Of a stretch of DNA of 64,000 nt, positions 1-64,000 are shown piece after piece. Under the pieces are notes generated by a model. It did no database searches. It saw only the letters and a program-made list of their open reading frames with translations, and was not told where the DNA came from. The stretch covers positions 817,001 through 881,000 of the forward strand of contig NZ_CP083746.1 of assembly GCF_020151015.1 (NCBI RefSeq), read 5' to 3'. Both the position numbers and the translations under genes were made by a program. This stretch comes from Pseudomonas sp. p1(2021b). Lineage in GTDB: Bacteria > Pseudomonadota > Gammaproteobacteria > Pseudomonadales > Pseudomonadaceae. The number at the start of each line of letters is the position of its first letter. Within the stretch, counting starts at the first letter, position 1.

Positions 1-557
1 AGGGCGACAGGCTTGAGGTCGCTCACCTTCTTGTCGCCTTCGTACAGGGCCAGGTTGACTTTGACCGGGTTGATCTCGCGCTCGCCGCGGCCGTTGGCGG
101 CGACCGTCTTGACCACTTCGGTCTTGCCGTCGGCAGTCTTGAGGGTCAGCGACTGGTCGGTGAGGTTCTGTACCCGCACCAGGGCCTTCTGCTTGTTCTT
201 GAACGGTGGCTCCTCGATCAGCTGCGGGGTGCCGCTGGCGTTGTTGACCAGGGTGTAGTACTTGTCCGCGGCCAGCTTGACCGGGACGCTCTTGCCGCCG
301 ACCTGGGCGGTGTAGTCACCGCCTGGCAGGAAGCTGAAGTCGCTGCTGGCCTGGGCGCCGACCTGCTTGATCTGGGTGTTGCCAACCGATGCGGCGGTCG
401 GGGCGCTGGAAGCGTTGTACAGGCGAACGAAGGTCGAGCCCTTCGGCGCGCTCGGGCCATACAGCGCGGCATCGGCGCCGGCGAGGGCCTGCAGGGAGAG
501 CAGGGACAGGCCTGCCGCGAGGGTGAACGCTTTGGCGAAGGAAGGTTTGTTGGTCAT
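1..557 (-). CDS. algF: Alginate O-acetylation protein AlgF (3' end cut by window)
   Basis: AlgF is a periplasmic protein needed, with AlgI and AlgJ, to add acetyl groups to mannuronate residues of alginate; it has no known catalytic motif. The reading frame starts at the ATG at 557 and is still open at base 1, giving about 185 residues of a protein that is usually near 215. Residues 1-26 form a clear signal peptide ending ALA. The mature part begins GADAALYGPSAPKGSTFVRL, the typical start of AlgF. It lies 13 bases after algJ on the same strand, so it is the last visible gene of the alginate operon; algA would be expected next, outside the window. Identification rests on sequence and position and is firm. 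Confidence 0.93.
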   Translation of the reverse strand, partial: MTNKPSFAKAFTLAAGLSLLSLQALAGADAALYGPSAPKGSTFVRLYNASSAPTAASVGNTQIKQVGAQASSDFSFLPGGDYTAQVGGKSVPVKLAADKYYTLVNNASGTPQLIEEPPFKNKQKALVRVQNLTDQSLTLKTADGKTEVVKTVAANGRGEREINPVKVNLALYEGDKKVSDLKPVA

Positions 558-570
558 GTGCATGTCCTCT

Positions 571-1728
571 TCAGTGAACCGTCCGATTGGACGACAGGGC
601 CAGGTTTTCTTCGGTCTTGCGGGTGTTCTTCAGCTGCGCGATCCACTGCGGATCGAATGCGCTGAGGTCGTTCTTCATTGGCAGATAACGTTCCGGGAAT
701 TCCCACACCACCACTTGCGGGGCGTTGTCCTTGAAGGCGTCGCTCTGCAGGTACTTGAGCATCGGCAGCAGCGGGCCATGGCCGTCTTCGGCGTAGTTGG
801 CCACGTCGCTGCGCAATGCCTGCTGCAGGGCGCCAAGGAAGTTCCAGTGCGGGTTGGCGCTGTAGCTGGTGCCCACCAGCGCCACCGGGATCTGGGTGTC
901 GGCGAACAGGGCATCGCCTGATTCACCCGCAGCTTCGGCCGGCCGGGTGGTGCGTTGCTGCAGGTTGTCCGGGCTCGGCAACAGGTTGCTGAACAGCGGG
1001 TCGAGCGGCAGGAAGTTGGTCAGGTCGCCTTTGTACGGGCTGGTGCCACCGGCCTCGGTGATGAACGGCTGCGGGTCGCCATTGAGCAGGTTCTGGCGCG
1101 ATACCGCCTCGGCCAGGGCCTGGGCCGCGACTTCGGCGCCCAGGGGCGTCCAGTGGGTGTCGGTGCGCAGGAATACCTGGCCACGGGCCTTGGCCTGCTC
1201 CAGCGGGGCCATCAGGTCCGGGGCGAACACACCGGCCTGGCGGGCCTGGGCGTGGAACTGGTTGTACAGGTCGCTGTGCAGGCTGGCCGGCAGGGCCTTG
1301 CCCAGGTACTCCGAATACACCCGTGCCTTGGCCGGGACGATCGCCAGTACCAACTGGGTGCCGTGGCGCTGCAGGGTGTCGCGCACGCCGCGGATCAGTG
1401 CCAGGTTCTCCTGCATCAGTTGCTCGGCGCCGGCGGTGGGCTTGAACTCCTCGTCGGTGAACAGCCACTGGTCGCGCCCCAGCACCACGCCCGGGCGGCC
1501 TTCGTTGAACAACTTGAAGTCCAGGGCTGCCCACAGGTTGGTGCCGATGCGCTTGATCGGGAACTGCTCGTCGTAGTGGGTCTCGGCGGCCTTGGCCAGC
1601 TTGCCGTTGAGCAGGGTCATCTGCTCGGTACGGTTGAAGCTCTCCAGGCCACCCACCGACCAGGCACCGAGCCCGGTCAGCAAGCCCAGGAACGACAGCG
1701 AATAGGTGATGCGTAGTGTCCGGTTCAT
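571..1728 (-). CDS. algJ: Alginate O-acetyltransferase AlgJ
   Basis: AlgJ is a membrane-anchored periplasmic SGNH-like acetyltransferase that hands acetyl groups, passed across the membrane by AlgI, on towards AlgX and the polymer. The 385-residue product starts with one N-terminal membrane segment (about residues 8-28). The catalytic Asp-x-His lies in the DTHWTP motif (D190, H192), and the nucleophile is expected in the VGTSYS motif (S288). The length is normal for the family. The start at 1728 has a GAGG stretch upstream, and the gene follows algI by only 10 bases, so translation is probably coupled. AlgX has the same fold; the lack of a C-terminal carbohydrate-binding module here and the place next to algI point to AlgJ. 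Confidence 0.95.
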   Translation of the reverse strand: MNRTLRITYSLSFLGLLTGLGAWSVGGLESFNRTEQMTLLNGKLAKAAETHYDEQFPIKRIGTNLWAALDFKLFNEGRPGVVLGRDQWLFTDEEFKPTAGAEQLMQENLALIRGVRDTLQRHGTQLVLAIVPAKARVYSEYLGKALPASLHSDLYNQFHAQARQAGVFAPDLMAPLEQAKARGQVFLRTDTHWTPLGAEVAAQALAEAVSRQNLLNGDPQPFITEAGGTSPYKGDLTNFLPLDPLFSNLLPSPDNLQQRTTRPAEAAGESGDALFADTQIPVALVGTSYSANPHWNFLGALQQALRSDVANYAEDGHGPLLPMLKYLQSDAFKDNAPQVVVWEFPERYLPMKNDLSAFDPQWIAQLKNTRKTEENLALSSNRTVH

Positions 1729-1738
1729 GATTTAGGCC

Positions 1739-3196
1739 TCAGAACTGGAAGTAGAGGAACGGTGAGTAGCTCTGTGCCGAGAGCTTGAGCACCGAGGCGA
1801 CGAACAGCAGCAGGACCAGGGCGCGGGTCATGACGCGAGTCCAGTCCAGGCCGATGGAGCCGTCGGCGTTGATCTGCACCGGGGTCGCCTTGGGCGTGGG
1901 CTTGGCGTTGCGGTAGAAGTCGCGCAGGCCGAACACCGCCAGGGTGATGTAGGCCACCACCAGGGTCGCGACTTGAAGGCCGGTGAGCTGGGCGCGGTTG
2001 AGCTCCGACAGCTGCCAGTCGCCGAAGCTGAACATGGCGCCGTACATACGGCCGGCCACGTGCAGGTTCTCGGCGCGGAAGATCACCCAGCCGATCACCA
2101 CCAGCAGGAAGGTGACGGCCCACTTGACCGGGTTGAAGCGCTGCGGGTTGGTGTCCAGGCCCAGGGCGCGCTCGATGGCGAGCCAGGTGCCGTGCCAGGC
2201 GCCCCAGATGATGTAGGTGAAGTTGGCGCCGTGCCAAAGGCCACCGAGCAGCATGGTCAGGAACAGGTTGCGGTAGGTGTTGAAGGTGCCTTTGCGGTTA
2301 CCGCCCAGGGTGATGTACAGGTAGTCGCGCAGCCAGGTGGACAGGCTGATGTGCCAACGCCGCCAGAACTCGGTGATCGACTGGCTGATGTACGGCTGCT
2401 TGAAGTTCTCCATGAAGCGGAAGCCCATCATCAGGCCCAGGCCGATGGCCATGTCGCTGTAGCCGGAGAAGTCGAAGTACAGCTGCGCGGTGTAGGCCAG
2501 CGCGCCGAGCCAGGCATCGCCGGTGGTGGGGTTCTGCAAGGCGAAGCAATGGTCGGCCACCACTGCCAGGGTGTCGGCGATGAACACTTTCTTGATGAAG
2601 CCCTGCATGAAGCGGGTGCAGCCTTCGGAGAACTTGTCCAGGGTGTGGGTGCGGTTGTTGAACTGGTCGACCAGGTCCTTGAAGCGCAGCACAGGGCCGG
2701 CGATCAGGTGCGGGAAGATCGCCACGAAGGCCGCGAAGTCGATCAGGTTGCGCGTGGCCGGGGTGTCGCCGCGGTACACGTCGATGATGTAGCTGATCGA
2801 CTCGAAGATGTAGAACGAGATACCGATCGGCAGCAGCACATGGGTGAGGATGAACGGCTGCATGCCGAACGAGGTGATGATCGCGTTGAGGCTGTCGACG
2901 CCGAAGTTGGCGTACTTGAAATAGCCGAGGATCGCCAGGTCGACGCCCACGCCCAACAGCAGCCAGCGCTGTGCCGGCTTGGTGCGCACACCGGCGGCGC
3001 CGACTCTCAGGCCGATCCAGTAGTTCCACAGCGTGACGCCGGCGAACAGGGCAAGGAAATCCACCCGCCACCAGGCATAGAAGATATAGCTGGCGATCAG
3101 CAGCAGCAGGTTGCGATAGCGTTGCCCGCTCAAGTAGTACAGGCCGAGGAATATCGGCAGGAACAGGAACAGGAACACGTTGGACGAAAAGACCAT
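1739..3196 (-). CDS. algI: Alginate O-acetyltransferase AlgI (MBOAT family)
   Basis: AlgI is a polytopic inner-membrane acyltransferase of the MBOAT family that moves acetyl groups from a cytoplasmic donor to the periplasm for alginate acetylation. The 485-residue protein has many hydrophobic helices. It carries the MBOAT signature around GGLWHGANFTY, where H322 is the expected active-site histidine, and a second WHG further on. The block ITEFWRRWHISLSTWLRDYL is also typical. It is separated from algL by about 180 bases that hold a perfect REP palindrome, which could shape expression of the distal acetylation genes (algI, algJ, algF). The start at 3196 is preceded by AAGGAGAACCCGG, a good ribosome-binding site. 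Confidence 0.96.
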   Translation of the reverse strand: MVFSSNVFLFLFLPIFLGLYYLSGQRYRNLLLLIASYIFYAWWRVDFLALFAGVTLWNYWIGLRVGAAGVRTKPAQRWLLLGVGVDLAILGYFKYANFGVDSLNAIITSFGMQPFILTHVLLPIGISFYIFESISYIIDVYRGDTPATRNLIDFAAFVAIFPHLIAGPVLRFKDLVDQFNNRTHTLDKFSEGCTRFMQGFIKKVFIADTLAVVADHCFALQNPTTGDAWLGALAYTAQLYFDFSGYSDMAIGLGLMMGFRFMENFKQPYISQSITEFWRRWHISLSTWLRDYLYITLGGNRKGTFNTYRNLFLTMLLGGLWHGANFTYIIWGAWHGTWLAIERALGLDTNPQRFNPVKWAVTFLLVVIGWVIFRAENLHVAGRMYGAMFSFGDWQLSELNRAQLTGLQVATLVVAYITLAVFGLRDFYRNAKPTPKATPVQINADGSIGLDWTRVMTRALVLLLFVASVLKLSAQSYSPFLYFQF

Positions 3197-3275
3197 CCGG
3201 GTTCTCCTTGTCGTTCACATCAACCGGGGCAAAGGCCCCCCAAACCCCCCACCCTGAAGAGGGGGATACCTAGGT

Positions 3276-3371
3276 CCCTGTGGGAGCGGGCTTGACCCGC
3301 GATAGCGTCAGCAGGTTTATCCAGTGCTGCCTGGTCTGGCGCTATCGCGGGACAAGCCCGCTCCCACAGGG
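3276..3371. repeat. REP pair (inverted palindromic repeat) between algL and algI
   Basis: Two REP units lie head to head: the outer 18 bases CCCTGTGGGAGCGGGCTT and AAGCCCGCTCCCACAGGG are exact inverse complements, and each arm holds the core GCGGG..CCCGC hairpin. This is the common Pseudomonas REPIN arrangement. It sits inside the alginate operon, where the RNA would fold into a long stem between algL and algI. Confidence 0.92.
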
Positions 3372-3376
3372 TTTCG

Positions 3377-4483
3377 TCATTTCTTCGATTCCGCGCTCGG
3401 GTCGTAGACCCGCGTCAGGTCGCCACCCAGGCGGAAGTTGTTGAACGGCTGCATGCCGCGCTTGCGCTTGAGGGTGTCGCCGCTGCACGGGTACAAGCTG
3501 CACCAGGGTTCGAGCCAGGCGTACTTGCTGTCGACCTTCAGGTCCTTCATGTCCTGCTTCTCGCCGTTGCGCTGCTTGAACGCGCTCGGGTCGCGGGCGC
3601 CGTAGAGCACTTTCTGGCCCAGGCGTTGCAAGGCGTTGTTGTTCTCGCCGCGCAGGTCCACGCCGTTGGCCTGGGCGAAGCTTGCGATCATCGCCAGCGG
3701 CGGCAGGGCATAGTTGTGGTAGGCCAGGGCGCGCTGCTTGCGCTTGAGCTCGTTGGGCAAGAAGCCCTGCTCATCGACCTGGTTGGCGCCGACCTTGTAT
3801 TCCTTCACCGCCCAGTCGAACAGGTCGCGCCGGTCGGTGGCCACGGCGGTGGCCATGACCGCCCAGGCTGCCCAGTAGCTGTGGTTGTTGATCTTCTCCA
3901 GCGGCAGGTCGCTCCAGTCGCGCACGGTCTGTTCGGCCAGGCGCGCCAGCCATTTCTCGATCAGCTCGGCCTCGGCCTGATGCGCGGCCAGCGGCTGGGA
4001 GTTGGAGAACTTCAGGCGCAGCCATGAACCGCTCATGCTGCCCAGCGCCCATTTGCGCATGGACTTGCCGGTGTGGTTGTAGTCGGTGGACTCCAGCGCC
4101 CCGGCCCGGGCCCAGGTACCGAGCCAGGTCAGGGTGCAGTCCAGCTGCGCCGGGCGGCCGTCGCGCATGTACTGGCCGACCATCTTGCTCACGCCACGTT
4201 CGAGTGTGGTGATGTCCTCGGTGGACTCGCGGAAGGCCTTGTCGGAGGCGGCATTGAACGTCGCCCGGGCCTTGTCGGAGCCTTCGTATTTGCTGCGAAA
4301 CTGCAAGGCGCCTGTGTAGGGCCTGGGCGCGGGTTCGCAGCGGAAGTTGCCGTCCTTGGTCTTGAACTTTTCGATCCCGGCGTAGTACCCCTGTGGGGGC
4401 ACCAGGCCGCCGGCCTGCGCCGCCGGGCCGAACAGGGCCAGGGCGAGCAGGGCGGGAGCGGTGATCTTGCGCAATGGAGTCAT
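3377..4483 (-). CDS. algL: Periplasmic alginate lyase AlgL
   Basis: AlgL cuts poly-mannuronate by beta-elimination; in producing strains it clears polymer that escapes into the periplasm. I chose the ATG at 4483 because it begins a clean signal peptide ([24 protein letters not shown]) 7 bases after the algX stop; the frame stays open further upstream but only by running through algX. The product is 368 residues, the usual size. The NNHSYW motif near residues 199-204 contains the catalytic His and Tyr region of polysaccharide lyase family 5. Position between algX and algI is the standard operon order. Confidence 0.95.
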
Positions 4484-4490
4484 GGTCGCC

Positions 4491-5936
4491 TCACTGGCCA
4501 GCCTGCGCGGTGTTCTGCGCATGACCGGCGAAGTTGTTGCGTTTGCACAGCTTGGCCTCGACCTTCTGGGTACCGTTTTCCGGCCCCTGGACTTCGAGGG
4601 CGAGCAGGTTCTGGTCAGCCCAGTCCTCGTCCTCGCGCATTTGGAAGACGAAGCGGCCATCGGTGTCGGAGGTCTCCGGTTTTTCAATCTTGATGTCCTC
4701 GTGGCGACCGTTGAGGTACCAGAGGGTGGCCTGCAGCACCTTGACCGAGGGGTCTTCGAACTTGATGTCCATCTGCAGGTTGCGGTTGATCAGGTCCTTG
4801 ATCACGCCGTTCTTGCCATTGACCATCAGCTCGTTCTTGCCGGGCTTGAGGGTGGCGCTGGCGCTCATCTGCGCAGGGCGGCCGTCACAGCCGTCGTCGA
4901 GCAGGGCGAGGATCTGGCGCCAGATGGTTTCCTGGTCCAGGCGGTAGAGCGGGGAGAACTCCCAGATCAGGATCTTGGGTGGGTTCTTGCGGAACTCCTC
5001 GCTGCCCAGGTACTGGATCATCGAGCCTTCCAGGCCGCCGCCGGGGAAGGCGACGTTGAGCACGTCGGCACCGATGTACTGCTGCAGGAAACCGGAGAAG
5101 TTGTAGTTCTTGCCACTGTGGCTGGTGCCGACCAGGGTGATCTGGGCGTTGCCCGAGTCGCCGAACAGGTCGTCACCACCGCTCGCACCACCCTTGGGCT
5201 CGGTGGCGAACTGGTCCATGTACTGCACCGCGTAGCTGGTGCCGCACAGCTGGCCGGCGACGTTGTGCAGGGTGCCGGTCTTGCCCATGCGCCCGGACTT
5301 GTGGGTCTCGAATTCCTTGCGCGGGATGCCTTCGAAGGCCGGCATGTCATGCACGGTGTCGGCCACGATCTTGGCCGCGCGCTCGGCGCCGTACGGCGTC
5401 CAGTGCTGGTCGCCGCGGAAGTAGAAGTCCTTGCCCTGGTCGGCCGCGGCCAGTTGCTCGTTGGTCAGCGGCGACAGGTCGGGCACGTTGTAGCCCATCT
5501 TGGCGAAGCGTTGGAGCATGGCGCGGTAGTTGCCTAGGGCCTTCTGGTAGTCGAAGGCGGCTTTCTCGGCCGGGTTGAGCATGTTGCGGTTCACCAGGCC
5601 ACGGGTCGGCTGGTACACCAGCACCAGTTCGATGCCGCGTTTCTTGAAGGCATCGTGGACCTGCTGCAGGCGTTTGTAGCCGGCCGGGGTGGTGCTGAAC
5701 TCGGTGCGCAGGTCTTCGCGGGTACGGAACAGCCAGTCGCCCTGGGCCTGGACCAGGGTGGTGAAGTTCTGCTGGTAGCGGGTCACGTAGCGGCTGGCGT
5801 CGTGGGCTTCGGGGCACAGCTGGCAGCAAGGCTCGGCGGTGAAGCTCGGGGCCTGCACATCGGCGGCGCGCACGCCCTGGCTGATGGCCAGGAGGGCGGC
5901 GGACAGGCCGAGCAGTTTCATCAGGTGTGGGGTCAT
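4491..5936 (-). CDS. algX: Alginate O-acetyltransferase AlgX
   Basis: AlgX is a periplasmic protein that transfers acetyl groups to the polymer and belongs to the export scaffold with AlgK, AlgG and MucD. The 481-residue product has a signal peptide (residues 1 to about 24, ending VRA-AD). An SGNH-like domain carries GDQHWTPYG (D176, H178) and [10 protein letters not shown] (nucleophile S272). The C-terminal part, roughly residues 345-475, is the carbohydrate-binding module that AlgJ lacks. A Cys-Cys pair near residue 37 and further cysteines suggest disulfides. It lies 13 bases after algG and 7 before algL. Confidence 0.95.
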
Positions 5937-5949
5937 GGTCTGGGCTTCC

Positions 5950-7512
5950 TTAGTCGATCATTTCGGCCTGGCGTTCGACCGGGTCGATCAGCACAGCCTT
6001 CTGCTGGCGCACCAGCAGGTCGAGGATTTCGTCCTGGCGCTCGCCCAGCACGCCGTTGAGGCTGATGCCGCTGGCCTTGCGTGGCGCCAGCATGGAGACC
6101 TTGTACAGCTCCACCGACAGCGGCGAGTCGATAGACAGCGGGCCGGAGCCGTTGGCCGCCAGTTCGCCACCGACGACGATCAGCGAGACCTTGGTATCGA
6201 ACGGATCGAGGGCGATGTCGCGGTCGGTGTCGGAAAGGTCCTTGATGTGCCCGTACACACCGACCAGGCCGTTGGCCATGGCGACGTTCTCGTACAGGCG
6301 GATGTTCACGCTGTTACGCACGCGGATACCGTGGCGGCGGTTGTTGATCAGCTTGTTGCCCCAGATCAGGTTGTCGCCGCTCTCGTACAGGGTGATGCCG
6401 TCGGTGTGGTTGCGGTAGATCTCGTTGTAGGCGACCAGGTTGTTGACGCTGTTACGGTCCAGGACCACACCGGAGAGTTTGTTGTCGTAGCTCTTGTTGT
6501 TGATGATCCAGCTGTCGTTGACCTCACGGGAAATGATGATCCCGTGCTTCTTCTTGGTGCCGTACACGGTGTTGCCGGCGATGATCAGGCGGTGCGAGCG
6601 GTCGTGGGGGTCGATGCCATAGACAATGTTGTCGCGGTAGGTGTTGTCCTTGACCACGAAGTCCTGGGTCTCGTAGCAGTAGAAGCCGTACCACATGTCG
6701 CTGAACTCCGAGCCGATGATCCAGCCGGTGGGTTCCGGGCGGCCCATGCGCTTGGCCATGTTCGGCGTGTACTGGGAGATACTCACCCCGTACGACTTAC
6801 TCTTGGCGTAGCCGAAGCTGGCCATCTTGGTGTTGACGATGTAGGTCTCGGTACCGCCCCAGGACAGCAGGAACGGGCGGAACTCGTCCGGCTTGCGGAA
6901 GGTGGCCGGGCCGTTGGCCTGCTCGCGCCAGCCGGTGACCTTGGTGTCGGTGACGAACAGCTTGCCGTCGTTGACGATGAACGAACCGCCGTCCTGGGAC
7001 AGGCGCAGTTCCTTGACCTTGCCGTTGATTTCCAGCACGCCGTTGCGGCCGACCACGATCGGCAGACGCGCCAGGTACACCCCCGGTTCGGTCTCGCGCA
7101 GGTACTGCTTGGGCACCTGCTTGCTCAGTTGTACCAGATCGACATGCCCGTCATCGACGAAGATCGCCTGGGGGATGCCGTGCTGGCGTCGAACCCATTC
7201 GGCGCCCTTGTTGTCGCCGCCGATGAATTCCTTGAGCGACTCCTCCTGGAGCATGCGGCGCACGCTGACCTTGCCCTTGCGGCTGCGATCGAGCTTCTTC
7301 TGTACCGCTTCAGCGGTATAGCCGGTGAGGTCGGGCAGCTTGGGCGGGTCCATGTGCAACGGCTCGACCGGTGCAGTGGAGACCGTGTAGGTCTTGGCCT
7401 GCTGCAACTCCTTGACCACCGGCTTGGCCGGCTCGGCCAGGGCCAGGCCACTGCTGGCCAGCAGCAGGGCACTGGCCAGCAGGCCGTGGCGGAAATTCGG
7501 GTGAAGGTTCAT
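5950..7512 (-). CDS. algG: Mannuronan C-5 epimerase AlgG
   Basis: AlgG converts some D-mannuronate to L-guluronate in the polymer as it crosses the periplasm. The 520-residue product has a signal peptide ending near residue 26 (LALA-EPAK). The C-terminal two-thirds is a right-handed beta-helix of CASH/PbH1 repeats, visible as recurring N-x-x-Y-x-N patterns. The DPHD motif (residues 301-304) is the conserved catalytic site of AlgG-type epimerases. The start at 7512 has GAGAGGACACTC upstream. It follows algE by 19 bases. Confidence 0.95.
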   Translation of the reverse strand: MNLHPNFRHGLLASALLLASSGLALAEPAKPVVKELQQAKTYTVSTAPVEPLHMDPPKLPDLTGYTAEAVQKKLDRSRKGKVSVRRMLQEESLKEFIGGDNKGAEWVRRQHGIPQAIFVDDGHVDLVQLSKQVPKQYLRETEPGVYLARLPIVVGRNGVLEINGKVKELRLSQDGGSFIVNDGKLFVTDTKVTGWREQANGPATFRKPDEFRPFLLSWGGTETYIVNTKMASFGYAKSKSYGVSISQYTPNMAKRMGRPEPTGWIIGSEFSDMWYGFYCYETQDFVVKDNTYRDNIVYGIDPHDRSHRLIIAGNTVYGTKKKHGIIISREVNDSWIINNKSYDNKLSGVVLDRNSVNNLVAYNEIYRNHTDGITLYESGDNLIWGNKLINNRRHGIRVRNSVNIRLYENVAMANGLVGVYGHIKDLSDTDRDIALDPFDTKVSLIVVGGELAANGSGPLSIDSPLSVELYKVSMLAPRKASGISLNGVLGERQDEILDLLVRQQKAVLIDPVERQAEMID

Positions 7513-7531
7513 GAGTGTCCTCTCCCGGGCC

Positions 7532-9010
7532 TCAGTAGCGCCAGATCACGTCGACGAAGGCGCGGTGCATGTAGGAGTCGGTCTCGCTGCCGTAGGCGTC
7601 GCCCGGCTTGAACACGCCAGCACGCAGGCGCACCAGGGCCGACGGCTCGTCGATCGACTGGCTCAGCGAAGCCGGCAGCAGGCCCTGCTTGAAGTACTTG
7701 GTGACCACCACGTCCATCTCCTGGCCCAGGTCCTTCTCGCCGTTGATCAGCGGACGGTTCACGCCGTTGTCCTCGACCACGGCGTTGATGCCGCTGGAGC
7801 CGATGTTCTGCTGGTCATCGACGCGCCAGAACTTGTGGTAGATGAAGCTGGCGTCGTAGTCGTCGCGCAACTGCCAGGAGGCGAACAGGGTGGCTGCCTG
7901 CAGGTTGCCCAGCTCGCCACGGAAGGCTTCGCCGAAGCGGTGTACGCGCGAGCGGGTGCCGGTGTAGTTGGAGCGGTTGCTCTCGAGGCCGGTCTGCTCG
8001 TAGTTGCTCGAGCCGTCGCTGCCGCCACCGCCGCTGCCGCGGGCATAGGCCGCACCGACCTGCCAGTTGGGATTCAGGCGCAGGCGCACGCCCAGGTCGG
8101 TGGCCCAGGCATTGACGTCACCGCTCTGCTTGCCGGTGGCGACCTGCTCGTTGCCCACGGTCTGGCTGCTGAGGGTGTCGCGATCGCCGGTCAGCCAGGT
8201 GACGCTGCCCCAGTAGTTGACGGTATGGTCGTTGCGCCAGTTGTAGGCGTCGCTGTTGGCTTCCAGGCCCAGCCAGGTAAGATCGCCGGTGCGAGTCTTG
8301 TCCAGCGCATCGACGGTTTCGCCCGGGTCTTTCAGGCTGCCGCTGTCGTGGGTGTGGTGGGCACGCACGCCAACCCAGTGCCCCGGCGTCCATTGGGTGG
8401 CGACGTTACCGTAGACGTGGGTGCGGTCCTTGTCCTCGGGGGCGAGCTCGGTGAGGTCGGTGCGGTATTCGCTGAAGCGCTGGGCTACGCCCAGGTCGGC
8501 CTTGAGCAGGGTGGTGTCGAAGGTCCAGTTCAGCGCCTCGATGTTGGTGTCGCGCCACATGCCGTCGTCGCTGCGCAGGCGCTGGCGACCGAAGCGCAGT
8601 TGCTCGCCCGGGTACGGGGTGAAGCCGCTGTAGCCGACCCAGAATTCACGCATCGCCAGGTAGCTCTTGTCGGGCTTGCGGCCATCGTCGGCGTTGTCCA
8701 CCGTGCTGCCGTCGTCGGACTGGCGCAGGGTGTCGGTCTCGATGATGTCGGTGGCGGCCACCGCCTGGCCCATGGCGAAGGCGCTCCAGTTGCCACGCTC
8801 GCCGTACACCCAGGGGCGCAGGTCAAGGCCCAGGCCGTTGACGTCGCCGCCGGAGCGGGTGCCCAGGTCGCGGTCGTCCTCGGACTGGCCGGTGATCTTG
8901 ATGTCCAGGCCGAAGTTCTTGTCGGCTGTCATTTCCGCCAGGGTCGGGCAGGACCACAGCAGGGCGAAGCTCAGGCCAATGCCGGCTTTCACGAATGGAT
9001 TGAGCGTCAT
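7532..9010 (-). CDS. algE: Outer-membrane alginate export porin AlgE
   Basis: AlgE is the beta-barrel through which alginate leaves the cell. The 492-residue product starts with a signal peptide (ending near residue 25, TLA-EMTADK) and continues with alternating beta-strand patterns, ending in a C-terminal aromatic strand (VDVIWRY) typical of proteins assembled by Bam. Charged loops such as those around residues 150-165 fit the arginine-rich pore of the family. Its ATG overlaps the algK stop (ATGA), so the two export components are translationally coupled; AlgK is the lipoprotein that helps AlgE localise. Confidence 0.95.
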
Positions 9011-10527
9011 AGCGAGTCCTCACCGTCTACTTCTTTTTCTTCGTCTTGCAGGGCTTCCTGGGCCAGGGTGCTGTTGCCGACCTGGGCCATGCTGCCGCGT
9101 GCCTGCTTTTCCTGGTCCAGCAGTTGCTGGGCCTGGCTGCGTTGTTCGGGGGTCAGTTGCTGCTCGAGCTGTTGCAGCAGCTCGGCCGACTGGGGCGTCG
9201 GGTTGGCCTGGGCCAGTTGGGCGAATACCCACGCGTTGGTCGGCGCCGGGCGGATGCCACGGCCTTCGCTGAACAGCTGGGCCAGGGCATAGTCAGCGCT
9301 CAGCTGGCCACCACGGGCGGCGCTGAGCAGGTGATCGACGGCCTTCTGCGGCTCGACGTGGCCCAGGTAGCCGCGACGGTATAGCTGGCCGAGGTAGTAG
9401 TGGGCGCTGATCTCGCCGGCATCGGCGGCCGCCTGCAGGTGTTGCTCGGCCTTCTTGGCATCGGCCGGCAGGGTCTTGCCTTCGTAGTAGAGGCGGCCCA
9501 GCAGCAGTTCGGCGCGCGGCTGTTCGGCCTCGCGGCCTTTGTCGATGTAGGCCAGCAGCTGGTCGCTGTCGCCGAGCTCGGGGAAGTCGTACACCAGCTG
9601 CGCCAGGCTCACCCAGGAGGCCGGGTTGGCCGGGGCCACGTGTTCGAGCAGTTCCTTGGCGGTCTTCTCGTCGGTCTGGCCCAGGCTGCGGTCGGCCAGG
9701 ACGCGGGCGACGCTGTCGACCCGGGTGGCCGGTACCGCACCGCTGCCGTAGGCGGCCTTGAGCTGCTGGATCAGTGCGGCCTGTTGGTCGGGCTGGGCAC
9801 GCTTCTGGTAGACGGTGGCCAGTTCCACGTAGCAGATGTCGGTGGTGTTCAGCGCGGCCTTGCAGATCTTCTCCACATCGCCCAGGTGCTGGTCGTAGGT
9901 GCCCTGGGTGCGATAGAGCAGTACCTGGGCCAGACCCGCCTCGGGGTTACCGGCGGCGCGCCACCGGTCGATCTGCTGCTGGGCGTTGACGTTGGGGAAG
10001 CTCTGCGGGTACTGCAGGTAGAGCATCGCCAGGGGGATCAGGGTGTTGCGCTCGCCTTGTTGCGCCGCGAGCTTGAGCAGGGTCTCGGCCTCCTGGCGCT
10101 CAGCCTGGGTGGCGTCGGGCTTGGCCACCAGCAGGCGGCCGAGGCGGGCCTGGGCACGCGGCGAAGTGGCCGCAGCGGCGCGGTAGGTGGCCTCCGCCTG
10201 CTTGAGCTGGGCCGGGTCGCGGGTGGCGACCTGGATATCGGCCAGGCCCACCTGGGCATCGCTGTAGCCCAGGTCGGCCAAGGCCTTGTAGTTGCGCTCG
10301 GCCAGGGCGGTATCGCCGCGCTTCATGGCTTCGTTGGCCAGGCGCTGGTCGGGCAGGCCGGAGCAGCCGGCCAGGGCTATGGCCAGGGCGCACAGTCCCA
10401 GGGCTGCACGGTCCCTGTGGGAGCGGGCTTGCCCGCGAATCGATTGCATGAGCGACACCGTAGCGCCGGCGTACCTCTTCGCGGGCAAGCCTGCTCTCAC
10501 AGGGATGGTGTTGGATTCAGAGATCAT
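9007..10527 (-). CDS. algK: Alginate biosynthesis lipoprotein AlgK, with a REP inside its signal-peptide region
   Basis: AlgK is an outer-membrane lipoprotein of Sel1/TPR-like repeats that scaffolds the periplasmic alginate complex and helps AlgE. The mature part, from the lipobox LAGC (cysteine 55 if the start is 10527), matches AlgK to the end, with helical repeats such as [18 protein letters not shown]. The odd part is the N-terminus: residues about 7-41 ([11 protein letters not shown]...RGQARSHR) are the translation of a REP palindrome at 10412-10505. The ATG at 10527 has a good AGAGGA site just after the alg44 stop. An internal ATG at 10449 (residue 27) would give a more normal 28-residue signal peptide but has no clear ribosome-binding site. 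The true start is therefore uncertain; the gene identity is not. Confidence 0.9.
10412..10505. repeat. REP pair inside the 5' end of algK
   Basis: Inverted arms TCCCTGTGGGAGCGGGCTTG and, at the other end, CAAGCCTGCTCTCACAGGGA match with two mismatches, and the arms extend inwards through CCCGCGAA/TTCGCGGG. The 94-base element is wholly within the translated frame of algK, between the ribosome-binding site and the hydrophobic part of the signal peptide. REPs are normally found between genes. Confidence 0.9.
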
Positions 10528-10539
10528 TGTTCGATCCTC

Positions 10540-11703
10540 TTACAGCCCGCGGGCCACAGCCTTGTCGATCAGCCAGTCCAGCGACGGGCCACGGTCGGCG
10601 TTGACGGAGGCAGGGCGGCCAGCCAGTTCGGCAGGCAGGGCGCCGTCGGGCTTGATCTGCACGCGGATATCCGAGGCCAGGTCTTCACTGTTGAGGTTGG
10701 CGCTGCTGACGATCTGGCCGGTGCGCACGTCGTCTTCGCCGGCGATCTGGAACTGCACGCGGGTGCCGGGCTTGACCTGGTCGAACTGGCGGTAGCTGAA
10801 GCGCGCCTCGATCATCGGATTGCTGGTACGCGGGATCAGCTGGAAGATCGGCTGGCCTTTGGCGGCGTACTGGCCGTCGTTCACCAGTTGACGCGAGACT
10901 AAGCAATCGCAGGGGCTGGTGAGGGTGCCGGAAAGCTGCTTGCCGAACAGCTCCTCGACCTTGGCCGGCTCGAGCTGCGAGTCGTCCAGGTGGCCCTTTA
11001 GCATGTCCAGCATGCTGGTGCTGAAGCTCGCCAGCGGCGCGCCCTTGACCACCTGGCCGCCACTTTCCACCAGGCTCTGCACAGTGCCGTCGCGGGGCAT
11101 GGTGACGTTGGTGGTGGGCACGGCGACCACACCGGCCTCGGCGTGGCTGACGAAGTACATGCCATACAGCGACTTGGCGATGAAGCTGAAGGCGGCCACG
11201 CCGACCACGAACACGCCGAGGCTGACGGTGACCGCGCGCAGGCGGCCGAAGGCCGACAGGCCCGAGCCGTTGTCCTTCTGCTTGCGCGCCTTGGTGAAGT
11301 TGTCGCGCTGCAGGGTGCTGAGCACGCCGCCCACGTCGATCATCTCGCCGGACAGGAAGGTGGTGATGATGTGACGCAGGGTCGCCACGTCGCGCGGCTC
11401 CAGGTTCTGGAACTGCACGCCGGTGCGGCCGGTGCTCTGGTAGGAGCGGACCTGGAACTCGACGTCCATGGACAGGCCCAGGTTGTCGACCGTGAACTGC
11501 AGGCGGCCCCGCAGGACGTCACCAACATTCAACGGTTTACTGGTGTGGAAGGACAGGCCCCCGGCGGAGAGATCGTCCACCTTCACATCGTGCGTCTCGC
11601 GGTTGCGGTCCAGGTAGCGCAGTTTGGCGGGGATGCGTACCCGTACATGCTGGCGCTGGGCTTCGGACTCATGCACGACATTGGCGTTCACGGCGGTATT
11701 CAT
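10540..11703 (-). CDS. alg44: Alginate polymerase co-factor Alg44 (PilZ c-di-GMP receptor)
   Basis: Alg44 works with Alg8 to polymerise and move mannuronan across the inner membrane and makes the process depend on c-di-GMP. The 387-residue product has an N-terminal PilZ domain with the RxxxR motif (R17, R21) and the DxSxxG motif (D44, S46, G49). One membrane segment follows at about residues 150-175. The rest is a periplasmic membrane-fusion-like domain (about residues 185-380). The gene lies between alg8 and algK as usual; its stop is 12 bases before the algK ATG. Confidence 0.95.
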   Translation of the reverse strand: MNTAVNANVVHESEAQRQHVRVRIPAKLRYLDRNRETHDVKVDDLSAGGLSFHTSKPLNVGDVLRGRLQFTVDNLGLSMDVEFQVRSYQSTGRTGVQFQNLEPRDVATLRHIITTFLSGEMIDVGGVLSTLQRDNFTKARKQKDNGSGLSAFGRLRAVTVSLGVFVVGVAAFSFIAKSLYGMYFVSHAEAGVVAVPTTNVTMPRDGTVQSLVESGGQVVKGAPLASFSTSMLDMLKGHLDDSQLEPAKVEELFGKQLSGTLTSPCDCLVSRQLVNDGQYAAKGQPIFQLIPRTSNPMIEARFSYRQFDQVKPGTRVQFQIAGEDDVRTGQIVSSANLNSEDLASDIRVQIKPDGALPAELAGRPASVNADRGPSLDWLIDKAVARGL

Positions 11704-11739
11704 GGCGATTTCTTTCCTGTTAGTTCCGTTCCGGGGGGC

Positions 11740-13230
11740 TCACACGATCATGAACAGCACAGCGACGAAGATGCTGGCCGCCGAGAAGGTCATGGTCCGC
11801 GAGGACCAGGTGTTGAACCATTGTTGAAAACTTGCGAGGTCACGCTTGAGCGCAGTCGGCTGGCGGGTCCACGACTGTTTGTCGAGGCGGAAGAACACGT
11901 AGATCTTCATGATCGCGCCGACGATCTGGTTGTAATAAAGGATCAGCGGGTAGGCCGGCCCTACGTTGTGGCCCGAGCACAGCAGCATGATGGTGAGGAT
12001 CAGGCGGGTGATGCCGATCCACAGCAGGTACACCAGCAGGAAGCCCAGGCCGAACTTGAGGCTGGCGATCACCGCCACGGTCAGGCCCAGCAGGCTGGTC
12101 CACATGGACACGCGCTGGTCGAACAGGACGATGCTGGTGAACAGCCCCAGGCGCTTGAGGCCCAGGCCCAGTGCGCGGGAGTTCTGTCGCAGGTTGTTGC
12201 CGTACCAGCGGTACATCAGCTTGCGGCTGGCCTTGAGGAAGCTCTTCTCCGGCGGGTGCTCGACCGTGTTGATCGCCGCGTCCGGCACGTAGAAGGTGTC
12301 GTAGCCCAGGCGCATGAGGCTGAACCAGCTGGACTTGTCGTCACCGGTAAGGAACTTGAAGCGGCCCAGGCGCCAGTGGTACAGCGAGTCGCTTTCCACG
12401 TCGGCGATGAACTCGGGGTTGGTCACCACGCTGGCGCGGAACATCGACATACGCCCGGTCATGGTCAGCACGCGCTTGGACAAGGCCATCGAGCACATGT
12501 TGATGTGGCGCTGGGCGAAGCGCAGCTTGTGCCACTCGCTCATGATGTAGCCGCCGCGCACTTCGCAGAATTCGTTGGTGGTCAGGCCACCGACATTGGG
12601 GAACAGCTTGAACCAGGGTACGGTCTTGCGGACCACGCCTTCGCCGAGCACGGTGTCGCCGTCGATCACCGCGACCACCGCATGCTCGTCGGGCATCATC
12701 CGCGAGATGGCGCGGAAGCCGAAGGCCAGGCCGTCGCGCTTGCCGGTACCGGCGATGCGCACGAAGTCCAGCTTGACGTGGGCGGGCGGGTTGTAGCGGG
12801 CCCACAGGCTCTTGACCAGCAGCTCATCGGACATCTCCACCAGCGAGCAGACCACGGTGGTGGGGTAGCCACAATCGATCGCCTCGCGGATCACCGAGCT
12901 GTAGACCTGCGCGGTGGTGTGGGCGTCGATGCGGAAGCTGGTGACCATCAGGTACACGTGGGACGGGTCGGCTGCCTTGCCCAGCTTGCGCACCTTGCGG
13001 CGCAGGTACGGGTAGACGCCGTAGAGGAAGACCATGCCACGGATGAAATGGGTGGCGCCCATGGAATAGCGCCAGATGCCGACAGCGCCGACCAGGAAGA
13101 TGAAGTGCTTCGACTGCGAGTCGAAGATGTCGCTGGGCAGGGCCAGGGCGATCAGCATGAGCAGGCTCACGTAGAGCAGCCACCCGGCGCACTGCAACAG
13201 CACTGTCTGGAGCCTTTGCATGTTCAGCAT
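11740..13230 (-). CDS. alg8: Mannuronan synthase Alg8 (glycosyltransferase family 2)
   Basis: Alg8 is the membrane glycosyltransferase that polymerises GDP-mannuronic acid. The 496-residue product has membrane helices at the N-terminus (about residues 10-70) and a cluster near the C-terminus (residues 370-440 and the last 20). Between them is a GT2 domain with the substrate/metal motif in [12 protein letters not shown] and later acceptor-site motifs. It follows algD by about 50 bases and precedes alg44, the conserved order of the polymerase genes. Activity is expected to need c-di-GMP bound to Alg44. Confidence 0.95.
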
Positions 13231-13280
13231 CCGTCGCGAGAATCAGGGGGAAGGGCAGCGGTTGCCCGCTGCCCGGCCGG

Positions 13281-14597
13281 TTACCAGCAGATGCCTTCGG
13301 TACGGCTGGTGCCGCAGGTGGGCTTGGTCATGAAGCCGACCAGGTCGATCACCTGCTTGCCTTCCGGTGCCTGCTGGGCGAGGGCACGGAACTTCTCGTC
13401 GCGGTTGCCCAGGACGATCACGTCGGCGTTGTCGATGACGTGCTGCAGGTCATCGTTGAGCAGCGACGACACGTGGGGGATCTTCGACTCGATGTAGTCC
13501 TTGTTGGCGCCGTGGACGCGGGCGTACTGGACGTTCTGGTCGTAGATGTTCAGCTCGTAGCCCTTGCCGATCAGACGCTCGGCCAGTTCCACCAGCGGGC
13601 TTTCACGCAGGTCATCGGTGCCAGCCTTGAACGACAGGCCCAGCAGGGCGACCTTGCGCTTGTCGTGGCTTTCGATGATGTCGAAGGCGTTCTGCACCTG
13701 GGACTCGTTGCTGCGCATCAGTGAGTCGAGCAGCGGTGCCTTCACGTCCAGGCTCGAGGCGCGGTAGGTGAGGGCGCGCACGTCCTTGGGCAGGCACGAG
13801 CCGCCGAAGGCGAAGCCTGGGCGCATGTAGTACTGGGACAGGTTCAGGACCTTGTCCTGGCAGACCACGTCCATCACGTCGCGGCCATCGACACCCACGG
13901 CCTTGGCGATGTTGCCGATCTCGTTGGCGAAGGTGACCTTGGTGGCGTGCCAGACGTTGCAGGTGTACTTGATCATTTCGGCCACTTCGACCGGCTTGCG
14001 GATGATCGGCGCGTCCAGCTCCTCGTAGATGGCCTGGAGCACGTCGCCGCTGGCTTTGTCCAGCTCACCGATGACGGTCATCGGTGGGCGGTCGTAGTCG
14101 GCGATGGCGGTGCTTTCGCGCAGGAACTCAGGGTTGACCGCGACGCCGAAGTCGACGCCGGCCTTCTTGCCGGAGCAGTCTTCGAGGATCGGGATCACCA
14201 CGTTCTTGACGGTGCCCGGCAGTACGGTACTGCGGACCACGATGGTGTGGCGGCGCTCGGTATCGCGCAGCACGTAACCGATCTCGCGGCACACCGACTC
14301 GATGTACTCAAGGCCCAGGTCGCCGTTCTTCTTGCTCGGGGTGCCGACGCAGATCATCGACACGTCACTGGCACGAATGGCTTCGGCGAAGTCGGTGGTG
14401 CCACGCAGGCGGCCATTGGCGATGCCTTGCTGCAGGAGCGGTTCCAGACCCGGCTCGACGATGGGCGACTTGCCCTGGTTGATCAGGTCGATCTTGGTCT
14501 TGGACACGTCCACACCAATCACTTCATGGCCCCGTGCCGACAGGCAACCTGCACAGACGGCACCCACATAACCCAAACCAAAGATGCTGATACGCAT
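13281..14597 (-). CDS. algD: GDP-mannose 6-dehydrogenase AlgD
   Basis: AlgD oxidises GDP-mannose to GDP-mannuronate with two NAD+, the committed step to alginate. The 438-residue product has an N-terminal Rossmann fold (FGLGYVGAVCAGC), a central helix domain, and the catalytic cysteine in GFAFGGSCLPKD (C268). I chose the ATG at 14597 rather than the GTG at 14606: it gives the usual MRISIFGLGYVG start and has GAGGTG 6 bases upstream, overlapping that GTG. As first gene of the operon it is preceded by a leader of about 435 bases and an AlgU-type promoter. Confidence 0.97.
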   Translation of the reverse strand: MRISIFGLGYVGAVCAGCLSARGHEVIGVDVSKTKIDLINQGKSPIVEPGLEPLLQQGIANGRLRGTTDFAEAIRASDVSMICVGTPSKKNGDLGLEYIESVCREIGYVLRDTERRHTIVVRSTVLPGTVKNVVIPILEDCSGKKAGVDFGVAVNPEFLRESTAIADYDRPPMTVIGELDKASGDVLQAIYEELDAPIIRKPVEVAEMIKYTCNVWHATKVTFANEIGNIAKAVGVDGRDVMDVVCQDKVLNLSQYYMRPGFAFGGSCLPKDVRALTYRASSLDVKAPLLDSLMRSNESQVQNAFDIIESHDKRKVALLGLSFKAGTDDLRESPLVELAERLIGKGYELNIYDQNVQYARVHGANKDYIESKIPHVSSLLNDDLQHVIDNADVIVLGNRDEKFRALAQQAPEGKQVIDLVGFMTKPTCGTSRTEGICW

Positions 14598-15038
14598 CGT
14601 ATTCACCTCGTGTGTTTATCACGTCGGTTCCTCCGGGAAGAACCGAACCGGGTTGATTGACCAGCAGTTTTCGGGCGCACGGCTCCCGGGCGAATGCACA
14701 GTTCGCCGAACGCAGGCATGAATAAATCCGGAGCGCGCAAAGTTGTGCACTCACTATTGGCAGTCAAAGGCCAGTAATTAAAAGGCGTGCCCTGAAATGC
14801 AGCCGTCTTTATTGCAGTGTGCTAACTCACATACTGCTGTGCTTGTTCTTTCAATTGGAAAAATCCTATGAAATCAACCACTAGGACGATTAGTAGGGGC
14901 GCGTCTCTCCTTCGTGGACAGGGCCTTCGGTCGGTACCGTTGCGCCTGTCGAAGTTATCGGAGCCGGTAGTGGATACCGGCCGGTTGTCATCTGTAAGTC
15001 ATTTCTCACGTCTGCCGCAGGAAATGCGTTACGGGTCC

Positions 15039-15066
15039 TATGAGCCATTGCCGGTAGCAGAAGTTC
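15039..15066 (-). promoter_or_regulatory. AlgU (sigma-22/RpoE-type) promoter of algD
   Basis: Reading the minus strand, GAACTT (15066-15061) is followed by 17 bases and then TCATA (15043-15039). The known algD promoter of P. aeruginosa has GAACTT, 17 bases, TCCTA. The predicted transcription start is near 15033, about 435 bases before the algD ATG. AlgU is the envelope-stress sigma factor freed from MucA after AlgW cleavage. Confidence 0.75.
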
Positions 15067-15232
15067 CGAGGTCGGTTCCGCACCGGTGAAAGATTTCTAA
15101 ATATTTTTCAATGGGAAATACTTTCAATCTGATAGCACGGGTCGGTGCGGCCCTTATATATAAAGGCCTAAATCGGGGTGGGATGTTTTTATGCCAGCAT
15201 CTGAAAAAATTTTTCAAAAAACGTCAAAAAAC

Positions 15233-15242
15233 TACGAACGGT
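15233..15242 (-). promoter_or_regulatory. Candidate AlgR-binding box upstream of algD
   Basis: The minus-strand sequence ACCGTTCGTA matches the AlgR site ACCGTTCGTC at 9 of 10 positions. It lies about 200 bases upstream of the predicted start of transcription, in an AT-rich stretch, as remote AlgR sites do in P. aeruginosa. One match by eye in a high-GC genome is suggestive only. Confidence 0.5.
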
Positions 15243-15354
15243 CTTATGGCATTTTGCGATAAGTGGCGGAGTGCTGGTTTTTTGGCGTCAGGATCGTGGC
15301 GGGGTGGCAATATGAAGCATGGTCTTTTGCAGGAGGGGATGCGAGCTTGGTCGC

Positions 15355-15434
15355 CGTGGGAGGTTCGGCGCCTGTGAGGCCGAGCGCAGCTCACGATGCG
15401 CCGCGTGGGCGGCGCTCGATGTGCGCCTCCCACG
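15355..15434. repeat. Inverted repeat downstream of yaaA
   Basis: CGTGGGAGG (15355-15363) and CCTCCCACG (15426-15434) are exact inverse complements enclosing GC-rich sequence with further partial pairing. It resembles a REP-type pair but its core differs from the GCGGGCTTG..CCCGC units elsewhere. It sits just after the yaaA stop and could act as a transcript end or processing stem. Confidence 0.55.
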
Positions 15435-15452
15435 AATCCCTAACCAAGCATT

Positions 15453-16232
15453 TCAATCGGCAGCGTGATCCCGCAGGAATACCAGATGATCCGGCTTCGA
15501 CTGCTCGGCACTGTAGTAATACCCCTGCACGTCGAACCGCTTGAGCTGCTCGGGGTCGTCGATCCGTTCCTGGATCACGAAGCGGCTCATCATCCCGCGG
15601 GCTTTTTTGGCATAGAAGCTGATGATCTTGTACTGGCCGTTCTTCAGGTCCTTGAAATCCACGTCGATCACCCGCGCCTTCAATGCGCTGCGCTTGACTG
15701 CGCTGAAGTACTCGTTGCTGGCCAGGTTCAGCAGCAGGTCATCGTCCTGGTCGGCCAGCGCCTGGTTCAGCCATTCGCTGATGCGTGTGCCCCAGAAGGC
15801 GTAGAGGTCCTTGCCGCGGGCGTTGGCCAGCTTGGTGCCCATTTCCAGCCGATAGGGCTGCATCAGGTCCAGCGGGCGCAGCAGGCCGTAGAGGCCCGAG
15901 AGCATACGCAGGTGGTCCTGGGCGTAGGTGAAGTCGTCTTCGCTGAGGCTTTCGGCATCGAGCCCGGTGTACACGTCACCCTTGAAGGCCAGCAGGGCCT
16001 GCTTGGCATTGGCGGGGGTGAAGTCCGGCGTCCAGCTGCCGAAGCGGGCGGCGTTGAGGCCGGCGAGCTTGTCGGACAGGTGCATCAGCTCACTGATCTG
16101 GGCAGGCGTGAATTCGCGCAACTGGGTGATCAGCTCCTGGGAATCGTCCAGGTACTGGGGCAGGGTGAAGCGCTGGGTCACCGGCGGGGTGTCGTAGTCG
16201 AGGGTCTTGGCGGGGGAAATCACCGTCAGCAT
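15453..16232 (-). CDS. yaaA: Peroxide-stress protein YaaA (DUF328)
   Basis: YaaA-family proteins bind DNA and lower the damage caused by hydrogen peroxide, apparently by limiting free iron; the molecular mechanism is not settled. The 259-residue product has the family hallmark start [17 protein letters not shown], then the usual block with [13 protein letters not shown] and, near the end, [14 protein letters not shown]. The length is normal and there are no membrane segments. The start at 16232 has AGGAGCCGACCCG upstream. Its place beyond algD is the same as in P. aeruginosa. It is divergent from the deacetylase-like gene. Confidence 0.92.
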
Positions 16233-16368
16233 CGGGTCGGCTCCTGGAATCGTCGGCGCCGATTCTACGGGTTGGCGCGAGCGAGGCCAAACTATGGCGA
16301 CGATAGTCGCGGACCATCGACGGGCGCCACGTTATAGTGCGCGTGATGATGCTGCGGAGAGTCCGATC

Positions 16369-17496
16369 GTGCGTATTGCCTTCGTCTTGTTGACGGCCCT
16401 GCTGTGCCTGGCTGCCCAGGCCGCCCCGTTACCTGTGGCCAGCCTGGACCGCAGCTCGTGGCCGGAGCAACTGGACAGCCCGGCGCTGTTCGATGTCGCC
16501 TCCCGCGCCGAGATCCTGTCATTCGCCCAGGTGCTGCAGGAAAGCGAAATGCTCGATGAGCCGGCGCTGGCGGCGCGTTTGCAGCTGCGCCAGGTCAACC
16601 TGGCGTCCGTCCGCGCGGTGCGTGCGCGCATGTGGCAGAGGCTGTGGGAAAACTACCAACAGGCCCAGCGAAGCTGTGAGCAGGATGCCTCGTTCTGCTA
16701 CCCCCTGGACTCGATGGCCGAGTTACGCACCCTGGCTGGCAATTTCGCCGCTGACGTGGGGGAATTCTATGTGCCATGGATCGAGCCCAGCCGGCAGTTC
16801 CATAGTCGCTACCTGGACGAACAGCTGCGCAAGGCGGCCGTGTCGCCCCAGACCAGCAGCGAGATCGACCGCGTCTCCAGCCGCGAGCGCAATGGCGACG
16901 AGCTCAACGACCGGATGTTCCTGCTGACCTTCGTCGGTGGCCCTGGCCCGGCAGGCGGCAGTACCGACGTGCTGGCCGACTACCTGCGCCGGCAGAAGCT
17001 TGGCGGCCTGTTCTTTGTCATCGGCAACCGCCTGCAACAGCGACGTGACGCCGGTGCGGCTGGCTCGCTCGGCGCACTCTATGACGGCCAATGCGTGGGT
17101 ATCCAGGGCTGGGAATACCGCTCCCATGCCCAGTGGCAGGATTGGCAGGACTCGCTGCGCCGAGCCCAGGCGCGGGTCCAGGCAGACCTGCCGGAACAGT
17201 ACGTGCCGCTGTTCCGACCTCCCTATGGGCAGCGCAGGGCCGATGGCGAGGCGTTCATGAGGCGTCAGAAACTGCAGGTATCGTTGTGGGACATCGACGC
17301 CCAGGATGACAGCGCCTTGAGCGCCCAGGCCTCGGCCCAGCGGGTGCTGACCTTGATGTTGTTGTGGCGCAAGGGCGTGATCCAGTTGCACGACAGCCAA
17401 CCCAAGGCGCAGCCGGCAGTGGAGTGGTTGTTGCGCAGTACGGCGCAGAGCGGGATCGGTTGGGAGGATTGCCTGGAATACGGGCGGCGCGAGTAA
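16369..17496 (+). CDS. Secreted polysaccharide-deacetylase-like (NodB homology) protein, first metal motif altered
   Basis: This 375-residue protein is a NodB-fold (carbohydrate esterase 4-like) protein with a signal peptide (RIAFVLLTALLCLAAQA). I chose the GTG at 16369 because of this signal and the GGAGAG site just upstream. The NodB region is about residues 180-370. Motifs that remain: FRPPYGQ (motif 3), LWDIDAQDD (motif 4) and IQLHDS (motif 5). The first motif, normally TFDDGP with metal-binding Asp, reads LTFVGGPGP here, and the His-x-x-x-His motif is also not intact. It may therefore bind sugar without hydrolysing it, or use another site. The N-terminal 150 residues match no family I recognise. 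Substrate unknown. Confidence 0.75.
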   Translation: MRIAFVLLTALLCLAAQAAPLPVASLDRSSWPEQLDSPALFDVASRAEILSFAQVLQESEMLDEPALAARLQLRQVNLASVRAVRARMWQRLWENYQQAQRSCEQDASFCYPLDSMAELRTLAGNFAADVGEFYVPWIEPSRQFHSRYLDEQLRKAAVSPQTSSEIDRVSSRERNGDELNDRMFLLTFVGGPGPAGGSTDVLADYLRRQKLGGLFFVIGNRLQQRRDAGAAGSLGALYDGQCVGIQGWEYRSHAQWQDWQDSLRRAQARVQADLPEQYVPLFRPPYGQRRADGEAFMRRQKLQVSLWDIDAQDDSALSAQASAQRVLTLMLLWRKGVIQLHDSQPKAQPAVEWLLRSTAQSGIGWEDCLEYGRRE

Positions 17497-17818
17497 GAGA
17501 TCCACTGTAGGAACGGGTGTATATCGCGCAATTATGCCGTGCTTGATCTTTGACTCTAGACCCGTCCCGGCCTCAAGCCAAGCCCCGAACATCAATCGGA
17601 AAAATAAACTTCAACTGAACGTAAAAAGACTTTTTCTGGTCATCATTTATGCGGTATGTAGGAACCAGACAGCCGAATCCTGCAGCACAGGTGGCGTCAT
17701 CCAGGCCCTCCTTGCCAGGTGCGCTCCCCGCCCGTAACGACGCGGATACGGGGAGAACGGCGGTCACTCTGCGGCGCAGCCTTACGCGTCGTGTGGCTTT
17801 CACATAAGGTGACCGAGT
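17497..17818. other. Intergenic region before phoH, no gene seen
   Basis: About 320 bases. The first half is AT-richer than its surroundings (around 17520-17670); the second half is GC-rich with a short inverted stretch near 17740-17795 (GACGCGG...). AAGGTGA at 17807-17813 serves as ribosome-binding site for the next gene. I see no convincing promoter, RNA or coding region; a 55-codon frame from 17649 lacks a ribosome-binding site. Confidence 0.5.
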
Positions 17819-19213
17819 ATGGATGACCATGGACGCAACCCTTCCTCCACCCAGCCAATCCTGTATGTGCTCGATACCAATGTCCTGATTCACGACCCCA
17901 ACGCATTGCTCAACTTCGAGGAGCACCATGTCGCCATCCCGATGACGGTGCTGGAGGAACTCGACAAACTCAAGACCGGCAAGCACACCATCGCCGCCGA
18001 ATGCCGCCAGGCCATCCGCCTGATCGACCAGACCCTCGGTGATGCCTCGCCCAGCGATGTCGAACAGGGCGTGCCGATCCAGCGTGGCAAGGGCGGGCCC
18101 AAGGGCTTCCTGTCGATCCTGATGAGCCCGCGCAACGAACCGAACCGGCTGCTGCCGGAGAACCTCAACGACAACATCATCATCAACCAGCTCTTGGAAC
18201 TGCGCAGTCGGCGTGCCGACCTTGACGTCGTGCTGGTGACCAAGGACATCAACATGCGCCTGAAGGCGCGTGCCTGCGGCATCGCAGCCGAGGACTACAG
18301 CACCGACCAACTGGTCGATGACGTGTCCTTGCTGTCCAAGGGCTACCACTCGGTGACCGGTTCGTTCTGGGACCGGGTCAGCAAGGTCGAGACCCGCCAG
18401 GAGCGCGGCCGTACCTGGCACCGGGTGCAACTGACCGACAACCTGCCGGCGGTGCACGTCAACGAGTTCATCATCGACGAACAGGGCTTCGTCGGCTGGG
18501 TCAAGGGCATCCGTGAAGACGAACTGCTGTTGCTCGACCTGCACCAGGAGCCTTTGCTGCACCAGGAAGCCTGGGGCCTGAAACCGCGCGACATCCACCA
18601 GAGCCTGGCATTGTTCGCCCTGCTCGACCCGGATATCCACCTGGTCAACCTCACTGGCGCCGCGGGTTCCGGCAAAACCATCCTGGCGCTGGCCGCCGCC
18701 ATCGAACAGACCATGGTCAGCAAGCGCTACCGGCGCATCATCGCCACCCGCAGCGTGCAGGGGCTGGACCAGGAGATCGGCTTCCTGCCGGGCACCGAGG
18801 CCGAGAAGATGGAACCCTGGCTGGGCGCCATCACCGACAACCTCGAAGCCTTGCACATGGATGACGAGAGCACCCACGGCAGCGTGGAATACATCCTCGA
18901 GCGGGTACCGCTGCAGTTCAAGTCGCTGAACTACATTCGCGGCCGCAGCTTCCAGCAGAGCCTGATCCTGATCGACGAGTGCCAGAACCTTACCCCGCAC
19001 CAGATGAAAACCATCATCACCCGTGCCGGGGCCGGGTCGAAGGTGGTCTGCCTGGGCAACCTGGCGCAGATCGACACCCCTTACCTGTCGGCCACCAGTT
19101 CTGGCCTTACGTACCTCACCGAGCGCTTCAAGGACTTCCCCCACGGCGTTCACATCACCCTGCAGGGCGTGCCGCGCTCGGTGCTGGCCGAGTACGCCGA
19201 GTCGCATCTGTAA
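17819..19213 (+). CDS. PIN domain-PhoH family ATPase
   Basis: The 464-residue protein joins an N-terminal PIN nuclease domain (about residues 15-150; LYVLDTNVLIHDP holds the first acidic residue, VLEELD the second) to a C-terminal PhoH helicase-like ATPase (about residues 250-460). Walker A is GAAGSGKT near residue 280, and Walker B is LILIDECQN near residue 383. Related PIN-PhoH proteins act as ATP-dependent RNA helicase-nucleases in a few studied cases; the physiological role in Pseudomonas is not established. The usual gene name would be phoH or ylaK-like. It lies upstream of moaCDE, as in P. aeruginosa, but is separated from them by a REP. Confidence 0.9.
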   Translation: MDDHGRNPSSTQPILYVLDTNVLIHDPNALLNFEEHHVAIPMTVLEELDKLKTGKHTIAAECRQAIRLIDQTLGDASPSDVEQGVPIQRGKGGPKGFLSILMSPRNEPNRLLPENLNDNIIINQLLELRSRRADLDVVLVTKDINMRLKARACGIAAEDYSTDQLVDDVSLLSKGYHSVTGSFWDRVSKVETRQERGRTWHRVQLTDNLPAVHVNEFIIDEQGFVGWVKGIREDELLLLDLHQEPLLHQEAWGLKPRDIHQSLALFALLDPDIHLVNLTGAAGSGKTILALAAAIEQTMVSKRYRRIIATRSVQGLDQEIGFLPGTEAEKMEPWLGAITDNLEALHMDDESTHGSVEYILERVPLQFKSLNYIRGRSFQQSLILIDECQNLTPHQMKTIITRAGAGSKVVCLGNLAQIDTPYLSATSSGLTYLTERFKDFPHGVHITLQGVPRSVLAEYAESHL

Positions 19214-19262
19214 CCCCACCGCCGGGCGGTTCGCCGCCCGGCCTTTGCCTGTTCATTGCGTG

Positions 19263-19311
19263 CCCCTTGTAGGAGCGACCTCGTGCCGCGAAAGGGCCGC
19301 TCCTACAGGGG
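19263..19311. repeat. REP-type palindrome between phoH and moaC
   Basis: CCCCTTGTAGGAGCG and CGCTCCTACAGGGG form an imperfect inverted pair around TGCCGCGAAAGG, the second Pseudomonas REP flavour (GTAGGAGCGGCCTTGTGCCGCG) that recurs near 32700 and 48210. It falls after the phoH stop and may mark the 3' end of that transcript. Confidence 0.75.
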
Positions 19312-19396
19312 ACTCAGCGTATTGGCTCGGCACATTCCCCTGCTCAAAGCTGACCTACAGGTTTACACTCTTTGTTCCCTTCACAGGAGCAGAGCA

Positions 19397-19867
19397 GTGC
19401 TGACTCATCTCGATTCCCAGGGGCGCGCCAACATGGTCGACGTCACTGAAAAAGCCGTGACGGCGCGCGAGGCCGTTGCCGAGGCGCGGGTGCGCATGTT
19501 GCCGCAGACCTTGCAGATGATCGTCGATGGCGAACACCCCAAGGGCGACGTATTCGCCGTGGCGCGCATCGCCGGTATCCAGGCGGCGAAGAAGACCAGC
19601 GACCTGATCCCGCTGTGCCACCCGCTGATGCTCACCAGCGTCAAGGTCGAGCTCAATGCCGAAGGCGCTGACGCGGTGCGCATCGTCGCCCGCTGCAAGC
19701 TGGCCGGGCAGACCGGCGTGGAGATGGAGGCGCTGACCGCCGCCAGTGTCGCCGCGCTGACCATCTATGACATGTGCAAGGCGGTGGACAAGGGCATGGT
19801 CATCGAGCAGGTACGCCTGCTGGAGAAAATCGGCGGCAAGAGTGGCCATTACCAGGTGGAGGCGTGA
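19397..19867 (+). CDS. moaC: Cyclic pyranopterin monophosphate synthase MoaC
   Basis: MoaC works after MoaA in the first step of molybdenum cofactor synthesis, forming cyclic pyranopterin monophosphate. The 156-residue product has the family core: [35 protein letters not shown] and [20 protein letters not shown], with the catalytic Lys in the C-terminal IGGKSGH. I chose the GTG at 19397 because it has CAGGAGC 7 bases upstream and gives the standard start. The stop overlaps the moaD ATG. Confidence 0.95.
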
Positions 19868-20112
19868 TGAAGGTCCAGGTGGTGTATTTCGCCCGTTATC
19901 GTGAACTGCTGGGCCTTGACGGCGAGCCGCTCGAAGGCACGTTCAAAAGCCTCGACGATGTGCGCCAGGCCTTGGTGGCCAAGGGCGGGCAGTATGAGGT
20001 GCTGGCGGACCAGAACCTGATGTGCGCGCGCAATCAGGATTTGTGCAAGCCCGACGAGCCGGTTGAAGAGGGGGACGAAGTGGCGTTCTTCCCGCCGGTA
20101 ACCGGGGGCTGA
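19867..20112 (+). CDS. moaD: Molybdopterin synthase small subunit MoaD
   Basis: MoaD is the sulfur carrier of molybdopterin synthase. The 81-residue ubiquitin-like protein ends in the Gly-Gly (PVTGG) on which the thiocarboxylate forms. I chose the ATG at 19867, which overlaps the moaC stop (TGATG). It is followed two bases later by moaE, its partner. The start [16 protein letters not shown] and the end FFPPVTGG are typical. Confidence 0.95.
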   Translation: MKVQVVYFARYRELLGLDGEPLEGTFKSLDDVRQALVAKGGQYEVLADQNLMCARNQDLCKPDEPVEEGDEVAFFPPVTGG

Positions 20113-20114
20113 CC

Positions 20115-20561
20115 ATGGGTATTCGGGTTCAGCAGCAGGCGTTCGATCCCGGCGTGGAAACCAATGCCATGCATGCCGCCAACGTTGGCGTCGGCGCGGT
20201 GGTGGCGTTCGTGGGCTACGTGCGCGATTTCAACGATGGCCAGGACGTGGCGGGGATGTTCCTCGAACACTACCCGGGCATGACCGAGAAGGCCCTGGCC
20301 AAGATCGTCGTCGAGGCCGAGCAGCGCTGGCCGTTGCTCAAGGTCGAGGTGCTGCACCGCATCGGTTCGCTGCAGCCGGGCGAGCCGATCGTCTTCGTCG
20401 GCGTGGCCAGCGCCCACCGTCAGGCGGCGTTCGACGCCTGTAACTTCATCATGGATTACCTGAAGACCCGGGCGCCGTTCTGGAAGAAAGAAGACACCCA
20501 GGATGGGCCGCGTTGGGTGGACGGCAAGCAGAGCGACCAGGACGCTGCCGGTCGCTGGTGA
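20115..20561 (+). CDS. moaE: Molybdopterin synthase catalytic subunit MoaE
   Basis: MoaE binds two MoaD tails and inserts two sulfurs into cyclic pyranopterin monophosphate to give molybdopterin. The 148-residue protein shows the family motifs VGYVRDFNDG, LEHYPGMTEKAL, HRIGSLQPGEPIVFVGVASAHR and, near the C-terminus, KTRAPFWKKE, where the lysines line the active site. It is the last of three tightly packed genes moaC-moaD-moaE; moaA is not here. Confidence 0.96.
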   Translation: MGIRVQQQAFDPGVETNAMHAANVGVGAVVAFVGYVRDFNDGQDVAGMFLEHYPGMTEKALAKIVVEAEQRWPLLKVEVLHRIGSLQPGEPIVFVGVASAHRQAAFDACNFIMDYLKTRAPFWKKEDTQDGPRWVDGKQSDQDAAGRW

Positions 20562-20631
20562 ACCGGCCGGGCATGGGCGGGCCGGCATCCAGCCTGCCCT
20601 TGCCGTACGTTGCGGTTGGTAGTTGAGTTTC

Positions 20632-20677
20632 TATACAAAAAAGTCCAGTATGGAATCATAAGTACAAAATGATTCCA
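20632..20677 (+). promoter_or_regulatory. Operator-like sites upstream of the amino-acid binding protein gene
   Basis: Two features overlap. First, AAAAAGTCCAGTATGGAA (20638-20655) is nearly the same as AAAAAGTCCATAATGGAA upstream of dauB (16 of 18). Second, TGGAATCAT (20651-20659) and ATGATTCCA (20669-20677) form a perfect 9-base inverted repeat with a 9-base spacer. A possible promoter TTGAGT, 17 bases, CAGTAT (20625-20653) would place the first site on the -10. The likely binder is DauR, encoded next door; this is inference. Confidence 0.55.
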
Positions 20678-20748
20678 GGCAGCCTTGCGCCTGTCACTTT
20701 TCCTCTGTCTTGCACCACACCTCCAATAACGAGCGAGAGAGATCCCCC

Positions 20749-21525
20749 ATGAGAAAGCTCACCCTGATCAGTGGTCTGGCCCTGGGCCTGTTGGCCGGTA
20801 GCAACCTGTACGCTGCCGAGAACGTCCTGCGTATCGGTATCGAGGCCGCCTACCCGCCATTTGCTTCGAAAAACGACAAGGGCGAAATCGTGGGCTTCGA
20901 CTACGAGATCGGCAATGCCCTGTGCGCGCAGATGAAGGTCAAGTGTGTCTGGCACGAGGTCGAGTTCGACGGGCTGATCCCCTCGTTGAAGGTCAGGAAG
21001 ATCGATGCGGCTTTGTCGTCGATGACCATCACCAAAGAGCGCAAGCAATCGGTGGACTTCACCCACAAGTACTACTTCACCTCATCGCGTCTGGTGATGA
21101 AGAAAGGGGCGGTGGTCGATGACCAATACCAGAGCCTCAAGGGCAAGACCATCGGCGTGCAGCGTGCCACCACCACCGACCGCTACGCCACCGAAGTGCT
21201 CGAGCCGATGGGGGTGAAGGTCAACCGCTACAGCAACAACGAAGAGATCTACATGGACCTGGCGTCCGGGCGTGTGGATGCCATTTTTGCCGATACCATT
21301 CCCCTGGAGGACTTCCTGTCAATGCCTCGTGGCGCCGATTTTGCCTTCGTAGGGCCGGAGCTGAAGGACCCCAAGTACGTCGGTGAAGGTGCCGGGATCG
21401 CAGTGCGCAAAGGCAACACCGAACTGGTGAGCCAGCTCAATAGCGCCATCGATGCCATCCGTGCCAATGGTGAATACCAGAAGATCCAGGCCAAGTACTT
21501 CAAGTCGGATATCTACGGCGACTGA
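20749..21525 (+). CDS. Periplasmic amino-acid binding protein of an ABC transporter (dau-linked)
   Basis: A 258-residue family 3 solute-binding protein (SBP_bac_3). The signal peptide is residues 1-22 (ending LYAA-ENV), followed by the typical [33 protein letters not shown] read in two parts, and a second lobe from about residue 115. Sequence and length are close to basic amino-acid binders (Lys/Arg/His type), and the neighbour genes break down D-arginine, so a cationic amino acid is the best guess for ligand. No permease or ATPase is next to it, so it must share one from elsewhere. P. aeruginosa has the same gene beside dauR. It converges with dauR. Confidence 0.88.
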
Positions 21526-21547
21526 AACAGGCCCGGCAATCGTCAAT

Positions 21548-21571
21548 GAAGGCCTGACCGCTCAGGCCTTC
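21548..21571. terminator. Bidirectional hairpin between the binding protein gene and dauR
   Basis: GAAGGCCTGA and TCAGGCCTTC form a perfect 10-base stem with a CCGC loop. It lies 22 bases after one stop and overlaps the last codons of dauR, which runs the other way. There is no strong T run, so it could be a terminator for both genes or a stabilising stem. Confidence 0.6.
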
Positions 21572-22188
21572 AGCTCCTTCAGGTGCTTGTACACCGTCGC
21601 CCGTCCCATTCCCAGCACGTTGGCCACGTAGTTGGCCGCGCTCTTGCCCTTGAAGGCGCCCTCGGCATGCAGGGCCAGGACCAGCTCGCGCTTGTGATCG
21701 CGGGTCAGCAGGTTAAGGCTCAATTGACGTTGGCGCAGCCAGCCGTTGAGGAAGGTGTTGATGCGTTCCTGCCAGTCGTCGCGAAACAGCGCGTCGGGTT
21801 GGGGAATCAAGCGGCTGGGCGAAAGGAACAGGTCCAGCGCCGCCTTGGCGTTCTCGAACAGTGAGATATTCAGGTTGATGCACAGCATTGCCAGGGGCGT
21901 GCCTGCGGCATCGCGCAACACGGTGCTCAGCGAGCGGATCTTCTGCCCGTCCCAGTTGAGTTTTTCGTAAGGGCCGATGTTGGTTTCATCGGTGCCGTGT
22001 TCGAGCATGTCTTCCAGGGCCGCATCGTCGCCAATCTCGCGCTTGGACAGGTTGTTGGCGATGTAATCGATCTTCTGCGTGCGCAGGTCGTGCAGTACCA
22101 CTTCGGCATGGGGGAAGAACAGCGTGGCGATGGCATCGGCGATGGCCCGGTAGTTGTCCAGGGCCGGGTCAGGGCGAGGGGATGGCAT
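21562..22188 (-). CDS. dauR: DauR, PAS-like/HTH transcriptional regulator of D-arginine catabolism
   Basis: A 208-residue YheO-like regulator: an N-terminal PAS-like sensor domain (about residues 10-120, with PHAEVVLHDL and AMLCINLNIS) and a C-terminal helix-turn-helix (about residues 150-207, ending NVLGMGRATVYKHLKEL). In P. aeruginosa DauR represses the dauBAR operon and is relieved by D-arginine or D-lysine. Here the gene order dauB-dauA-dauR on one strand and the flanking genes rhlB and the binding protein match that operon. Its likely operator is the shared 18-mer upstream of dauB and of the binding-protein gene. Confidence 0.88.
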   Translation of the reverse strand: MPSPRPDPALDNYRAIADAIATLFFPHAEVVLHDLRTQKIDYIANNLSKREIGDDAALEDMLEHGTDETNIGPYEKLNWDGQKIRSLSTVLRDAAGTPLAMLCINLNISLFENAKAALDLFLSPSRLIPQPDALFRDDWQERINTFLNGWLRQRQLSLNLLTRDHKRELVLALHAEGAFKGKSAANYVANVLGMGRATVYKHLKELKA

Positions 22189-22261
22189 TGAGGCAGGCTC
22201 CAGGTTGTGTCAGCGCCCTGCGGCCAGGGCGCAGCGAGTGTGCCGCAATCGCGGCGGCGCG

Positions 22262-24353
<2,092 letters not shown>

Positions 24354-24377
24354 GCGAGACTCCAGATAAACTATTTT

Positions 24378-24420
24378 TTCCATTATGGACTTTTTGTTTA
24401 TTTGGACAATATCGCAGGCG
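24378..24420 (-). promoter_or_regulatory. dauBAR promoter with DauR-like operator on the -10
   Basis: On the minus strand, TTGTCC, 16 bases, CATAAT (24411-24384) reads as a sigma-70 promoter. The sequence AAAAAGTCCATAATGGAA (24395-24378), which contains the palindrome TCCATAATGGA, overlaps the -10 and recurs upstream of the binding-protein gene. A repressor bound here would block RNA polymerase. Confidence 0.6.
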
Positions 24421-24580
24421 TAAAAAGGTTGGGTACAACAGTGGCAAAAAGGGAGGGGGCTGAGGAAAAGCGCTGGGGCTTTGCCCAGGAGACAGGCACG
24501 GCGGCTTGGCGCAGTTCTATTGAAGATTACCCGCCCTTCGGGCTGCGCTGTCGCAGAGAACCATGGGTTAGCGCTGCCCT

Positions 24581-24673
24581 CCTGTGGGTGCGGGCTTGTC
24601 CCGCGATTAGGTCGGGCCCGATATCACTGTCGCCTGGCAAGGGCTTCGCCCTTGATCGCGGGGCAAGCCCGCT
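24581..24673. repeat. REP pair interrupted by the IS110-family element
   Basis: A REP pair starts at CCTGTGGG (24581) and runs through GCGGGCTTGTCCCGCG to the second unit CGCGGGGCAAGCCCGCT, which stops at 24673. The missing end, GCTCCTACAGGG, is found at 25888-25899 on the other side of the transposase. Joining the two sides restores a standard REP end like the one at 41500-41518. Confidence 0.8.
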
Positions 24674-24881
24674 TGTGTCTTCGCAAGAGGTAAGGTGTTA
24701 GGTGAGAGGGGTGGACGGCAAGCTGCTAGCTCGCGGTGCCATGAGCACGGGTAGGAGCCGAGCTGCCGTCCACTCTTCTCGCTCTGGCTCAAGCTCGAAC
24801 AGTTGACTGAGTCCGACCTCGAACAACAAGCGTGAGCCAGGCCAGAGCGACCTCTCATCTTCAAGACTAGAGGCTTTACTC

Positions 24882-25810
24882 ATGTCTGCCTATGCCGGAA
24901 TCGATGTTTCCAAAAATACCTTGCAAGTGGCCCTGTATCCCGAGGCCTCCGAGCTTTGCGTGACCAATGATGCTGCAGGGCTCGAAGTTATCGCCCAACA
25001 TTTCAAAGCCCATGCGGTCGAGCGTGTGCTGGTCGAAGCTACCGGCGGTTACGAAAAGCTGTCGATCCGGTTGCTGGCCAAGGCCGGTTTGAAAGTGCAG
25101 CGAATCAATCCTGCCCGGGCACGTCAATTCGCCCTAGCCATGGGCAAGCGAGCCAAGACTGACCCTATCGATGCACGGATGCTAGCCTTATTTGCCTCCG
25201 CCTTGGAGGACAAGCATTTCGTTGTACCTGACGAGGCTCGCGAGCACCTGACCGAACTGGTCAATCAGCGCGATAGCTGGTCCAGCAACGCGATGACAAT
25301 CGTCGCCGCATCAAGCAGGCCTCGCTGCCTGTTGTGCTGGAGCACTATAAAACGCTCGAATCGACATTACGCGTCTTGATCAAGGCATGCGATGAACAGA
25401 TCGCTGAGCAGAGTCGCCGTGTCGATGCAGACCTATTCGAACGCTTGAGCGAGATCAAGGGTGTGGGCAACGTCACCATTGCCAGTCTGTTCTGCTATCT
25501 GCCGGAACTGGGTGATCTGAACCGTGCGCAAGTAGCTGCCCTGGCGGGTGTGGCGCCCTACAACAACGACAGTGGGACCAAAAACGGAAAGCGCCATGTC
25601 TACGGCGGCCGGGCGAAACTGCGTCGTGCGGCCTACATGTGCACCTTGGTGATGGCACGCGTGAATCCAGATTTTAAAGCGCGATGGGCCCGGCTGCGCG
25701 CGAGCGGTAAGCCAGCAAAAGTAGCGCTGGTGGCATGCATGCGCGTGCTGCTGGTGAGGCTCAATGCCATGGTGCGTGATGGAACGCCATGGCGTGATCA
25801 GCCTGTCTGA
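24882..25810 (+). pseudogene. IS110-family DEDD transposase, broken by a one-base frameshift
   Basis: The first part (24882 to about 25277) encodes the RuvC-like DEDD domain: AGIDVSKNTLQVAL, EATGGYEKL and AKTDPIDARMLALFA. The second part (from about 25277 in another frame to 25810) encodes the Transposase_20 domain: LSEIKGVGNVTIASLFCYLPELG and LAGVAPYNNDSGTKNGKR, with the serine. The switch is at 25275-25280: AGCTGG would read through as AGCCTGG, giving LVQQRDDNRRRIKQASLP in the second frame. A single lost C explains it. IS110 elements are not known to use programmed frameshifting, so this copy is probably inactive by itself. Confidence 0.85.
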
Positions 25811-25820
25811 AGGCACATCG

Positions 25821-25846
25821 GGTAGGCAGACTGGTGTCTGCCTACC
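25821..25846 (+). terminator. Perfect hairpin after the transposase
   Basis: GGTAGGCAGAC and GTCTGCCTACC form an 11-base stem with a TGGT loop, 10 bases after the transposase stop. It has no T run, so it may be a transposase transcript end or an element-end structure rather than a classical terminator. Confidence 0.55.
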
Positions 25847-25943
25847 GCTGATACGTGCATTGGTCGGGTGGAAGTGAAAGACAGTTGGCTCCTACAGGGC
25901 TCTGCACGTTCGCAATGGGGCACCAGGTGCCCCAGATTGGGGC

Positions 25944-27380
25944 TCAGTGATGCTTGCGCGGCACCGGCTTTAGCAGTTCGTCGGGCGGCATTTCGCACTT
26001 GATCTTGCGCCCCAGTAGCTCCTCGATGGCCGGTAGCTGGTAGGCGTCGTCCTCGCCCGCGAAACTGATCGACACGCCATTGGTGCCGGCCCGGCCCGTG
26101 CGGCCGATGCGGTGCACGTAGTCGTCCGGGTCTTCCGGCAGGGTGAAGTTGATCACGTGGCTGATACCATCGATGTGAATACCGCGGCCGGCCACGTCGG
26201 TGGCCACCAGCACGGCGATGCGGCCTTCACGGAAGCTTTCCAGGGTGCGGATGCGCTTGTGCTGCGGCACGTCGCCTGACAGCTGGGCGGCGTTGATGCC
26301 GTCGCGCACCAGGCGCTCCTCGACCCGCCGCACTTCGTCCTTGCGGTTGGCGAATACCATCACCCGTTCCCACTTGTTCTGGGTCACCAGGTTGTACAGC
26401 AGCTTGTACTTGTCGCTCGAGGCCACGGCATAGACGTGCTGCTCGACCGTTTCGCTGGCCACGTTCTCCGGCTCGATCTCGACGATGGCCGGGTTGGTGG
26501 TCCACTGCTTGGCCAGGTTCATCACATCGTCGGTGAAGGTGGCCGAGAACAGCAGCGTCTGGCGTTCGCTCTTGGGTGGGGTCTGGCGGATGATCTGGCG
26601 CACCTGCGGGATGAAGCCCATGTCGAGCATGCGGTCGGCTTCGTCCAGCACCAGTACCTCGACCATGTCCAGGTGCACCTCGCCGCGCTGGTGGAAGTCC
26701 AGCAGACGGCCCGGGGTGGCCACCAGGATGTCGCAATGGCGCGCTTCCAGTGCCTTGAGCTGCTTGTCGAAGTCCATGCCGCCCACGAACGTCATCACGT
26801 TCAGGCCGCTGTACTTGGTCAGGGCCATGGCGTCCTTGGCGATCTGCACCACCAGCTCACGGGTCGGCGCGATGATCAGCGCACGCGGCTCACCCATGTA
26901 GCGTTCTTTGGGCGGTGGGGTCTGCTGCAGCTGGGAGATGATCGAGATCAGGAACGCCGCAGTCTTGCCGGTGCCGGTCTGGGCCCGGCCGATGGCGTCC
27001 TTGCCACGCAGGGTATGGCCCAGCACCTGGGCCTGGATCGGTGTGCAGTAGGGGAAGCCCAGGTCGTGGATGGCATGCATCAGCTCGTTGGACAGCTTGA
27101 AGTCATGGAAGCGGGTCTTGCCTTCCTGGGGCTCGACCACGAAGTCTTCCGGCTTCCACAGGCTGGCCTGGGGCTTTGGCTTGCGCTCGCGGCGCGGCTT
27201 GTCCTTGGCTGCGGGTTTGTCTGCGCGCGGGGCAGCTGCCGGTGCTGGCGTTTCGACGGGTTGCACGGCCGCTGTCGGCGGCTCTGCCGCGGGCGGAGGG
27301 GTAATCACGTTGGCAACGGGCGCGACGGCCTGCGGGGCAGCGTCGGGCTTGCCGAATATTTTCTTGAGTGCCTTGAGCAC
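25944..27380 (-). CDS. rhlB: DEAD-box ATP-dependent RNA helicase RhlB
   Basis: RhlB unwinds structured RNA and, in enterobacteria, works with RNase E in the degradosome. The 478-residue protein starts with about 80 residues rich in Ala, Pro and Lys (low complexity, likely disordered), then the helicase core: Q motif region [26 protein letters not shown], Walker [13 protein letters not shown] as [12 protein letters not shown] as LFSATF, and HRIGRTGR near residue 425. The C-terminal tail is short. Placement next to the dau genes matches P. aeruginosa, apart from the inserted IS. Downstream of its stop lies a 19-base palindrome (25916-25934) that may end the transcript. Start ATG at 27380; no convincing earlier one. 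Confidence 0.92.
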
Positions 27381-27481
27381 GATCGTCTCGTCAACTGGTT
27401 AAGGAATGTACGCCGGGCAGTGTAATGCAAGAACCGGGCGCGGCGTAGTGGAGTGCGCCGACAACTACAGGCGAACCCTGC

Positions 27482-28473
<992 letters not shown>

Positions 28474-29502
28474 ATGAAGATGTTGAAAACCACCCTGGCA
28501 GTCCTGACCGCTGCCGCCGCGCTGGGCGCCACCAGTTTCGCCCAGGCCGGCGCGACCCTCGATGCGGTCAAGAAGAAGGGCTTCGTCCAGTGTGGCGTGA
28601 GTGACGGCCTCCCGGGCTTCTCGGTACCGGACAGCACCGGCAAGATCGTCGGTATCGACGCCGATGTGTGCCGCGCCGTGGCAGCGGCGGTGTTCGGCGA
28701 TGCCACCAAGGTCAAGTTCAGCCAGCTCAACGCCAAGGAACGCTTCACCGCGCTGCAGTCGGGCGAAGTCGACGTGCTGTCGCGCAACACCACCTGGACC
28801 AGCTCGCGCGATGCCGGCATGGGCCTGGTGTTCGCCGGTGTCACCTACTACGACGGCGTCGGTTTCCTGGTCAACAAGAAGCTGGGCGTGTCCAGTGCCA
28901 AGGAGCTCGATGGCGCGACTATCTGTATCCAGGCCGGTACCACCACCGAGCTGAACGTCTCGGACTTCTTCCGCGCCAATGGCCTGAAGTACACCCCCAT
29001 CACCTTCGACACCTCCGACGAAAGTGCCAAGTCGCTGGAGTCCGGCCGTTGCGACGTGCTGACCTCGGACAAGTCGCAGCTGTTCGCCCAGCGCTCGAAG
29101 CTGGCCGCACCGAGCGAATACGTGGTCCTGCCGGAAACCATCTCCAAGGAGCCGCTGGGCCCGGTTGTGCGCAAGGGCGACGAGGAGTGGTTCAGCATCG
29201 TCAAGTGGACCCTCTTCGCCATGCTCAACGCCGAGGAAGCGGGCATCACCTCGAAGAACGTCGAGGCCGAGGCCAAGTCCACCAAGAACCCCGACGTTGC
29301 CCGCCTGCTGGGCGCCGACGGCGAATACGGCAAGGACCTGAAGCTGCCCAAGGACTGGGTGGTGCAGATCGTCAAGCAGGTAGGCAACTATGGCGAAGTG
29401 TTCGAGAAGAACCTGGGCCAGAGCACCGACCTGAAGATCGACCGTGGCATGAACGCCCTGTGGAACAACGGCGGCATCCAGTACGCGCCTCCAGTGCGCT
29501 GA
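28474..29502 (+). CDS. aapJ: General L-amino acid ABC transporter, periplasmic binding protein AapJ
   Basis: AapJ/BztA-type binding protein with broad specificity for polar L-amino acids. The 342-residue protein has a signal peptide (KMLKTTLAVLTAAAALGATS, ending AQA-GATL) and the family 3 fold. The mature start TLDAVKKKGFVQCGVSDGLPG and the pair of cysteines are typical of the AapJ group, which is longer than ordinary 260-residue binders. I chose the ATG at 28474, 6 bases after GGAGG. First gene of aapJQMP; expression is expected to respond to nitrogen status through sigma-54. Confidence 0.92.
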   Translation: MKMLKTTLAVLTAAAALGATSFAQAGATLDAVKKKGFVQCGVSDGLPGFSVPDSTGKIVGIDADVCRAVAAAVFGDATKVKFSQLNAKERFTALQSGEVDVLSRNTTWTSSRDAGMGLVFAGVTYYDGVGFLVNKKLGVSSAKELDGATICIQAGTTTELNVSDFFRANGLKYTPITFDTSDESAKSLESGRCDVLTSDKSQLFAQRSKLAAPSEYVVLPETISKEPLGPVVRKGDEEWFSIVKWTLFAMLNAEEAGITSKNVEAEAKSTKNPDVARLLGADGEYGKDLKLPKDWVVQIVKQVGNYGEVFEKNLGQSTDLKIDRGMNALWNNGGIQYAPPVR

Positions 29503-29568
29503 TGGCTGCACCCTGCGGCGGCATCCCGCCGCCGCAGGTTGTTCGATCCCATCCTTGCGGGGCATTTC

Positions 29569-30747
29569 ATGCAAAATCGAATCGGCGCGCAGAAGGGGTT
29601 TTCCCTGAGCGATCCACGTGTGCGCGCGTGGCTGTTCCAGGTGGTCACGGTGGTGTTTGTGGTCGGCCTGGGCTGGTACCTGTTCCATAATACCCAGGCC
29701 AACCTGCAACACCGGGGCATCACCTCGGGCTTCGACTTCCTCGAGCGCAGTGCGGGCTTCGGCATCGCCCAGCACCTGATTCCCTACGTGGAGTCGGACA
29801 GCTATGCCCGGGTATTCGTCATCGGCCTGCTCAACACGCTGCTGGTGACCTTAATCGGCATCATCCTGGCCACGCTGCTGGGCTTCGTCATCGGCGTGGC
29901 GCGGCTGTCGCCGAACTGGATGATCAGCAAGCTGGCGACCGTGTACGTGGAAACCTTCCGCAACATCCCGCCGCTGCTGCAGATCCTGTTCTGGTACTTC
30001 GCCGTGTTCCTCACGCTGCCGGGGCCACGGGGCAGCATCAACCTCGACGACACCTTCTTCATCAGCAACCGGGGCCTGAACATGCCCGGCGCGACCCTGG
30101 CCGAAGGCTTCTGGCCGTTCGTGCTGGCGCTGGTGCTGGCGGTCGTCGCCATCGCGCTGATGGTGCGCCTGGCCAACAAGCGTTTCGACGAGACCGGCGA
30201 GCCGTTCCACAAGTTCTGGGTGGGACTGCTGATGTTCATCGGTATCCCCGGCGTCTGCGTGGCATTGTTCGGCAGCCCGGTGCACTGGGAGGTGCCACAG
30301 CTCAAGGGCTTCAACTTCGTTGGCGGCTGGGTGCTGATTCCCGAATTGCTCGCCTTGACCCTGGCGCTGACCATCTACACGGCGGCGTTCATCGCCGAGA
30401 TCGTGCGCTCGGGCATCCGCTCGGTCAGCCATGGCCAGACCGAGGCCGCGCGTTCGCTGGGCCTGCGCGAGGGGCCGACCCTGCGCAAGGTGATCATCCC
30501 CCAGGCCTTGCGGGTGATCGTGCCGCCGTTGACCAGCCAGTACCTGAACCTGGCGAAGAACTCATCCCTGGCGGCCGGCATCGGCTATCCAGAGATGGTC
30601 TCGCTGTTCGCCGGTACCGTGCTCAACCAGACCGGTCAGGCGATCGAGGTGATCGCCATCACCATGAGTGTCTATCTGGCCATCAGCCTCAGCATTTCGC
30701 TGCTGATGAACGGGTACAACAAGCGCATCGCGCTGATCGAGCGATGA
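29569..30747 (+). CDS. aapQ: Amino acid ABC transporter permease AapQ
   Basis: AapQ is one of the two membrane subunits. The 392-residue protein has about eight hydrophobic segments and the HisM/GlnP-type permease domain, split as usual in this family: the N-terminal part (FVIGLLNTLLVTLIGIILATLLG) and the C-terminal EAA loop (EAARSLGLREGPTLRKVIIPQALRV). The start at 29569 gives MQNRIGAQKG; the ribosome-binding site is weak. It follows aapJ by 66 bases and precedes aapM by 10. Confidence 0.92.
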   Translation: MQNRIGAQKGFSLSDPRVRAWLFQVVTVVFVVGLGWYLFHNTQANLQHRGITSGFDFLERSAGFGIAQHLIPYVESDSYARVFVIGLLNTLLVTLIGIILATLLGFVIGVARLSPNWMISKLATVYVETFRNIPPLLQILFWYFAVFLTLPGPRGSINLDDTFFISNRGLNMPGATLAEGFWPFVLALVLAVVAIALMVRLANKRFDETGEPFHKFWVGLLMFIGIPGVCVALFGSPVHWEVPQLKGFNFVGGWVLIPELLALTLALTIYTAAFIAEIVRSGIRSVSHGQTEAARSLGLREGPTLRKVIIPQALRVIVPPLTSQYLNLAKNSSLAAGIGYPEMVSLFAGTVLNQTGQAIEVIAITMSVYLAISLSISLLMNGYNKRIALIER

Positions 30748-30757
30748 GGGTACGCCT

Positions 30758-31855
30758 GTGACAGCCCATGTTTTCAAACCTGACATGCCGCCACCGGTGA
30801 AGACCGTCGGCGCGCTCGCATGGATGCGTGCCAACCTGTTCTCCAACTGGCTCAACACCGTGTTGACCCTGTTCGCCCTGTACCTGGTCTGGCTCATCGT
30901 GCCACCGCTGGTGCAGTGGGCGTTCATCGATGCCAACTGGGTCGGTACCACCCGGGCCGACTGCACCCAGGAGGGCGCCTGCTGGGTGTTCATCCAGCAG
31001 CGTTTCGGCCAGTTCATGTATGGCTACTACCCGGTGGAGCTGCGCTGGCGGGTCGATCTGACCGTCTGGCTCGCCGTGCTCGGCGCCGCGCCGCTGTTCA
31101 TCAAGCGCTTCCCGCGCAAGGTGGTCTACGGCCTGGGCTTTTTGGTGCTGTACCCGATCCTGGCCTATACCCTGTTGCACGGCGGCTATCTGGGCCTTGC
31201 CACGGTATCCACCAGCCAGTGGGGCGGCCTGATGCTGACCCTGGTGATCGCCACCGTCGGTATCGTCGGTGCCTTGCCGCTGGGCATCCTCCTGGCGCTG
31301 GGGCGGCGTTCCAACCTGCCGGCGGTGAAGGTCGTCTGCGTGACCTTCATCGAGTTCTGGCGGGGTGTGCCGCTGATCACCGTGTTGTTCATGTCCTCGG
31401 TGATGCTGCCGTTGTTCCTGCCCGAGGGCATGAGCTTCGACAAGCTGCTGCGGGCCATGATCGGGGTGATCCTGTTCCAGTCGGCCTACATCGCCGAGGT
31501 GGTCCGTGGTGGCCTGCAGGCCATCCCCAAGGGCCAGTACGAAGCGGCCGCGGCCATGGGCCTGGGCTACTGGCGGGCGATGGGGCTGGTGATCCTGCCC
31601 CAGGCGCTCAAGCTGGTGATCCCCGGCATCGTCAATACCTTCATCGCCCTGTTCAAGGACACCAGCCTGGTGATCATCATCGGCCTGTTCGACCTGCTCA
31701 ACAGCGTCAAGCAGGCCGCCGCCGACCCGGCCTGGCTGGGCATGGCCACCGAGGGCTATGTGTTCGCTGCCCTGGTGTTCTGGATTTTCTGTTTCGGTAT
31801 GTCCCGCTACTCCATGCACCTGGAGCGCAAGCTGGACACTGGCCACAAGCGTTAG
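30758..31855 (+). CDS. aapM: Amino acid ABC transporter permease AapM
   Basis: Second membrane subunit of the Aap transporter, 365 residues, starting at a GTG. Hydrophobic segments begin at about residue 30, and the permease domain runs from about residue 150 ([25 protein letters not shown]) to the EAA loop ([23 protein letters not shown]). The long N-terminal region with extra helices and a loop containing two cysteines is characteristic of AapM. Spacing of 10 bases to aapP suggests one transcript. Confidence 0.92.
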
Positions 31856-31865
31856 GAGTTTCGAA

Positions 31866-32630
31866 ATGAGTGAAGCGAGCAAGCAGCCTGTCGGCCCCGA
31901 AGGCATCATCCAGATGCAGGGTGTGAACAAGTGGTATGGGCAGTTCCACGTGCTCAAGGACATCAACCTGAACGTGCGCCAAGGTGAGCGTATCGTGCTG
32001 TGCGGGCCTTCCGGTTCCGGTAAGTCGACCACCATCCGCTGCCTCAACCGCCTGGAAGAGCACCAGCAGGGTCGTATCGTGGTCGATGGCGTGGAGCTGA
32101 CCAACGACCTCAAGCAGATCGAGGCGATCCGTCGTGAGGTGGGCATGGTGTTCCAGCACTTCAACCTGTTCCCGCACCTGAGCATCCTCGAGAACTGCAC
32201 CCTGGCGCCGATGTGGGTACGCAAGATGCCCCGGCGCAAGGCCGAGGAAATCGCCATGCACTACCTGGAGCGGGTGCGTATTCCCGAACAGGCGCACAAG
32301 TATCCGGGGCAGTTGTCCGGCGGCCAGCAACAGCGCGTGGCGATCGCCCGGGCGCTGTGCATGAAGCCCAAGATCATGCTGTTCGACGAGCCGACCTCGG
32401 CGCTGGACCCGGAGATGGTCAAAGAGGTGCTCGATACCATGGTGGGCCTGGCCGAGGACGGCATGACCATGCTCTGTGTGACCCACGAGATGGGCTTTGC
32501 CCGGACGGTGGCGAACCGGGTGATCTTCATGGACAAGGGCGAGATCGTGGAACAGGCGGCACCGGATGACTTCTTCGACCGGCCGCGCAGTGACCGGACC
32601 AAGTTGTTCCTCAGCCAGATCCTGCATTGA
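31866..32630 (+). CDS. aapP: Amino acid ABC transporter ATP-binding protein AapP
   Basis: ATPase subunit, 254 residues. Walker A is GPSGSGKST, the ABC signature is [15 protein letters not shown], Walker B is [12 protein letters not shown] and the H-loop is VTHEMGFA. The start at 31866 has AGGAG overlapping the aapM stop. The protein ends LFLSQILH, typical of the HisP/GlnQ group. It completes aapJQMP and is followed by a REP pair before the convergent algW. Confidence 0.95.
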
Positions 32631-32649
32631 TGTGTTGGGGCCGCGTTGC

Positions 32650-32740
32650 GGCCCTTTCGCGGCACAAGGCCGCGCCTACCGGGAGACACGCGATTTCCTG
32701 TAGGCGCGGCCTTGTGCCGCGAACGAGCTGCAAAGCAGCC
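32650..32740. repeat. REP pair between aapP and algW
   Basis: GGCCCTTTCGCGGCACAAGG and CCTTGTGCCGCGAACGAGC bracket GCCGCGCCTACCGGG...CCTGTAGGCGCGGC in inverted orientation. It lies between two converging genes and may end both transcripts. It belongs to the GTAGG(A/C)GCGGCC flavour. Confidence 0.8.
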
Positions 32741-32745
32741 CTGGC

Positions 32746-33906
<1,161 letters not shown>

Positions 33907-34016
33907 CGAATGAATCCTGGGAGTGGGGCAGGGGCCGGTGGCTGCGCAGCAGGGAGCGAGCGCGCGCGATCATACACTGGTAACAGCGTGGTCGGCGACG
34001 CGGTAATCGTGGTGCC

Positions 34017-34067
34017 GGCTTCGCGGGTAAACCCGATCCCACACAAGGGGCGGGCTTACCCGCGAAT
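34017..34067. repeat. REP remnant between algW and the Nif3-like gene
   Basis: GGCTTCGCGGGTAAACCCG and GGCGGGCTTACCCGCGAATG form an imperfect inverted pair. It is between divergent genes, so it is in a promoter region, not a 3' end. Confidence 0.6.
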
Positions 34068-34193
34068 GACGGTGCCACGAATGGATCCCCAGGCGATTGC
34101 AGCCGGTTTCCCCGAAGCCGGCGACGGCCCATAATGGCGGCCATTATACGGGCGTTGCGCCCACCGAACGTGCAGATTTCGAGGAGATTTTCC

Positions 34194-34952
34194 ATGGCCG
34201 TCGCCCTGAGCACCCTGGTGGAGGAAGCCGAGCGCTACCTGGCCAGTGCCAAGATCCAGGATTACTGCCCCAATGGCCTGCAGGTCGAGGGTCGGCCGCA
34301 GGTCAGCCGCATCGTCAGTGGCGTCACCGCCAGCCAGGCCTTGCTCGATGCCGCGGTCGAGGCCGAGGCCGACCTGGTGCTGGTGCACCACGGTTACTTC
34401 TGGAAAGGCGAGAACCCCTGCATCACCGGCATGAAGCAGCGCCGCCTCAAGACCCTGCTCAAGCATGACATCAGCCTGCTGGCCTATCACCTGCCGTTGG
34501 ACCTGCACCCGGAGGTGGGCAACAACGTGCAGCTGGCTCGCCAGCTGGACATCACCGTCGAGGGGCTGCTGGACCCGGACAACCCCAAGGTGGTCGGCCT
34601 GGTGGGTTCGCTCGCCGAGCCGGTGTCGGCGCGTGATTTCGCTCGGCGGGTGCAGGAGGTCATGGGGCGCGAACCGCTGGTGATCGAGGGCGAGCAAATG
34701 ATCCGTCGGGTGGGCTGGTGCACCGGCGGTGGGCAGGGGTATATCGACACCGCCATTGCTGCAGGGGTCGACCTGTTCTTGAGTGGGGAGGCGTCCGAGC
34801 AGACCTTCCACAGCGCCCGCGAGAACGGCATCAGCTTCATCGCCGCTGGCCACCACGCGACCGAGCGTTATGGCGTCCAGGCGCTGGGCGACTACCTGGC
34901 ACGGCGTTTTGCGTTGGAGCACCTGTTCATCGACTGCCCGAACCCGATCTGA
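34194..34952 (+). CDS. Nif3-like dinuclear metal centre protein (YbgI family)
   Basis: Conserved 252-residue protein of the Nif3/YbgI family. These form ring-shaped hexamers with a two-metal site, and a GTP cyclohydrolase FolE2-like role has been suggested for some; the function here is unknown. Metal-ligand motifs are visible: LVLVHHGYFW, AYHLPLDLHP and, near the end, AAGHHATERYG. Also typical is CPNGLQVEG near residue 25. The ATG at 34194 has GAGGAG upstream. It is divergent from algW. Confidence 0.9.
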   Translation: MAVALSTLVEEAERYLASAKIQDYCPNGLQVEGRPQVSRIVSGVTASQALLDAAVEAEADLVLVHHGYFWKGENPCITGMKQRRLKTLLKHDISLLAYHLPLDLHPEVGNNVQLARQLDITVEGLLDPDNPKVVGLVGSLAEPVSARDFARRVQEVMGREPLVIEGEQMIRRVGWCTGGGQGYIDTAIAAGVDLFLSGEASEQTFHSARENGISFIAAGHHATERYGVQALGDYLARRFALEHLFIDCPNPI

Positions 34953-34970
34953 CGGCCTGGCAGGCCCAAT

Positions 34971-35050
34971 CGCGGGACAAGCCCGCGCCCACAGGTACAG
35001 CGCTGTTCATGGGGCATGCGCGGTACTTGTGGGAGCGGGCTTGTCCCGCG
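34971..35050. repeat. REP pair upstream of cysD
   Basis: CGCGGGACAAGCCCGC (34971-34986) and GCGGGCTTGTCCCGCG (35035-35050) are exact inverse complements. The pair lies after the Nif3-like stop and about 160 bases before cysD. Confidence 0.85.
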
Positions 35051-35212
35051 TTTGGGCCTCAAAGCGGCCCTCGATTCCCCCCAAACCCGTAGTCATATCG
35101 TTAGATTCTTTCGGTCTATCCAACCTCCTAAATAGAATCAAGTGCTGTGATACAGTGCCAGCCTCGAACACGGCCCGCTGGCCGTCCATAAGATCGTTTT
35201 TCGTGAGTAGCC

Positions 35213-36130
35213 ATGGTCGACAAACTGACGCACTTGAAACAGCTGGAGGCGGAGAGCATCCACATCATCCGCGAGGTGGCCGCCGAGTTCGACAACCCGG
35301 TGATGCTGTACTCGATCGGCAAGGACTCCGCCGTGATGCTGCACCTGGCGCGCAAGGCCTTCTTCCCGGGCAAGCTGCCGTTCCCGGTGATGCACGTCGA
35401 CACCCAGTGGAAATTCCAGGAGATGTACCGCTTCCGCGACAAGATGGTCGAGGAGATGGGCCTGGAACTGATCACCCACGTCAACCCCGAAGGCGTGGCC
35501 CAGGGCATCAACCCGTTCACCCATGGCAGCTCCAAGCACACCGACATCATGAAGACCCAGGGCCTGAAGCAGGCGCTGGACAAGTACGGCTTCGACGCCG
35601 CGTTCGGCGGTGCCCGCCGCGACGAGGAGAAGTCCCGGGCCAAGGAGCGTGTCTACTCCTTCCGTGACAGCAAGCACCGCTGGGACCCGAAGAACCAGCG
35701 CCCGGAGCTGTGGAACATCTACAACGGCAAGGTCAACAAGGGCGAGTCGATCCGCGTCTTCCCGCTGTCGAACTGGACCGAGCTGGACATCTGGCAGTAC
35801 ATCTACCTCGAAGGCATCCCGATCGTGCCGCTGTACTTCGCCGCCGAGCGCGAGGTCATCGAGAAGAACGGCACCCTGATCATGATCGACGACGAACGGA
35901 TCCTCGAGCACCTCACCGATGAGGAGAAGGCACGTATCGTCAAGAAGAAGGTGCGTTTCCGTACCCTCGGCTGCTACCCGTTGACGGGCGCGGTGGAGTC
36001 GGAGGCCGACAGCCTCACCGACATCATTCAGGAAATGCTCCTGACGCGCACTTCCGAGCGCCAGGGCCGCGTCATCGACCACGATGGCGCAGGCTCCATG
36101 GAAGACAAGAAACGTCAGGGCTATTTCTAA
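35213..36130 (+). CDS. cysD: Sulfate adenylyltransferase subunit 2 (CysD)
   Basis: CysD activates sulfate with ATP to adenosine 5'-phosphosulfate, with GTPase CysN as partner. The 305-residue product shows the PAPS reductase-like fold with the PP-loop [11 protein letters not shown] near residue 35, [16 protein letters not shown], and a C-terminal [12 protein letters not shown]. Start ATG 35213; upstream, AT-rich sequence (about 35095-35150) probably holds the promoter, normally under CysB control, but I could not define the site. It is followed after 16 bases by cysNC. Confidence 0.96.
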
Positions 36131-36146
36131 TTCTCAGGGTTACTCC

Positions 36147-38048
36147 ATGTCGCACCAATCCGATTTGATCAGCGAAGACATCGTCGCTTATCTGGCTCAG
36201 CACGAGCGCAAAGAACTGCTGCGTTTCCTCACCTGCGGCAACGTGGATGACGGCAAGAGCACCCTGATCGGGCGCCTGCTGCACGACTCCAAGATGATCT
36301 ACGAGGACCACCTCGAGGCCATCACCCGCGATTCGAAAAAGGTCGGCACCACCGGCGAGGACGTGGACCTGGCGCTGCTGGTCGACGGCCTGCAGGCCGA
36401 GCGTGAACAGGGCATCACCATCGATGTCGCCTACCGCTATTTCTCCACTGCCAAGCGCAAGTTCATCATTGCTGACACCCCAGGCCACGAGCAGTACACC
36501 CGCAACATGGCCACCGGTGCCTCGACCTGCGACCTGGCGATCATCCTGGTCGATGCGCGCTACGGTGTGCAGACCCAGACCCGCCGCCACAGCTTCATCG
36601 CCTCGTTGCTGGGCATCAAGCATATCGTGGTCGCGGTCAACAAGATGGACCTGAAGAACTTCGACGAGCAGGTGTTCGAGTCGATCAAGGCCGACTACCT
36701 GAAGTTCGCCGAGGGCATCAACCTCAAGCCGTCGAGCCTGCACTTCGTGCCGATGTCGGCGCTCAAGGGCGACAACGTGGTCAACCGCAGCGAGCGTTCG
36801 CCGTGGTACACCGGCCCTGCGCTGATGGAAATCCTCGAGACCGTGGAAGTGGCGGCCGACCGTAACTTCACCGACCTGCGCTTCCCGGTGCAGTACGTCA
36901 ACCGCCCGAACCTGAACTTCCGCGGTTTTGCCGGCACCATCGCCAGCGGCGTCGTGCACAAGGGTGACGAAGTGGTCGTGCTGCCCTCGGGCAAGAGCAG
37001 CCGGGTCAAGTCCATCGTCACCTTCGAAGGCGAGTTGGAAAACGCAGGGCCCGGCCAGGCCGTGACCCTGACCATGGAAGACGAGATCGATATTTCCCGT
37101 GGCGATCTGCTGGTGCATGCCGACAACGTCCCACCGGTGACCGACCAGTTCGACGCCATGCTGGTGTGGATGGCCGAAGAGCCGATGCTGCCGGGCAAGA
37201 AGTACGACATCAAGCGCGCCACCAGCTACGTGCCGGGCTCTATCGCCAGCATCACTCACAAGGTGGATGTGAATACCCTGGAGCAGGGCGCCGCCAGCGC
37301 GCTGCAACTGAACGAGATCGGCCGCGTCAAGGTCAGCCTGGACGCCGCTATCGCCCTGGACGGCTACGACAGCAACCGCACCACCGGTGCGTTCATCGTC
37401 ATCGACCGCCTGACCAACGGCACCGTCGGCGCCGGCATGATCATCGCACCGCCGGTATTGCCGCACGGCAGCACCGGTCACCACGGCAAGCTGGCCCACG
37501 TTTCCACCGAGGAGCGTGCCCTGCGCTTCGGCCAGCAGCCGGCTACCGTGCTGTTCAGCGGCCTGTCCGGTGCAGGCAAGAGCACCCTGGCCTATGCCGT
37601 GGAGCGCAAGTTGTTCGACATGGGCCGTGCGGTATACGTGCTCGACGGCCAGAACCTGCGTCACGACCTGAACAAAGGCCTGCCGCAGGACCGCGCCGGC
37701 CGTACCGAGAACTGGCGCCGTGCCGCCCATGTGGCGCGCCAGTTCAACGAAGCCGGCATGCTGACCCTGGCGGCCTTCGTGGCGCCGGACGCCGAAGGCC
37801 GCGAGCAGGCCAAGGCGCTGATCGGCAAGGAGCGCCTGGTCACCGTCTACGTGCAGGCATCGCCGATCGCCTGCCGCGAGCGCGACCCACAAGGCCTGTA
37901 TGCCGCCGACGGCGACAACATCCCGGGCGAAAGCTTCCCGTACGATGTGCCGCTGGATGCGGACCTGGTGATCGACACCCAGGTCACCAGCGTCGAAGAA
38001 GGTGTCAAGCAAGTGCTGGACGTGCTGCGCAAGCGCGGCGCGATCTGA
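36147..38048 (+). CDS. cysNC: Bifunctional sulfate adenylyltransferase subunit 1/APS kinase (CysNC)
   Basis: A 633-residue fusion. The N-terminal part (about residues 20-440) is the CysN GTPase that drives sulfate adenylation: GNVDDGKST (G1), DTPGHEQY (G3) and NKMD (G4). The C-terminal part (about residues 455-630) is APS kinase CysC with Walker [10 protein letters not shown] and the [13 protein letters not shown] motif. It makes PAPS from sulfate with CysD. Fusion of CysN and CysC is normal in pseudomonads. A strong terminator follows 20 bases after the stop. Confidence 0.96.
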
Positions 38049-38066
38049 TCTTCGATGCCCCTAGAC

Positions 38067-38094
38067 AACCCCGCTTCGGCGGGGTTTCTTTTTT
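38067..38094 (+). terminator. Rho-independent terminator of cysD-cysNC
   Basis: AACCCCGC and GCGGGGTT form an 8-base stem with a TTCG loop, followed by TCTTTTTT. This is a textbook terminator. Confidence 0.93.
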
Positions 38095-38203
38095 CGCATT
38101 TCGGTAATTTTTCCGCTGGTCATTGTTGAAAAGCCAACTGGTTGCAGTGTGTCTCGTTTCGGCATCCTCGTACGGCAAATAAGCAATCCATGTAGGAAGA
38201 TTC

Positions 38204-38578
38204 ATGACCATCAAGAAAGTCGCCTCCATCGTGCTCCTCGCACTCTCCGCTACGGTGGCAAGCGTTGCCTACGCCGACATCGGCGCCAAGTGCTGCCCGT
38301 TCAGCGACGAGCGTTTGAAGACCAACGTCGAGACCCTGCTGGACTCGACCAATACCTTGACCAAGATCCACGGCGTGCGCTTCAAGTGGAAGGACTCGGG
38401 ACGCGAGGACATCGGCGTCGTCGCGCAGAACGTCAAAGCGGTATACCCCGAACTGGTGCACGAAAAGGACGGCATGCTGACCGTCGATTACGAGAAGCTG
38501 GTGGGCCCGCTGATCGAGTCGGTGCGCGAGTTGAATCAGCGTATCGAAGTGCTGGAAAAGGCCCAGGTCGCCCATTGA
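38204..38578 (+). CDS. Secreted stand-alone S74 (endosialidase-type) chaperone domain protein
   Basis: A 124-residue protein with a signal peptide (residues 1-24, ending AYA-DIG) directly followed by an S74 intramolecular chaperone domain. The hallmark SDERLKTNV (S34, D35, R37, K39) is where such domains cut themselves off from a phage tail fibre or bacterial adhesin. GVVAQNVKAVYPELV and DYEKLVGPLIESVRELNQRIEVLE (here in two parts) form the core and the C-terminal coiled coil. S74 domains are normally at the C-end of large proteins; here there is no passenger, only DIGAKCCPF before the cut site. The gene has its own AGGAAG site and no phage neighbours. Function unknown. Confidence 0.8.
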   Translation: MTIKKVASIVLLALSATVASVAYADIGAKCCPFSDERLKTNVETLLDSTNTLTKIHGVRFKWKDSGREDIGVVAQNVKAVYPELVHEKDGMLTVDYEKLVGPLIESVRELNQRIEVLEKAQVAH

Positions 38579-39092
38579 GTTCCCGCGCGCTGCGCTGCCT
38601 AGAAAACAGGCGGTAGCGCTGCTCCTGTGGGGCGGGCCTGTCCGGCGATCGCGCCAGCCCAGGAATCGCTGCATGCTGCATCCCTGCCCCTACCTCCCGG
38701 CATGCTACCCAAGCCGGCAACGTCGCCAGCGTTCTCACAGGAGCATGACCATGAAAACAGCAATGAAGCAGGGCATTATCGACCTCCGTCGTGGTGGAGA
38801 CGATGATGAGGGCGGGCAGTCCTGGCGCAAGCCGTAAGTCGGGTTGATGGCGGGCAATGATCATGTTGTTCCGCTGATGCAGAGCACCCCGCCAAGGGCT
38901 GCTATGCGGCCCATCGACAGGATCACGCAAACCCTCAAGGTGAGCGAGCTCCTTGTTGGAGCGGGCTTGTCCCGCGATGGGTCGCGTAGCGGCCCCAACT
39001 GCTTGAATGAGCGCCCTTGAGCCATGGCGGGTGTTTTTTCTTATGGACTGAATTTCAGCCACCTTTCTGCTTTCCTGGCCGTGTTACCCGCT
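38579..39092. other. Gap with REP fragments and a candidate 28-codon gene
   Basis: About 510 bases between two small exported-protein genes. It holds single REP units near 38626-38660 and 38955-38985 and one short frame with a good ribosome-binding site (38751-38837, listed separately). Long frames on either strand here are made of REP translation (RGQARSN...) and are not credible genes. Confidence 0.5.
38751..38837 (+). CDS. Candidate small peptide gene, 28 residues, unknown function
   Basis: ATG at 38751 sits 7 bases after CAGGAG; an ATG two codons earlier is too close to it. The peptide reads MKTAMKQGIIDLRRGGDDDE then GGQSWRKP and stops at TAA. It is strongly charged, with an acidic Asp-rich centre between basic ends and a Gly-Gly, and has no membrane segment or lipobox. 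Nothing in the neighbourhood looks like modification or export genes for a processed peptide. It may be a real small protein or chance; comparison with relatives would decide. Confidence 0.35.
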   Translation: MKTAMKQGIIDLRRGGDDDEGGQSWRKP

Positions 39093-39275
39093 TCAAGCTG
39101 TAGGATCTTTTATCCATCGAAAATGCTCTTGATAATCCATCTGCCGCTCGCAGCCTTGCTTGTAAGGGTCCATATCGCACTGGAAATGGATCTCTTGCTT
39201 GTCTGGAAGAATCATGGGCATTTCGCCGCTGCATCCACATAGCAAGAACATGGCCATCACTGCTAATTGCCTCAT
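39093..39275 (-). CDS. Small predicted lipoprotein, 60 residues, unknown function
   Basis: Start ATG at 39275 gives MRQLAVMAMFLLCGCSGEMP: a short hydrophobic segment ending in the lipobox LCGC (acylated Cys 15). The mature part is about 46 residues with charged and aromatic residues and two more cysteines (HFQCDMDPYKQGCERQMD), which could form a disulfide. No family recognised. The ribosome-binding site is weak. Codon use and base composition are AT-richer than neighbours, which suggests transfer or low expression. The open frame upstream of the ATG crosses a run of nine T and is not convincing. Confidence 0.6.
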   Translation of the reverse strand: MRQLAVMAMFLLCGCSGEMPMILPDKQEIHFQCDMDPYKQGCERQMDYQEHFRWIKDPTA

Positions 39276-39605
39276 GGGGAGTCCGTCTATTTTTTTTTTG
39301 GGCTGGCCGTTTGTGCTCGATAAATTATTGTCGATTAATGGCGCTGAGGTGTGGTTGTTTCGTGCGGGAAAAATCCTTTTGTGATGTAGGATGTTTTTCC
39401 AATGGTTAGGTTGGAAGTTGCAGACGAGAGGCAACCCTACCGTTCGACGTTTCATCATGAGCGAGTGCATGAGCACTGCAGCACCCCGGGACGCTTATAT
39501 GACCCATTTCGGGGACGAATAGCGTCCGCCAGCCATAGGAACCTGCGGCCTGGGCCTCCAAGCTACAAGGTATTATAAAGTAGCTTGGCGGTCGTTATCA
39601 GTGAT
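39276..39605. other. AT-richer gap before mdeR, with a 9-base inverted repeat
   Basis: About 330 bases with lower GC than the rest of the window, a T9 run at 39291-39299, and CCAAGCTAC (39558-39566)/GTAGCTTGG (39580-39588), a perfect 9-base inverted repeat with a 13-base loop. The repeat lies 18 bases after the mdeR stop and may end that transcript, though no T run follows. GGACGCT/AGCGTCC near 39490-39530 is another short pair. No gene seen. Confidence 0.5.
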
Positions 39606-40085
39606 TCAAATATGGGTTTCCGACACCGGTATTACGCGTTTTTCTTTTACCGCCTTGTAGGAAAAACTCGAATAAATTTCCTTCACCCCCGGCAACCGCT
39701 GCAACACTTCCCGGGTGAACTCCCCAAACGACTCCAGATCCCGCGCCAATATCTCCAGCAGGAAGTCATACCGCCCGGAAATGTTGTGACAAGACACGAT
39801 CTCCGGGATCTCCAGCAAACGCTTTTCGAATGCCAGGGCCATTTCCTTGGTATGCGAATCCATCATGATGCTGACGAACGCCGTGACGCCGAAGCCCAGC
39901 GACTTGGGCGAAAGAATGGCCTGGTAGCCGGTGATATAGCCGTTGTCCTCGAGCAACTTGACACGCCGCCAGCAGGGCGAGGTAGTCAGGGAAACCTGAT
40001 CGGCCAGTTCGGCGACGGTGAGGCGGGCGTTGTCTTGCAGGGCCGCGAGCAGGGCGCGGTCGGTGCGGTCCAGGGTCGAAGGCAT
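39606..40085 (-). CDS. mdeR: Lrp/AsnC family regulator MdeR
   Basis: A 159-residue Lrp-type regulator: winged HTH in residues 5-60 (LDRTDRALLAALQDNARLT) and an RAM ligand-binding domain after it. MdeR is known in P. putida as the activator of mdeAB, responding to methionine or related compounds. The ATG at 40085 was chosen for the GGGAGGGCAAGAC site; an ATG at 40100 lies too far upstream. It is divergent from mdeA with a 127-base gap that contains an inverted TTCCAAAA/TTTTGGAA. Confidence 0.88.
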   Translation of the reverse strand: MPSTLDRTDRALLAALQDNARLTVAELADQVSLTTSPCWRRVKLLEDNGYITGYQAILSPKSLGFGVTAFVSIMMDSHTKEMALAFEKRLLEIPEIVSCHNISGRYDFLLEILARDLESFGEFTREVLQRLPGVKEIYSSFSYKAVKEKRVIPVSETHI

Positions 40086-40120
40086 GTCTTGCCCTCCCAT
40101 TGTCGTGATTGTTGTTTTTA

Positions 40121-40157
40121 TTCCAAAAAATCTGTGGGTGCGTGGGCGATTTTGGAA
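40121..40157. promoter_or_regulatory. Candidate MdeR operator between mdeR and mdeA
   Basis: TTCCAAAA (40121-40128) and TTTTGGAA (40150-40157) are exact inverse complements 21 bases apart, on AT-rich DNA in the divergent gap. The start-to-start spacing of about 29 bases puts the half-sites on nearly the same face of the helix, as Lrp-type multimers often need. Binding by MdeR is inferred. Confidence 0.5.
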
Positions 40158-40212
40158 AAATACCCGCTGCCTGGTGGCATAAGCTTATAACAAACCACCA
40201 GAGGCTGTTGCC

Positions 40213-41424
40213 ATGCGCGACTGCGATAACAAGACCGGTTTTTCCACGCGGGCCATCCACCATGGCTATGACCCGCTGTCCCACGGCGGCGCCTTGGTAC
40301 CGCCGGTGTACCAGACCGCGACCTATGCCTTCCCGACCGTCGAGTACGGTGCCGCCTGTTTCGCCGGGGAGGAGAGCGGGCATTTCTACAGTCGCATCTC
40401 CAACCCGACCCTGGCCCTGCTCGAGCAGCGTATGGCGTCGCTGGAAGGCGGCGAGGCGGGCTTGGCGCTGGCGTCGGGGATGGGCGCCATCACCTCGACG
40501 CTATGGACGTTGTTACGCCCGGGCGACGAGCTGATTGTCGGGCGCACCCTGTATGGCTGCACCTTCGCCTACCTGCACCACGGCATCGGTGAGTTCGGCG
40601 TGAAGATCCGCCACGTAGACCTCAACGACGAAAGCGCCCTGAAGGCGGCCATCACGGCGAAAACCCGGATGATCTATTTCGAAAGCCCGGCCAACCCCAA
40701 CATGCAGTTGGTCGATATCGCAGCCGTGGCCGACGCGGTGCGCGGGCATGACATCCACATCGTGGTCGACAACACCTATTGCACGCCCTACCTGCAACGC
40801 CCGCTGGAACTCGGCGCCGACCTGGTGGTGCATTCGGCCACCAAGTACCTGAGCGGCCATGGCGATATCACCGCTGGCCTGGTGGTGGGGCGCAAGGCGC
40901 TGATCGACCGGATCCGCCTGGAAGGCCTCAAGGACATGACCGGTGCGGTGCTCTCGCCCCACGATGCCTCGCTGCTGATGCGCGGCATGAAGACCCTGAC
41001 GCTGCGCATGGAGCGCCATTGCAGCAATGCCCAGCAATTGGCCGAGTACCTGGCGCGCCAGCCCCAGGTGGAACTGATCCACTATCCAGGCTTGCCCAGC
41101 TTCCCTCAGCATGCGCTGGCCCAGCGACAGATGCGCCTGCCCGGCGGGATGATCGCCTTCGAGCTCAAGGGCGGCATCGAGGCGGGGCGGCGGTTCATGA
41201 ATGCGCTGCAACTGTTCAGCCGCGCCGTGAGCCTGGGCGACGCCGAATCGTTGGCCCAGCACCCGGCGAGCATGACCCACTCCAGCTATACGCCGCAGGA
41301 GCGCGCCCACCATGGCATTTCCGAAGGCCTGGTGCGCTTGTCGGTGGGCCTGGAGGACATCGAAGACCTGATCGCCGATATCGCCCAGGCATTGAAGGCC
41401 TGTGCTTTCTCGGGGCAACGCTGA
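40213..41424 (+). CDS. mdeA: L-methionine gamma-lyase MdeA
   Basis: MdeA is a PLP enzyme that splits L-methionine into methanethiol, ammonia and 2-oxobutyrate. The 403-residue protein follows the Cys/Met metabolism fold: K211 in SATKYLSGHGD binds PLP, and C116 in GRTLYGCTF marks true methionine gamma-lyases (Gly or Pro in cystathionine gamma-lyases). It is very like P. putida MdeA. Divergent from mdeR and followed by mdeB. Confidence 0.93.
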   Translation: MRDCDNKTGFSTRAIHHGYDPLSHGGALVPPVYQTATYAFPTVEYGAACFAGEESGHFYSRISNPTLALLEQRMASLEGGEAGLALASGMGAITSTLWTLLRPGDELIVGRTLYGCTFAYLHHGIGEFGVKIRHVDLNDESALKAAITAKTRMIYFESPANPNMQLVDIAAVADAVRGHDIHIVVDNTYCTPYLQRPLELGADLVVHSATKYLSGHGDITAGLVVGRKALIDRIRLEGLKDMTGAVLSPHDASLLMRGMKTLTLRMERHCSNAQQLAEYLARQPQVELIHYPGLPSFPQHALAQRQMRLPGGMIAFELKGGIEAGRRFMNALQLFSRAVSLGDAESLAQHPASMTHSSYTPQERAHHGISEGLVRLSVGLEDIEDLIADIAQALKACAFSGQR

Positions 41425-41428
41425 ACGC

Positions 41429-41518
41429 TGTGGGAGCGGGCTTGCCCCGCGATTGGGCCGGTCTTGCCATCGCGGTTGCCTGGCAAGCGCTTCGCGGGAC
41501 AAGCCCGCTCCTACAGGG
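41429..41518. repeat. REP pair between mdeA and mdeB
   Basis: TGTGGGAGCGGGCTTGCCCC and GCGGGACAAGCCCGCTCCTACA form an inverted pair. It lies inside the mdeA-mdeB transcript and may reduce or separate expression of mdeB. Confidence 0.88.
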
Positions 41519-41566
41519 ACCGCGAAATCAGACAGTGATGCGTTTGTTCTGCGAAGGGGACACCCG

Positions 41567-44260
41567 ATGGTGGCAATGATCAACCCGAACGAGCCATCCT
41601 CGGCTCAAGATGTCGATCTGGACAGCGACCCGGCCGAAACGGCTGAATGGTGCGATGCACTCGAGTCTACCCTGGCCCATTGCGGCCCGGCGCGGGCGCG
41701 CTACCTGTTGCAGCGCCTGCAGAACTATGCCCTGGAACTGGGTTTGGTGCGCGATGGCCAGCCGTTTTCCGCCTACCGCAACACCTTGCCGGTGGAGCAG
41801 CAGGGTGCCTACCCTGGTGACCTGGAGCTGGACGAACGCATCACCGGCATCCTGCGCTGGAACGCCCTGGCCATGGTGGTGCGGGCCAACCACGCCTACG
41901 GCGACCTGGGCGGGCATATCGCCAGCTACGCCTCGGCGGCGGAGATCTTCGAGGTCGGCTTCCAGCATTTCTTCCGGGGCGAGGGGGGAGGTGAGCAGCG
42001 TACCGGCGACCTGGTGTTCTTCCAGCCCCATTCGGCACCGGGTATCTATGCGCGTGCCTTCCTCGAAGGGCGGCTGAGCGAGGCGCAACTGGCCAACTAT
42101 CGCCAGGAGGTCGCCGGCAACGGCCTGTGCTCCTATCCGCACCCCTGGCTGATGCCTGATTTCTGGCAATTTCCCACCGGCTCCATGGGCATCGGCCCGC
42201 TCAATGCGATCTACCAGGCGCGCTTCATGCGCTACCTGCAGCATCGCGGCCTGGCCGACACGGGCTCGCGGCATGTCTGGGGCGTGTTCGGCGACGGCGA
42301 AATGGACGAGCCGGAATCCATCGCTGGCCTGACCCTGGCGGCGCGGGAAGGGTTGGACAACCTGACCTTCATCGTCAACTGCAACCTGCAGCGGCTGGAT
42401 GGCCCGGTACGCGGCAACGGTCAGATCATCCAGGAACTCGAGGCACTGTTCAGTGGTGCCGGCTGGAACGTGATCAAGGTGCTCTGGGGTTCCGAGTGGG
42501 ACCCGCTGTTCGCCCGCGACCATGAGCACGTGCTGCTGCGCCAGCTGGCAGCGACGCCGGATGGGCAGTTCCAGACCCTCGGCGCCAAGGACGGCACCTA
42601 CAATCTCGAGCACTTCTTCAACCAGCACCCGGCCCTGCAGCGGCTGGTGGCGCACATGAGCGCCGAGCAGATCAACGCTCTGAAGCGCGGTGGCCACGAT
42701 TTTCGCAAGCTGCACGCGGCCTATGCCGCGGCCAAGGCCTGCAAGGGCCGGCCAACGGTGATCCTGGCCAAGACCAAGAAGGGCTACGGCATGAGCAGTG
42801 CCGGCGAATCAAGGATGACCGCGCACCAGGCCAAGAAGCTGGATGTCCAGGCGCTGCTGGCGTTTCGGGATCGCTTCCACCTGCCGTTGTCGGACGAGGC
42901 GGTGGCGCAATTGCGCTTCTATCGCCCGGCCGATGACAGCCCGGAAATGCTGTACCTGCGCCAGCGTCGAGCGGCGCTCGGTGGGCCGTTGCCGGTGCGG
43001 CGCAGCGACTGTCGCCGCTTGCCCTTGCCTGACCTGGAAACCTTCGGCGGTTTCGCCCTGCATGCCCAAGGCAAGGACATGTCCACCACCATGGCGGCGG
43101 TGCGCTTACTCGGGCATTGGCTCAAGTCGCCGGAGCTGGGGCCTAGGGTGGTTCCGATCGTCGCGGACGAGGCCCGCACCTTCGGCATGGCCAGCCTGTT
43201 CCGGCAGATCGGCATCTATTCCTCGTGCGGGCAACGCTACGAGCCGGAGGATGCAGGCTCGCTGCTGGCCTACCGGGAAGCCAGGGACGGCCAGTTGCTG
43301 GAGGAAGGCATCACCGAGGCTGGGGCTATTTCCTCGTGGGTAGCCGCGGCAACGTCCTATGCGGTACATGGCGAGCCGATGCTGCCGGTGTACATCTACT
43401 ACTCGATGTTCGGCTTCCAGCGGGTCGGCGACCTGATCTGGGCGGCTGCGGACCAGCGTGCCCGCGGCCTGCTGCTGGGCGCCACGGCCGGGCGTACCAC
43501 CTTGGGTGGCGAAGGGCTGCAGCACCAAGACGGTTCGAGCCTGGTGATGGCCGCGCTGGTTCCCAATTGCCGAGCCTGGGACCCCTGCTTTGCCGGTGAG
43601 CTGGCGGTGATCTTCGACCATGCCGCCCGGCGCATGCTGGTGGAGCAGCAGGACGAGTTTCACTACGTGGCGGTGATGAACGAAAACTACCCACAGCCTT
43701 CGTTACCCGAGAGCAAGCATGCGGATGTGCTGCGCGGCATGTACCTGTTCGCCAGCCAGCGCTTGCTGCAGTCGCGTGGCACGGTGCGGCTGCTGGGCTC
43801 GGGTGCGATCCTGCGTGAGGTTGTCGCCGCCAGTGAGCTGTTGGCCACCGAGTGGCAGGTCGACAGCGAGGTGTTCAGTGTCACCAGCTTCAGCGAGCTG
43901 GCTCGCGAGGCGCGGGATGCGCAGCGCACGGCGGTACGCGGACAGGGCGCTGGGCAAAGCCATGTAGGCCGTTGTCTGGCCGGTGATGCGCCCGTGGTCG
44001 CGGCCAGCGACTATGCGCGGGCCTGGCCGCAGTTGATCGCCGAGTACGTGCAGGCACCCTACATGACCCTGGGCACCGATGGTTTCGGGCGCAGCGACAC
44101 GCGCCAGCAACTGAGGCGGTTCTTCGAGGTGGACAGGTTCAGTGTGGTGATGGCGGCGTTGTATAGCCTGGTCAGACAAGGGCGGTTGGGTGAGGGGGTG
44201 CTGGAGCAGGCGAGGGCGCGGTATGGCGTGGGCGAGGACATGGCGCCTTGGTATTGCTGA
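41567..44260 (+). CDS. mdeB: 2-oxoacid dehydrogenase E1 component MdeB (homodimeric, AceE-like)
   Basis: MdeB is an AceE-like E1 subunit that in P. putida decarboxylates 2-oxobutyrate, the product of MdeA. The 897-residue protein has the ThDP motif GDGEMDEPESIAGLTLAARE ending with NLTFIVNCNLQ around residues 240-280, and transketolase-like pyrimidine-binding and C-terminal domains. The ATG at 41567 was chosen for AAGGGGA 6 bases upstream; the frame is open further back through a REP. Partner E2/E3 subunits are not in the window, so it probably shares those of pyruvate dehydrogenase. The terminal part of the gene looks intact. Confidence 0.9.
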   Translation: MVAMINPNEPSSAQDVDLDSDPAETAEWCDALESTLAHCGPARARYLLQRLQNYALELGLVRDGQPFSAYRNTLPVEQQGAYPGDLELDERITGILRWNALAMVVRANHAYGDLGGHIASYASAAEIFEVGFQHFFRGEGGGEQRTGDLVFFQPHSAPGIYARAFLEGRLSEAQLANYRQEVAGNGLCSYPHPWLMPDFWQFPTGSMGIGPLNAIYQARFMRYLQHRGLADTGSRHVWGVFGDGEMDEPESIAGLTLAAREGLDNLTFIVNCNLQRLDGPVRGNGQIIQELEALFSGAGWNVIKVLWGSEWDPLFARDHEHVLLRQLAATPDGQFQTLGAKDGTYNLEHFFNQHPALQRLVAHMSAEQINALKRGGHDFRKLHAAYAAAKACKGRPTVILAKTKKGYGMSSAGESRMTAHQAKKLDVQALLAFRDRFHLPLSDEAVAQLRFYRPADDSPEMLYLRQRRAALGGPLPVRRSDCRRLPLPDLETFGGFALHAQGKDMSTTMAAVRLLGHWLKSPELGPRVVPIVADEARTFGMASLFRQIGIYSSCGQRYEPEDAGSLLAYREARDGQLLEEGITEAGAISSWVAAATSYAVHGEPMLPVYIYYSMFGFQRVGDLIWAAADQRARGLLLGATAGRTTLGGEGLQHQDGSSLVMAALVPNCRAWDPCFAGELAVIFDHAARRMLVEQQDEFHYVAVMNENYPQPSLPESKHADVLRGMYLFASQRLLQSRGTVRLLGSGAILREVVAASELLATEWQVDSEVFSVTSFSELAREARDAQRTAVRGQGAGQSHVGRCLAGDAPVVAASDYARAWPQLIAEYVQAPYMTLGTDGFGRSDTRQQLRRFFEVDRFSVVMAALYSLVRQGRLGEGVLEQARARYGVGEDMAPWYC

Positions 44261-44321
44261 GGCGAGGACTGCGTCCTCTATCGCGGCGCAAGGCGGGGAG
44301 CGTCGCCGTGTTTGGAGCGGC

Positions 44322-44340
44322 CTTGTGCCGCGAAAGGAGG
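44322..44340. repeat. Single REP-like unit after mdeB
   Basis: GGAGCGGCCTTGTGCCGCG is one REP unit of the same flavour as at 32711 and 48210, without a good inverted partner here (a weak one near 44270-44290, CGCGGCGCAAGGCGG). Confidence 0.55.
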
Positions 44341-44367
44341 GCGCAGCCCTCCCGGCGGTGTCAATGA

Positions 44368-44391
44368 AAAAGGCCTCTTGCGAGGCCTTTT
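44368..44391. terminator. Bidirectional rho-independent terminator between mdeB and zapG
   Basis: AAAAGGCCTC and GAGGCCTTTT form a perfect 10-base stem with a TTGC loop. T/A runs on both sides allow it to end mdeB (plus) and zapG (minus). Confidence 0.85.
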
Positions 44392-44397
44392 CGATGT

Positions 44398-44835
44398 TCA
44401 GCGCTTGAGCCCGTAGCTCTCGTCGAGCATGCCCGGCGAGTTCGGGGTCTTGGGCGCGTAGTCGCGAGGCACCTCGGCGGTGTCCTTCGGCGGGGTCAGG
44501 CGGTCACGTGGGCCCTGCGCGGCTTCGGAGTGCAGCGCGGCCAGCAGGCGCTGGCGGGTCAGATCATCCAGGGCCAGGCGGTTGGCGCCGTCGGCCAGGT
44601 GATCCTGCACGTCCTGGTAGCTCTGGGTCAGTTTCTTGACCAGGGCTGCAGTGCTGTTGAAGTGGGTGACCACTTCATTCTGGTAATTGTCGAAACGCTG
44701 CTGGATATCATCCAGCTGACGCTGGGTATTGCTGGGCGCTGCGTTGGGCAGCAGGCGGGCCACGACGAAGCCGACCACCACGCCGACGACGAGGGCCAGG
44801 GTCGGCAACAACCAAACAAGGAGCGAGAGTTCCAC
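44398..44835 (-). CDS. zapG: Z-ring/cell-envelope associated protein YhcB (ZapG, DUF1043)
   Basis: A 145-residue protein with one N-terminal membrane segment (LSLLVWLLPTLALVVGVVVG) and a coiled-coil region (about residues 35-95, QRQLDDIQQRFDNYQNEVV). These are the marks of YhcB/ZapG, which links cell division and envelope synthesis in gamma-proteobacteria. The C-terminal tail is Pro-rich (LTPPKDTAEVPRDYAPKTPN). It starts at a GTG with AGGAAGG upstream. Name by similarity; the role in Pseudomonas is little studied. Confidence 0.85.
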   Translation of the reverse strand: MELSLLVWLLPTLALVVGVVVGFVVARLLPNAAPSNTQRQLDDIQQRFDNYQNEVVTHFNSTAALVKKLTQSYQDVQDHLADGANRLALDDLTRQRLLAALHSEAAQGPRDRLTPPKDTAEVPRDYAPKTPNSPGMLDESYGLKR

Positions 44836-44970
44836 GAGTCCTTCCTCTATAAACGGCTTTGCTTTACGTTAACGGCTCAGACCTGCGCTGTATACCGCGA
44901 GCGATCGCAAATCAGAACAGAATTCTTCAGCTAGACGAGTCGACCCTTCCCGAGGTCACGGAGTTGTGCC

Positions 44971-45606
44971 TTGCTTATCCGCGAAACCCCCTTGTTCATC
45001 GATGGCCCCTGCGGCCAGCTGGAAGCCTTGTACCTGGATGTGGCCGATGCCCGCGGTGCGGTGCTGATCTGCCACCCGAACCCGGTGCAGGGCGGTACCA
45101 TGCTCAACAAGGTGGTCTCGACCCTGCAGCGCACCGCCCGCGATGCCGGCTACATCACCTTGCGCTTCAACTACCGTGGCGTGGGCCAGAGTGCAGGCAG
45201 CCATGACATGGGCGCCGGCGAGGTCGCCGATGCCGAGGCCGCCGCCGCCTGGTTACGGGCCAAGCATCCTGGCTTGCCGCTGGTGCTGATGGGCTTCTCG
45301 TTCGGTGGTTTCGTCGCCGCCAGCCTGGCCGGTCGCCTGGAAGCCGATGCTGTCGAGCTGCAGCATCTGTTCATGATTGCCCCGGCCGTGATGCGCCTGA
45401 GCGAGCAGTTCCCGCTGCCCCAGCGTTGCCCGCTGACCGTGGTACAGCCGGAAACCGACGAAGTCGTCGACCCACAGCTGGTATACGACTGGTCCGACAA
45501 GCTGCCGCGCCCCCATGAGCTGCTGAAAGTGGCAGAATGCGGACACTTCTTCCATGGCAAGCTGACCGATCTGAAGGATCTGGTGCTGCCGCGTCTTTCG
45601 AACTGA
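44971..45606 (+). CDS. Alpha/beta hydrolase
   Basis: A 211-residue alpha/beta hydrolase of the short, lid-less type. It has ICHPNPVQGGT early, the nucleophile elbow GFSFGG near residue 110, and the acid and His in VQPETDEVVDP and ECGHFFHG at the end. The start is a TTG at 44971, after GGAG at 44960-44963; no ATG or GTG in frame upstream. Sequence resembles the CocE/YcjY-like group; no substrate can be named. It lies 26 bases before trpS. Confidence 0.85.
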   Translation: MLIRETPLFIDGPCGQLEALYLDVADARGAVLICHPNPVQGGTMLNKVVSTLQRTARDAGYITLRFNYRGVGQSAGSHDMGAGEVADAEAAAAWLRAKHPGLPLVLMGFSFGGFVAASLAGRLEADAVELQHLFMIAPAVMRLSEQFPLPQRCPLTVVQPETDEVVDPQLVYDWSDKLPRPHELLKVAECGHFFHGKLTDLKDLVLPRLSN

Positions 45607-45631
45607 GCCAAGCCTGATCAAGCGATAACCC

Positions 45632-46981
45632 ATGACTACGCGCATCCTCACCGGTATCACCACCACCGGCACCCCGCACCTGGGCAACTACGCCGGCGCC
45701 ATCCGCCCGGCGATCCTCGCCAGCCAGCAGCCCGGTGCCGACTCGTTCTACTTCCTGGCCGACTACCACGCCCTGATCAAGTGCGACGACCCGCTGCGTA
45801 TCCAGCGCTCGCGTCTGGAAATCGCCGCCACCTGGCTGGCCGGCGGCCTGGACCCGGACAAGGTCACCTTCTACCGCCAGTCCGATATTCCCGAGATCCC
45901 CGAACTGACCTGGCTCCTGACCTGCGTGGCCGCCAAGGGCCTGCTCAACCGTGCCCATGCCTACAAGGCCTCGGTGGACAAGAACGTCGAGGCCGGCGAA
46001 GACCCGGACGCCGGCGTGACCATGGGCCTGTTCAGCTATCCGGTGCTGATGGCCGCCGACATCCTGATGTTCAACGCCCACAAGGTGCCGGTCGGCCGCG
46101 ACCAGATCCAGCACGTGGAGATGGCCCGCGACATCGGCCAGCGCTTCAACCACCTGTTCGGCCAAGGCAAGGACTTCTTCGCCCTGCCGGAGGCTGTGAT
46201 CGAGGAAAGCGTGGCCACCCTGCCGGGCCTGGATGGCCGCAAGATGTCCAAGAGCTACGACAACACCATCCCGCTGTTCACCAGCGCCAAGGACATGAAG
46301 GATGCCATCTCGCGCATCGTCACCGATTCCCGAGCCCCGGGCGAGCCGAAGGATCCGGACAACGCTCACCTGTTCACCCTGTTCCAGGCCTTCTCCACCC
46401 CGGCGCAATCGGCCGAGTTCCGTGAAGAACTGCTCCAGGGCCTGGGTTGGGGCGAGGCCAAGCAGCGCCTGTTCCAATTGCTCGACGGCCAGCTGGCCGG
46501 GCCTCGCGAGCAGTACCACCAGCTGATCGCCCGGCCTTCGGACCTGGAAGACATTCTCCTGGCTGGTGCCGCCAAGGCCCGCAAGATCGCCACGCCGTTC
46601 CTCGAGCAGCTGCGCGAAGCCGTTGGCCTGCGTTCGTTCCGCACCGCCGTGCAGGTGTCCACCGAAGTGAAGAAGAAGGCTGCCAAGAGCGCCCGCTTCG
46701 TCAGCTTCCGTGATGAAGACGGCAGCTTCCGCTTCCGCCTGCTGGCTGCTGATGGCGAGCAATTGCTGCTTTCGCGCAGCTTCGCCGATGGCAAGAGCGC
46801 CGGCGCCGTGAGCAAGCAGCTGCAGCAGGGCGGTGACGCCGATGTGCGCATCGAAGGCCTGGGTTTCTCGCTCTGGCTGAACGGCGAGCAGGTTGCCGAC
46901 GGGCCGCAGTTCGACAGCGTCGAGGCCCGTGATTCGGCCATCCAGAGCCTGCACGAGGCCCTGGCGCCGCAGCAGGGCTGA
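45632..46981 (+). CDS. trpS: Tryptophanyl-tRNA synthetase with C-terminal extension
   Basis: TrpS charges tRNA-Trp. The 449-residue protein has the class I motifs TGTPHLGN (residues 13-19) and [10 protein letters not shown] (near 203). The catalytic and anticodon-binding parts end near residue 340, the usual bacterial length (about 330). The extra 105 residues contain two short repeats ([20 protein letters not shown] and [19 protein letters not shown]) that resemble the DUF1508/YegP fold by eye. The extension is also present in P. aeruginosa TrpS. Role of the tail unknown. Confidence 0.95.
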
Positions 46982-47013
46982 GGCAATTCGCCGCAACGCC
47001 AATTGCCATTATG

Positions 47014-47046
47014 CGGGCCTGTCGCTACAGTGACGGCCCGTTTTTT
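47014..47046 (+). terminator. Terminator between trpS and zapE
   Basis: CGGGCC (47014-47019) pairs with GGCCCG (47035-47040) with extra pairs TGTCG/TGACG-like inside, followed by TTTTTT. Confidence 0.75.
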
Positions 47047-47065
47047 GTTGCCTCGCTAACGAATC

Positions 47066-48160
47066 ATGACGCCCCTCGAACGATATCAAGCAGATCTGAA
47101 ACGTCCCGACTTCTTCCATGACGCGGCGCAGGAAACTGCGGTGCGTCACCTGCAGCGCCTGTACGACGACCTGCTGGCGGCGCAGAACAACAAGCCGGGC
47201 GTGTTCGGCAAGCTGTTCGGCAGGAAGGAACAGGCGCCGGTCAAGGGCCTGTACTTCTGGGGTGGGGTAGGGCGAGGCAAGACCTACCTGGTCGACACCT
47301 TCTTCGAGGCGTTGCCCTTCAAGCAGAAGATGCGTACGCACTTCCACCGCTTCATGAAGCGTGTGCACGAAGAGATGAAGACCCTCAAGGGTGAGAAGAA
47401 CCCGCTGACCATCATCGCCAAGCGCTTCTCCGAGGAAGCCAAGGTGATTTGCTTCGACGAGTTCTTCGTTTCCGACATCACCGATGCCATGATCCTCGGC
47501 ACCTTGATGGAAGAGCTGTTCAAGAACGGCGTGACCCTGGTGGCGACGTCCAATATCGTCCCCGACGGCCTGTACAAGGACGGCCTGCAACGCGCGCGCT
47601 TCCTGCCGGCCATCGCCCTGATCAAGCAGAACACCGAAGTGGTCAACGTCGACAGCGGCGTCGACTATCGCCTGCGCCACCTGGAGCAGGCCGAGCTGTA
47701 TCACTACCCGCTCGACGATGCTGCCCACGAGAGCCTGCGCCAGAGCTTCCGGGCGTTGACACCCGAGTGCACCCAGGCGGTCGAGAATGACGTGCTGGTG
47801 ATCGAAAACCGCGAGATCCAGGCCATCCGCACCTGCGACGACGTTGCCTGGTTCGACTTCCGCGCCCTGTGCGACGGCCCGCGCAGCCAGAACGACTACA
47901 TCGAACTGGGCAAGATCTTCCACGCCGTGCTGCTGAGCAATGTCGAGCAGATGGGCGTGACCACCGACGACATCGCCCGCCGTTTCATCAACATGGTCGA
48001 CGAATTCTACGACCGGAACGTGAAGCTGATCATCTCGGCAGAGGTAGAGCTCAAGGACCTGTACACTGGCGGGCGTCTGAGCTTCGAGTTCCAGCGCACC
48101 TTGAGCCGCCTGCTGGAGATGCAGTCCCACGAGTTCCTGGCGCGAGCGCACAAGCCTTGA
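47066..48160 (+). CDS. zapE: Cell division ATPase ZapE (AFG1 family)
   Basis: A 364-residue AFG1-type P-loop ATPase. Walker A is GGVGRGKTYL (K72), Walker B is VICFDEFFVSDI, and the sensor is in LVATSN. ZapE in E. coli binds the Z ring, destabilises FtsZ polymers and is needed for division under low oxygen or heat. The N-terminal start MTPLERYQADL is standard. It follows trpS as in P. aeruginosa and is followed by a REP pair. Confidence 0.92.
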   Translation: MTPLERYQADLKRPDFFHDAAQETAVRHLQRLYDDLLAAQNNKPGVFGKLFGRKEQAPVKGLYFWGGVGRGKTYLVDTFFEALPFKQKMRTHFHRFMKRVHEEMKTLKGEKNPLTIIAKRFSEEAKVICFDEFFVSDITDAMILGTLMEELFKNGVTLVATSNIVPDGLYKDGLQRARFLPAIALIKQNTEVVNVDSGVDYRLRHLEQAELYHYPLDDAAHESLRQSFRALTPECTQAVENDVLVIENREIQAIRTCDDVAWFDFRALCDGPRSQNDYIELGKIFHAVLLSNVEQMGVTTDDIARRFINMVDEFYDRNVKLIISAEVELKDLYTGGRLSFEFQRTLSRLLEMQSHEFLARAHKP

Positions 48161-48172
48161 CCCAATGAATAA

Positions 48173-48232
48173 GGGGCCGCTCCTACAGGAGATCACGTAC
48201 CTTCTGTAGGAGCGGCCTTGTGCCGCGAAAGG
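48173..48232. repeat. REP pair between zapE and the GlxA-type regulator
   Basis: GGGGCCGCTCCTACAGGAG and CTTCTGTAGGAGCGGCC are inverse complements save for one or two bases, followed by TTGTGCCGCGAAAGG. It lies between converging genes. Confidence 0.85.
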
Positions 48233-48255
48233 GCTGCAAAGCAGCCCCCAGGGTG

Positions 48256-49260
48256 TCAGGCTTCCTGCATGAATTGCTGCCGATACTGGTTCGGCGACAG
48301 TTCGGTGTGCTGGCGGAACAACCGCGCAAAGAAGCTGGCATCGTCATAGCCCACTTCGTAGCTGATGGTCTTGATGCTCTTGCGGGTGCTGGAGAGCAAG
48401 CCCTTGGCCGTCTCGATGCGCAGGCGCTGCAGGTAGTGCAGGGGCTTGTCACCGGTGGCGCTCTGGAAGCGGCGCATGAAGTTGCGAATGCTCATGCCGT
48501 GGTTGCGCGCCACGTCCTCGAACCGGAACTTGTCGGCGAAGTGCTCCTCCAGCCAGTGCTGGATCTGCAGGATGATCAGGTCCTGGTGCAGCTTCTGCCC
48601 GCCGAAACCCATGCGCCCTGGGGTATAGCTGCGCTGGACCTCGTAGAGAATGTCCCGGGCCACGGCGCGGGCGACGTTGGCGCCGCAGAAACGCTCGATC
48701 AGGTAGATGTACAGATCGCACGCCGAGGTGGAGCCGCCTGCGCAGTAAAGGTTGTCGGCATCGGTCAGGTGCTTGTCCTGGTTCAGGCGCACGTTCGGGA
48801 AGCGCTCGGCGAAGCTGTTGAAGAAGCGCCAGTAGGTGGTCGCCTCCTTGCCGTCGAGCAGGCCGGCCTCGGCGAGCCAGAACACGCCACTGGCCTCGCC
48901 ACACAGCACGGCGCCGCGGGCGTGCTGTTCGCGCAACCACGGCAGGACCTGCGGGTAGCGTTGCTGCAGGGTGTCGAAGTCTTCCCAGAACGCCGGGAGA
49001 ATGATCACGTCGGCATCACCCAGGCCGCCATCGACCGGCACCTGCACATTGCTGAAGCTGTCTACGGGTTTGCCGTCCGGGCTCACCAGGCAGATGTCGA
49101 ACATCGGTTGCAGGCCCAGGCCCAATTGCTTGCTGTAGCGCAGGCTGGCCAGGTGGAAGAAATCCTTGGCCTGCATGAGGGTCGAGGCGAACACCTTGTC
49201 GATGGCCAGGATGCTGACGCGCCGCAGCGACGCGGAGGGTTGGGTGAACATCATTGTCAT
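48256..49260 (-). CDS. GlxA-type AraC family transcriptional regulator
   Basis: A 334-residue regulator. The N-terminal two-thirds (residues 14-205) is a DJ-1/PfpI-like domain (VSILAIDKVFASTLMQ; AVLCGEASGVFWLAEAGL with the nucleophile-elbow Cys of PfpI), and the C-terminal 100 residues hold two AraC helix-turn-helices (FEDVARNHGMSIRNFMRRF; SIKTISYEVGYDDASFFARLF). Members of this group often control amino-acid, choline or carnitine use; the target here is unknown. The three closely spaced ATGs (49260, 49254, 49251) cannot be told apart. Next genes give no clear hint. Confidence 0.85.
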   Translation of the reverse strand: MTMMFTQPSASLRRVSILAIDKVFASTLMQAKDFFHLASLRYSKQLGLGLQPMFDICLVSPDGKPVDSFSNVQVPVDGGLGDADVIILPAFWEDFDTLQQRYPQVLPWLREQHARGAVLCGEASGVFWLAEAGLLDGKEATTYWRFFNSFAERFPNVRLNQDKHLTDADNLYCAGGSTSACDLYIYLIERFCGANVARAVARDILYEVQRSYTPGRMGFGGQKLHQDLIILQIQHWLEEHFADKFRFEDVARNHGMSIRNFMRRFQSATGDKPLHYLQRLRIETAKGLLSSTRKSIKTISYEVGYDDASFFARLFRQHTELSPNQYRQQFMQEA

Positions 49261-49403
49261 TGTTCTTATAGGGTAGAGTGGTCAATCACCGGCTGGATCG
49301 TCTTATTTTTTGGCGATTATGTCTACCCTGGCATACCGCGCGGGTTCCTTGATGGGTGTACCCGCTTCCACAAGTGCTCGACAGGCCAGAAAGGCAGTGA
49401 GGC

Positions 49404-49430
49404 CCAGTGGGAGCGGGTTTACCCGCGAAC
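49404..49430. repeat. Single REP unit
   Basis: AGTGGGAGCGGGTTTACCCGCGAACAG carries the REP hairpin GCGGGTTTACCCGC. It lies after the aldo-keto reductase stop, upstream of the GlxA-type gene. Confidence 0.7.
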
Positions 49431-49450
49431 AGGGCGGCTCGGGGCTGCGC

Positions 49451-50491
49451 TCAAGGCGCCGGGTTGGGCTGCTCCTGATGGATCGCCTCGATGGCCGCGA
49501 GCAGTTCGTCGCTCAGGGTCAGGGCCAGGCTGTCCAGGTCGCTCTGCAGTTGCTCGACGCTGGTGGCGCCGAGGATATTGCTGGTCACGAACGGTTGGCG
49601 GGTCACGAACGCCAGGGCCATCTGCGCCGGGTCCAGGCCATGGGCCCGGGCCAGTTGTACGTAGCGGCTGCAGGCTGCCACGGTCTGCGGGTTGGAGTAG
49701 CGGGCGAAGCGGCTGAACAGGGTCAGGCGCGCACGCTCTGGCCGGGCACCGTCTTCGTACTTGCCCGAGAGCATGCCGAACGCCAGAGGCGAATACGCCA
49801 ACAGCCCGCACTGTTCACGGATCGCCACTTCCGCAAGGCCCACCTCGAAGCTGCGGTTGAGCAGGTTGTAGGGGTTCTGGATCGACACTGCCCGCGGCCA
49901 CCCGCGGGCTTCGGCCAGGTGCAGGAACTTCATCGTGCCCCAGGGCGTTTCATTGGACAGGCCGATGTGGCGTATCTTGCCTGCGCGCACCTGTTCGTCG
50001 AGCACTTCCAAGGTTTCTTCCAGCGGCGTGAAATGGTCGTGCGGCAAGTGCTGGTAGCCCAGCTTGCCGAAGAAGTTGGTGCTGCGCTCGGGCCAGTGCA
50101 GCTGGTACAGGTCGATGCGGTCGGTGTGCAGGCGGCGCAGGCTCTCGTCCAGGGCGGCGACGATGTGCTGGCGGTTGTGCTTGAGCTGGCCATCGCGGAT
50201 ATGGCTGATGCCGTTGCCGGGGCCGGCCACCTTGCTGGCCAGGACCCAATCGTCGCGATCGCCATGGCGGCGGAACCAGTTGCCGATGATGCGCTCGGTG
50301 GCAGCGTAGGTTTCCGGGCGCGGGGGCACCGGGTACATTTCGGCGGTATCGATGAAGTTGACCCCACTGGCCTTGGCCAGGGCGATCTGGGCGAAGGCTT
50401 CGGCCTCGTCGTTCTGCTCGCCCCAGGTCATGGTCCCCAGGCACAGGGCGCTGACGTTGAGGTCGGTACGGCCGAGCTGGCGGTATTCCAT
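49451..50491 (-). CDS. NADP(H)-dependent aldo-keto reductase (Tas-like)
   Basis: A 346-residue aldo-keto reductase of the Tas/YghZ type. The catalytic tetrad can be seen: D and Y in NFIDTAEMYPV, K in WVLASKVAG and H in LYQLHWPERS. The C-terminal NADP site is SNILGATSVEQL. I chose the ATG at 50491, which gives the usual MEYRQLGRTDL; the AAGGAG site is 10 bases away. E. coli Tas can complement tyrosine auxotrophy, but the physiological substrate is unknown. Confidence 0.9.
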   Translation of the reverse strand: MEYRQLGRTDLNVSALCLGTMTWGEQNDEAEAFAQIALAKASGVNFIDTAEMYPVPPRPETYAATERIIGNWFRRHGDRDDWVLASKVAGPGNGISHIRDGQLKHNRQHIVAALDESLRRLHTDRIDLYQLHWPERSTNFFGKLGYQHLPHDHFTPLEETLEVLDEQVRAGKIRHIGLSNETPWGTMKFLHLAEARGWPRAVSIQNPYNLLNRSFEVGLAEVAIREQCGLLAYSPLAFGMLSGKYEDGARPERARLTLFSRFARYSNPQTVAACSRYVQLARAHGLDPAQMALAFVTRQPFVTSNILGATSVEQLQSDLDSLALTLSDELLAAIEAIHQEQPNPAP

Positions 50492-50748
50492 CAGGCATCG
50501 TCTCCTTGCAAATGAAGCCATCAAATCAGGTTGAAATTTTTTGCGCAATCTGGATAATTCTGCCCCTCTCCGTGTGGCGGAAGTGATGCACCACCATGCA
50601 GGAGGAACCCTTGTCGAACATTGGACGCGCCGACCCGAGCCCCCAATAGCGTCCGTGTGCGGCTGCGCGCTTGCCCTTGGCAAGCTGTGCACTATCCAGT
50701 AAGATTCGCCGTCTATTTTTCGCTGGGCGGCCTCTGAGGCTTTAGAGA
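50492..50748. other. Gap between aldo-keto reductase and rplM with a ribosomal promoter
   Basis: About 255 bases between divergent genes. It contains a strong sigma-70 promoter for rplM (50677-50705). A 12-codon TTG frame (50611-50649) has a perfect AGGAGGAA site but ends before the promoter, so it is not part of the rplM transcript unless another start lies upstream. Confidence 0.5.
50677..50705 (+). promoter_or_regulatory. Sigma-70 promoter of rplM-rpsI
   Basis: TTGGCA, 17 bases, TAAGAT. Predicted start of transcription near 50712, giving a leader of about 37 bases. Confidence 0.75.
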
Positions 50749-51177
50749 ATGAAAACTTTTACTGCTAAACCGGAAACAGTAAAGCGCGACTGGTACGTAG
50801 TTGACGCCGCTGGTCAGACCCTGGGTCGTCTGGCTACCGAAATCGCTCGTCGCCTGCGTGGCAAGCACAAGCCAGAATACACCCCTCACGTTGACACCGG
50901 CGACTACATCGTCGTCATCAACGCCGAGCAGGTACGTGTCACTGGTGCCAAGACTTCGGACAAGATGTACTACTCCCACTCCGGTTTCCCAGGCGGCATC
51001 AAGGAAATCAGCTTCGAGAAGCTGATCGACAAAGCCCCTGAGCGTGTTATCGAAACTGCGGTCAAAGGCATGCTGCCGAAGAACCCGCTGGGTCGCGACA
51101 TGTACCGCAAGCTGAAAGTGTACGCGGGTGCTGCTCACCCTCACACTGCTCAGCAGCCTCAAGAACTGAAGATCTAA
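50749..51177 (+). CDS. rplM: 50S ribosomal protein L13
   Basis: L13, 142 residues, an early-assembly protein of the large subunit. The sequence begins [20 protein letters not shown] and has [16 protein letters not shown] and, near the end, [16 protein letters not shown], all typical of L13. Length is normal. Codon use is of the highly expressed type. The ribosome-binding site is weak by sequence (GGCTTTAGAGA). It forms an operon with rpsI 14 bases on. Confidence 0.98.
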
Positions 51178-51191
51178 CGGGATAGTTCATT

Positions 51192-51584
51192 ATGTCGGCG
51201 ACTCAAAATTACGGCACTGGCCGTCGCAAGACCGCAACCGCTCGCGTTTTCCTGCGTCCGGGTACTGGTAACATCTCCATCAACAACCGTCCTCTGGACA
51301 CCTTCTTCGGCCGCGAAACCGCTCGCATGGTTGTTCGCCAGCCGCTGGAGCTGACCGAGACCGTCGAGAAGTTCGACATCTACGTCACCGTCGCCGGTGG
51401 TGGTGTCAGCGGTCAGGCCGGTGCGATCCGTCACGGTATCACCCGCGCGCTGATGGAATACGACGAAACCCTGCGTGGCGCTCTGCGTCGTGCTGGCTAC
51501 GTCACCCGCGACGCTCGTGAAGTCGAGCGTAAGAAAGTGGGTCTGCGTAAAGCGCGTAAGCGTCCTCAGTACTCCAAGCGTTAA
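51192..51584 (+). CDS. rpsI: 30S ribosomal protein S9
   Basis: S9, 130 residues, ends in the invariant KRPQYSKR tail that reaches the P-site tRNA. The start is [20 protein letters not shown] with basic residues. Length is normal. A strong terminator follows. Co-transcribed with rplM. Confidence 0.98.
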
Positions 51585-51601
51585 TACCGCTTCGGCAGTC
51601 G

Positions 51602-51641
51602 AAAAAAAGCCCGGTTCCATATTTGGAACCGGGCTTTTTTT
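51602..51641 (+). terminator. Rho-independent terminator of rplM-rpsI
   Basis: AAAAAAGCCCGGTTCC and GGAACCGGGCTTTTTT form a long stem with an ATATTT loop, ending in a T run. Because A and T runs flank both sides it may also work in reverse. Confidence 0.95.
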
Positions 51642-51851
51642 ATGTCTTGAACTAACCTGTCAGCATGTCAGTGACAACTTGCCGCATAGACACAGATCAA
51701 GCAAAGCGAGGGTTGCAGCCCGACCGGGGGGTAATCACCTTGTCAGTGTGTGGACTTGTTCCTTACCATTGCGGCCAATTTTTAGTGCCACAGACATTAC
51801 TAAGTAGATGCCTGATCCAACAGGCCAAAGCAGCTGATGGGAGAGGACTGA

Positions 51852-52445
51852 ATGAGCAATGACGGCGTCAACGCAGGCCGGCGCCGCTTCCTCGTAGCCG
51901 CCACATCCGTGGTAGGCGCAGCGGGGGCAGTGGGGGCTGCGGTACCGTTCGTGGGGTCATGGTTCCCCAGTGCCAAGGCGAAAGCCGCAGGTGCACCGGT
52001 GAAGGTCAATATCGCCAAGGTCGAGCCGGGTCAGCAAATGGTGGCTGAGTGGCGGGGGCAACCTGTTTTCATTGTGCGACGAACCGAGGAGATCCTCGGC
52101 AACCTGAAGAAGATCACCGGGGATTTGTCCGACCCCGAGTCCAAGTCGTCGGTGCAGCCGACCTATGTCGATCCGCAGAACCGCGCCATCAAACCCGAGA
52201 TTCTCGTTCTGGTCGGCCTGTGTACCCACCTGGGCTGCTCGCCCACGTTCCGTCCTGAAGTCGCACCCGCCGACCTGGGGCCGAAATGGGTGGGGGGCTA
52301 CTTCTGCCCTTGCCATGGTTCGCACTACGACCTGGCTGGTCGCGTCTACAAGGCGCAGCCGGCACCTCTCAACCTGCCAGTGCCTCCGCACTCGTACGAG
52401 TCGGATGACATCATCGTCATCGGCGTCGATCAGGAGAACGCATGA
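51852..52445 (+). CDS. petA: Cytochrome bc1 Rieske iron-sulfur subunit
   Basis: The Rieske subunit passes electrons from ubiquinol to cytochrome c1. The 197-residue protein has a twin-arginine signal (GRRRFLVAATS) that also serves as membrane anchor, and the 2Fe-2S ligands in CTHLGC (C124, H126, C129) and CPCHGSH (C152, C154, H155). A weak promoter candidate is TTGTCA, 17 bases, TTACCA at 51740-51768. Its stop overlaps the petB start. Confidence 0.97.
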   Translation: MSNDGVNAGRRRFLVAATSVVGAAGAVGAAVPFVGSWFPSAKAKAAGAPVKVNIAKVEPGQQMVAEWRGQPVFIVRRTEEILGNLKKITGDLSDPESKSSVQPTYVDPQNRAIKPEILVLVGLCTHLGCSPTFRPEVAPADLGPKWVGGYFCPCHGSHYDLAGRVYKAQPAPLNLPVPPHSYESDDIIVIGVDQENA

Positions 52446-53656
52446 TGAGCAAGTTCATGGACTGGATTGATGCTCGCTTCCCCGCTACCAAGATGTGGGA
52501 AGACCACCTGAGCAAGTATTACGCGCCCAAGAACTTCAACTTCTTCTACTTCTTCGGCTCCCTGGCCTTGTTGGTGCTGGTCAACCAGATCGTCACTGGC
52601 GTCTGGCTGACCATGAGTTTCACGCCGTCGGCCGAAGAGGCGTTCGCCTCGGTCGAATACATCATGCGCGACGTGGAGTACGGCTGGATCCTGCGCTACC
52701 TGCATTCCACCGGCGCTTCGGCGTTCTTCATCGTGGTGTACCTGCACATGTTCCGCGGGCTGCTCTATGGCTCGTACCAGAAGCCGCGCGAGCTGGTCTG
52801 GCTGTTCGGCATGCTGATCTACCTGGCGCTGATGGCCGAGGCGTTCATGGGCTACCTGCTGCCTTGGGGGCAGATGTCCTACTGGGGCGCGCAGGTGATC
52901 ATCTCGCTGTTCGGTGCCATTCCGGTGATCGGCGACGACCTGACCCAATGGATCCGCGGTGACTACCTGATCTCGGGCATCACCCTGAACCGCTTCTTCG
53001 CCCTGCACGTGATCGCCTTGCCGATCGTCATACTGGGCCTGGTGGTGTTGCACATCCTGGCACTGCATGAGGTGGGTTCCAACAACCCCGATGGCGTCGA
53101 CATCAAGAAGAACAAGGACGAGAACGGCGTGCCGCTCGATGGCATTCCTTTCCACCCGTACTACACCGTGAAGGATATCGTCGGGGTGGTGGTGTTCCTG
53201 TTCGTGTTCTGCGCCGTGGTGTTCTTCTTCCCTGAAATGGGTGGCTACTTCCTGGAGAAACCGAACTTCGAGCAGGCGAACGCGTTCAAGACCCCCGAGC
53301 ACATCGCGCCGGTATGGTACTTCACGCCATTCTACGCGATCCTGCGCGCCGTTCCTGACAAGCTGTTCGGCGTCATCGCCATGGGCGCCGCCATTGCCGT
53401 ACTGTTCGTGTTGCCCTGGTTAGACCGCAGCCCCGTGCGCTCCATGCGCTACAAGGGCTGGCTGAGCAAGATCTTCCTGCTCGTGTTCTGCGTGGCCTTC
53501 ATGATCCTGGGTGTGCTGGGCGTACTGGCGCCGACGCCGGGTCGGACCTTGCTGTCGCAGGTCTGCACCGTGCTGTATTTCGCCTACTTCCTCCTGATGC
53601 CGTTCTACACCAGGCTCGAGAAGACCAAACCGGTTCCGGAAAGGGTGACTGGCTGA
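52442..53656 (+). CDS. petB: Cytochrome b of the bc1 complex
   Basis: Cytochrome b, 404 residues, holds haems bL and bH and both quinone sites. Eight membrane helices are expected; the haem-ligand region HSTGASAFFIVVYLHMFRG near residues 84-102 and the second pair near HVIALPIVILGLVVLHIL are visible. The Q-site PEW-like motif reads PVWYFTPFYAILRA near residue 290. The start ATG overlaps the petA stop by ATGA. Confidence 0.96.
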   Translation: MMSKFMDWIDARFPATKMWEDHLSKYYAPKNFNFFYFFGSLALLVLVNQIVTGVWLTMSFTPSAEEAFASVEYIMRDVEYGWILRYLHSTGASAFFIVVYLHMFRGLLYGSYQKPRELVWLFGMLIYLALMAEAFMGYLLPWGQMSYWGAQVIISLFGAIPVIGDDLTQWIRGDYLISGITLNRFFALHVIALPIVILGLVVLHILALHEVGSNNPDGVDIKKNKDENGVPLDGIPFHPYYTVKDIVGVVVFLFVFCAVVFFFPEMGGYFLEKPNFEQANAFKTPEHIAPVWYFTPFYAILRAVPDKLFGVIAMGAAIAVLFVLPWLDRSPVRSMRYKGWLSKIFLLVFCVAFMILGVLGVLAPTPGRTLLSQVCTVLYFAYFLLMPFYTRLEKTKPVPERVTG

Positions 53657-54438
53657 TGAAAAAGCTAATAGCAGTATTGTTCCTGGCAGTGATGCCCGCC
53701 TTGTCCTTCGCCGCCAGCGAGCACGGCCCGGTGCTGGACAAGGTCGATATCGACCTCACCGACAAGGCCGCCATGCAGGACGGCGCGCGTACCTTCGCCA
53801 ACTATTGCATGGGGTGCCACAGCGCCAAGTTCCAGCGTTACGAGCGGGTCGCCGACGACCTGGACATCCCGCACGAGCTGATGCTCGAGAAGCTGGTGTT
53901 CACCGGGGCGAAGATCGGCGACCACATGAAGATCGGCATGCAGCCCGACGATGCCAAGACCTGGTTCGGTGCGGCGCCGCCGGACCTCACCTTGGTCGCC
54001 CGCGTGCGCGGCACCGACTGGCTGTACACCTACCTGCGCAGCTTCTATGAGGACAAGTCGCGTCCTTATGGGGTGAACAACAAGGTGTTCCCGAACGTCG
54101 GCATGCCTAACGTGCTGGTGGGCTTGCAAGGCAACCAGGTGATCGGCTGCAAGCAAGTGCAGACTGTGGTCGACGGCAAGAAGCAATTCGACCCGCTGAC
54201 CGGCAGCCCATTGACCCATGAAGCTTGTGACCAGCTGACCATCGAGCCGAATTCCGGTACCCTGACGACCGAGCAGTTCGACGAGAAGGTCAAGAACCTG
54301 GTGACCTTCCTGGCCTATTCGGCCAACCCGGTCAAACTGGAAAGCCAGCGCATCGGTACCTATGTGTTGCTGTACCTGGCTTTCTTCTTCGTATTCGCCT
54401 ACTTGCTCAAGCGCGAATACTGGAAGGACGTGCACTGA
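53656..54438 (+). CDS. petC: Cytochrome c1 of the bc1 complex
   Basis: Cytochrome c1, 260 residues: signal peptide (1-19, ending SFA), the haem c site CMGCH (C51 to H55) and one C-terminal membrane anchor (YVLLYLAFFFVFAYLLKREY). The axial Met ligand is probably in the IGMQPDD region. It starts right at the petB stop. The three pet genes are one operon and donate electrons to periplasmic cytochromes. Confidence 0.96.
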   Translation: MKKLIAVLFLAVMPALSFAASEHGPVLDKVDIDLTDKAAMQDGARTFANYCMGCHSAKFQRYERVADDLDIPHELMLEKLVFTGAKIGDHMKIGMQPDDAKTWFGAAPPDLTLVARVRGTDWLYTYLRSFYEDKSRPYGVNNKVFPNVGMPNVLVGLQGNQVIGCKQVQTVVDGKKQFDPLTGSPLTHEACDQLTIEPNSGTLTTEQFDEKVKNLVTFLAYSANPVKLESQRIGTYVLLYLAFFFVFAYLLKREYWKDVH

Positions 54439-54462
54439 TCACGCAGTAGTTTCTGGTAGTTG

Positions 54463-54516
54463 AACGCGCCCTGGGGCGCCCCTTCGCGATTGCGTCGGGG
54501 TCCTCCAGGGCGCGTT
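54463..54516 (+). terminator. Long inverted repeat after petC
   Basis: AACGCGCCCTGG (54463-54474) and CCAGGGCGCGTT (54505-54516) are exact inverse complements with a 30-base loop. The following TTG is only a weak T run. Probably ends or trims the petABC transcript before sspA. Confidence 0.6.
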
Positions 54517-54560
54517 TGCATTTGGAGTTTCACAAGCATCCCCATGCGAGGAGGCGCTAC

Positions 54561-55184
54561 ATGGGCGCAACCAACAGGTTAGCCTGCTATTCCGACCCCG
54601 CTGATCACTATTCTCACCGGGTACGCCTTGTTCTCGCCGAGAAGGGCGTCAATGTACAGATTGTCGACGTCGACCCCGGTCGTCTGCCGCCCAAGCTGGT
54701 CGAAGTGAACCCTTACAGCAGTGTGCCGACGCTGGTCGATCGTGACCTGGCGCTCTACGAGTCCAGCGTGGTGATGGAGTACCTCGAGGAACGTTACCCG
54801 CACCCGCCCTTGATGCCGGTCTACCCGGTGGCCCGGGGCAACAGCCGCTTGCTGATGCATCGCATCCAGCGCGACTGGTGCGTACTGGCGGACACCATCC
54901 TCGACCCGCGCAGCACGGATGCGGCGCGTGCCGAGGCGCGCAAGGCCCTGCGCGAAAGCCTGACTGGTGTGTCGCCGTTGTTCGGCGAGTTCTCCTGCTT
55001 CATGAGCGAGGAGCAAAGCCTGGTCGATTGTTGTCTATTACCCATATTGTGGCGGTTGCCAGTCATGGGTATCGAATTGCCGCGGCAGGCCAAGCCGCTA
55101 TTGGATTACATGGAGCGGCAGTTTGCCCGCGAGCCTTTCCAGGCGAGCCTGTCCGCTGCAGAACGTGAAATGCGCAAGCTTTAA
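54561..55184 (+). CDS. sspA: Stringent starvation protein A
   Basis: SspA is a GST-fold protein that binds RNA polymerase and changes transcription under stress; in Pseudomonas it also affects virulence and alginate genes. The 207-residue product begins [20 protein letters not shown] and has [20 protein letters not shown], the GST thioredoxin-like part. The ATG at 54561 has GAGGAGG upstream. It is 10 bases from sspB, its classical partner. Confidence 0.96.
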
Positions 55185-55194
55185 GGAGCCGTTG

Positions 55195-55614
55195 ATGAAC
55201 TCCAGTCGCCCCTATCTGGTTCGAGCGCTGTATGAGTGGATCGTCGACAACGATTGCACCCCCCATATGCTGGTCAACGCCGAATATCCGGCTGTCCAGG
55301 TTCCCCAGGGATTCGCCAGTGACGGCCAGATTGTCCTGAACATCTCCCCCAACGCCGTGCGCAGCCTGCACATGGATAACGACGCCGTGAGCTTCGAAGG
55401 CCGCTTCAGTGGTGTGGCCCATTCGCTGTTCGTGCCGGTGGGCGCGATCCTGGGTATCTATGCCCGGGAGAACGGCCAGGGCATGGTGTTCGAGCTGGAG
55501 CCGCCATTGATGGGCGGCGACGACCTGGACGATGAAAGCGTCGAGCCGGATGACGATGGCCCGCCCGAGCCACCGCGCCCGAGCGGCCGGCCCAGCCTCA
55601 AGGTGGTCAAGTAA
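55195..55614 (+). CDS. sspB: ClpXP protease specificity adaptor SspB
   Basis: SspB delivers ssrA-tagged proteins, and the MucA fragment made after AlgW/MucP cleavage in related systems, to ClpXP. The 139-residue protein has the globular tag-binding part (YLVRALYEWIVDNDCTPH; LNISPNAVRSL), then an acidic linker and a C-terminal PSLKVVK, the short ClpX-binding tail. The ATG at 55195 follows AAGGAGCCGTTG. Terminator just after. Confidence 0.96.
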   Translation: MNSSRPYLVRALYEWIVDNDCTPHMLVNAEYPAVQVPQGFASDGQIVLNISPNAVRSLHMDNDAVSFEGRFSGVAHSLFVPVGAILGIYARENGQGMVFELEPPLMGGDDLDDESVEPDDDGPPEPPRPSGRPSLKVVK

Positions 55615-55616
55615 AC

Positions 55617-55648
55617 AAAAAAGGCGATCCGGATGGATCGCCTTTTTT
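55617..55648. terminator. Bidirectional terminator between sspB and the YgdR-like gene
   Basis: AAAAAAGGCGATCC and GGATCGCCTTTTTT are perfect inverse complements with a GGAT loop; A and T runs on both sides serve both genes. Confidence 0.95.
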
Positions 55649-55666
55649 GTGTCGCGGAACCTGTGA

Positions 55667-55885
55667 TTACAGGTCCTTGATGCTGCGCACCTGGTCCTTG
55701 TTGACGCGGGTGCGTTTGCCGTCCAGTTGCTCGAACTCATAGAAGCCCGAATCGGCGTCGTATTCCGGGGCGTCGGTGGTCTGGAATTCGCGGCCGTCGT
55801 TGAGGGTGATCTGGCTCGGGGTGGAGCAACCGGCCAGGGCGGCGAAGGCGCCGATTGCAAGGACGGACAGCAGGGACTTCTTCAT
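55667..55885 (-). CDS. YgdI/YgdR-family small lipoprotein
   Basis: A 72-residue lipoprotein. The signal ends in the lipobox LAGC (Cys 20), followed by an SH3-like fold seen in the DUF903/YgdI family: SQITLNDGREFQTTDAPEYD and GKRTRVNKDQVRSI. The start at 55885 has AGGAAG upstream. The role is unknown. The gene runs towards sspB and shares its terminator. Confidence 0.85.
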   Translation of the reverse strand: MKKSLLSVLAIGAFAALAGCSTPSQITLNDGREFQTTDAPEYDADSGFYEFEQLDGKRTRVNKDQVRSIKDL

Positions 55886-55934
55886 GGGTACTTCCTGGGT
55901 TTTGGTTGAACGCTGTTGTTGCCGGTCATGGCTC

Positions 55935-56000
55935 ATCGCCGGCAAGCCGGCTCCCGCAGTAACGCAGCGCATGACGGGCGGGAGCCGGCTTGCCGGCGAT
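55935..56000. repeat. Perfect 23-base inverted repeat (REP-like) between ygdR-like and dolP
   Basis: ATCGCCGGCAAGCCGGCTCC plus CGC and its exact reverse complement lie 20 bases apart. The core GCCGGCAAGCCGGC differs from the GCGGGCTTG unit but follows the same plan. It falls between two genes on the minus strand. Confidence 0.85.
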
Positions 56001-56011
56001 GCAGTTGGGTA

Positions 56012-57249
<1,238 letters not shown>

Positions 57250-57268
57250 CTAAAAAATCGGAATGGGT

Positions 57269-57640
57269 TCAGCATTCGAAGGCGTTTTTCAGCCATTGCA
57301 GCGGCTGGCCCGCGTGGTGGCTGCCCTGCAGGGCGACAACGTCGAAGCGGCAGGGCTGGTTGGCCCAGCGCGGCTCCTTCTGCAGGAACAGGTTGGCGGC
57401 TAGCGCCAGTCGCTTCTGCTTGCGTCCGTCGATGCTGCCGACGGCGCCGCCGAAGGCCGCATGCAACCGGTAGCGGACTTCGACGAATACTACTGTATCG
57501 GCGTCGAGCATGACCAGATCGAGCTCACCGCCCTTGCATCGCCAATTGCGCGCCAGTAATCGCAGGCCATGCCCCCGAAGGTATTCGAGGGCATGGTTTT
57601 CCGCGGCAAGGCCTGCGCTGGAAGGCGATGCGTCGGGCAT
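57269..57640 (-). CDS. yraN: YraN (UPF0102) endonuclease-like protein
   Basis: A 123-residue protein of the UPF0102 family with a restriction-endonuclease-like core: AENHALEYLRGHGLRLLARNW, GELDLV and VVFVEVRYR hold the usual acidic and basic residues. No activity is established. The ATG at 57640 overlaps the lpoA stop (ATGA). It lies 88 bases before diaA on the same strand. Confidence 0.9.
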   Translation of the reverse strand: MPDASPSSAGLAAENHALEYLRGHGLRLLARNWRCKGGELDLVMLDADTVVFVEVRYRLHAAFGGAVGSIDGRKQKRLALAANLFLQKEPRWANQPCRFDVVALQGSHHAGQPLQWLKNAFEC

Positions 57641-59457
57641 CAGCGTGGGGTGTCCGGCAGGCGCTTGACCTGGCCGCCGGAGAACTCGGCCCAGGGCAGT
57701 TGGCGCTCGACGCGCTGGCTGGGGCTCATGGTCAGGCTGCCGGAGAGGCCTTCGATGCGGTTGTCCGGCAGGGCCTTCAGCTGGCCCAGGCGAGGGGCCA
57801 GGCTGTAGGCGTCCACGCCCATGGCGTACAGGCGGCCGAGGCTGCCGGCGGCCTGGGGCCACTGCTGGACCACCTGCTGGCGCAGGCTGTTGCTGCTGTC
57901 GAGCAACCAAGGGGTCTCGCAGAAGCGGATGCCGTTCATGTCGTTGTACTGGTTCACGTCACCGCTGGCGCTGTAGAGGTTGGAGGTGGCGTAGACCGGC
58001 ACGTCGCCCGCGTACTGGAAGTTCAGGGTCGGCTTGATCTGCTGGGCCTGCTGCGGTGTGGAGGCGAGGAAGATGAAGTCGATGTCCTGGCGGCGCGACG
58101 GTTGTGCGGCGATGGTGCCGCCAACGGTGCTCTGCAGGCTCTTGGCGCGGCCTTCGCTCTGGCGCAGTTGGAACAGCTCGGCGATCTGCTGGGCCAAGGC
58201 GACCGGTTGGGCGATGCGTTCGGCGGCCAGCAGCGTGCCGCCATGGCCTTCCCAATCCTGGCGGAAGGCGGCGAGCACGCGGTCGCCCCATTCACCGCTC
58301 GGTACCAGGGCCACGGCGCGGACCAGGCCATCGGCGCGGGCACGTCGCGAGACTTCGCGGGCTTCGTCCTCGGCGGCAAGGCCGAACTGGAACAGCTGGG
58401 GTGGTGCTTTCTGGCCGGCATCGGCGTAGTTCAGCGCCAGGGTGGTGATCGGCAGTTGCGGGTTGGCCGCGAGCTTCTTCACCAGCGGTTTTTCCAGCGG
58501 GCCGACCACCAGCTGCACGCCGGCGGCCTGGGCCTGGCGGTAGAAGTCGTCCAGCGAGGTCAGGCGCGAGCTGTCGAACACCTGTACGGCAGGAGCCGGC
58601 TGGCCGGATTGCTGGGCCTGGAAGTGGGCCGCCATGAAGCCGTCGCGCAGGGCGCGGGCGACGCCGGCCAGCGGTCCTTCCTGGGGCAGCAGCAGGGCGA
58701 TCTTGGTCAGCGGTTGGCTGGCCAGTTCCTTGAGCTTGACCAGGGCCAGGGGCAGTTGCTTGGCGGCGGGGTGTTCCGGGTGCTGGTTGCGCCAGGTGTC
58801 GATGGCGGCCTGTTGTTGCTCCAGGGTGCCGGCGCTCTTCACCGCCAGGGCCAGGCTGGTCCAGCCGGCCAGGGTCTCGTTGGCGGCCGGCTGTTGCAGC
58901 TGTTCGGCCGGCAGCGAGGCGACCAATGCCCAGATCGAGTCGTTGTTGGCGGCAGCGGCCTGGTCGCTGAGCAGGGGCGCGAGCAATACGCGCTGCTGGG
59001 CGGCAGCCAGCGCCTGGCCATCGGCCTCGAGGGCGGCGGCGTGGACGCTGTAGGTGCGTGCCTGCTGCTCCTGCGGCAGTTCGCCCAGGCGCTGCAGGCT
59101 CGGGTGGGCGAGGGCGGTCAGGGCGGCCTTGGGCTGGTTGCGGCTCATGGCGAGCTCGGCAGCCAGGGTGCTGGCGAACACCTGCTGGGCAGGCTTGAGC
59201 GAGTCCAACGGGACCTGCTCGAGAATGCGTGCGGCGCGTGGGTAGTCCTTCTGCTTATAGGCCAGGTCGGCGGCGCTCAGGCGCAGCAGGGCGGCATCTT
59301 CAGCGGACTTGCTGGTGGCGGCCTTGTCGAGCAGTTGCTCGATGCTGGCATCTGGGGTGCGTGGCAGTTCGCCCAGGCTGGATGAGGGCGAGCTGGCGCA
59401 GGCTGCCAGCAGGGCAGTCAGGCAGAGGGCTGTGAACAGCCGCAGGCAAGCGATCAT
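57640..59457 (-). CDS. lpoA: Penicillin-binding protein activator lipoprotein LpoA
   Basis: LpoA reaches from the outer membrane to activate a class A penicillin-binding protein (PBP1a in E. coli, PonA in Pseudomonas). The 605-residue protein has a lipobox LAAC (Cys 20). An N-terminal TPR-like part (about residues 30-245) precedes a periplasmic-binding-protein-like domain (about residues 255-600: KIALLLPQEGPLAGVARALRDG). The name follows the conserved cluster with yraN, diaA and dolP. It is divergent from rsmI. Confidence 0.92.
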   Translation of the reverse strand: MIACLRLFTALCLTALLAACASSPSSSLGELPRTPDASIEQLLDKAATSKSAEDAALLRLSAADLAYKQKDYPRAARILEQVPLDSLKPAQQVFASTLAAELAMSRNQPKAALTALAHPSLQRLGELPQEQQARTYSVHAAALEADGQALAAAQQRVLLAPLLSDQAAAANNDSIWALVASLPAEQLQQPAANETLAGWTSLALAVKSAGTLEQQQAAIDTWRNQHPEHPAAKQLPLALVKLKELASQPLTKIALLLPQEGPLAGVARALRDGFMAAHFQAQQSGQPAPAVQVFDSSRLTSLDDFYRQAQAAGVQLVVGPLEKPLVKKLAANPQLPITTLALNYADAGQKAPPQLFQFGLAAEDEAREVSRRARADGLVRAVALVPSGEWGDRVLAAFRQDWEGHGGTLLAAERIAQPVALAQQIAELFQLRQSEGRAKSLQSTVGGTIAAQPSRRQDIDFIFLASTPQQAQQIKPTLNFQYAGDVPVYATSNLYSASGDVNQYNDMNGIRFCETPWLLDSSNSLRQQVVQQWPQAAGSLGRLYAMGVDAYSLAPRLGQLKALPDNRIEGLSGSLTMSPSQRVERQLPWAEFSGGQVKRLPDTPR

Positions 59458-59644
59458 GTAAAAGTCCTGTTACTCGATCAAGTTGGCCGGCAATTGTACC
59501 CAAGCGTCGGCCGGGGCGCGATGTCGCTGACGTTGATCCTTCAATATAGGTCGCCTTGCGGGGGTTGCCGGTGAAGTTCTTTGCGCGTTGTTGCGGGCGC
59601 TCGGGCTACAATGGCGCCTTTGATCCACATGACAGGTATGCGCA

Positions 59645-60520
59645 GTGACTGATGTTGCAGGGGCTTCGAAATCCACGATGGGCACGCTTTACGTGGTCGC
59701 CACGCCGATCGGCAACCTCGAGGACATGAGTGCACGGGCCCTCAAGGTGCTGGCCAACGTGGCGCTGATCGCCGCCGAGGATACCCGTCACTCGGTGCGC
59801 CTGCTCCAGCACTTCGGCATCGATACACCTCTGGCCGCCTGCCATGAACACAACGAGCGCGACGAGGGTGGGCGCTTCATCACCCGCCTGCTGGCGGGCG
59901 ACGACGTGGCCTTGGTGTCCGACGCGGGCACGCCGTTGATTTCCGACCCCGGCTACCACCTCGTGCGCCAGGCGCGCGCCGCCGGGGTGCAGGTGGTGCC
60001 GGTGCCGGGCGCTTGCGCCTTGATCGCCGCGTTGTCTGCGGCCGGCCTGCCGTCGGACCGGTTCATCTTCGAAGGGTTCCTGCCCGCCAAGGCGGCTGGC
60101 CGTCGCGCTCGCCTCGAGCAGGTCAAGGAGGAGCCGCGCACCTTGATCTTCTACGAGGCGCCGCACCGTATCCTCGAGTGCCTGGAAGACATGGAAGCGG
60201 TATTCGGCGCACAGCGCCCGGCGGTGCTGGGCCGTGAGCTGACCAAGGCCTTCGAGACGCTCAAGGGGTTGCCGTTGGGTGAGTTGCGTGCCTTCGTCGC
60301 AGGCGACAGCAACCAACAGCGTGGTGAGTGCGTGGTTCTGGTGGGTGGCTGGAGTGCTCCCGAGGACGAGCAGGCAATCAGCAGCGAAGCGCAGCGCGTG
60401 CTGGACCTGCTGCTGGCGGAGCTGCCACTCAAGCGTGCGGCTGCGCTGGCGGCGGAAATCACCGGTGTGCGCAAGAACCTGCTCTATCAGGTGGCATTGG
60501 AAAAACAAAAAGCGCAGTAG
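59645..60520 (+). CDS. rsmI: 16S rRNA 2'-O-ribose C1402 methyltransferase RsmI
   Basis: RsmI methylates the ribose of C1402 in 16S rRNA. The 291-residue product has the tetrapyrrole-methylase fold: VVATPIGNLEDMSARAL, IAAEDTRHSVRLL, VSDAGTPLISDPGY and FEGFLPAK. The start is a GTG at 59645; a TACAAT (59607-59612) upstream may be the -10. RsmH, which also modifies C1402, lies 2 kb downstream. Divergent from lpoA, as in E. coli. Confidence 0.95.
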   Translation: MTDVAGASKSTMGTLYVVATPIGNLEDMSARALKVLANVALIAAEDTRHSVRLLQHFGIDTPLAACHEHNERDEGGRFITRLLAGDDVALVSDAGTPLISDPGYHLVRQARAAGVQVVPVPGACALIAALSAAGLPSDRFIFEGFLPAKAAGRRARLEQVKEEPRTLIFYEAPHRILECLEDMEAVFGAQRPAVLGRELTKAFETLKGLPLGELRAFVAGDSNQQRGECVVLVGGWSAPEDEQAISSEAQRVLDLLLAELPLKRAAALAAEITGVRKNLLYQVALEKQKAQ

Positions 60521-60585
60521 TGGCAAAGTGACATAGTTCATCGAGTCACTTGTTCTTGGGCGCCTGTGCCGTTAACCTTGTCGGC

Positions 60586-60945
60586 GGAGAGTCGATTGGA
60601 CAGTCGCTGCCTTCTTTTGTTCCGCAAAAGAGGGGGGAGGAAAGTCCGGGCTCCATAGGGCAGAGTGCCAGGTAACGCCTGGGGGGCGCGAGCCTACGGA
60701 AAGTGCCACAGAAAACAACCGCCTAAGCACTTCGGTGCCGGTAAGGGTGAAAAGGTGCGGTAAGAGCGCACCGCGCGACTGGTAACAGTTCGTGGCTAGG
60801 TAAACCCCACTCGGAGCAAGACCAAATAGGGTTCCATACGGCGTGGCCCGCGTCGGAACCGGGTAGGTTGCTAAAGGCGTCCAGTGATGGCCGTCGTAGA
60901 GGAATGACTGTCCTCGACAGAACCCGGCTTACAGATCGACTCTCC
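60586..60945 (+). ncRNA. rnpB: RNase P RNA (M1 RNA, type A)
   Basis: RNase P RNA trims the 5' end of tRNA precursors. The ends pair to form P1: GGAGAGTCGAT (60586-60596) with ATCGACTCTCC (60935-60945). Conserved regions are visible: GAGGAAAGTCCGGGCTCC near 60636 (CR I), ACAGAA with AACCGCC near 60709, GCGCACCGCG near 60767, GGTAAACCCC near 60799 and CAGAACCCGGCTTACAG near 60918 (CR V). The usual length is 350-380 bases. A weak promoter TTGTTC, 16 bases, TTAACC fits a start at 60586. An imperfect hairpin at 61027-61057 followed by GATTTTT could be its terminator. Confidence 0.95.
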
Positions 60946-61152
60946 ACCTCCTTCCTTCCCTGCTTGAATCGTCAGCAGATACGTCCCGGTAATACCAAAA
61001 AAATCTTACTCTTAATAAATCACTTTAAGTTCTCACTCTATCCGCTTGAGTGAACTTGATTTTTCCCGCCAGTTTTTCCTTCCGGTAATGCTTCCTCCTT
61101 CCTTTGTTGCGCTAAATCTCCGTCCTATAAGGGATTTCCTTCTGAACGTGCC

Positions 61153-61181
61153 TTGACGGTGTGCCGGACGGATTCCTATAG
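61153..61181 (+). promoter_or_regulatory. Sigma-70 promoter of the dcw cluster (mraZ)
   Basis: TTGACG, 17 bases, CTATAG. Predicted start near 61188, just before the MraZ boxes. As in E. coli, this would be the main entry promoter for the division genes. Confidence 0.75.
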
Positions 61182-61190
61182 TGTGCGCAA

Positions 61191-61215
61191 GTGGCAGAAA
61201 GTGGGATGAAGTGGG
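61191..61215 (+). promoter_or_regulatory. Three MraZ-binding repeats
   Basis: GTGGC, GTGGG and GTGGG start at 61191, 61201 and 61211, spaced exactly 10 bases. MraZ in E. coli binds TGGGN repeats with 5-base spacers near its own promoter and represses the operon. The first box has C in place of G. Confidence 0.75.
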
Positions 61216-61257
61216 TTTTCTGACACAAAAAAGCTAACATTGTGGGGAATCGCAGCC

Positions 61258-61713
61258 GTGTTCCGCGGAGCTAACGCCGTCAGCCTCGATGCAAAGGGCC
61301 GACTCGCCATGCCGAGTCGGTACCGTGACGAGCTCGATTCGCGTTGCAATGGTCAATTGATCGTGACCATCGACGCGGTGGACCCCTGCTTGTGTGTTTA
61401 TCCCCTCGATGAGTGGGAACAGATAGAAGCCAAGTTGCGTGCCTTGCCGTCGCTGCGTGAGGAAAACCGCCGTTTGCAGCGTTTGCTGATCGGTAATGCG
61501 GTGGACCTGGAGCTCGATGGCAGTGGCCGTTTCCTGGTACCGCCCCGCCTGCGCGAATACGCCAAGCTCGACAAGAAGGCGATGCTGGTGGGGCAGCTGA
61601 ACAAATTCCAGCTGTGGGATGAGGATGCCTGGAACGCGGTTTCGGCAGCTGATCTTGCAGCTATCCAACAACCGGGCGCCATGCCCGACGATTTGCGTGA
61701 CCTGATCCTGTGA
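61258..61713 (+). CDS. mraZ: Transcriptional regulator MraZ
   Basis: MraZ is a ring-forming AbrB-like DNA-binding protein that controls the dcw cluster. The 151-residue product begins [20 protein letters not shown], with the second AbrB unit as [19 protein letters not shown]. The GTG at 61258 gives this standard start; an in-frame upstream extension has no support. GGGGA upstream acts as a ribosome-binding site. The stop overlaps rsmH. Confidence 0.95.
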
Positions 61714-62653
61714 CGATAGATAGCGGCTTCAACCACATCACCGTGCTGCTCGACGAGGCTGTCGAGGCATTGGCCCTGCGCGCCGACGGTTGCTATCTGG
61801 ACGGCACGTTCGGCCGGGGTGGGCATAGCCGCCTGATCCTCAGCAAGCTCGGGCCGCAAGGGCGGCTGCTGGGCTTCGACAAAGATCCACAAGCGATTGC
61901 CACGGGGCAAGCGCTGGCGGCCGAAGACGGCCGCTTTGTCATTGTGCAGCGCAGCTTTGCCGAGATGGGCGATGAAGTCGCCCAGCGTGGCTTGGACGGC
62001 AAGGTCAGCGGCGTACTGCTCGACCTGGGCGTGTCGTCGCCGCAGCTGGACGACCCGGAGCGCGGCTTCAGCTTCCTCAATGATGGCCCTTTGGATATGC
62101 GCATGAACCCGGACCAGGGCATCAGCGCTGCCGAGTTCATTGCCACCGCGCCCGAAGAAGAAATCGCTCGTGTCTTCAAAGAGTACGGCGAAGAGCGTTT
62201 CGCCAAGCGCATGGCGCGCGCCGTGGTGCAGCGCCGCGAGCAGCAACCGTTCACCCGCACGGGCGACCTGGCCGAAGTCCTCAAGGTCGCCAACCCGGCC
62301 TGGGAGAAGGGCAAGAACCCGGCGACCCGCGCTTTCCAGGGCCTACGCATCCATGTCAACAACGAACTGGGCGACCTGGAGGCGGGCCTGGAGGCTGCTA
62401 TCGAGGCGCTGGAAGTCGGTGGCCGCCTGGCGGTGATCAGCTTCCACTCGCTCGAAGATCGCATCGTCAAACTGTTCATGCGCAAGCTGGCCAAGGGCGA
62501 GGCGGACAACCTGCCGCGCAACCTGCCGGTGCAGCACAAGGTGTTCGAGCCGAAGATCCGCCTGATCGGCAAGGCGCAGTTCGCCTCTGAAGCCGAACTC
62601 AAGGCCAACCCGCGGGCGCGCAGCGCCGTCATGCGGGTGGCGGAGAAATTGCG

Positions 62654-62657
<4 letters not shown>
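61710..62657 (+). CDS. rsmH: 16S rRNA m4C1402 methyltransferase RsmH
   Basis: RsmH (MraW) puts the N4 methyl on C1402 of 16S rRNA. The 315-residue product starts [15 protein letters not shown], and has [13 protein letters not shown] (SAM site), [20 protein letters not shown] and [18 protein letters not shown]. It starts with GTG, overlapping the mraZ stop by TGA. Overlap with ftsL follows. Working on the same nucleotide as RsmI upstream is notable but normal. Confidence 0.97.

Positions 62658-64000
<1,343 letters not shown>

Follow-up and report, generated by a model that had tools for sequence, protein, structure and literature searches.

An in-frame REP pair in the signal peptide segment of algK in Pseudomonas, very probably translated and possibly kept as an mRNA element

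The window, a 64,000 nt stretch of the Pseudomonas sp. p1(2021b) genome, carries genes of the alginate operon (Table 1). AlgK is required for making alginate, a slime sugar. The 506 aa open reading frame product is identified as AlgK by an NCBIfam model score of 791.4 bits (cut-off 700). The gene upstream of algK is taken to be alg44, a name drawn in part from operon position. Its product gives NCBIfam matches to adaptor models only, and all are below cut-off. The operon order given in a review (PMC3815931) supports the alg44 name by position.

A pair of inverted REP sequences lies wholly within the open algK frame, between the start ATG and the hydrophobic segment of the lipoprotein signal. 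The original prediction had placed the pair between the ribosome-binding site and the hydrophobic segment and the lipobox Cys at about residue 55; ORF and inverted-repeat mapping confirms both. The REP arms are 33 nt each, 88% complementary and 38 nt apart. End to end the pair measures 104 nt, and the 94 bases first given for it is an approximate figure.

Table 1. Features of the algK region and of the second REP site, in window positions
Feature	Position	Strand	Basis and remarks
algK, lipoprotein precursor, 506 aa	9007..10527	minus	ORF; ATG 10527-10525
Hydrophobic segment and lipobox of algK, before Cys	10366..10407	minus	translation, judged by eye
Lipobox Cys of algK (codon 55)	10365-10363	minus	ATG-to-Cys distance 162 nt
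First REP arm in algK	10478..10510, core 10484-10500	minus	inverted-repeat and motif search
Spacer of the REP pair, with in-frame internal ATG 10449	10440..10477	minus	sequence
Second REP arm in algK, inverted	10407..10439, core 10417-10433	minus	inverted-repeat and motif search
Shine-Dalgarno of algK (AGAGG)	10536..10540	minus	sequence; relatives keep TAAGAGG
alg44, upstream of algK	10540..11703	minus	ORF; stop 10542-10540, overlapping with the Shine-Dalgarno of algK
Second REP pair of the operon, algL-algI gap, extragenic	3280..3367		motif search

One arm reads GTGGGAGCGGGCTTGCCCGCGA and is an exact match to the REP pattern. The other, GTGAGAGCAGGCTTGCCCGCGA, shows 2 mismatches, one of them in the tetranucleotide. 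The pair displays the features of a REPIN: a GTAG/GTGG start followed by an imperfect palindrome, and two inverted REPs able to form a single hairpin. Positions 10395-10560 give a predicted RNA fold of -90.2 kcal/mol, compared with a mean of -60.4 for shuffled sequences (sd 4.17; z = -7.15), and none of 200 shuffles folds as low. The repeat is also present in high copy, with 161 pattern matches (3 mismatches or fewer) in the 5.57-Mb genome. The same pattern read backwards has no match in the genome, thus the matches represent a genuine REP family. Within the window there are 14 matches at 2 mismatches or fewer, against 0.07 expected. The source genome has 5 Y1_Tnp matches, counted at the level of the Y1 family, which includes the REP-associated transposases (RAYT).

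A search for algK covered 398 genomes of the genus, 396 of which gave some match, many of them weak. The sample compared here consists of the 150 best algK places, which is not a random choice; all 150 were retrieved, together with 58 named loci. Motif matches and inverted repeats decided the REP state, except that L034, L036 and L040 were assigned by hand as -+ and L002 as single. A REP core is found between the ATG and the Cys codon in 96 of the 150 best matches at 2 mismatches or fewer, and in 90 at 1 or fewer. When degenerate and other palindromes are included the number is 101 (79 +-, 13 -+, 7 single and 2 other). L168 and L195 were counted as REP-like palindromes lacking the REP core; these two carry a different palindrome in the same algK segment. 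No REP was scored in the remaining 49 of the 150 best matches, although L011, L035, L046, L048, L143 and L166 among the rows scored as none look remnant-like by eye. Thus the REP is dispensable. The algK REPs differ between genomes in family, orientation and reading phase, and other genomes hold remnants or none. The first REP core is never found before base 18 of the algK frame.

Within the ATG-to-Cys segments of the 150 genomes there are 235 pattern matches in 21 kb, a count that may include one REP twice since two patterns overlap. The 195 kb of mature algK sequence has 4 matches and the 58 kb of alg44 tail has none. A chance palindrome is ruled out by this enrichment together with the fold z-score and the genome and window match counts. 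A set of 30 further, more distant genomes shows a REP at the algK start in 11 of the 28 assessable (L380, a mis-hit, and L384, without a lipobox, were dropped).

In REP-free relatives (e.g. L003, L005 and L025) the spacing between Shine-Dalgarno and ATG is the same as in the window, and the ATG is 69 nt from the Cys codon. The frame is therefore unbroken where the REP is missing, and the real start is upstream of the REP. The comparison of algK 5' ends that the original prediction had proposed thus found the REP absent from some relatives with the frame intact, and no compared relative starts algK downstream of the REP position. These relatives also back its proposal of an in-frame insertion into the signal peptide n-region with the ribosome-binding site kept.

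Starts were also called by a rule blind to reading frame, which takes the first ATG close to the alg44 stop and prefers one with a Shine-Dalgarno match. No alg44 end was recognised in 6 of the 150 genomes; of the 144 assessable, 143 have a start so called that shares the frame of the Cys codon. The in-frame ATG-to-Cys distances among them have 35 different lengths. The sole exception is L052, where the rule picked an ATG without a Shine-Dalgarno match; a nearby GTG with a Shine-Dalgarno is in frame. The +- elements are read in all three phases (18, 11 and 50 genomes) and the scorable -+ elements in two (7 and 4 genomes). On sequence grounds it is very probable that algK is translated from ATG 10527, and hence through the REP, because the upstream ATG stays in frame despite these differences in REP family, orientation and phase. 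The element would then be truly intragenic, in frame, after the true start and within a conserved protein gene. The internal ATG at 10449, which had been put forward as a second possible start, shows no Shine-Dalgarno match, and its Met is not kept in L042, L072 and L117, which carry the same kind of element. A start there leaves the in-frame upstream ATG of the other genomes unexplained, and it is rejected.

The REP state changes often. A tree of the 150 mature AlgK proteins requires 28 or more changes between presence and absence, of which starred branches force 10 or more, and 41 changes when six states are distinguished. The tree is from one protein, with 70 open branches among the 144 inner ones; it does not tell gains from losses, and a cassette exchange counts as a change. 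REP presence is clustered on the tree nevertheless (28 changes versus a shuffled mean of 41.5). Pairs of genomes with mature algK more than 93% identical over the first 600 nt number 293. Where the two members differ in REP state (90 pairs), median identity is 0.72 in the hydrophobic segment and 0.94 in the alg44 tails; where they agree (203 pairs), it is 0.88 and 0.95. With such low identity of the segment between conserved flanks, the algK signal behaves like a short exchanged cassette. In 91 equally close named pairs the median identity is 0.97 for the algE signal and 0.82 for the algK segment, and algK is below algE in 82 of the 91. The nearest named relative, P. guariconensis 20-MO00619-0, is 97% identical in its best segment; its element is of the -+ type and that of the window +-, with orientation labelled by eye.

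Other gene starts and other REPs were compared with the algK site. The 58 named loci span 369 kb, beginning inside or upstream of alg44 and extending past algE. Every one of their 44 REP matches at 1 mismatch or fewer is in the algK start, and 26 of the loci have such a match. The algE start, which overlaps the algK stop by 4 nt, was recognised in all 58 loci and none has a REP there. For the 63 other REP clusters of the window's genome (60 stretches), a codon-usage score and a reading of 2 candidates established no coding case at a gene start. L231 was dismissed since its likely start is downstream of the REP. L249 was dismissed as a weak motif match in a gene resembling E. coli phosphoglucomutase. 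The family is thus mostly outside genes, as is characteristic of REPINs, and the algK copy is an exception. That REPs are seldom found in coding DNA is true of the other REPs examined, but algK departs from it.

In two other genomes, 60 stretches surrounding the best REPIN matches were examined as well; coding REPs are seen there only at algL of G271 and algK of G353. These are the loci from which the query peptides came, therefore the control consists of the other 58 stretches, some of which are the same element read from either strand. L301 in G271 was not accepted as a coding REP, since it has the look of an untranslated leader. A protein search with the REP-encoded stretch gave 1 match (AlgK) among 13 candidates, and is too insensitive to serve as a control.

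The alginate operon displays a second REP site before algI. The algL-algI gap contains a REP in 21 of 29 loci, the window included, and in 19 of these it is a pair; 1 locus of 30, the paralogue L298, was dropped. An in-frame REP pair is also found within the signal peptide of AlgL (alginate lyase) in 2 of the 29 loci, L286 of G271 and L287 of G089. These pairs are situated about 1,220-1,320 nt upstream of algI, and algL is a second alginate gene so marked.

The hairpin was compared in 41 +- sequences of one clade. Pairing is kept in 93.7% of 984 cells, while slid versions of the alignment pair at most 46%. Cells changed on both sides (71) and the covariation score are above all 500 shuffles. 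The numbers of double-change pairs (5) and of pair types (10) in the 41 sequences are not above the shuffles (means 5.5 and 12.1), therefore the covariation stems from a few REP types common to many rows. Conversion by other REPINs would give the same covariation. Four rows pair at 19/24 positions only, and some arms are mosaic. Within the clade the REP arms show 0.84-0.89 identity and mature algK 0.888, compared with 0.64 for the n-region before the arms and 0.61 for the spacer. Conserved pairing arms are expected under selection for the hairpin, and also if other REPINs convert them. For the ATG-to-Cys segment the predicted fold has a median energy of -89 kcal/mol in genomes with +- elements, compared with -24 where there is no REP, a contrast that is descriptive only because longer segments are expected to fold better. 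The predicted accessibility of the Shine-Dalgarno is about equal with and without a REP.

Small inserts are also seen. L133, L152 and L165 have a 15-nt insert in the second REP arm, and L147, L171 and L182 have one before it. The inserts in or beside the pair are multiples of three, as though the frame were guarded.

The account that best fits these data as a whole is that of a translated in-frame REPIN at the algK start, possibly kept as an mRNA element; we give it a probability of about 0.48. The REPIN would have inserted in frame early in algK and would be translated as a lengthened n-region of the signal peptide. A hairpin at the alg44-algK junction that spares coupled initiation would have to sit inside algK, because the algK Shine-Dalgarno overlaps the alg44 stop. 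The n-region, which would be removed after export, may be the stretch that tolerates it. The hairpin may be kept for an effect on the mRNA. It could mark where the polymerase part of the transcript (algD-alg8-alg44) ends or protect that end, could slow elongation into algK, or could do both. REPIN insertion, conversion between REPINs and exchange of signal cassettes between lineages would renew the element. An mRNA role is suggested because the position is recurrent, the other starts checked lack the element and a second REP site is found before algI. More tentatively, the recurrent mobile hairpin in the algK signal could be a translated, position-selected RNA boundary that partitions the operon together with the REP before algI, its sequence renewed from the REPIN pool of the genome with frame and pairing kept. 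A review (PMC3815931) mentions evidence for internal promoters in the alginate operon, in passages that are silent on REPs.

A reading nearly as likely as the best account is that algK offers a permissive site only, where selfish REPINs are tolerated in frame, frameshifts are purged, conversion freshens the arms and the hairpin has no function. The absence of the REP from 49 of the 150 best matches, the wide variation in length and encoded peptide, and the free exchange of the signal cassette are consistent with it. Moreover, an open frame through a REP is common in any case: of 612 frames through 102 distinct control REPINs, 326 (0.53) are open, a rate to which an in-frame length requirement would add a further factor of about 1/3. 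If mere tolerance were at work, other signal peptides should tolerate REPs too, yet none is found at the algE start of the 58 loci and none of the 63 other clusters was shown to be coding. The arms are also far more conserved than the adjacent codons, which argues against it. It is improbable that the encoded residues matter, with a long basic n-region tuning Sec targeting or lipidation of AlgK, rather like the extended signals of autotransporters. Median net n-region charge is indeed +4 in +- genomes and +3 in -+ genomes versus +1 without a REP, but the different phases and orientations encode unrelated peptides, and the n-regions of L051, L052, L053, L057, L058 and L061 are not positive despite the REP. 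An untranslated leader with AlgK starting downstream of the REP or within it would agree with a published view (PMC3733652) that most REPs at P. putida ORF 5' ends may be non-coding, post-transcriptional control elements, but it is very improbable given the unconserved internal ATG without a Shine-Dalgarno and the upstream ATG in frame in 143 of 144 genomes.

Returning to the translated in-frame REPIN, the comparison of many genomes points to algK as a coding, recurrent REP case. The name REP refers to an extragenic position, and a REP at a gene start is easily put down to an annotation error. Repeats regarded as non-coding can thus be tolerated, and perhaps used, within a gene. The signal peptide, which is cut off, would be a route for a mobile palindrome to become protein sequence harmlessly. 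The algK genes also form a natural replicate series of families, orientations, phases, remnants and REP-free forms on near-identical genes, which lets one study the effect of a REP hairpin on a polycistronic mRNA.

Several known systems are similar in part. Intercistronic REPs affect operon mRNA and, like the algK REP, place a hairpin at a junction of a polycistronic transcript; the algL-algI pair is of such a kind. Unlike these, the algK REP follows the start codon of the next gene and so is translated. Autotransporters have extended signal peptides with an unusually long n-region before a normal hydrophobic segment. By analogy the algK signal would share the long n-region, but it appears to derive from a mobile repeat and its sequence is not conserved. 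Rickettsia palindromic elements are spread over many genes, whereas algK is one gene with one site and turnover of element type; the two are likened by description. These elements, which PMC3733652 mentions, are, like the algK REP, mobile palindromes in frame in genes.

REPINs as described in PMC3116915 consist, like the algK element, of two inverted REPs and a spacer, are repeated genome-wide and form a single hairpin. They are predominantly extragenic in that account, with 14 of 1,067 core 16-mers overlapping genes in SBW25, whereas the algK element lies in frame within a conserved gene. Intragenic REPs that are translated within ORFs, as the algK REP appears to be, are reported in PMC3733652; an example is recB, which in two species of Xanthomonas carries different REPs at approximately the same position. 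Against the non-coding view in that paper, the comparison of 150 genomes argues for coding and for recurrent use at one signal peptide site. For this one gene the algK case thus argues against that view, while it agrees in spirit with the control-element view. The gene may be among the entries of the supplementary gene list of PMC3733652. A literature search with algK and the REP phrase gave one paper, about flocs mediated by cellulose, and nothing relevant in a coverage that is thin for subscription papers, and prior notice is possible.

Some further observations concern the loci themselves. The algK match G034:C1:2057217-2058568 is in two adjoining pieces, like a frameshifted gene. The loci G046:C1:136151-137467 and G027:C1:374358-375662 are second AlgK-like matches with identities of 52% and 51%; for AlgI, L298 in G271 is such a second match (82%). 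These are possible further alginate-like clusters. L112 and L113, titled Pantoea sp., have an algK close to that of the P. putida group and are perhaps misnamed records.
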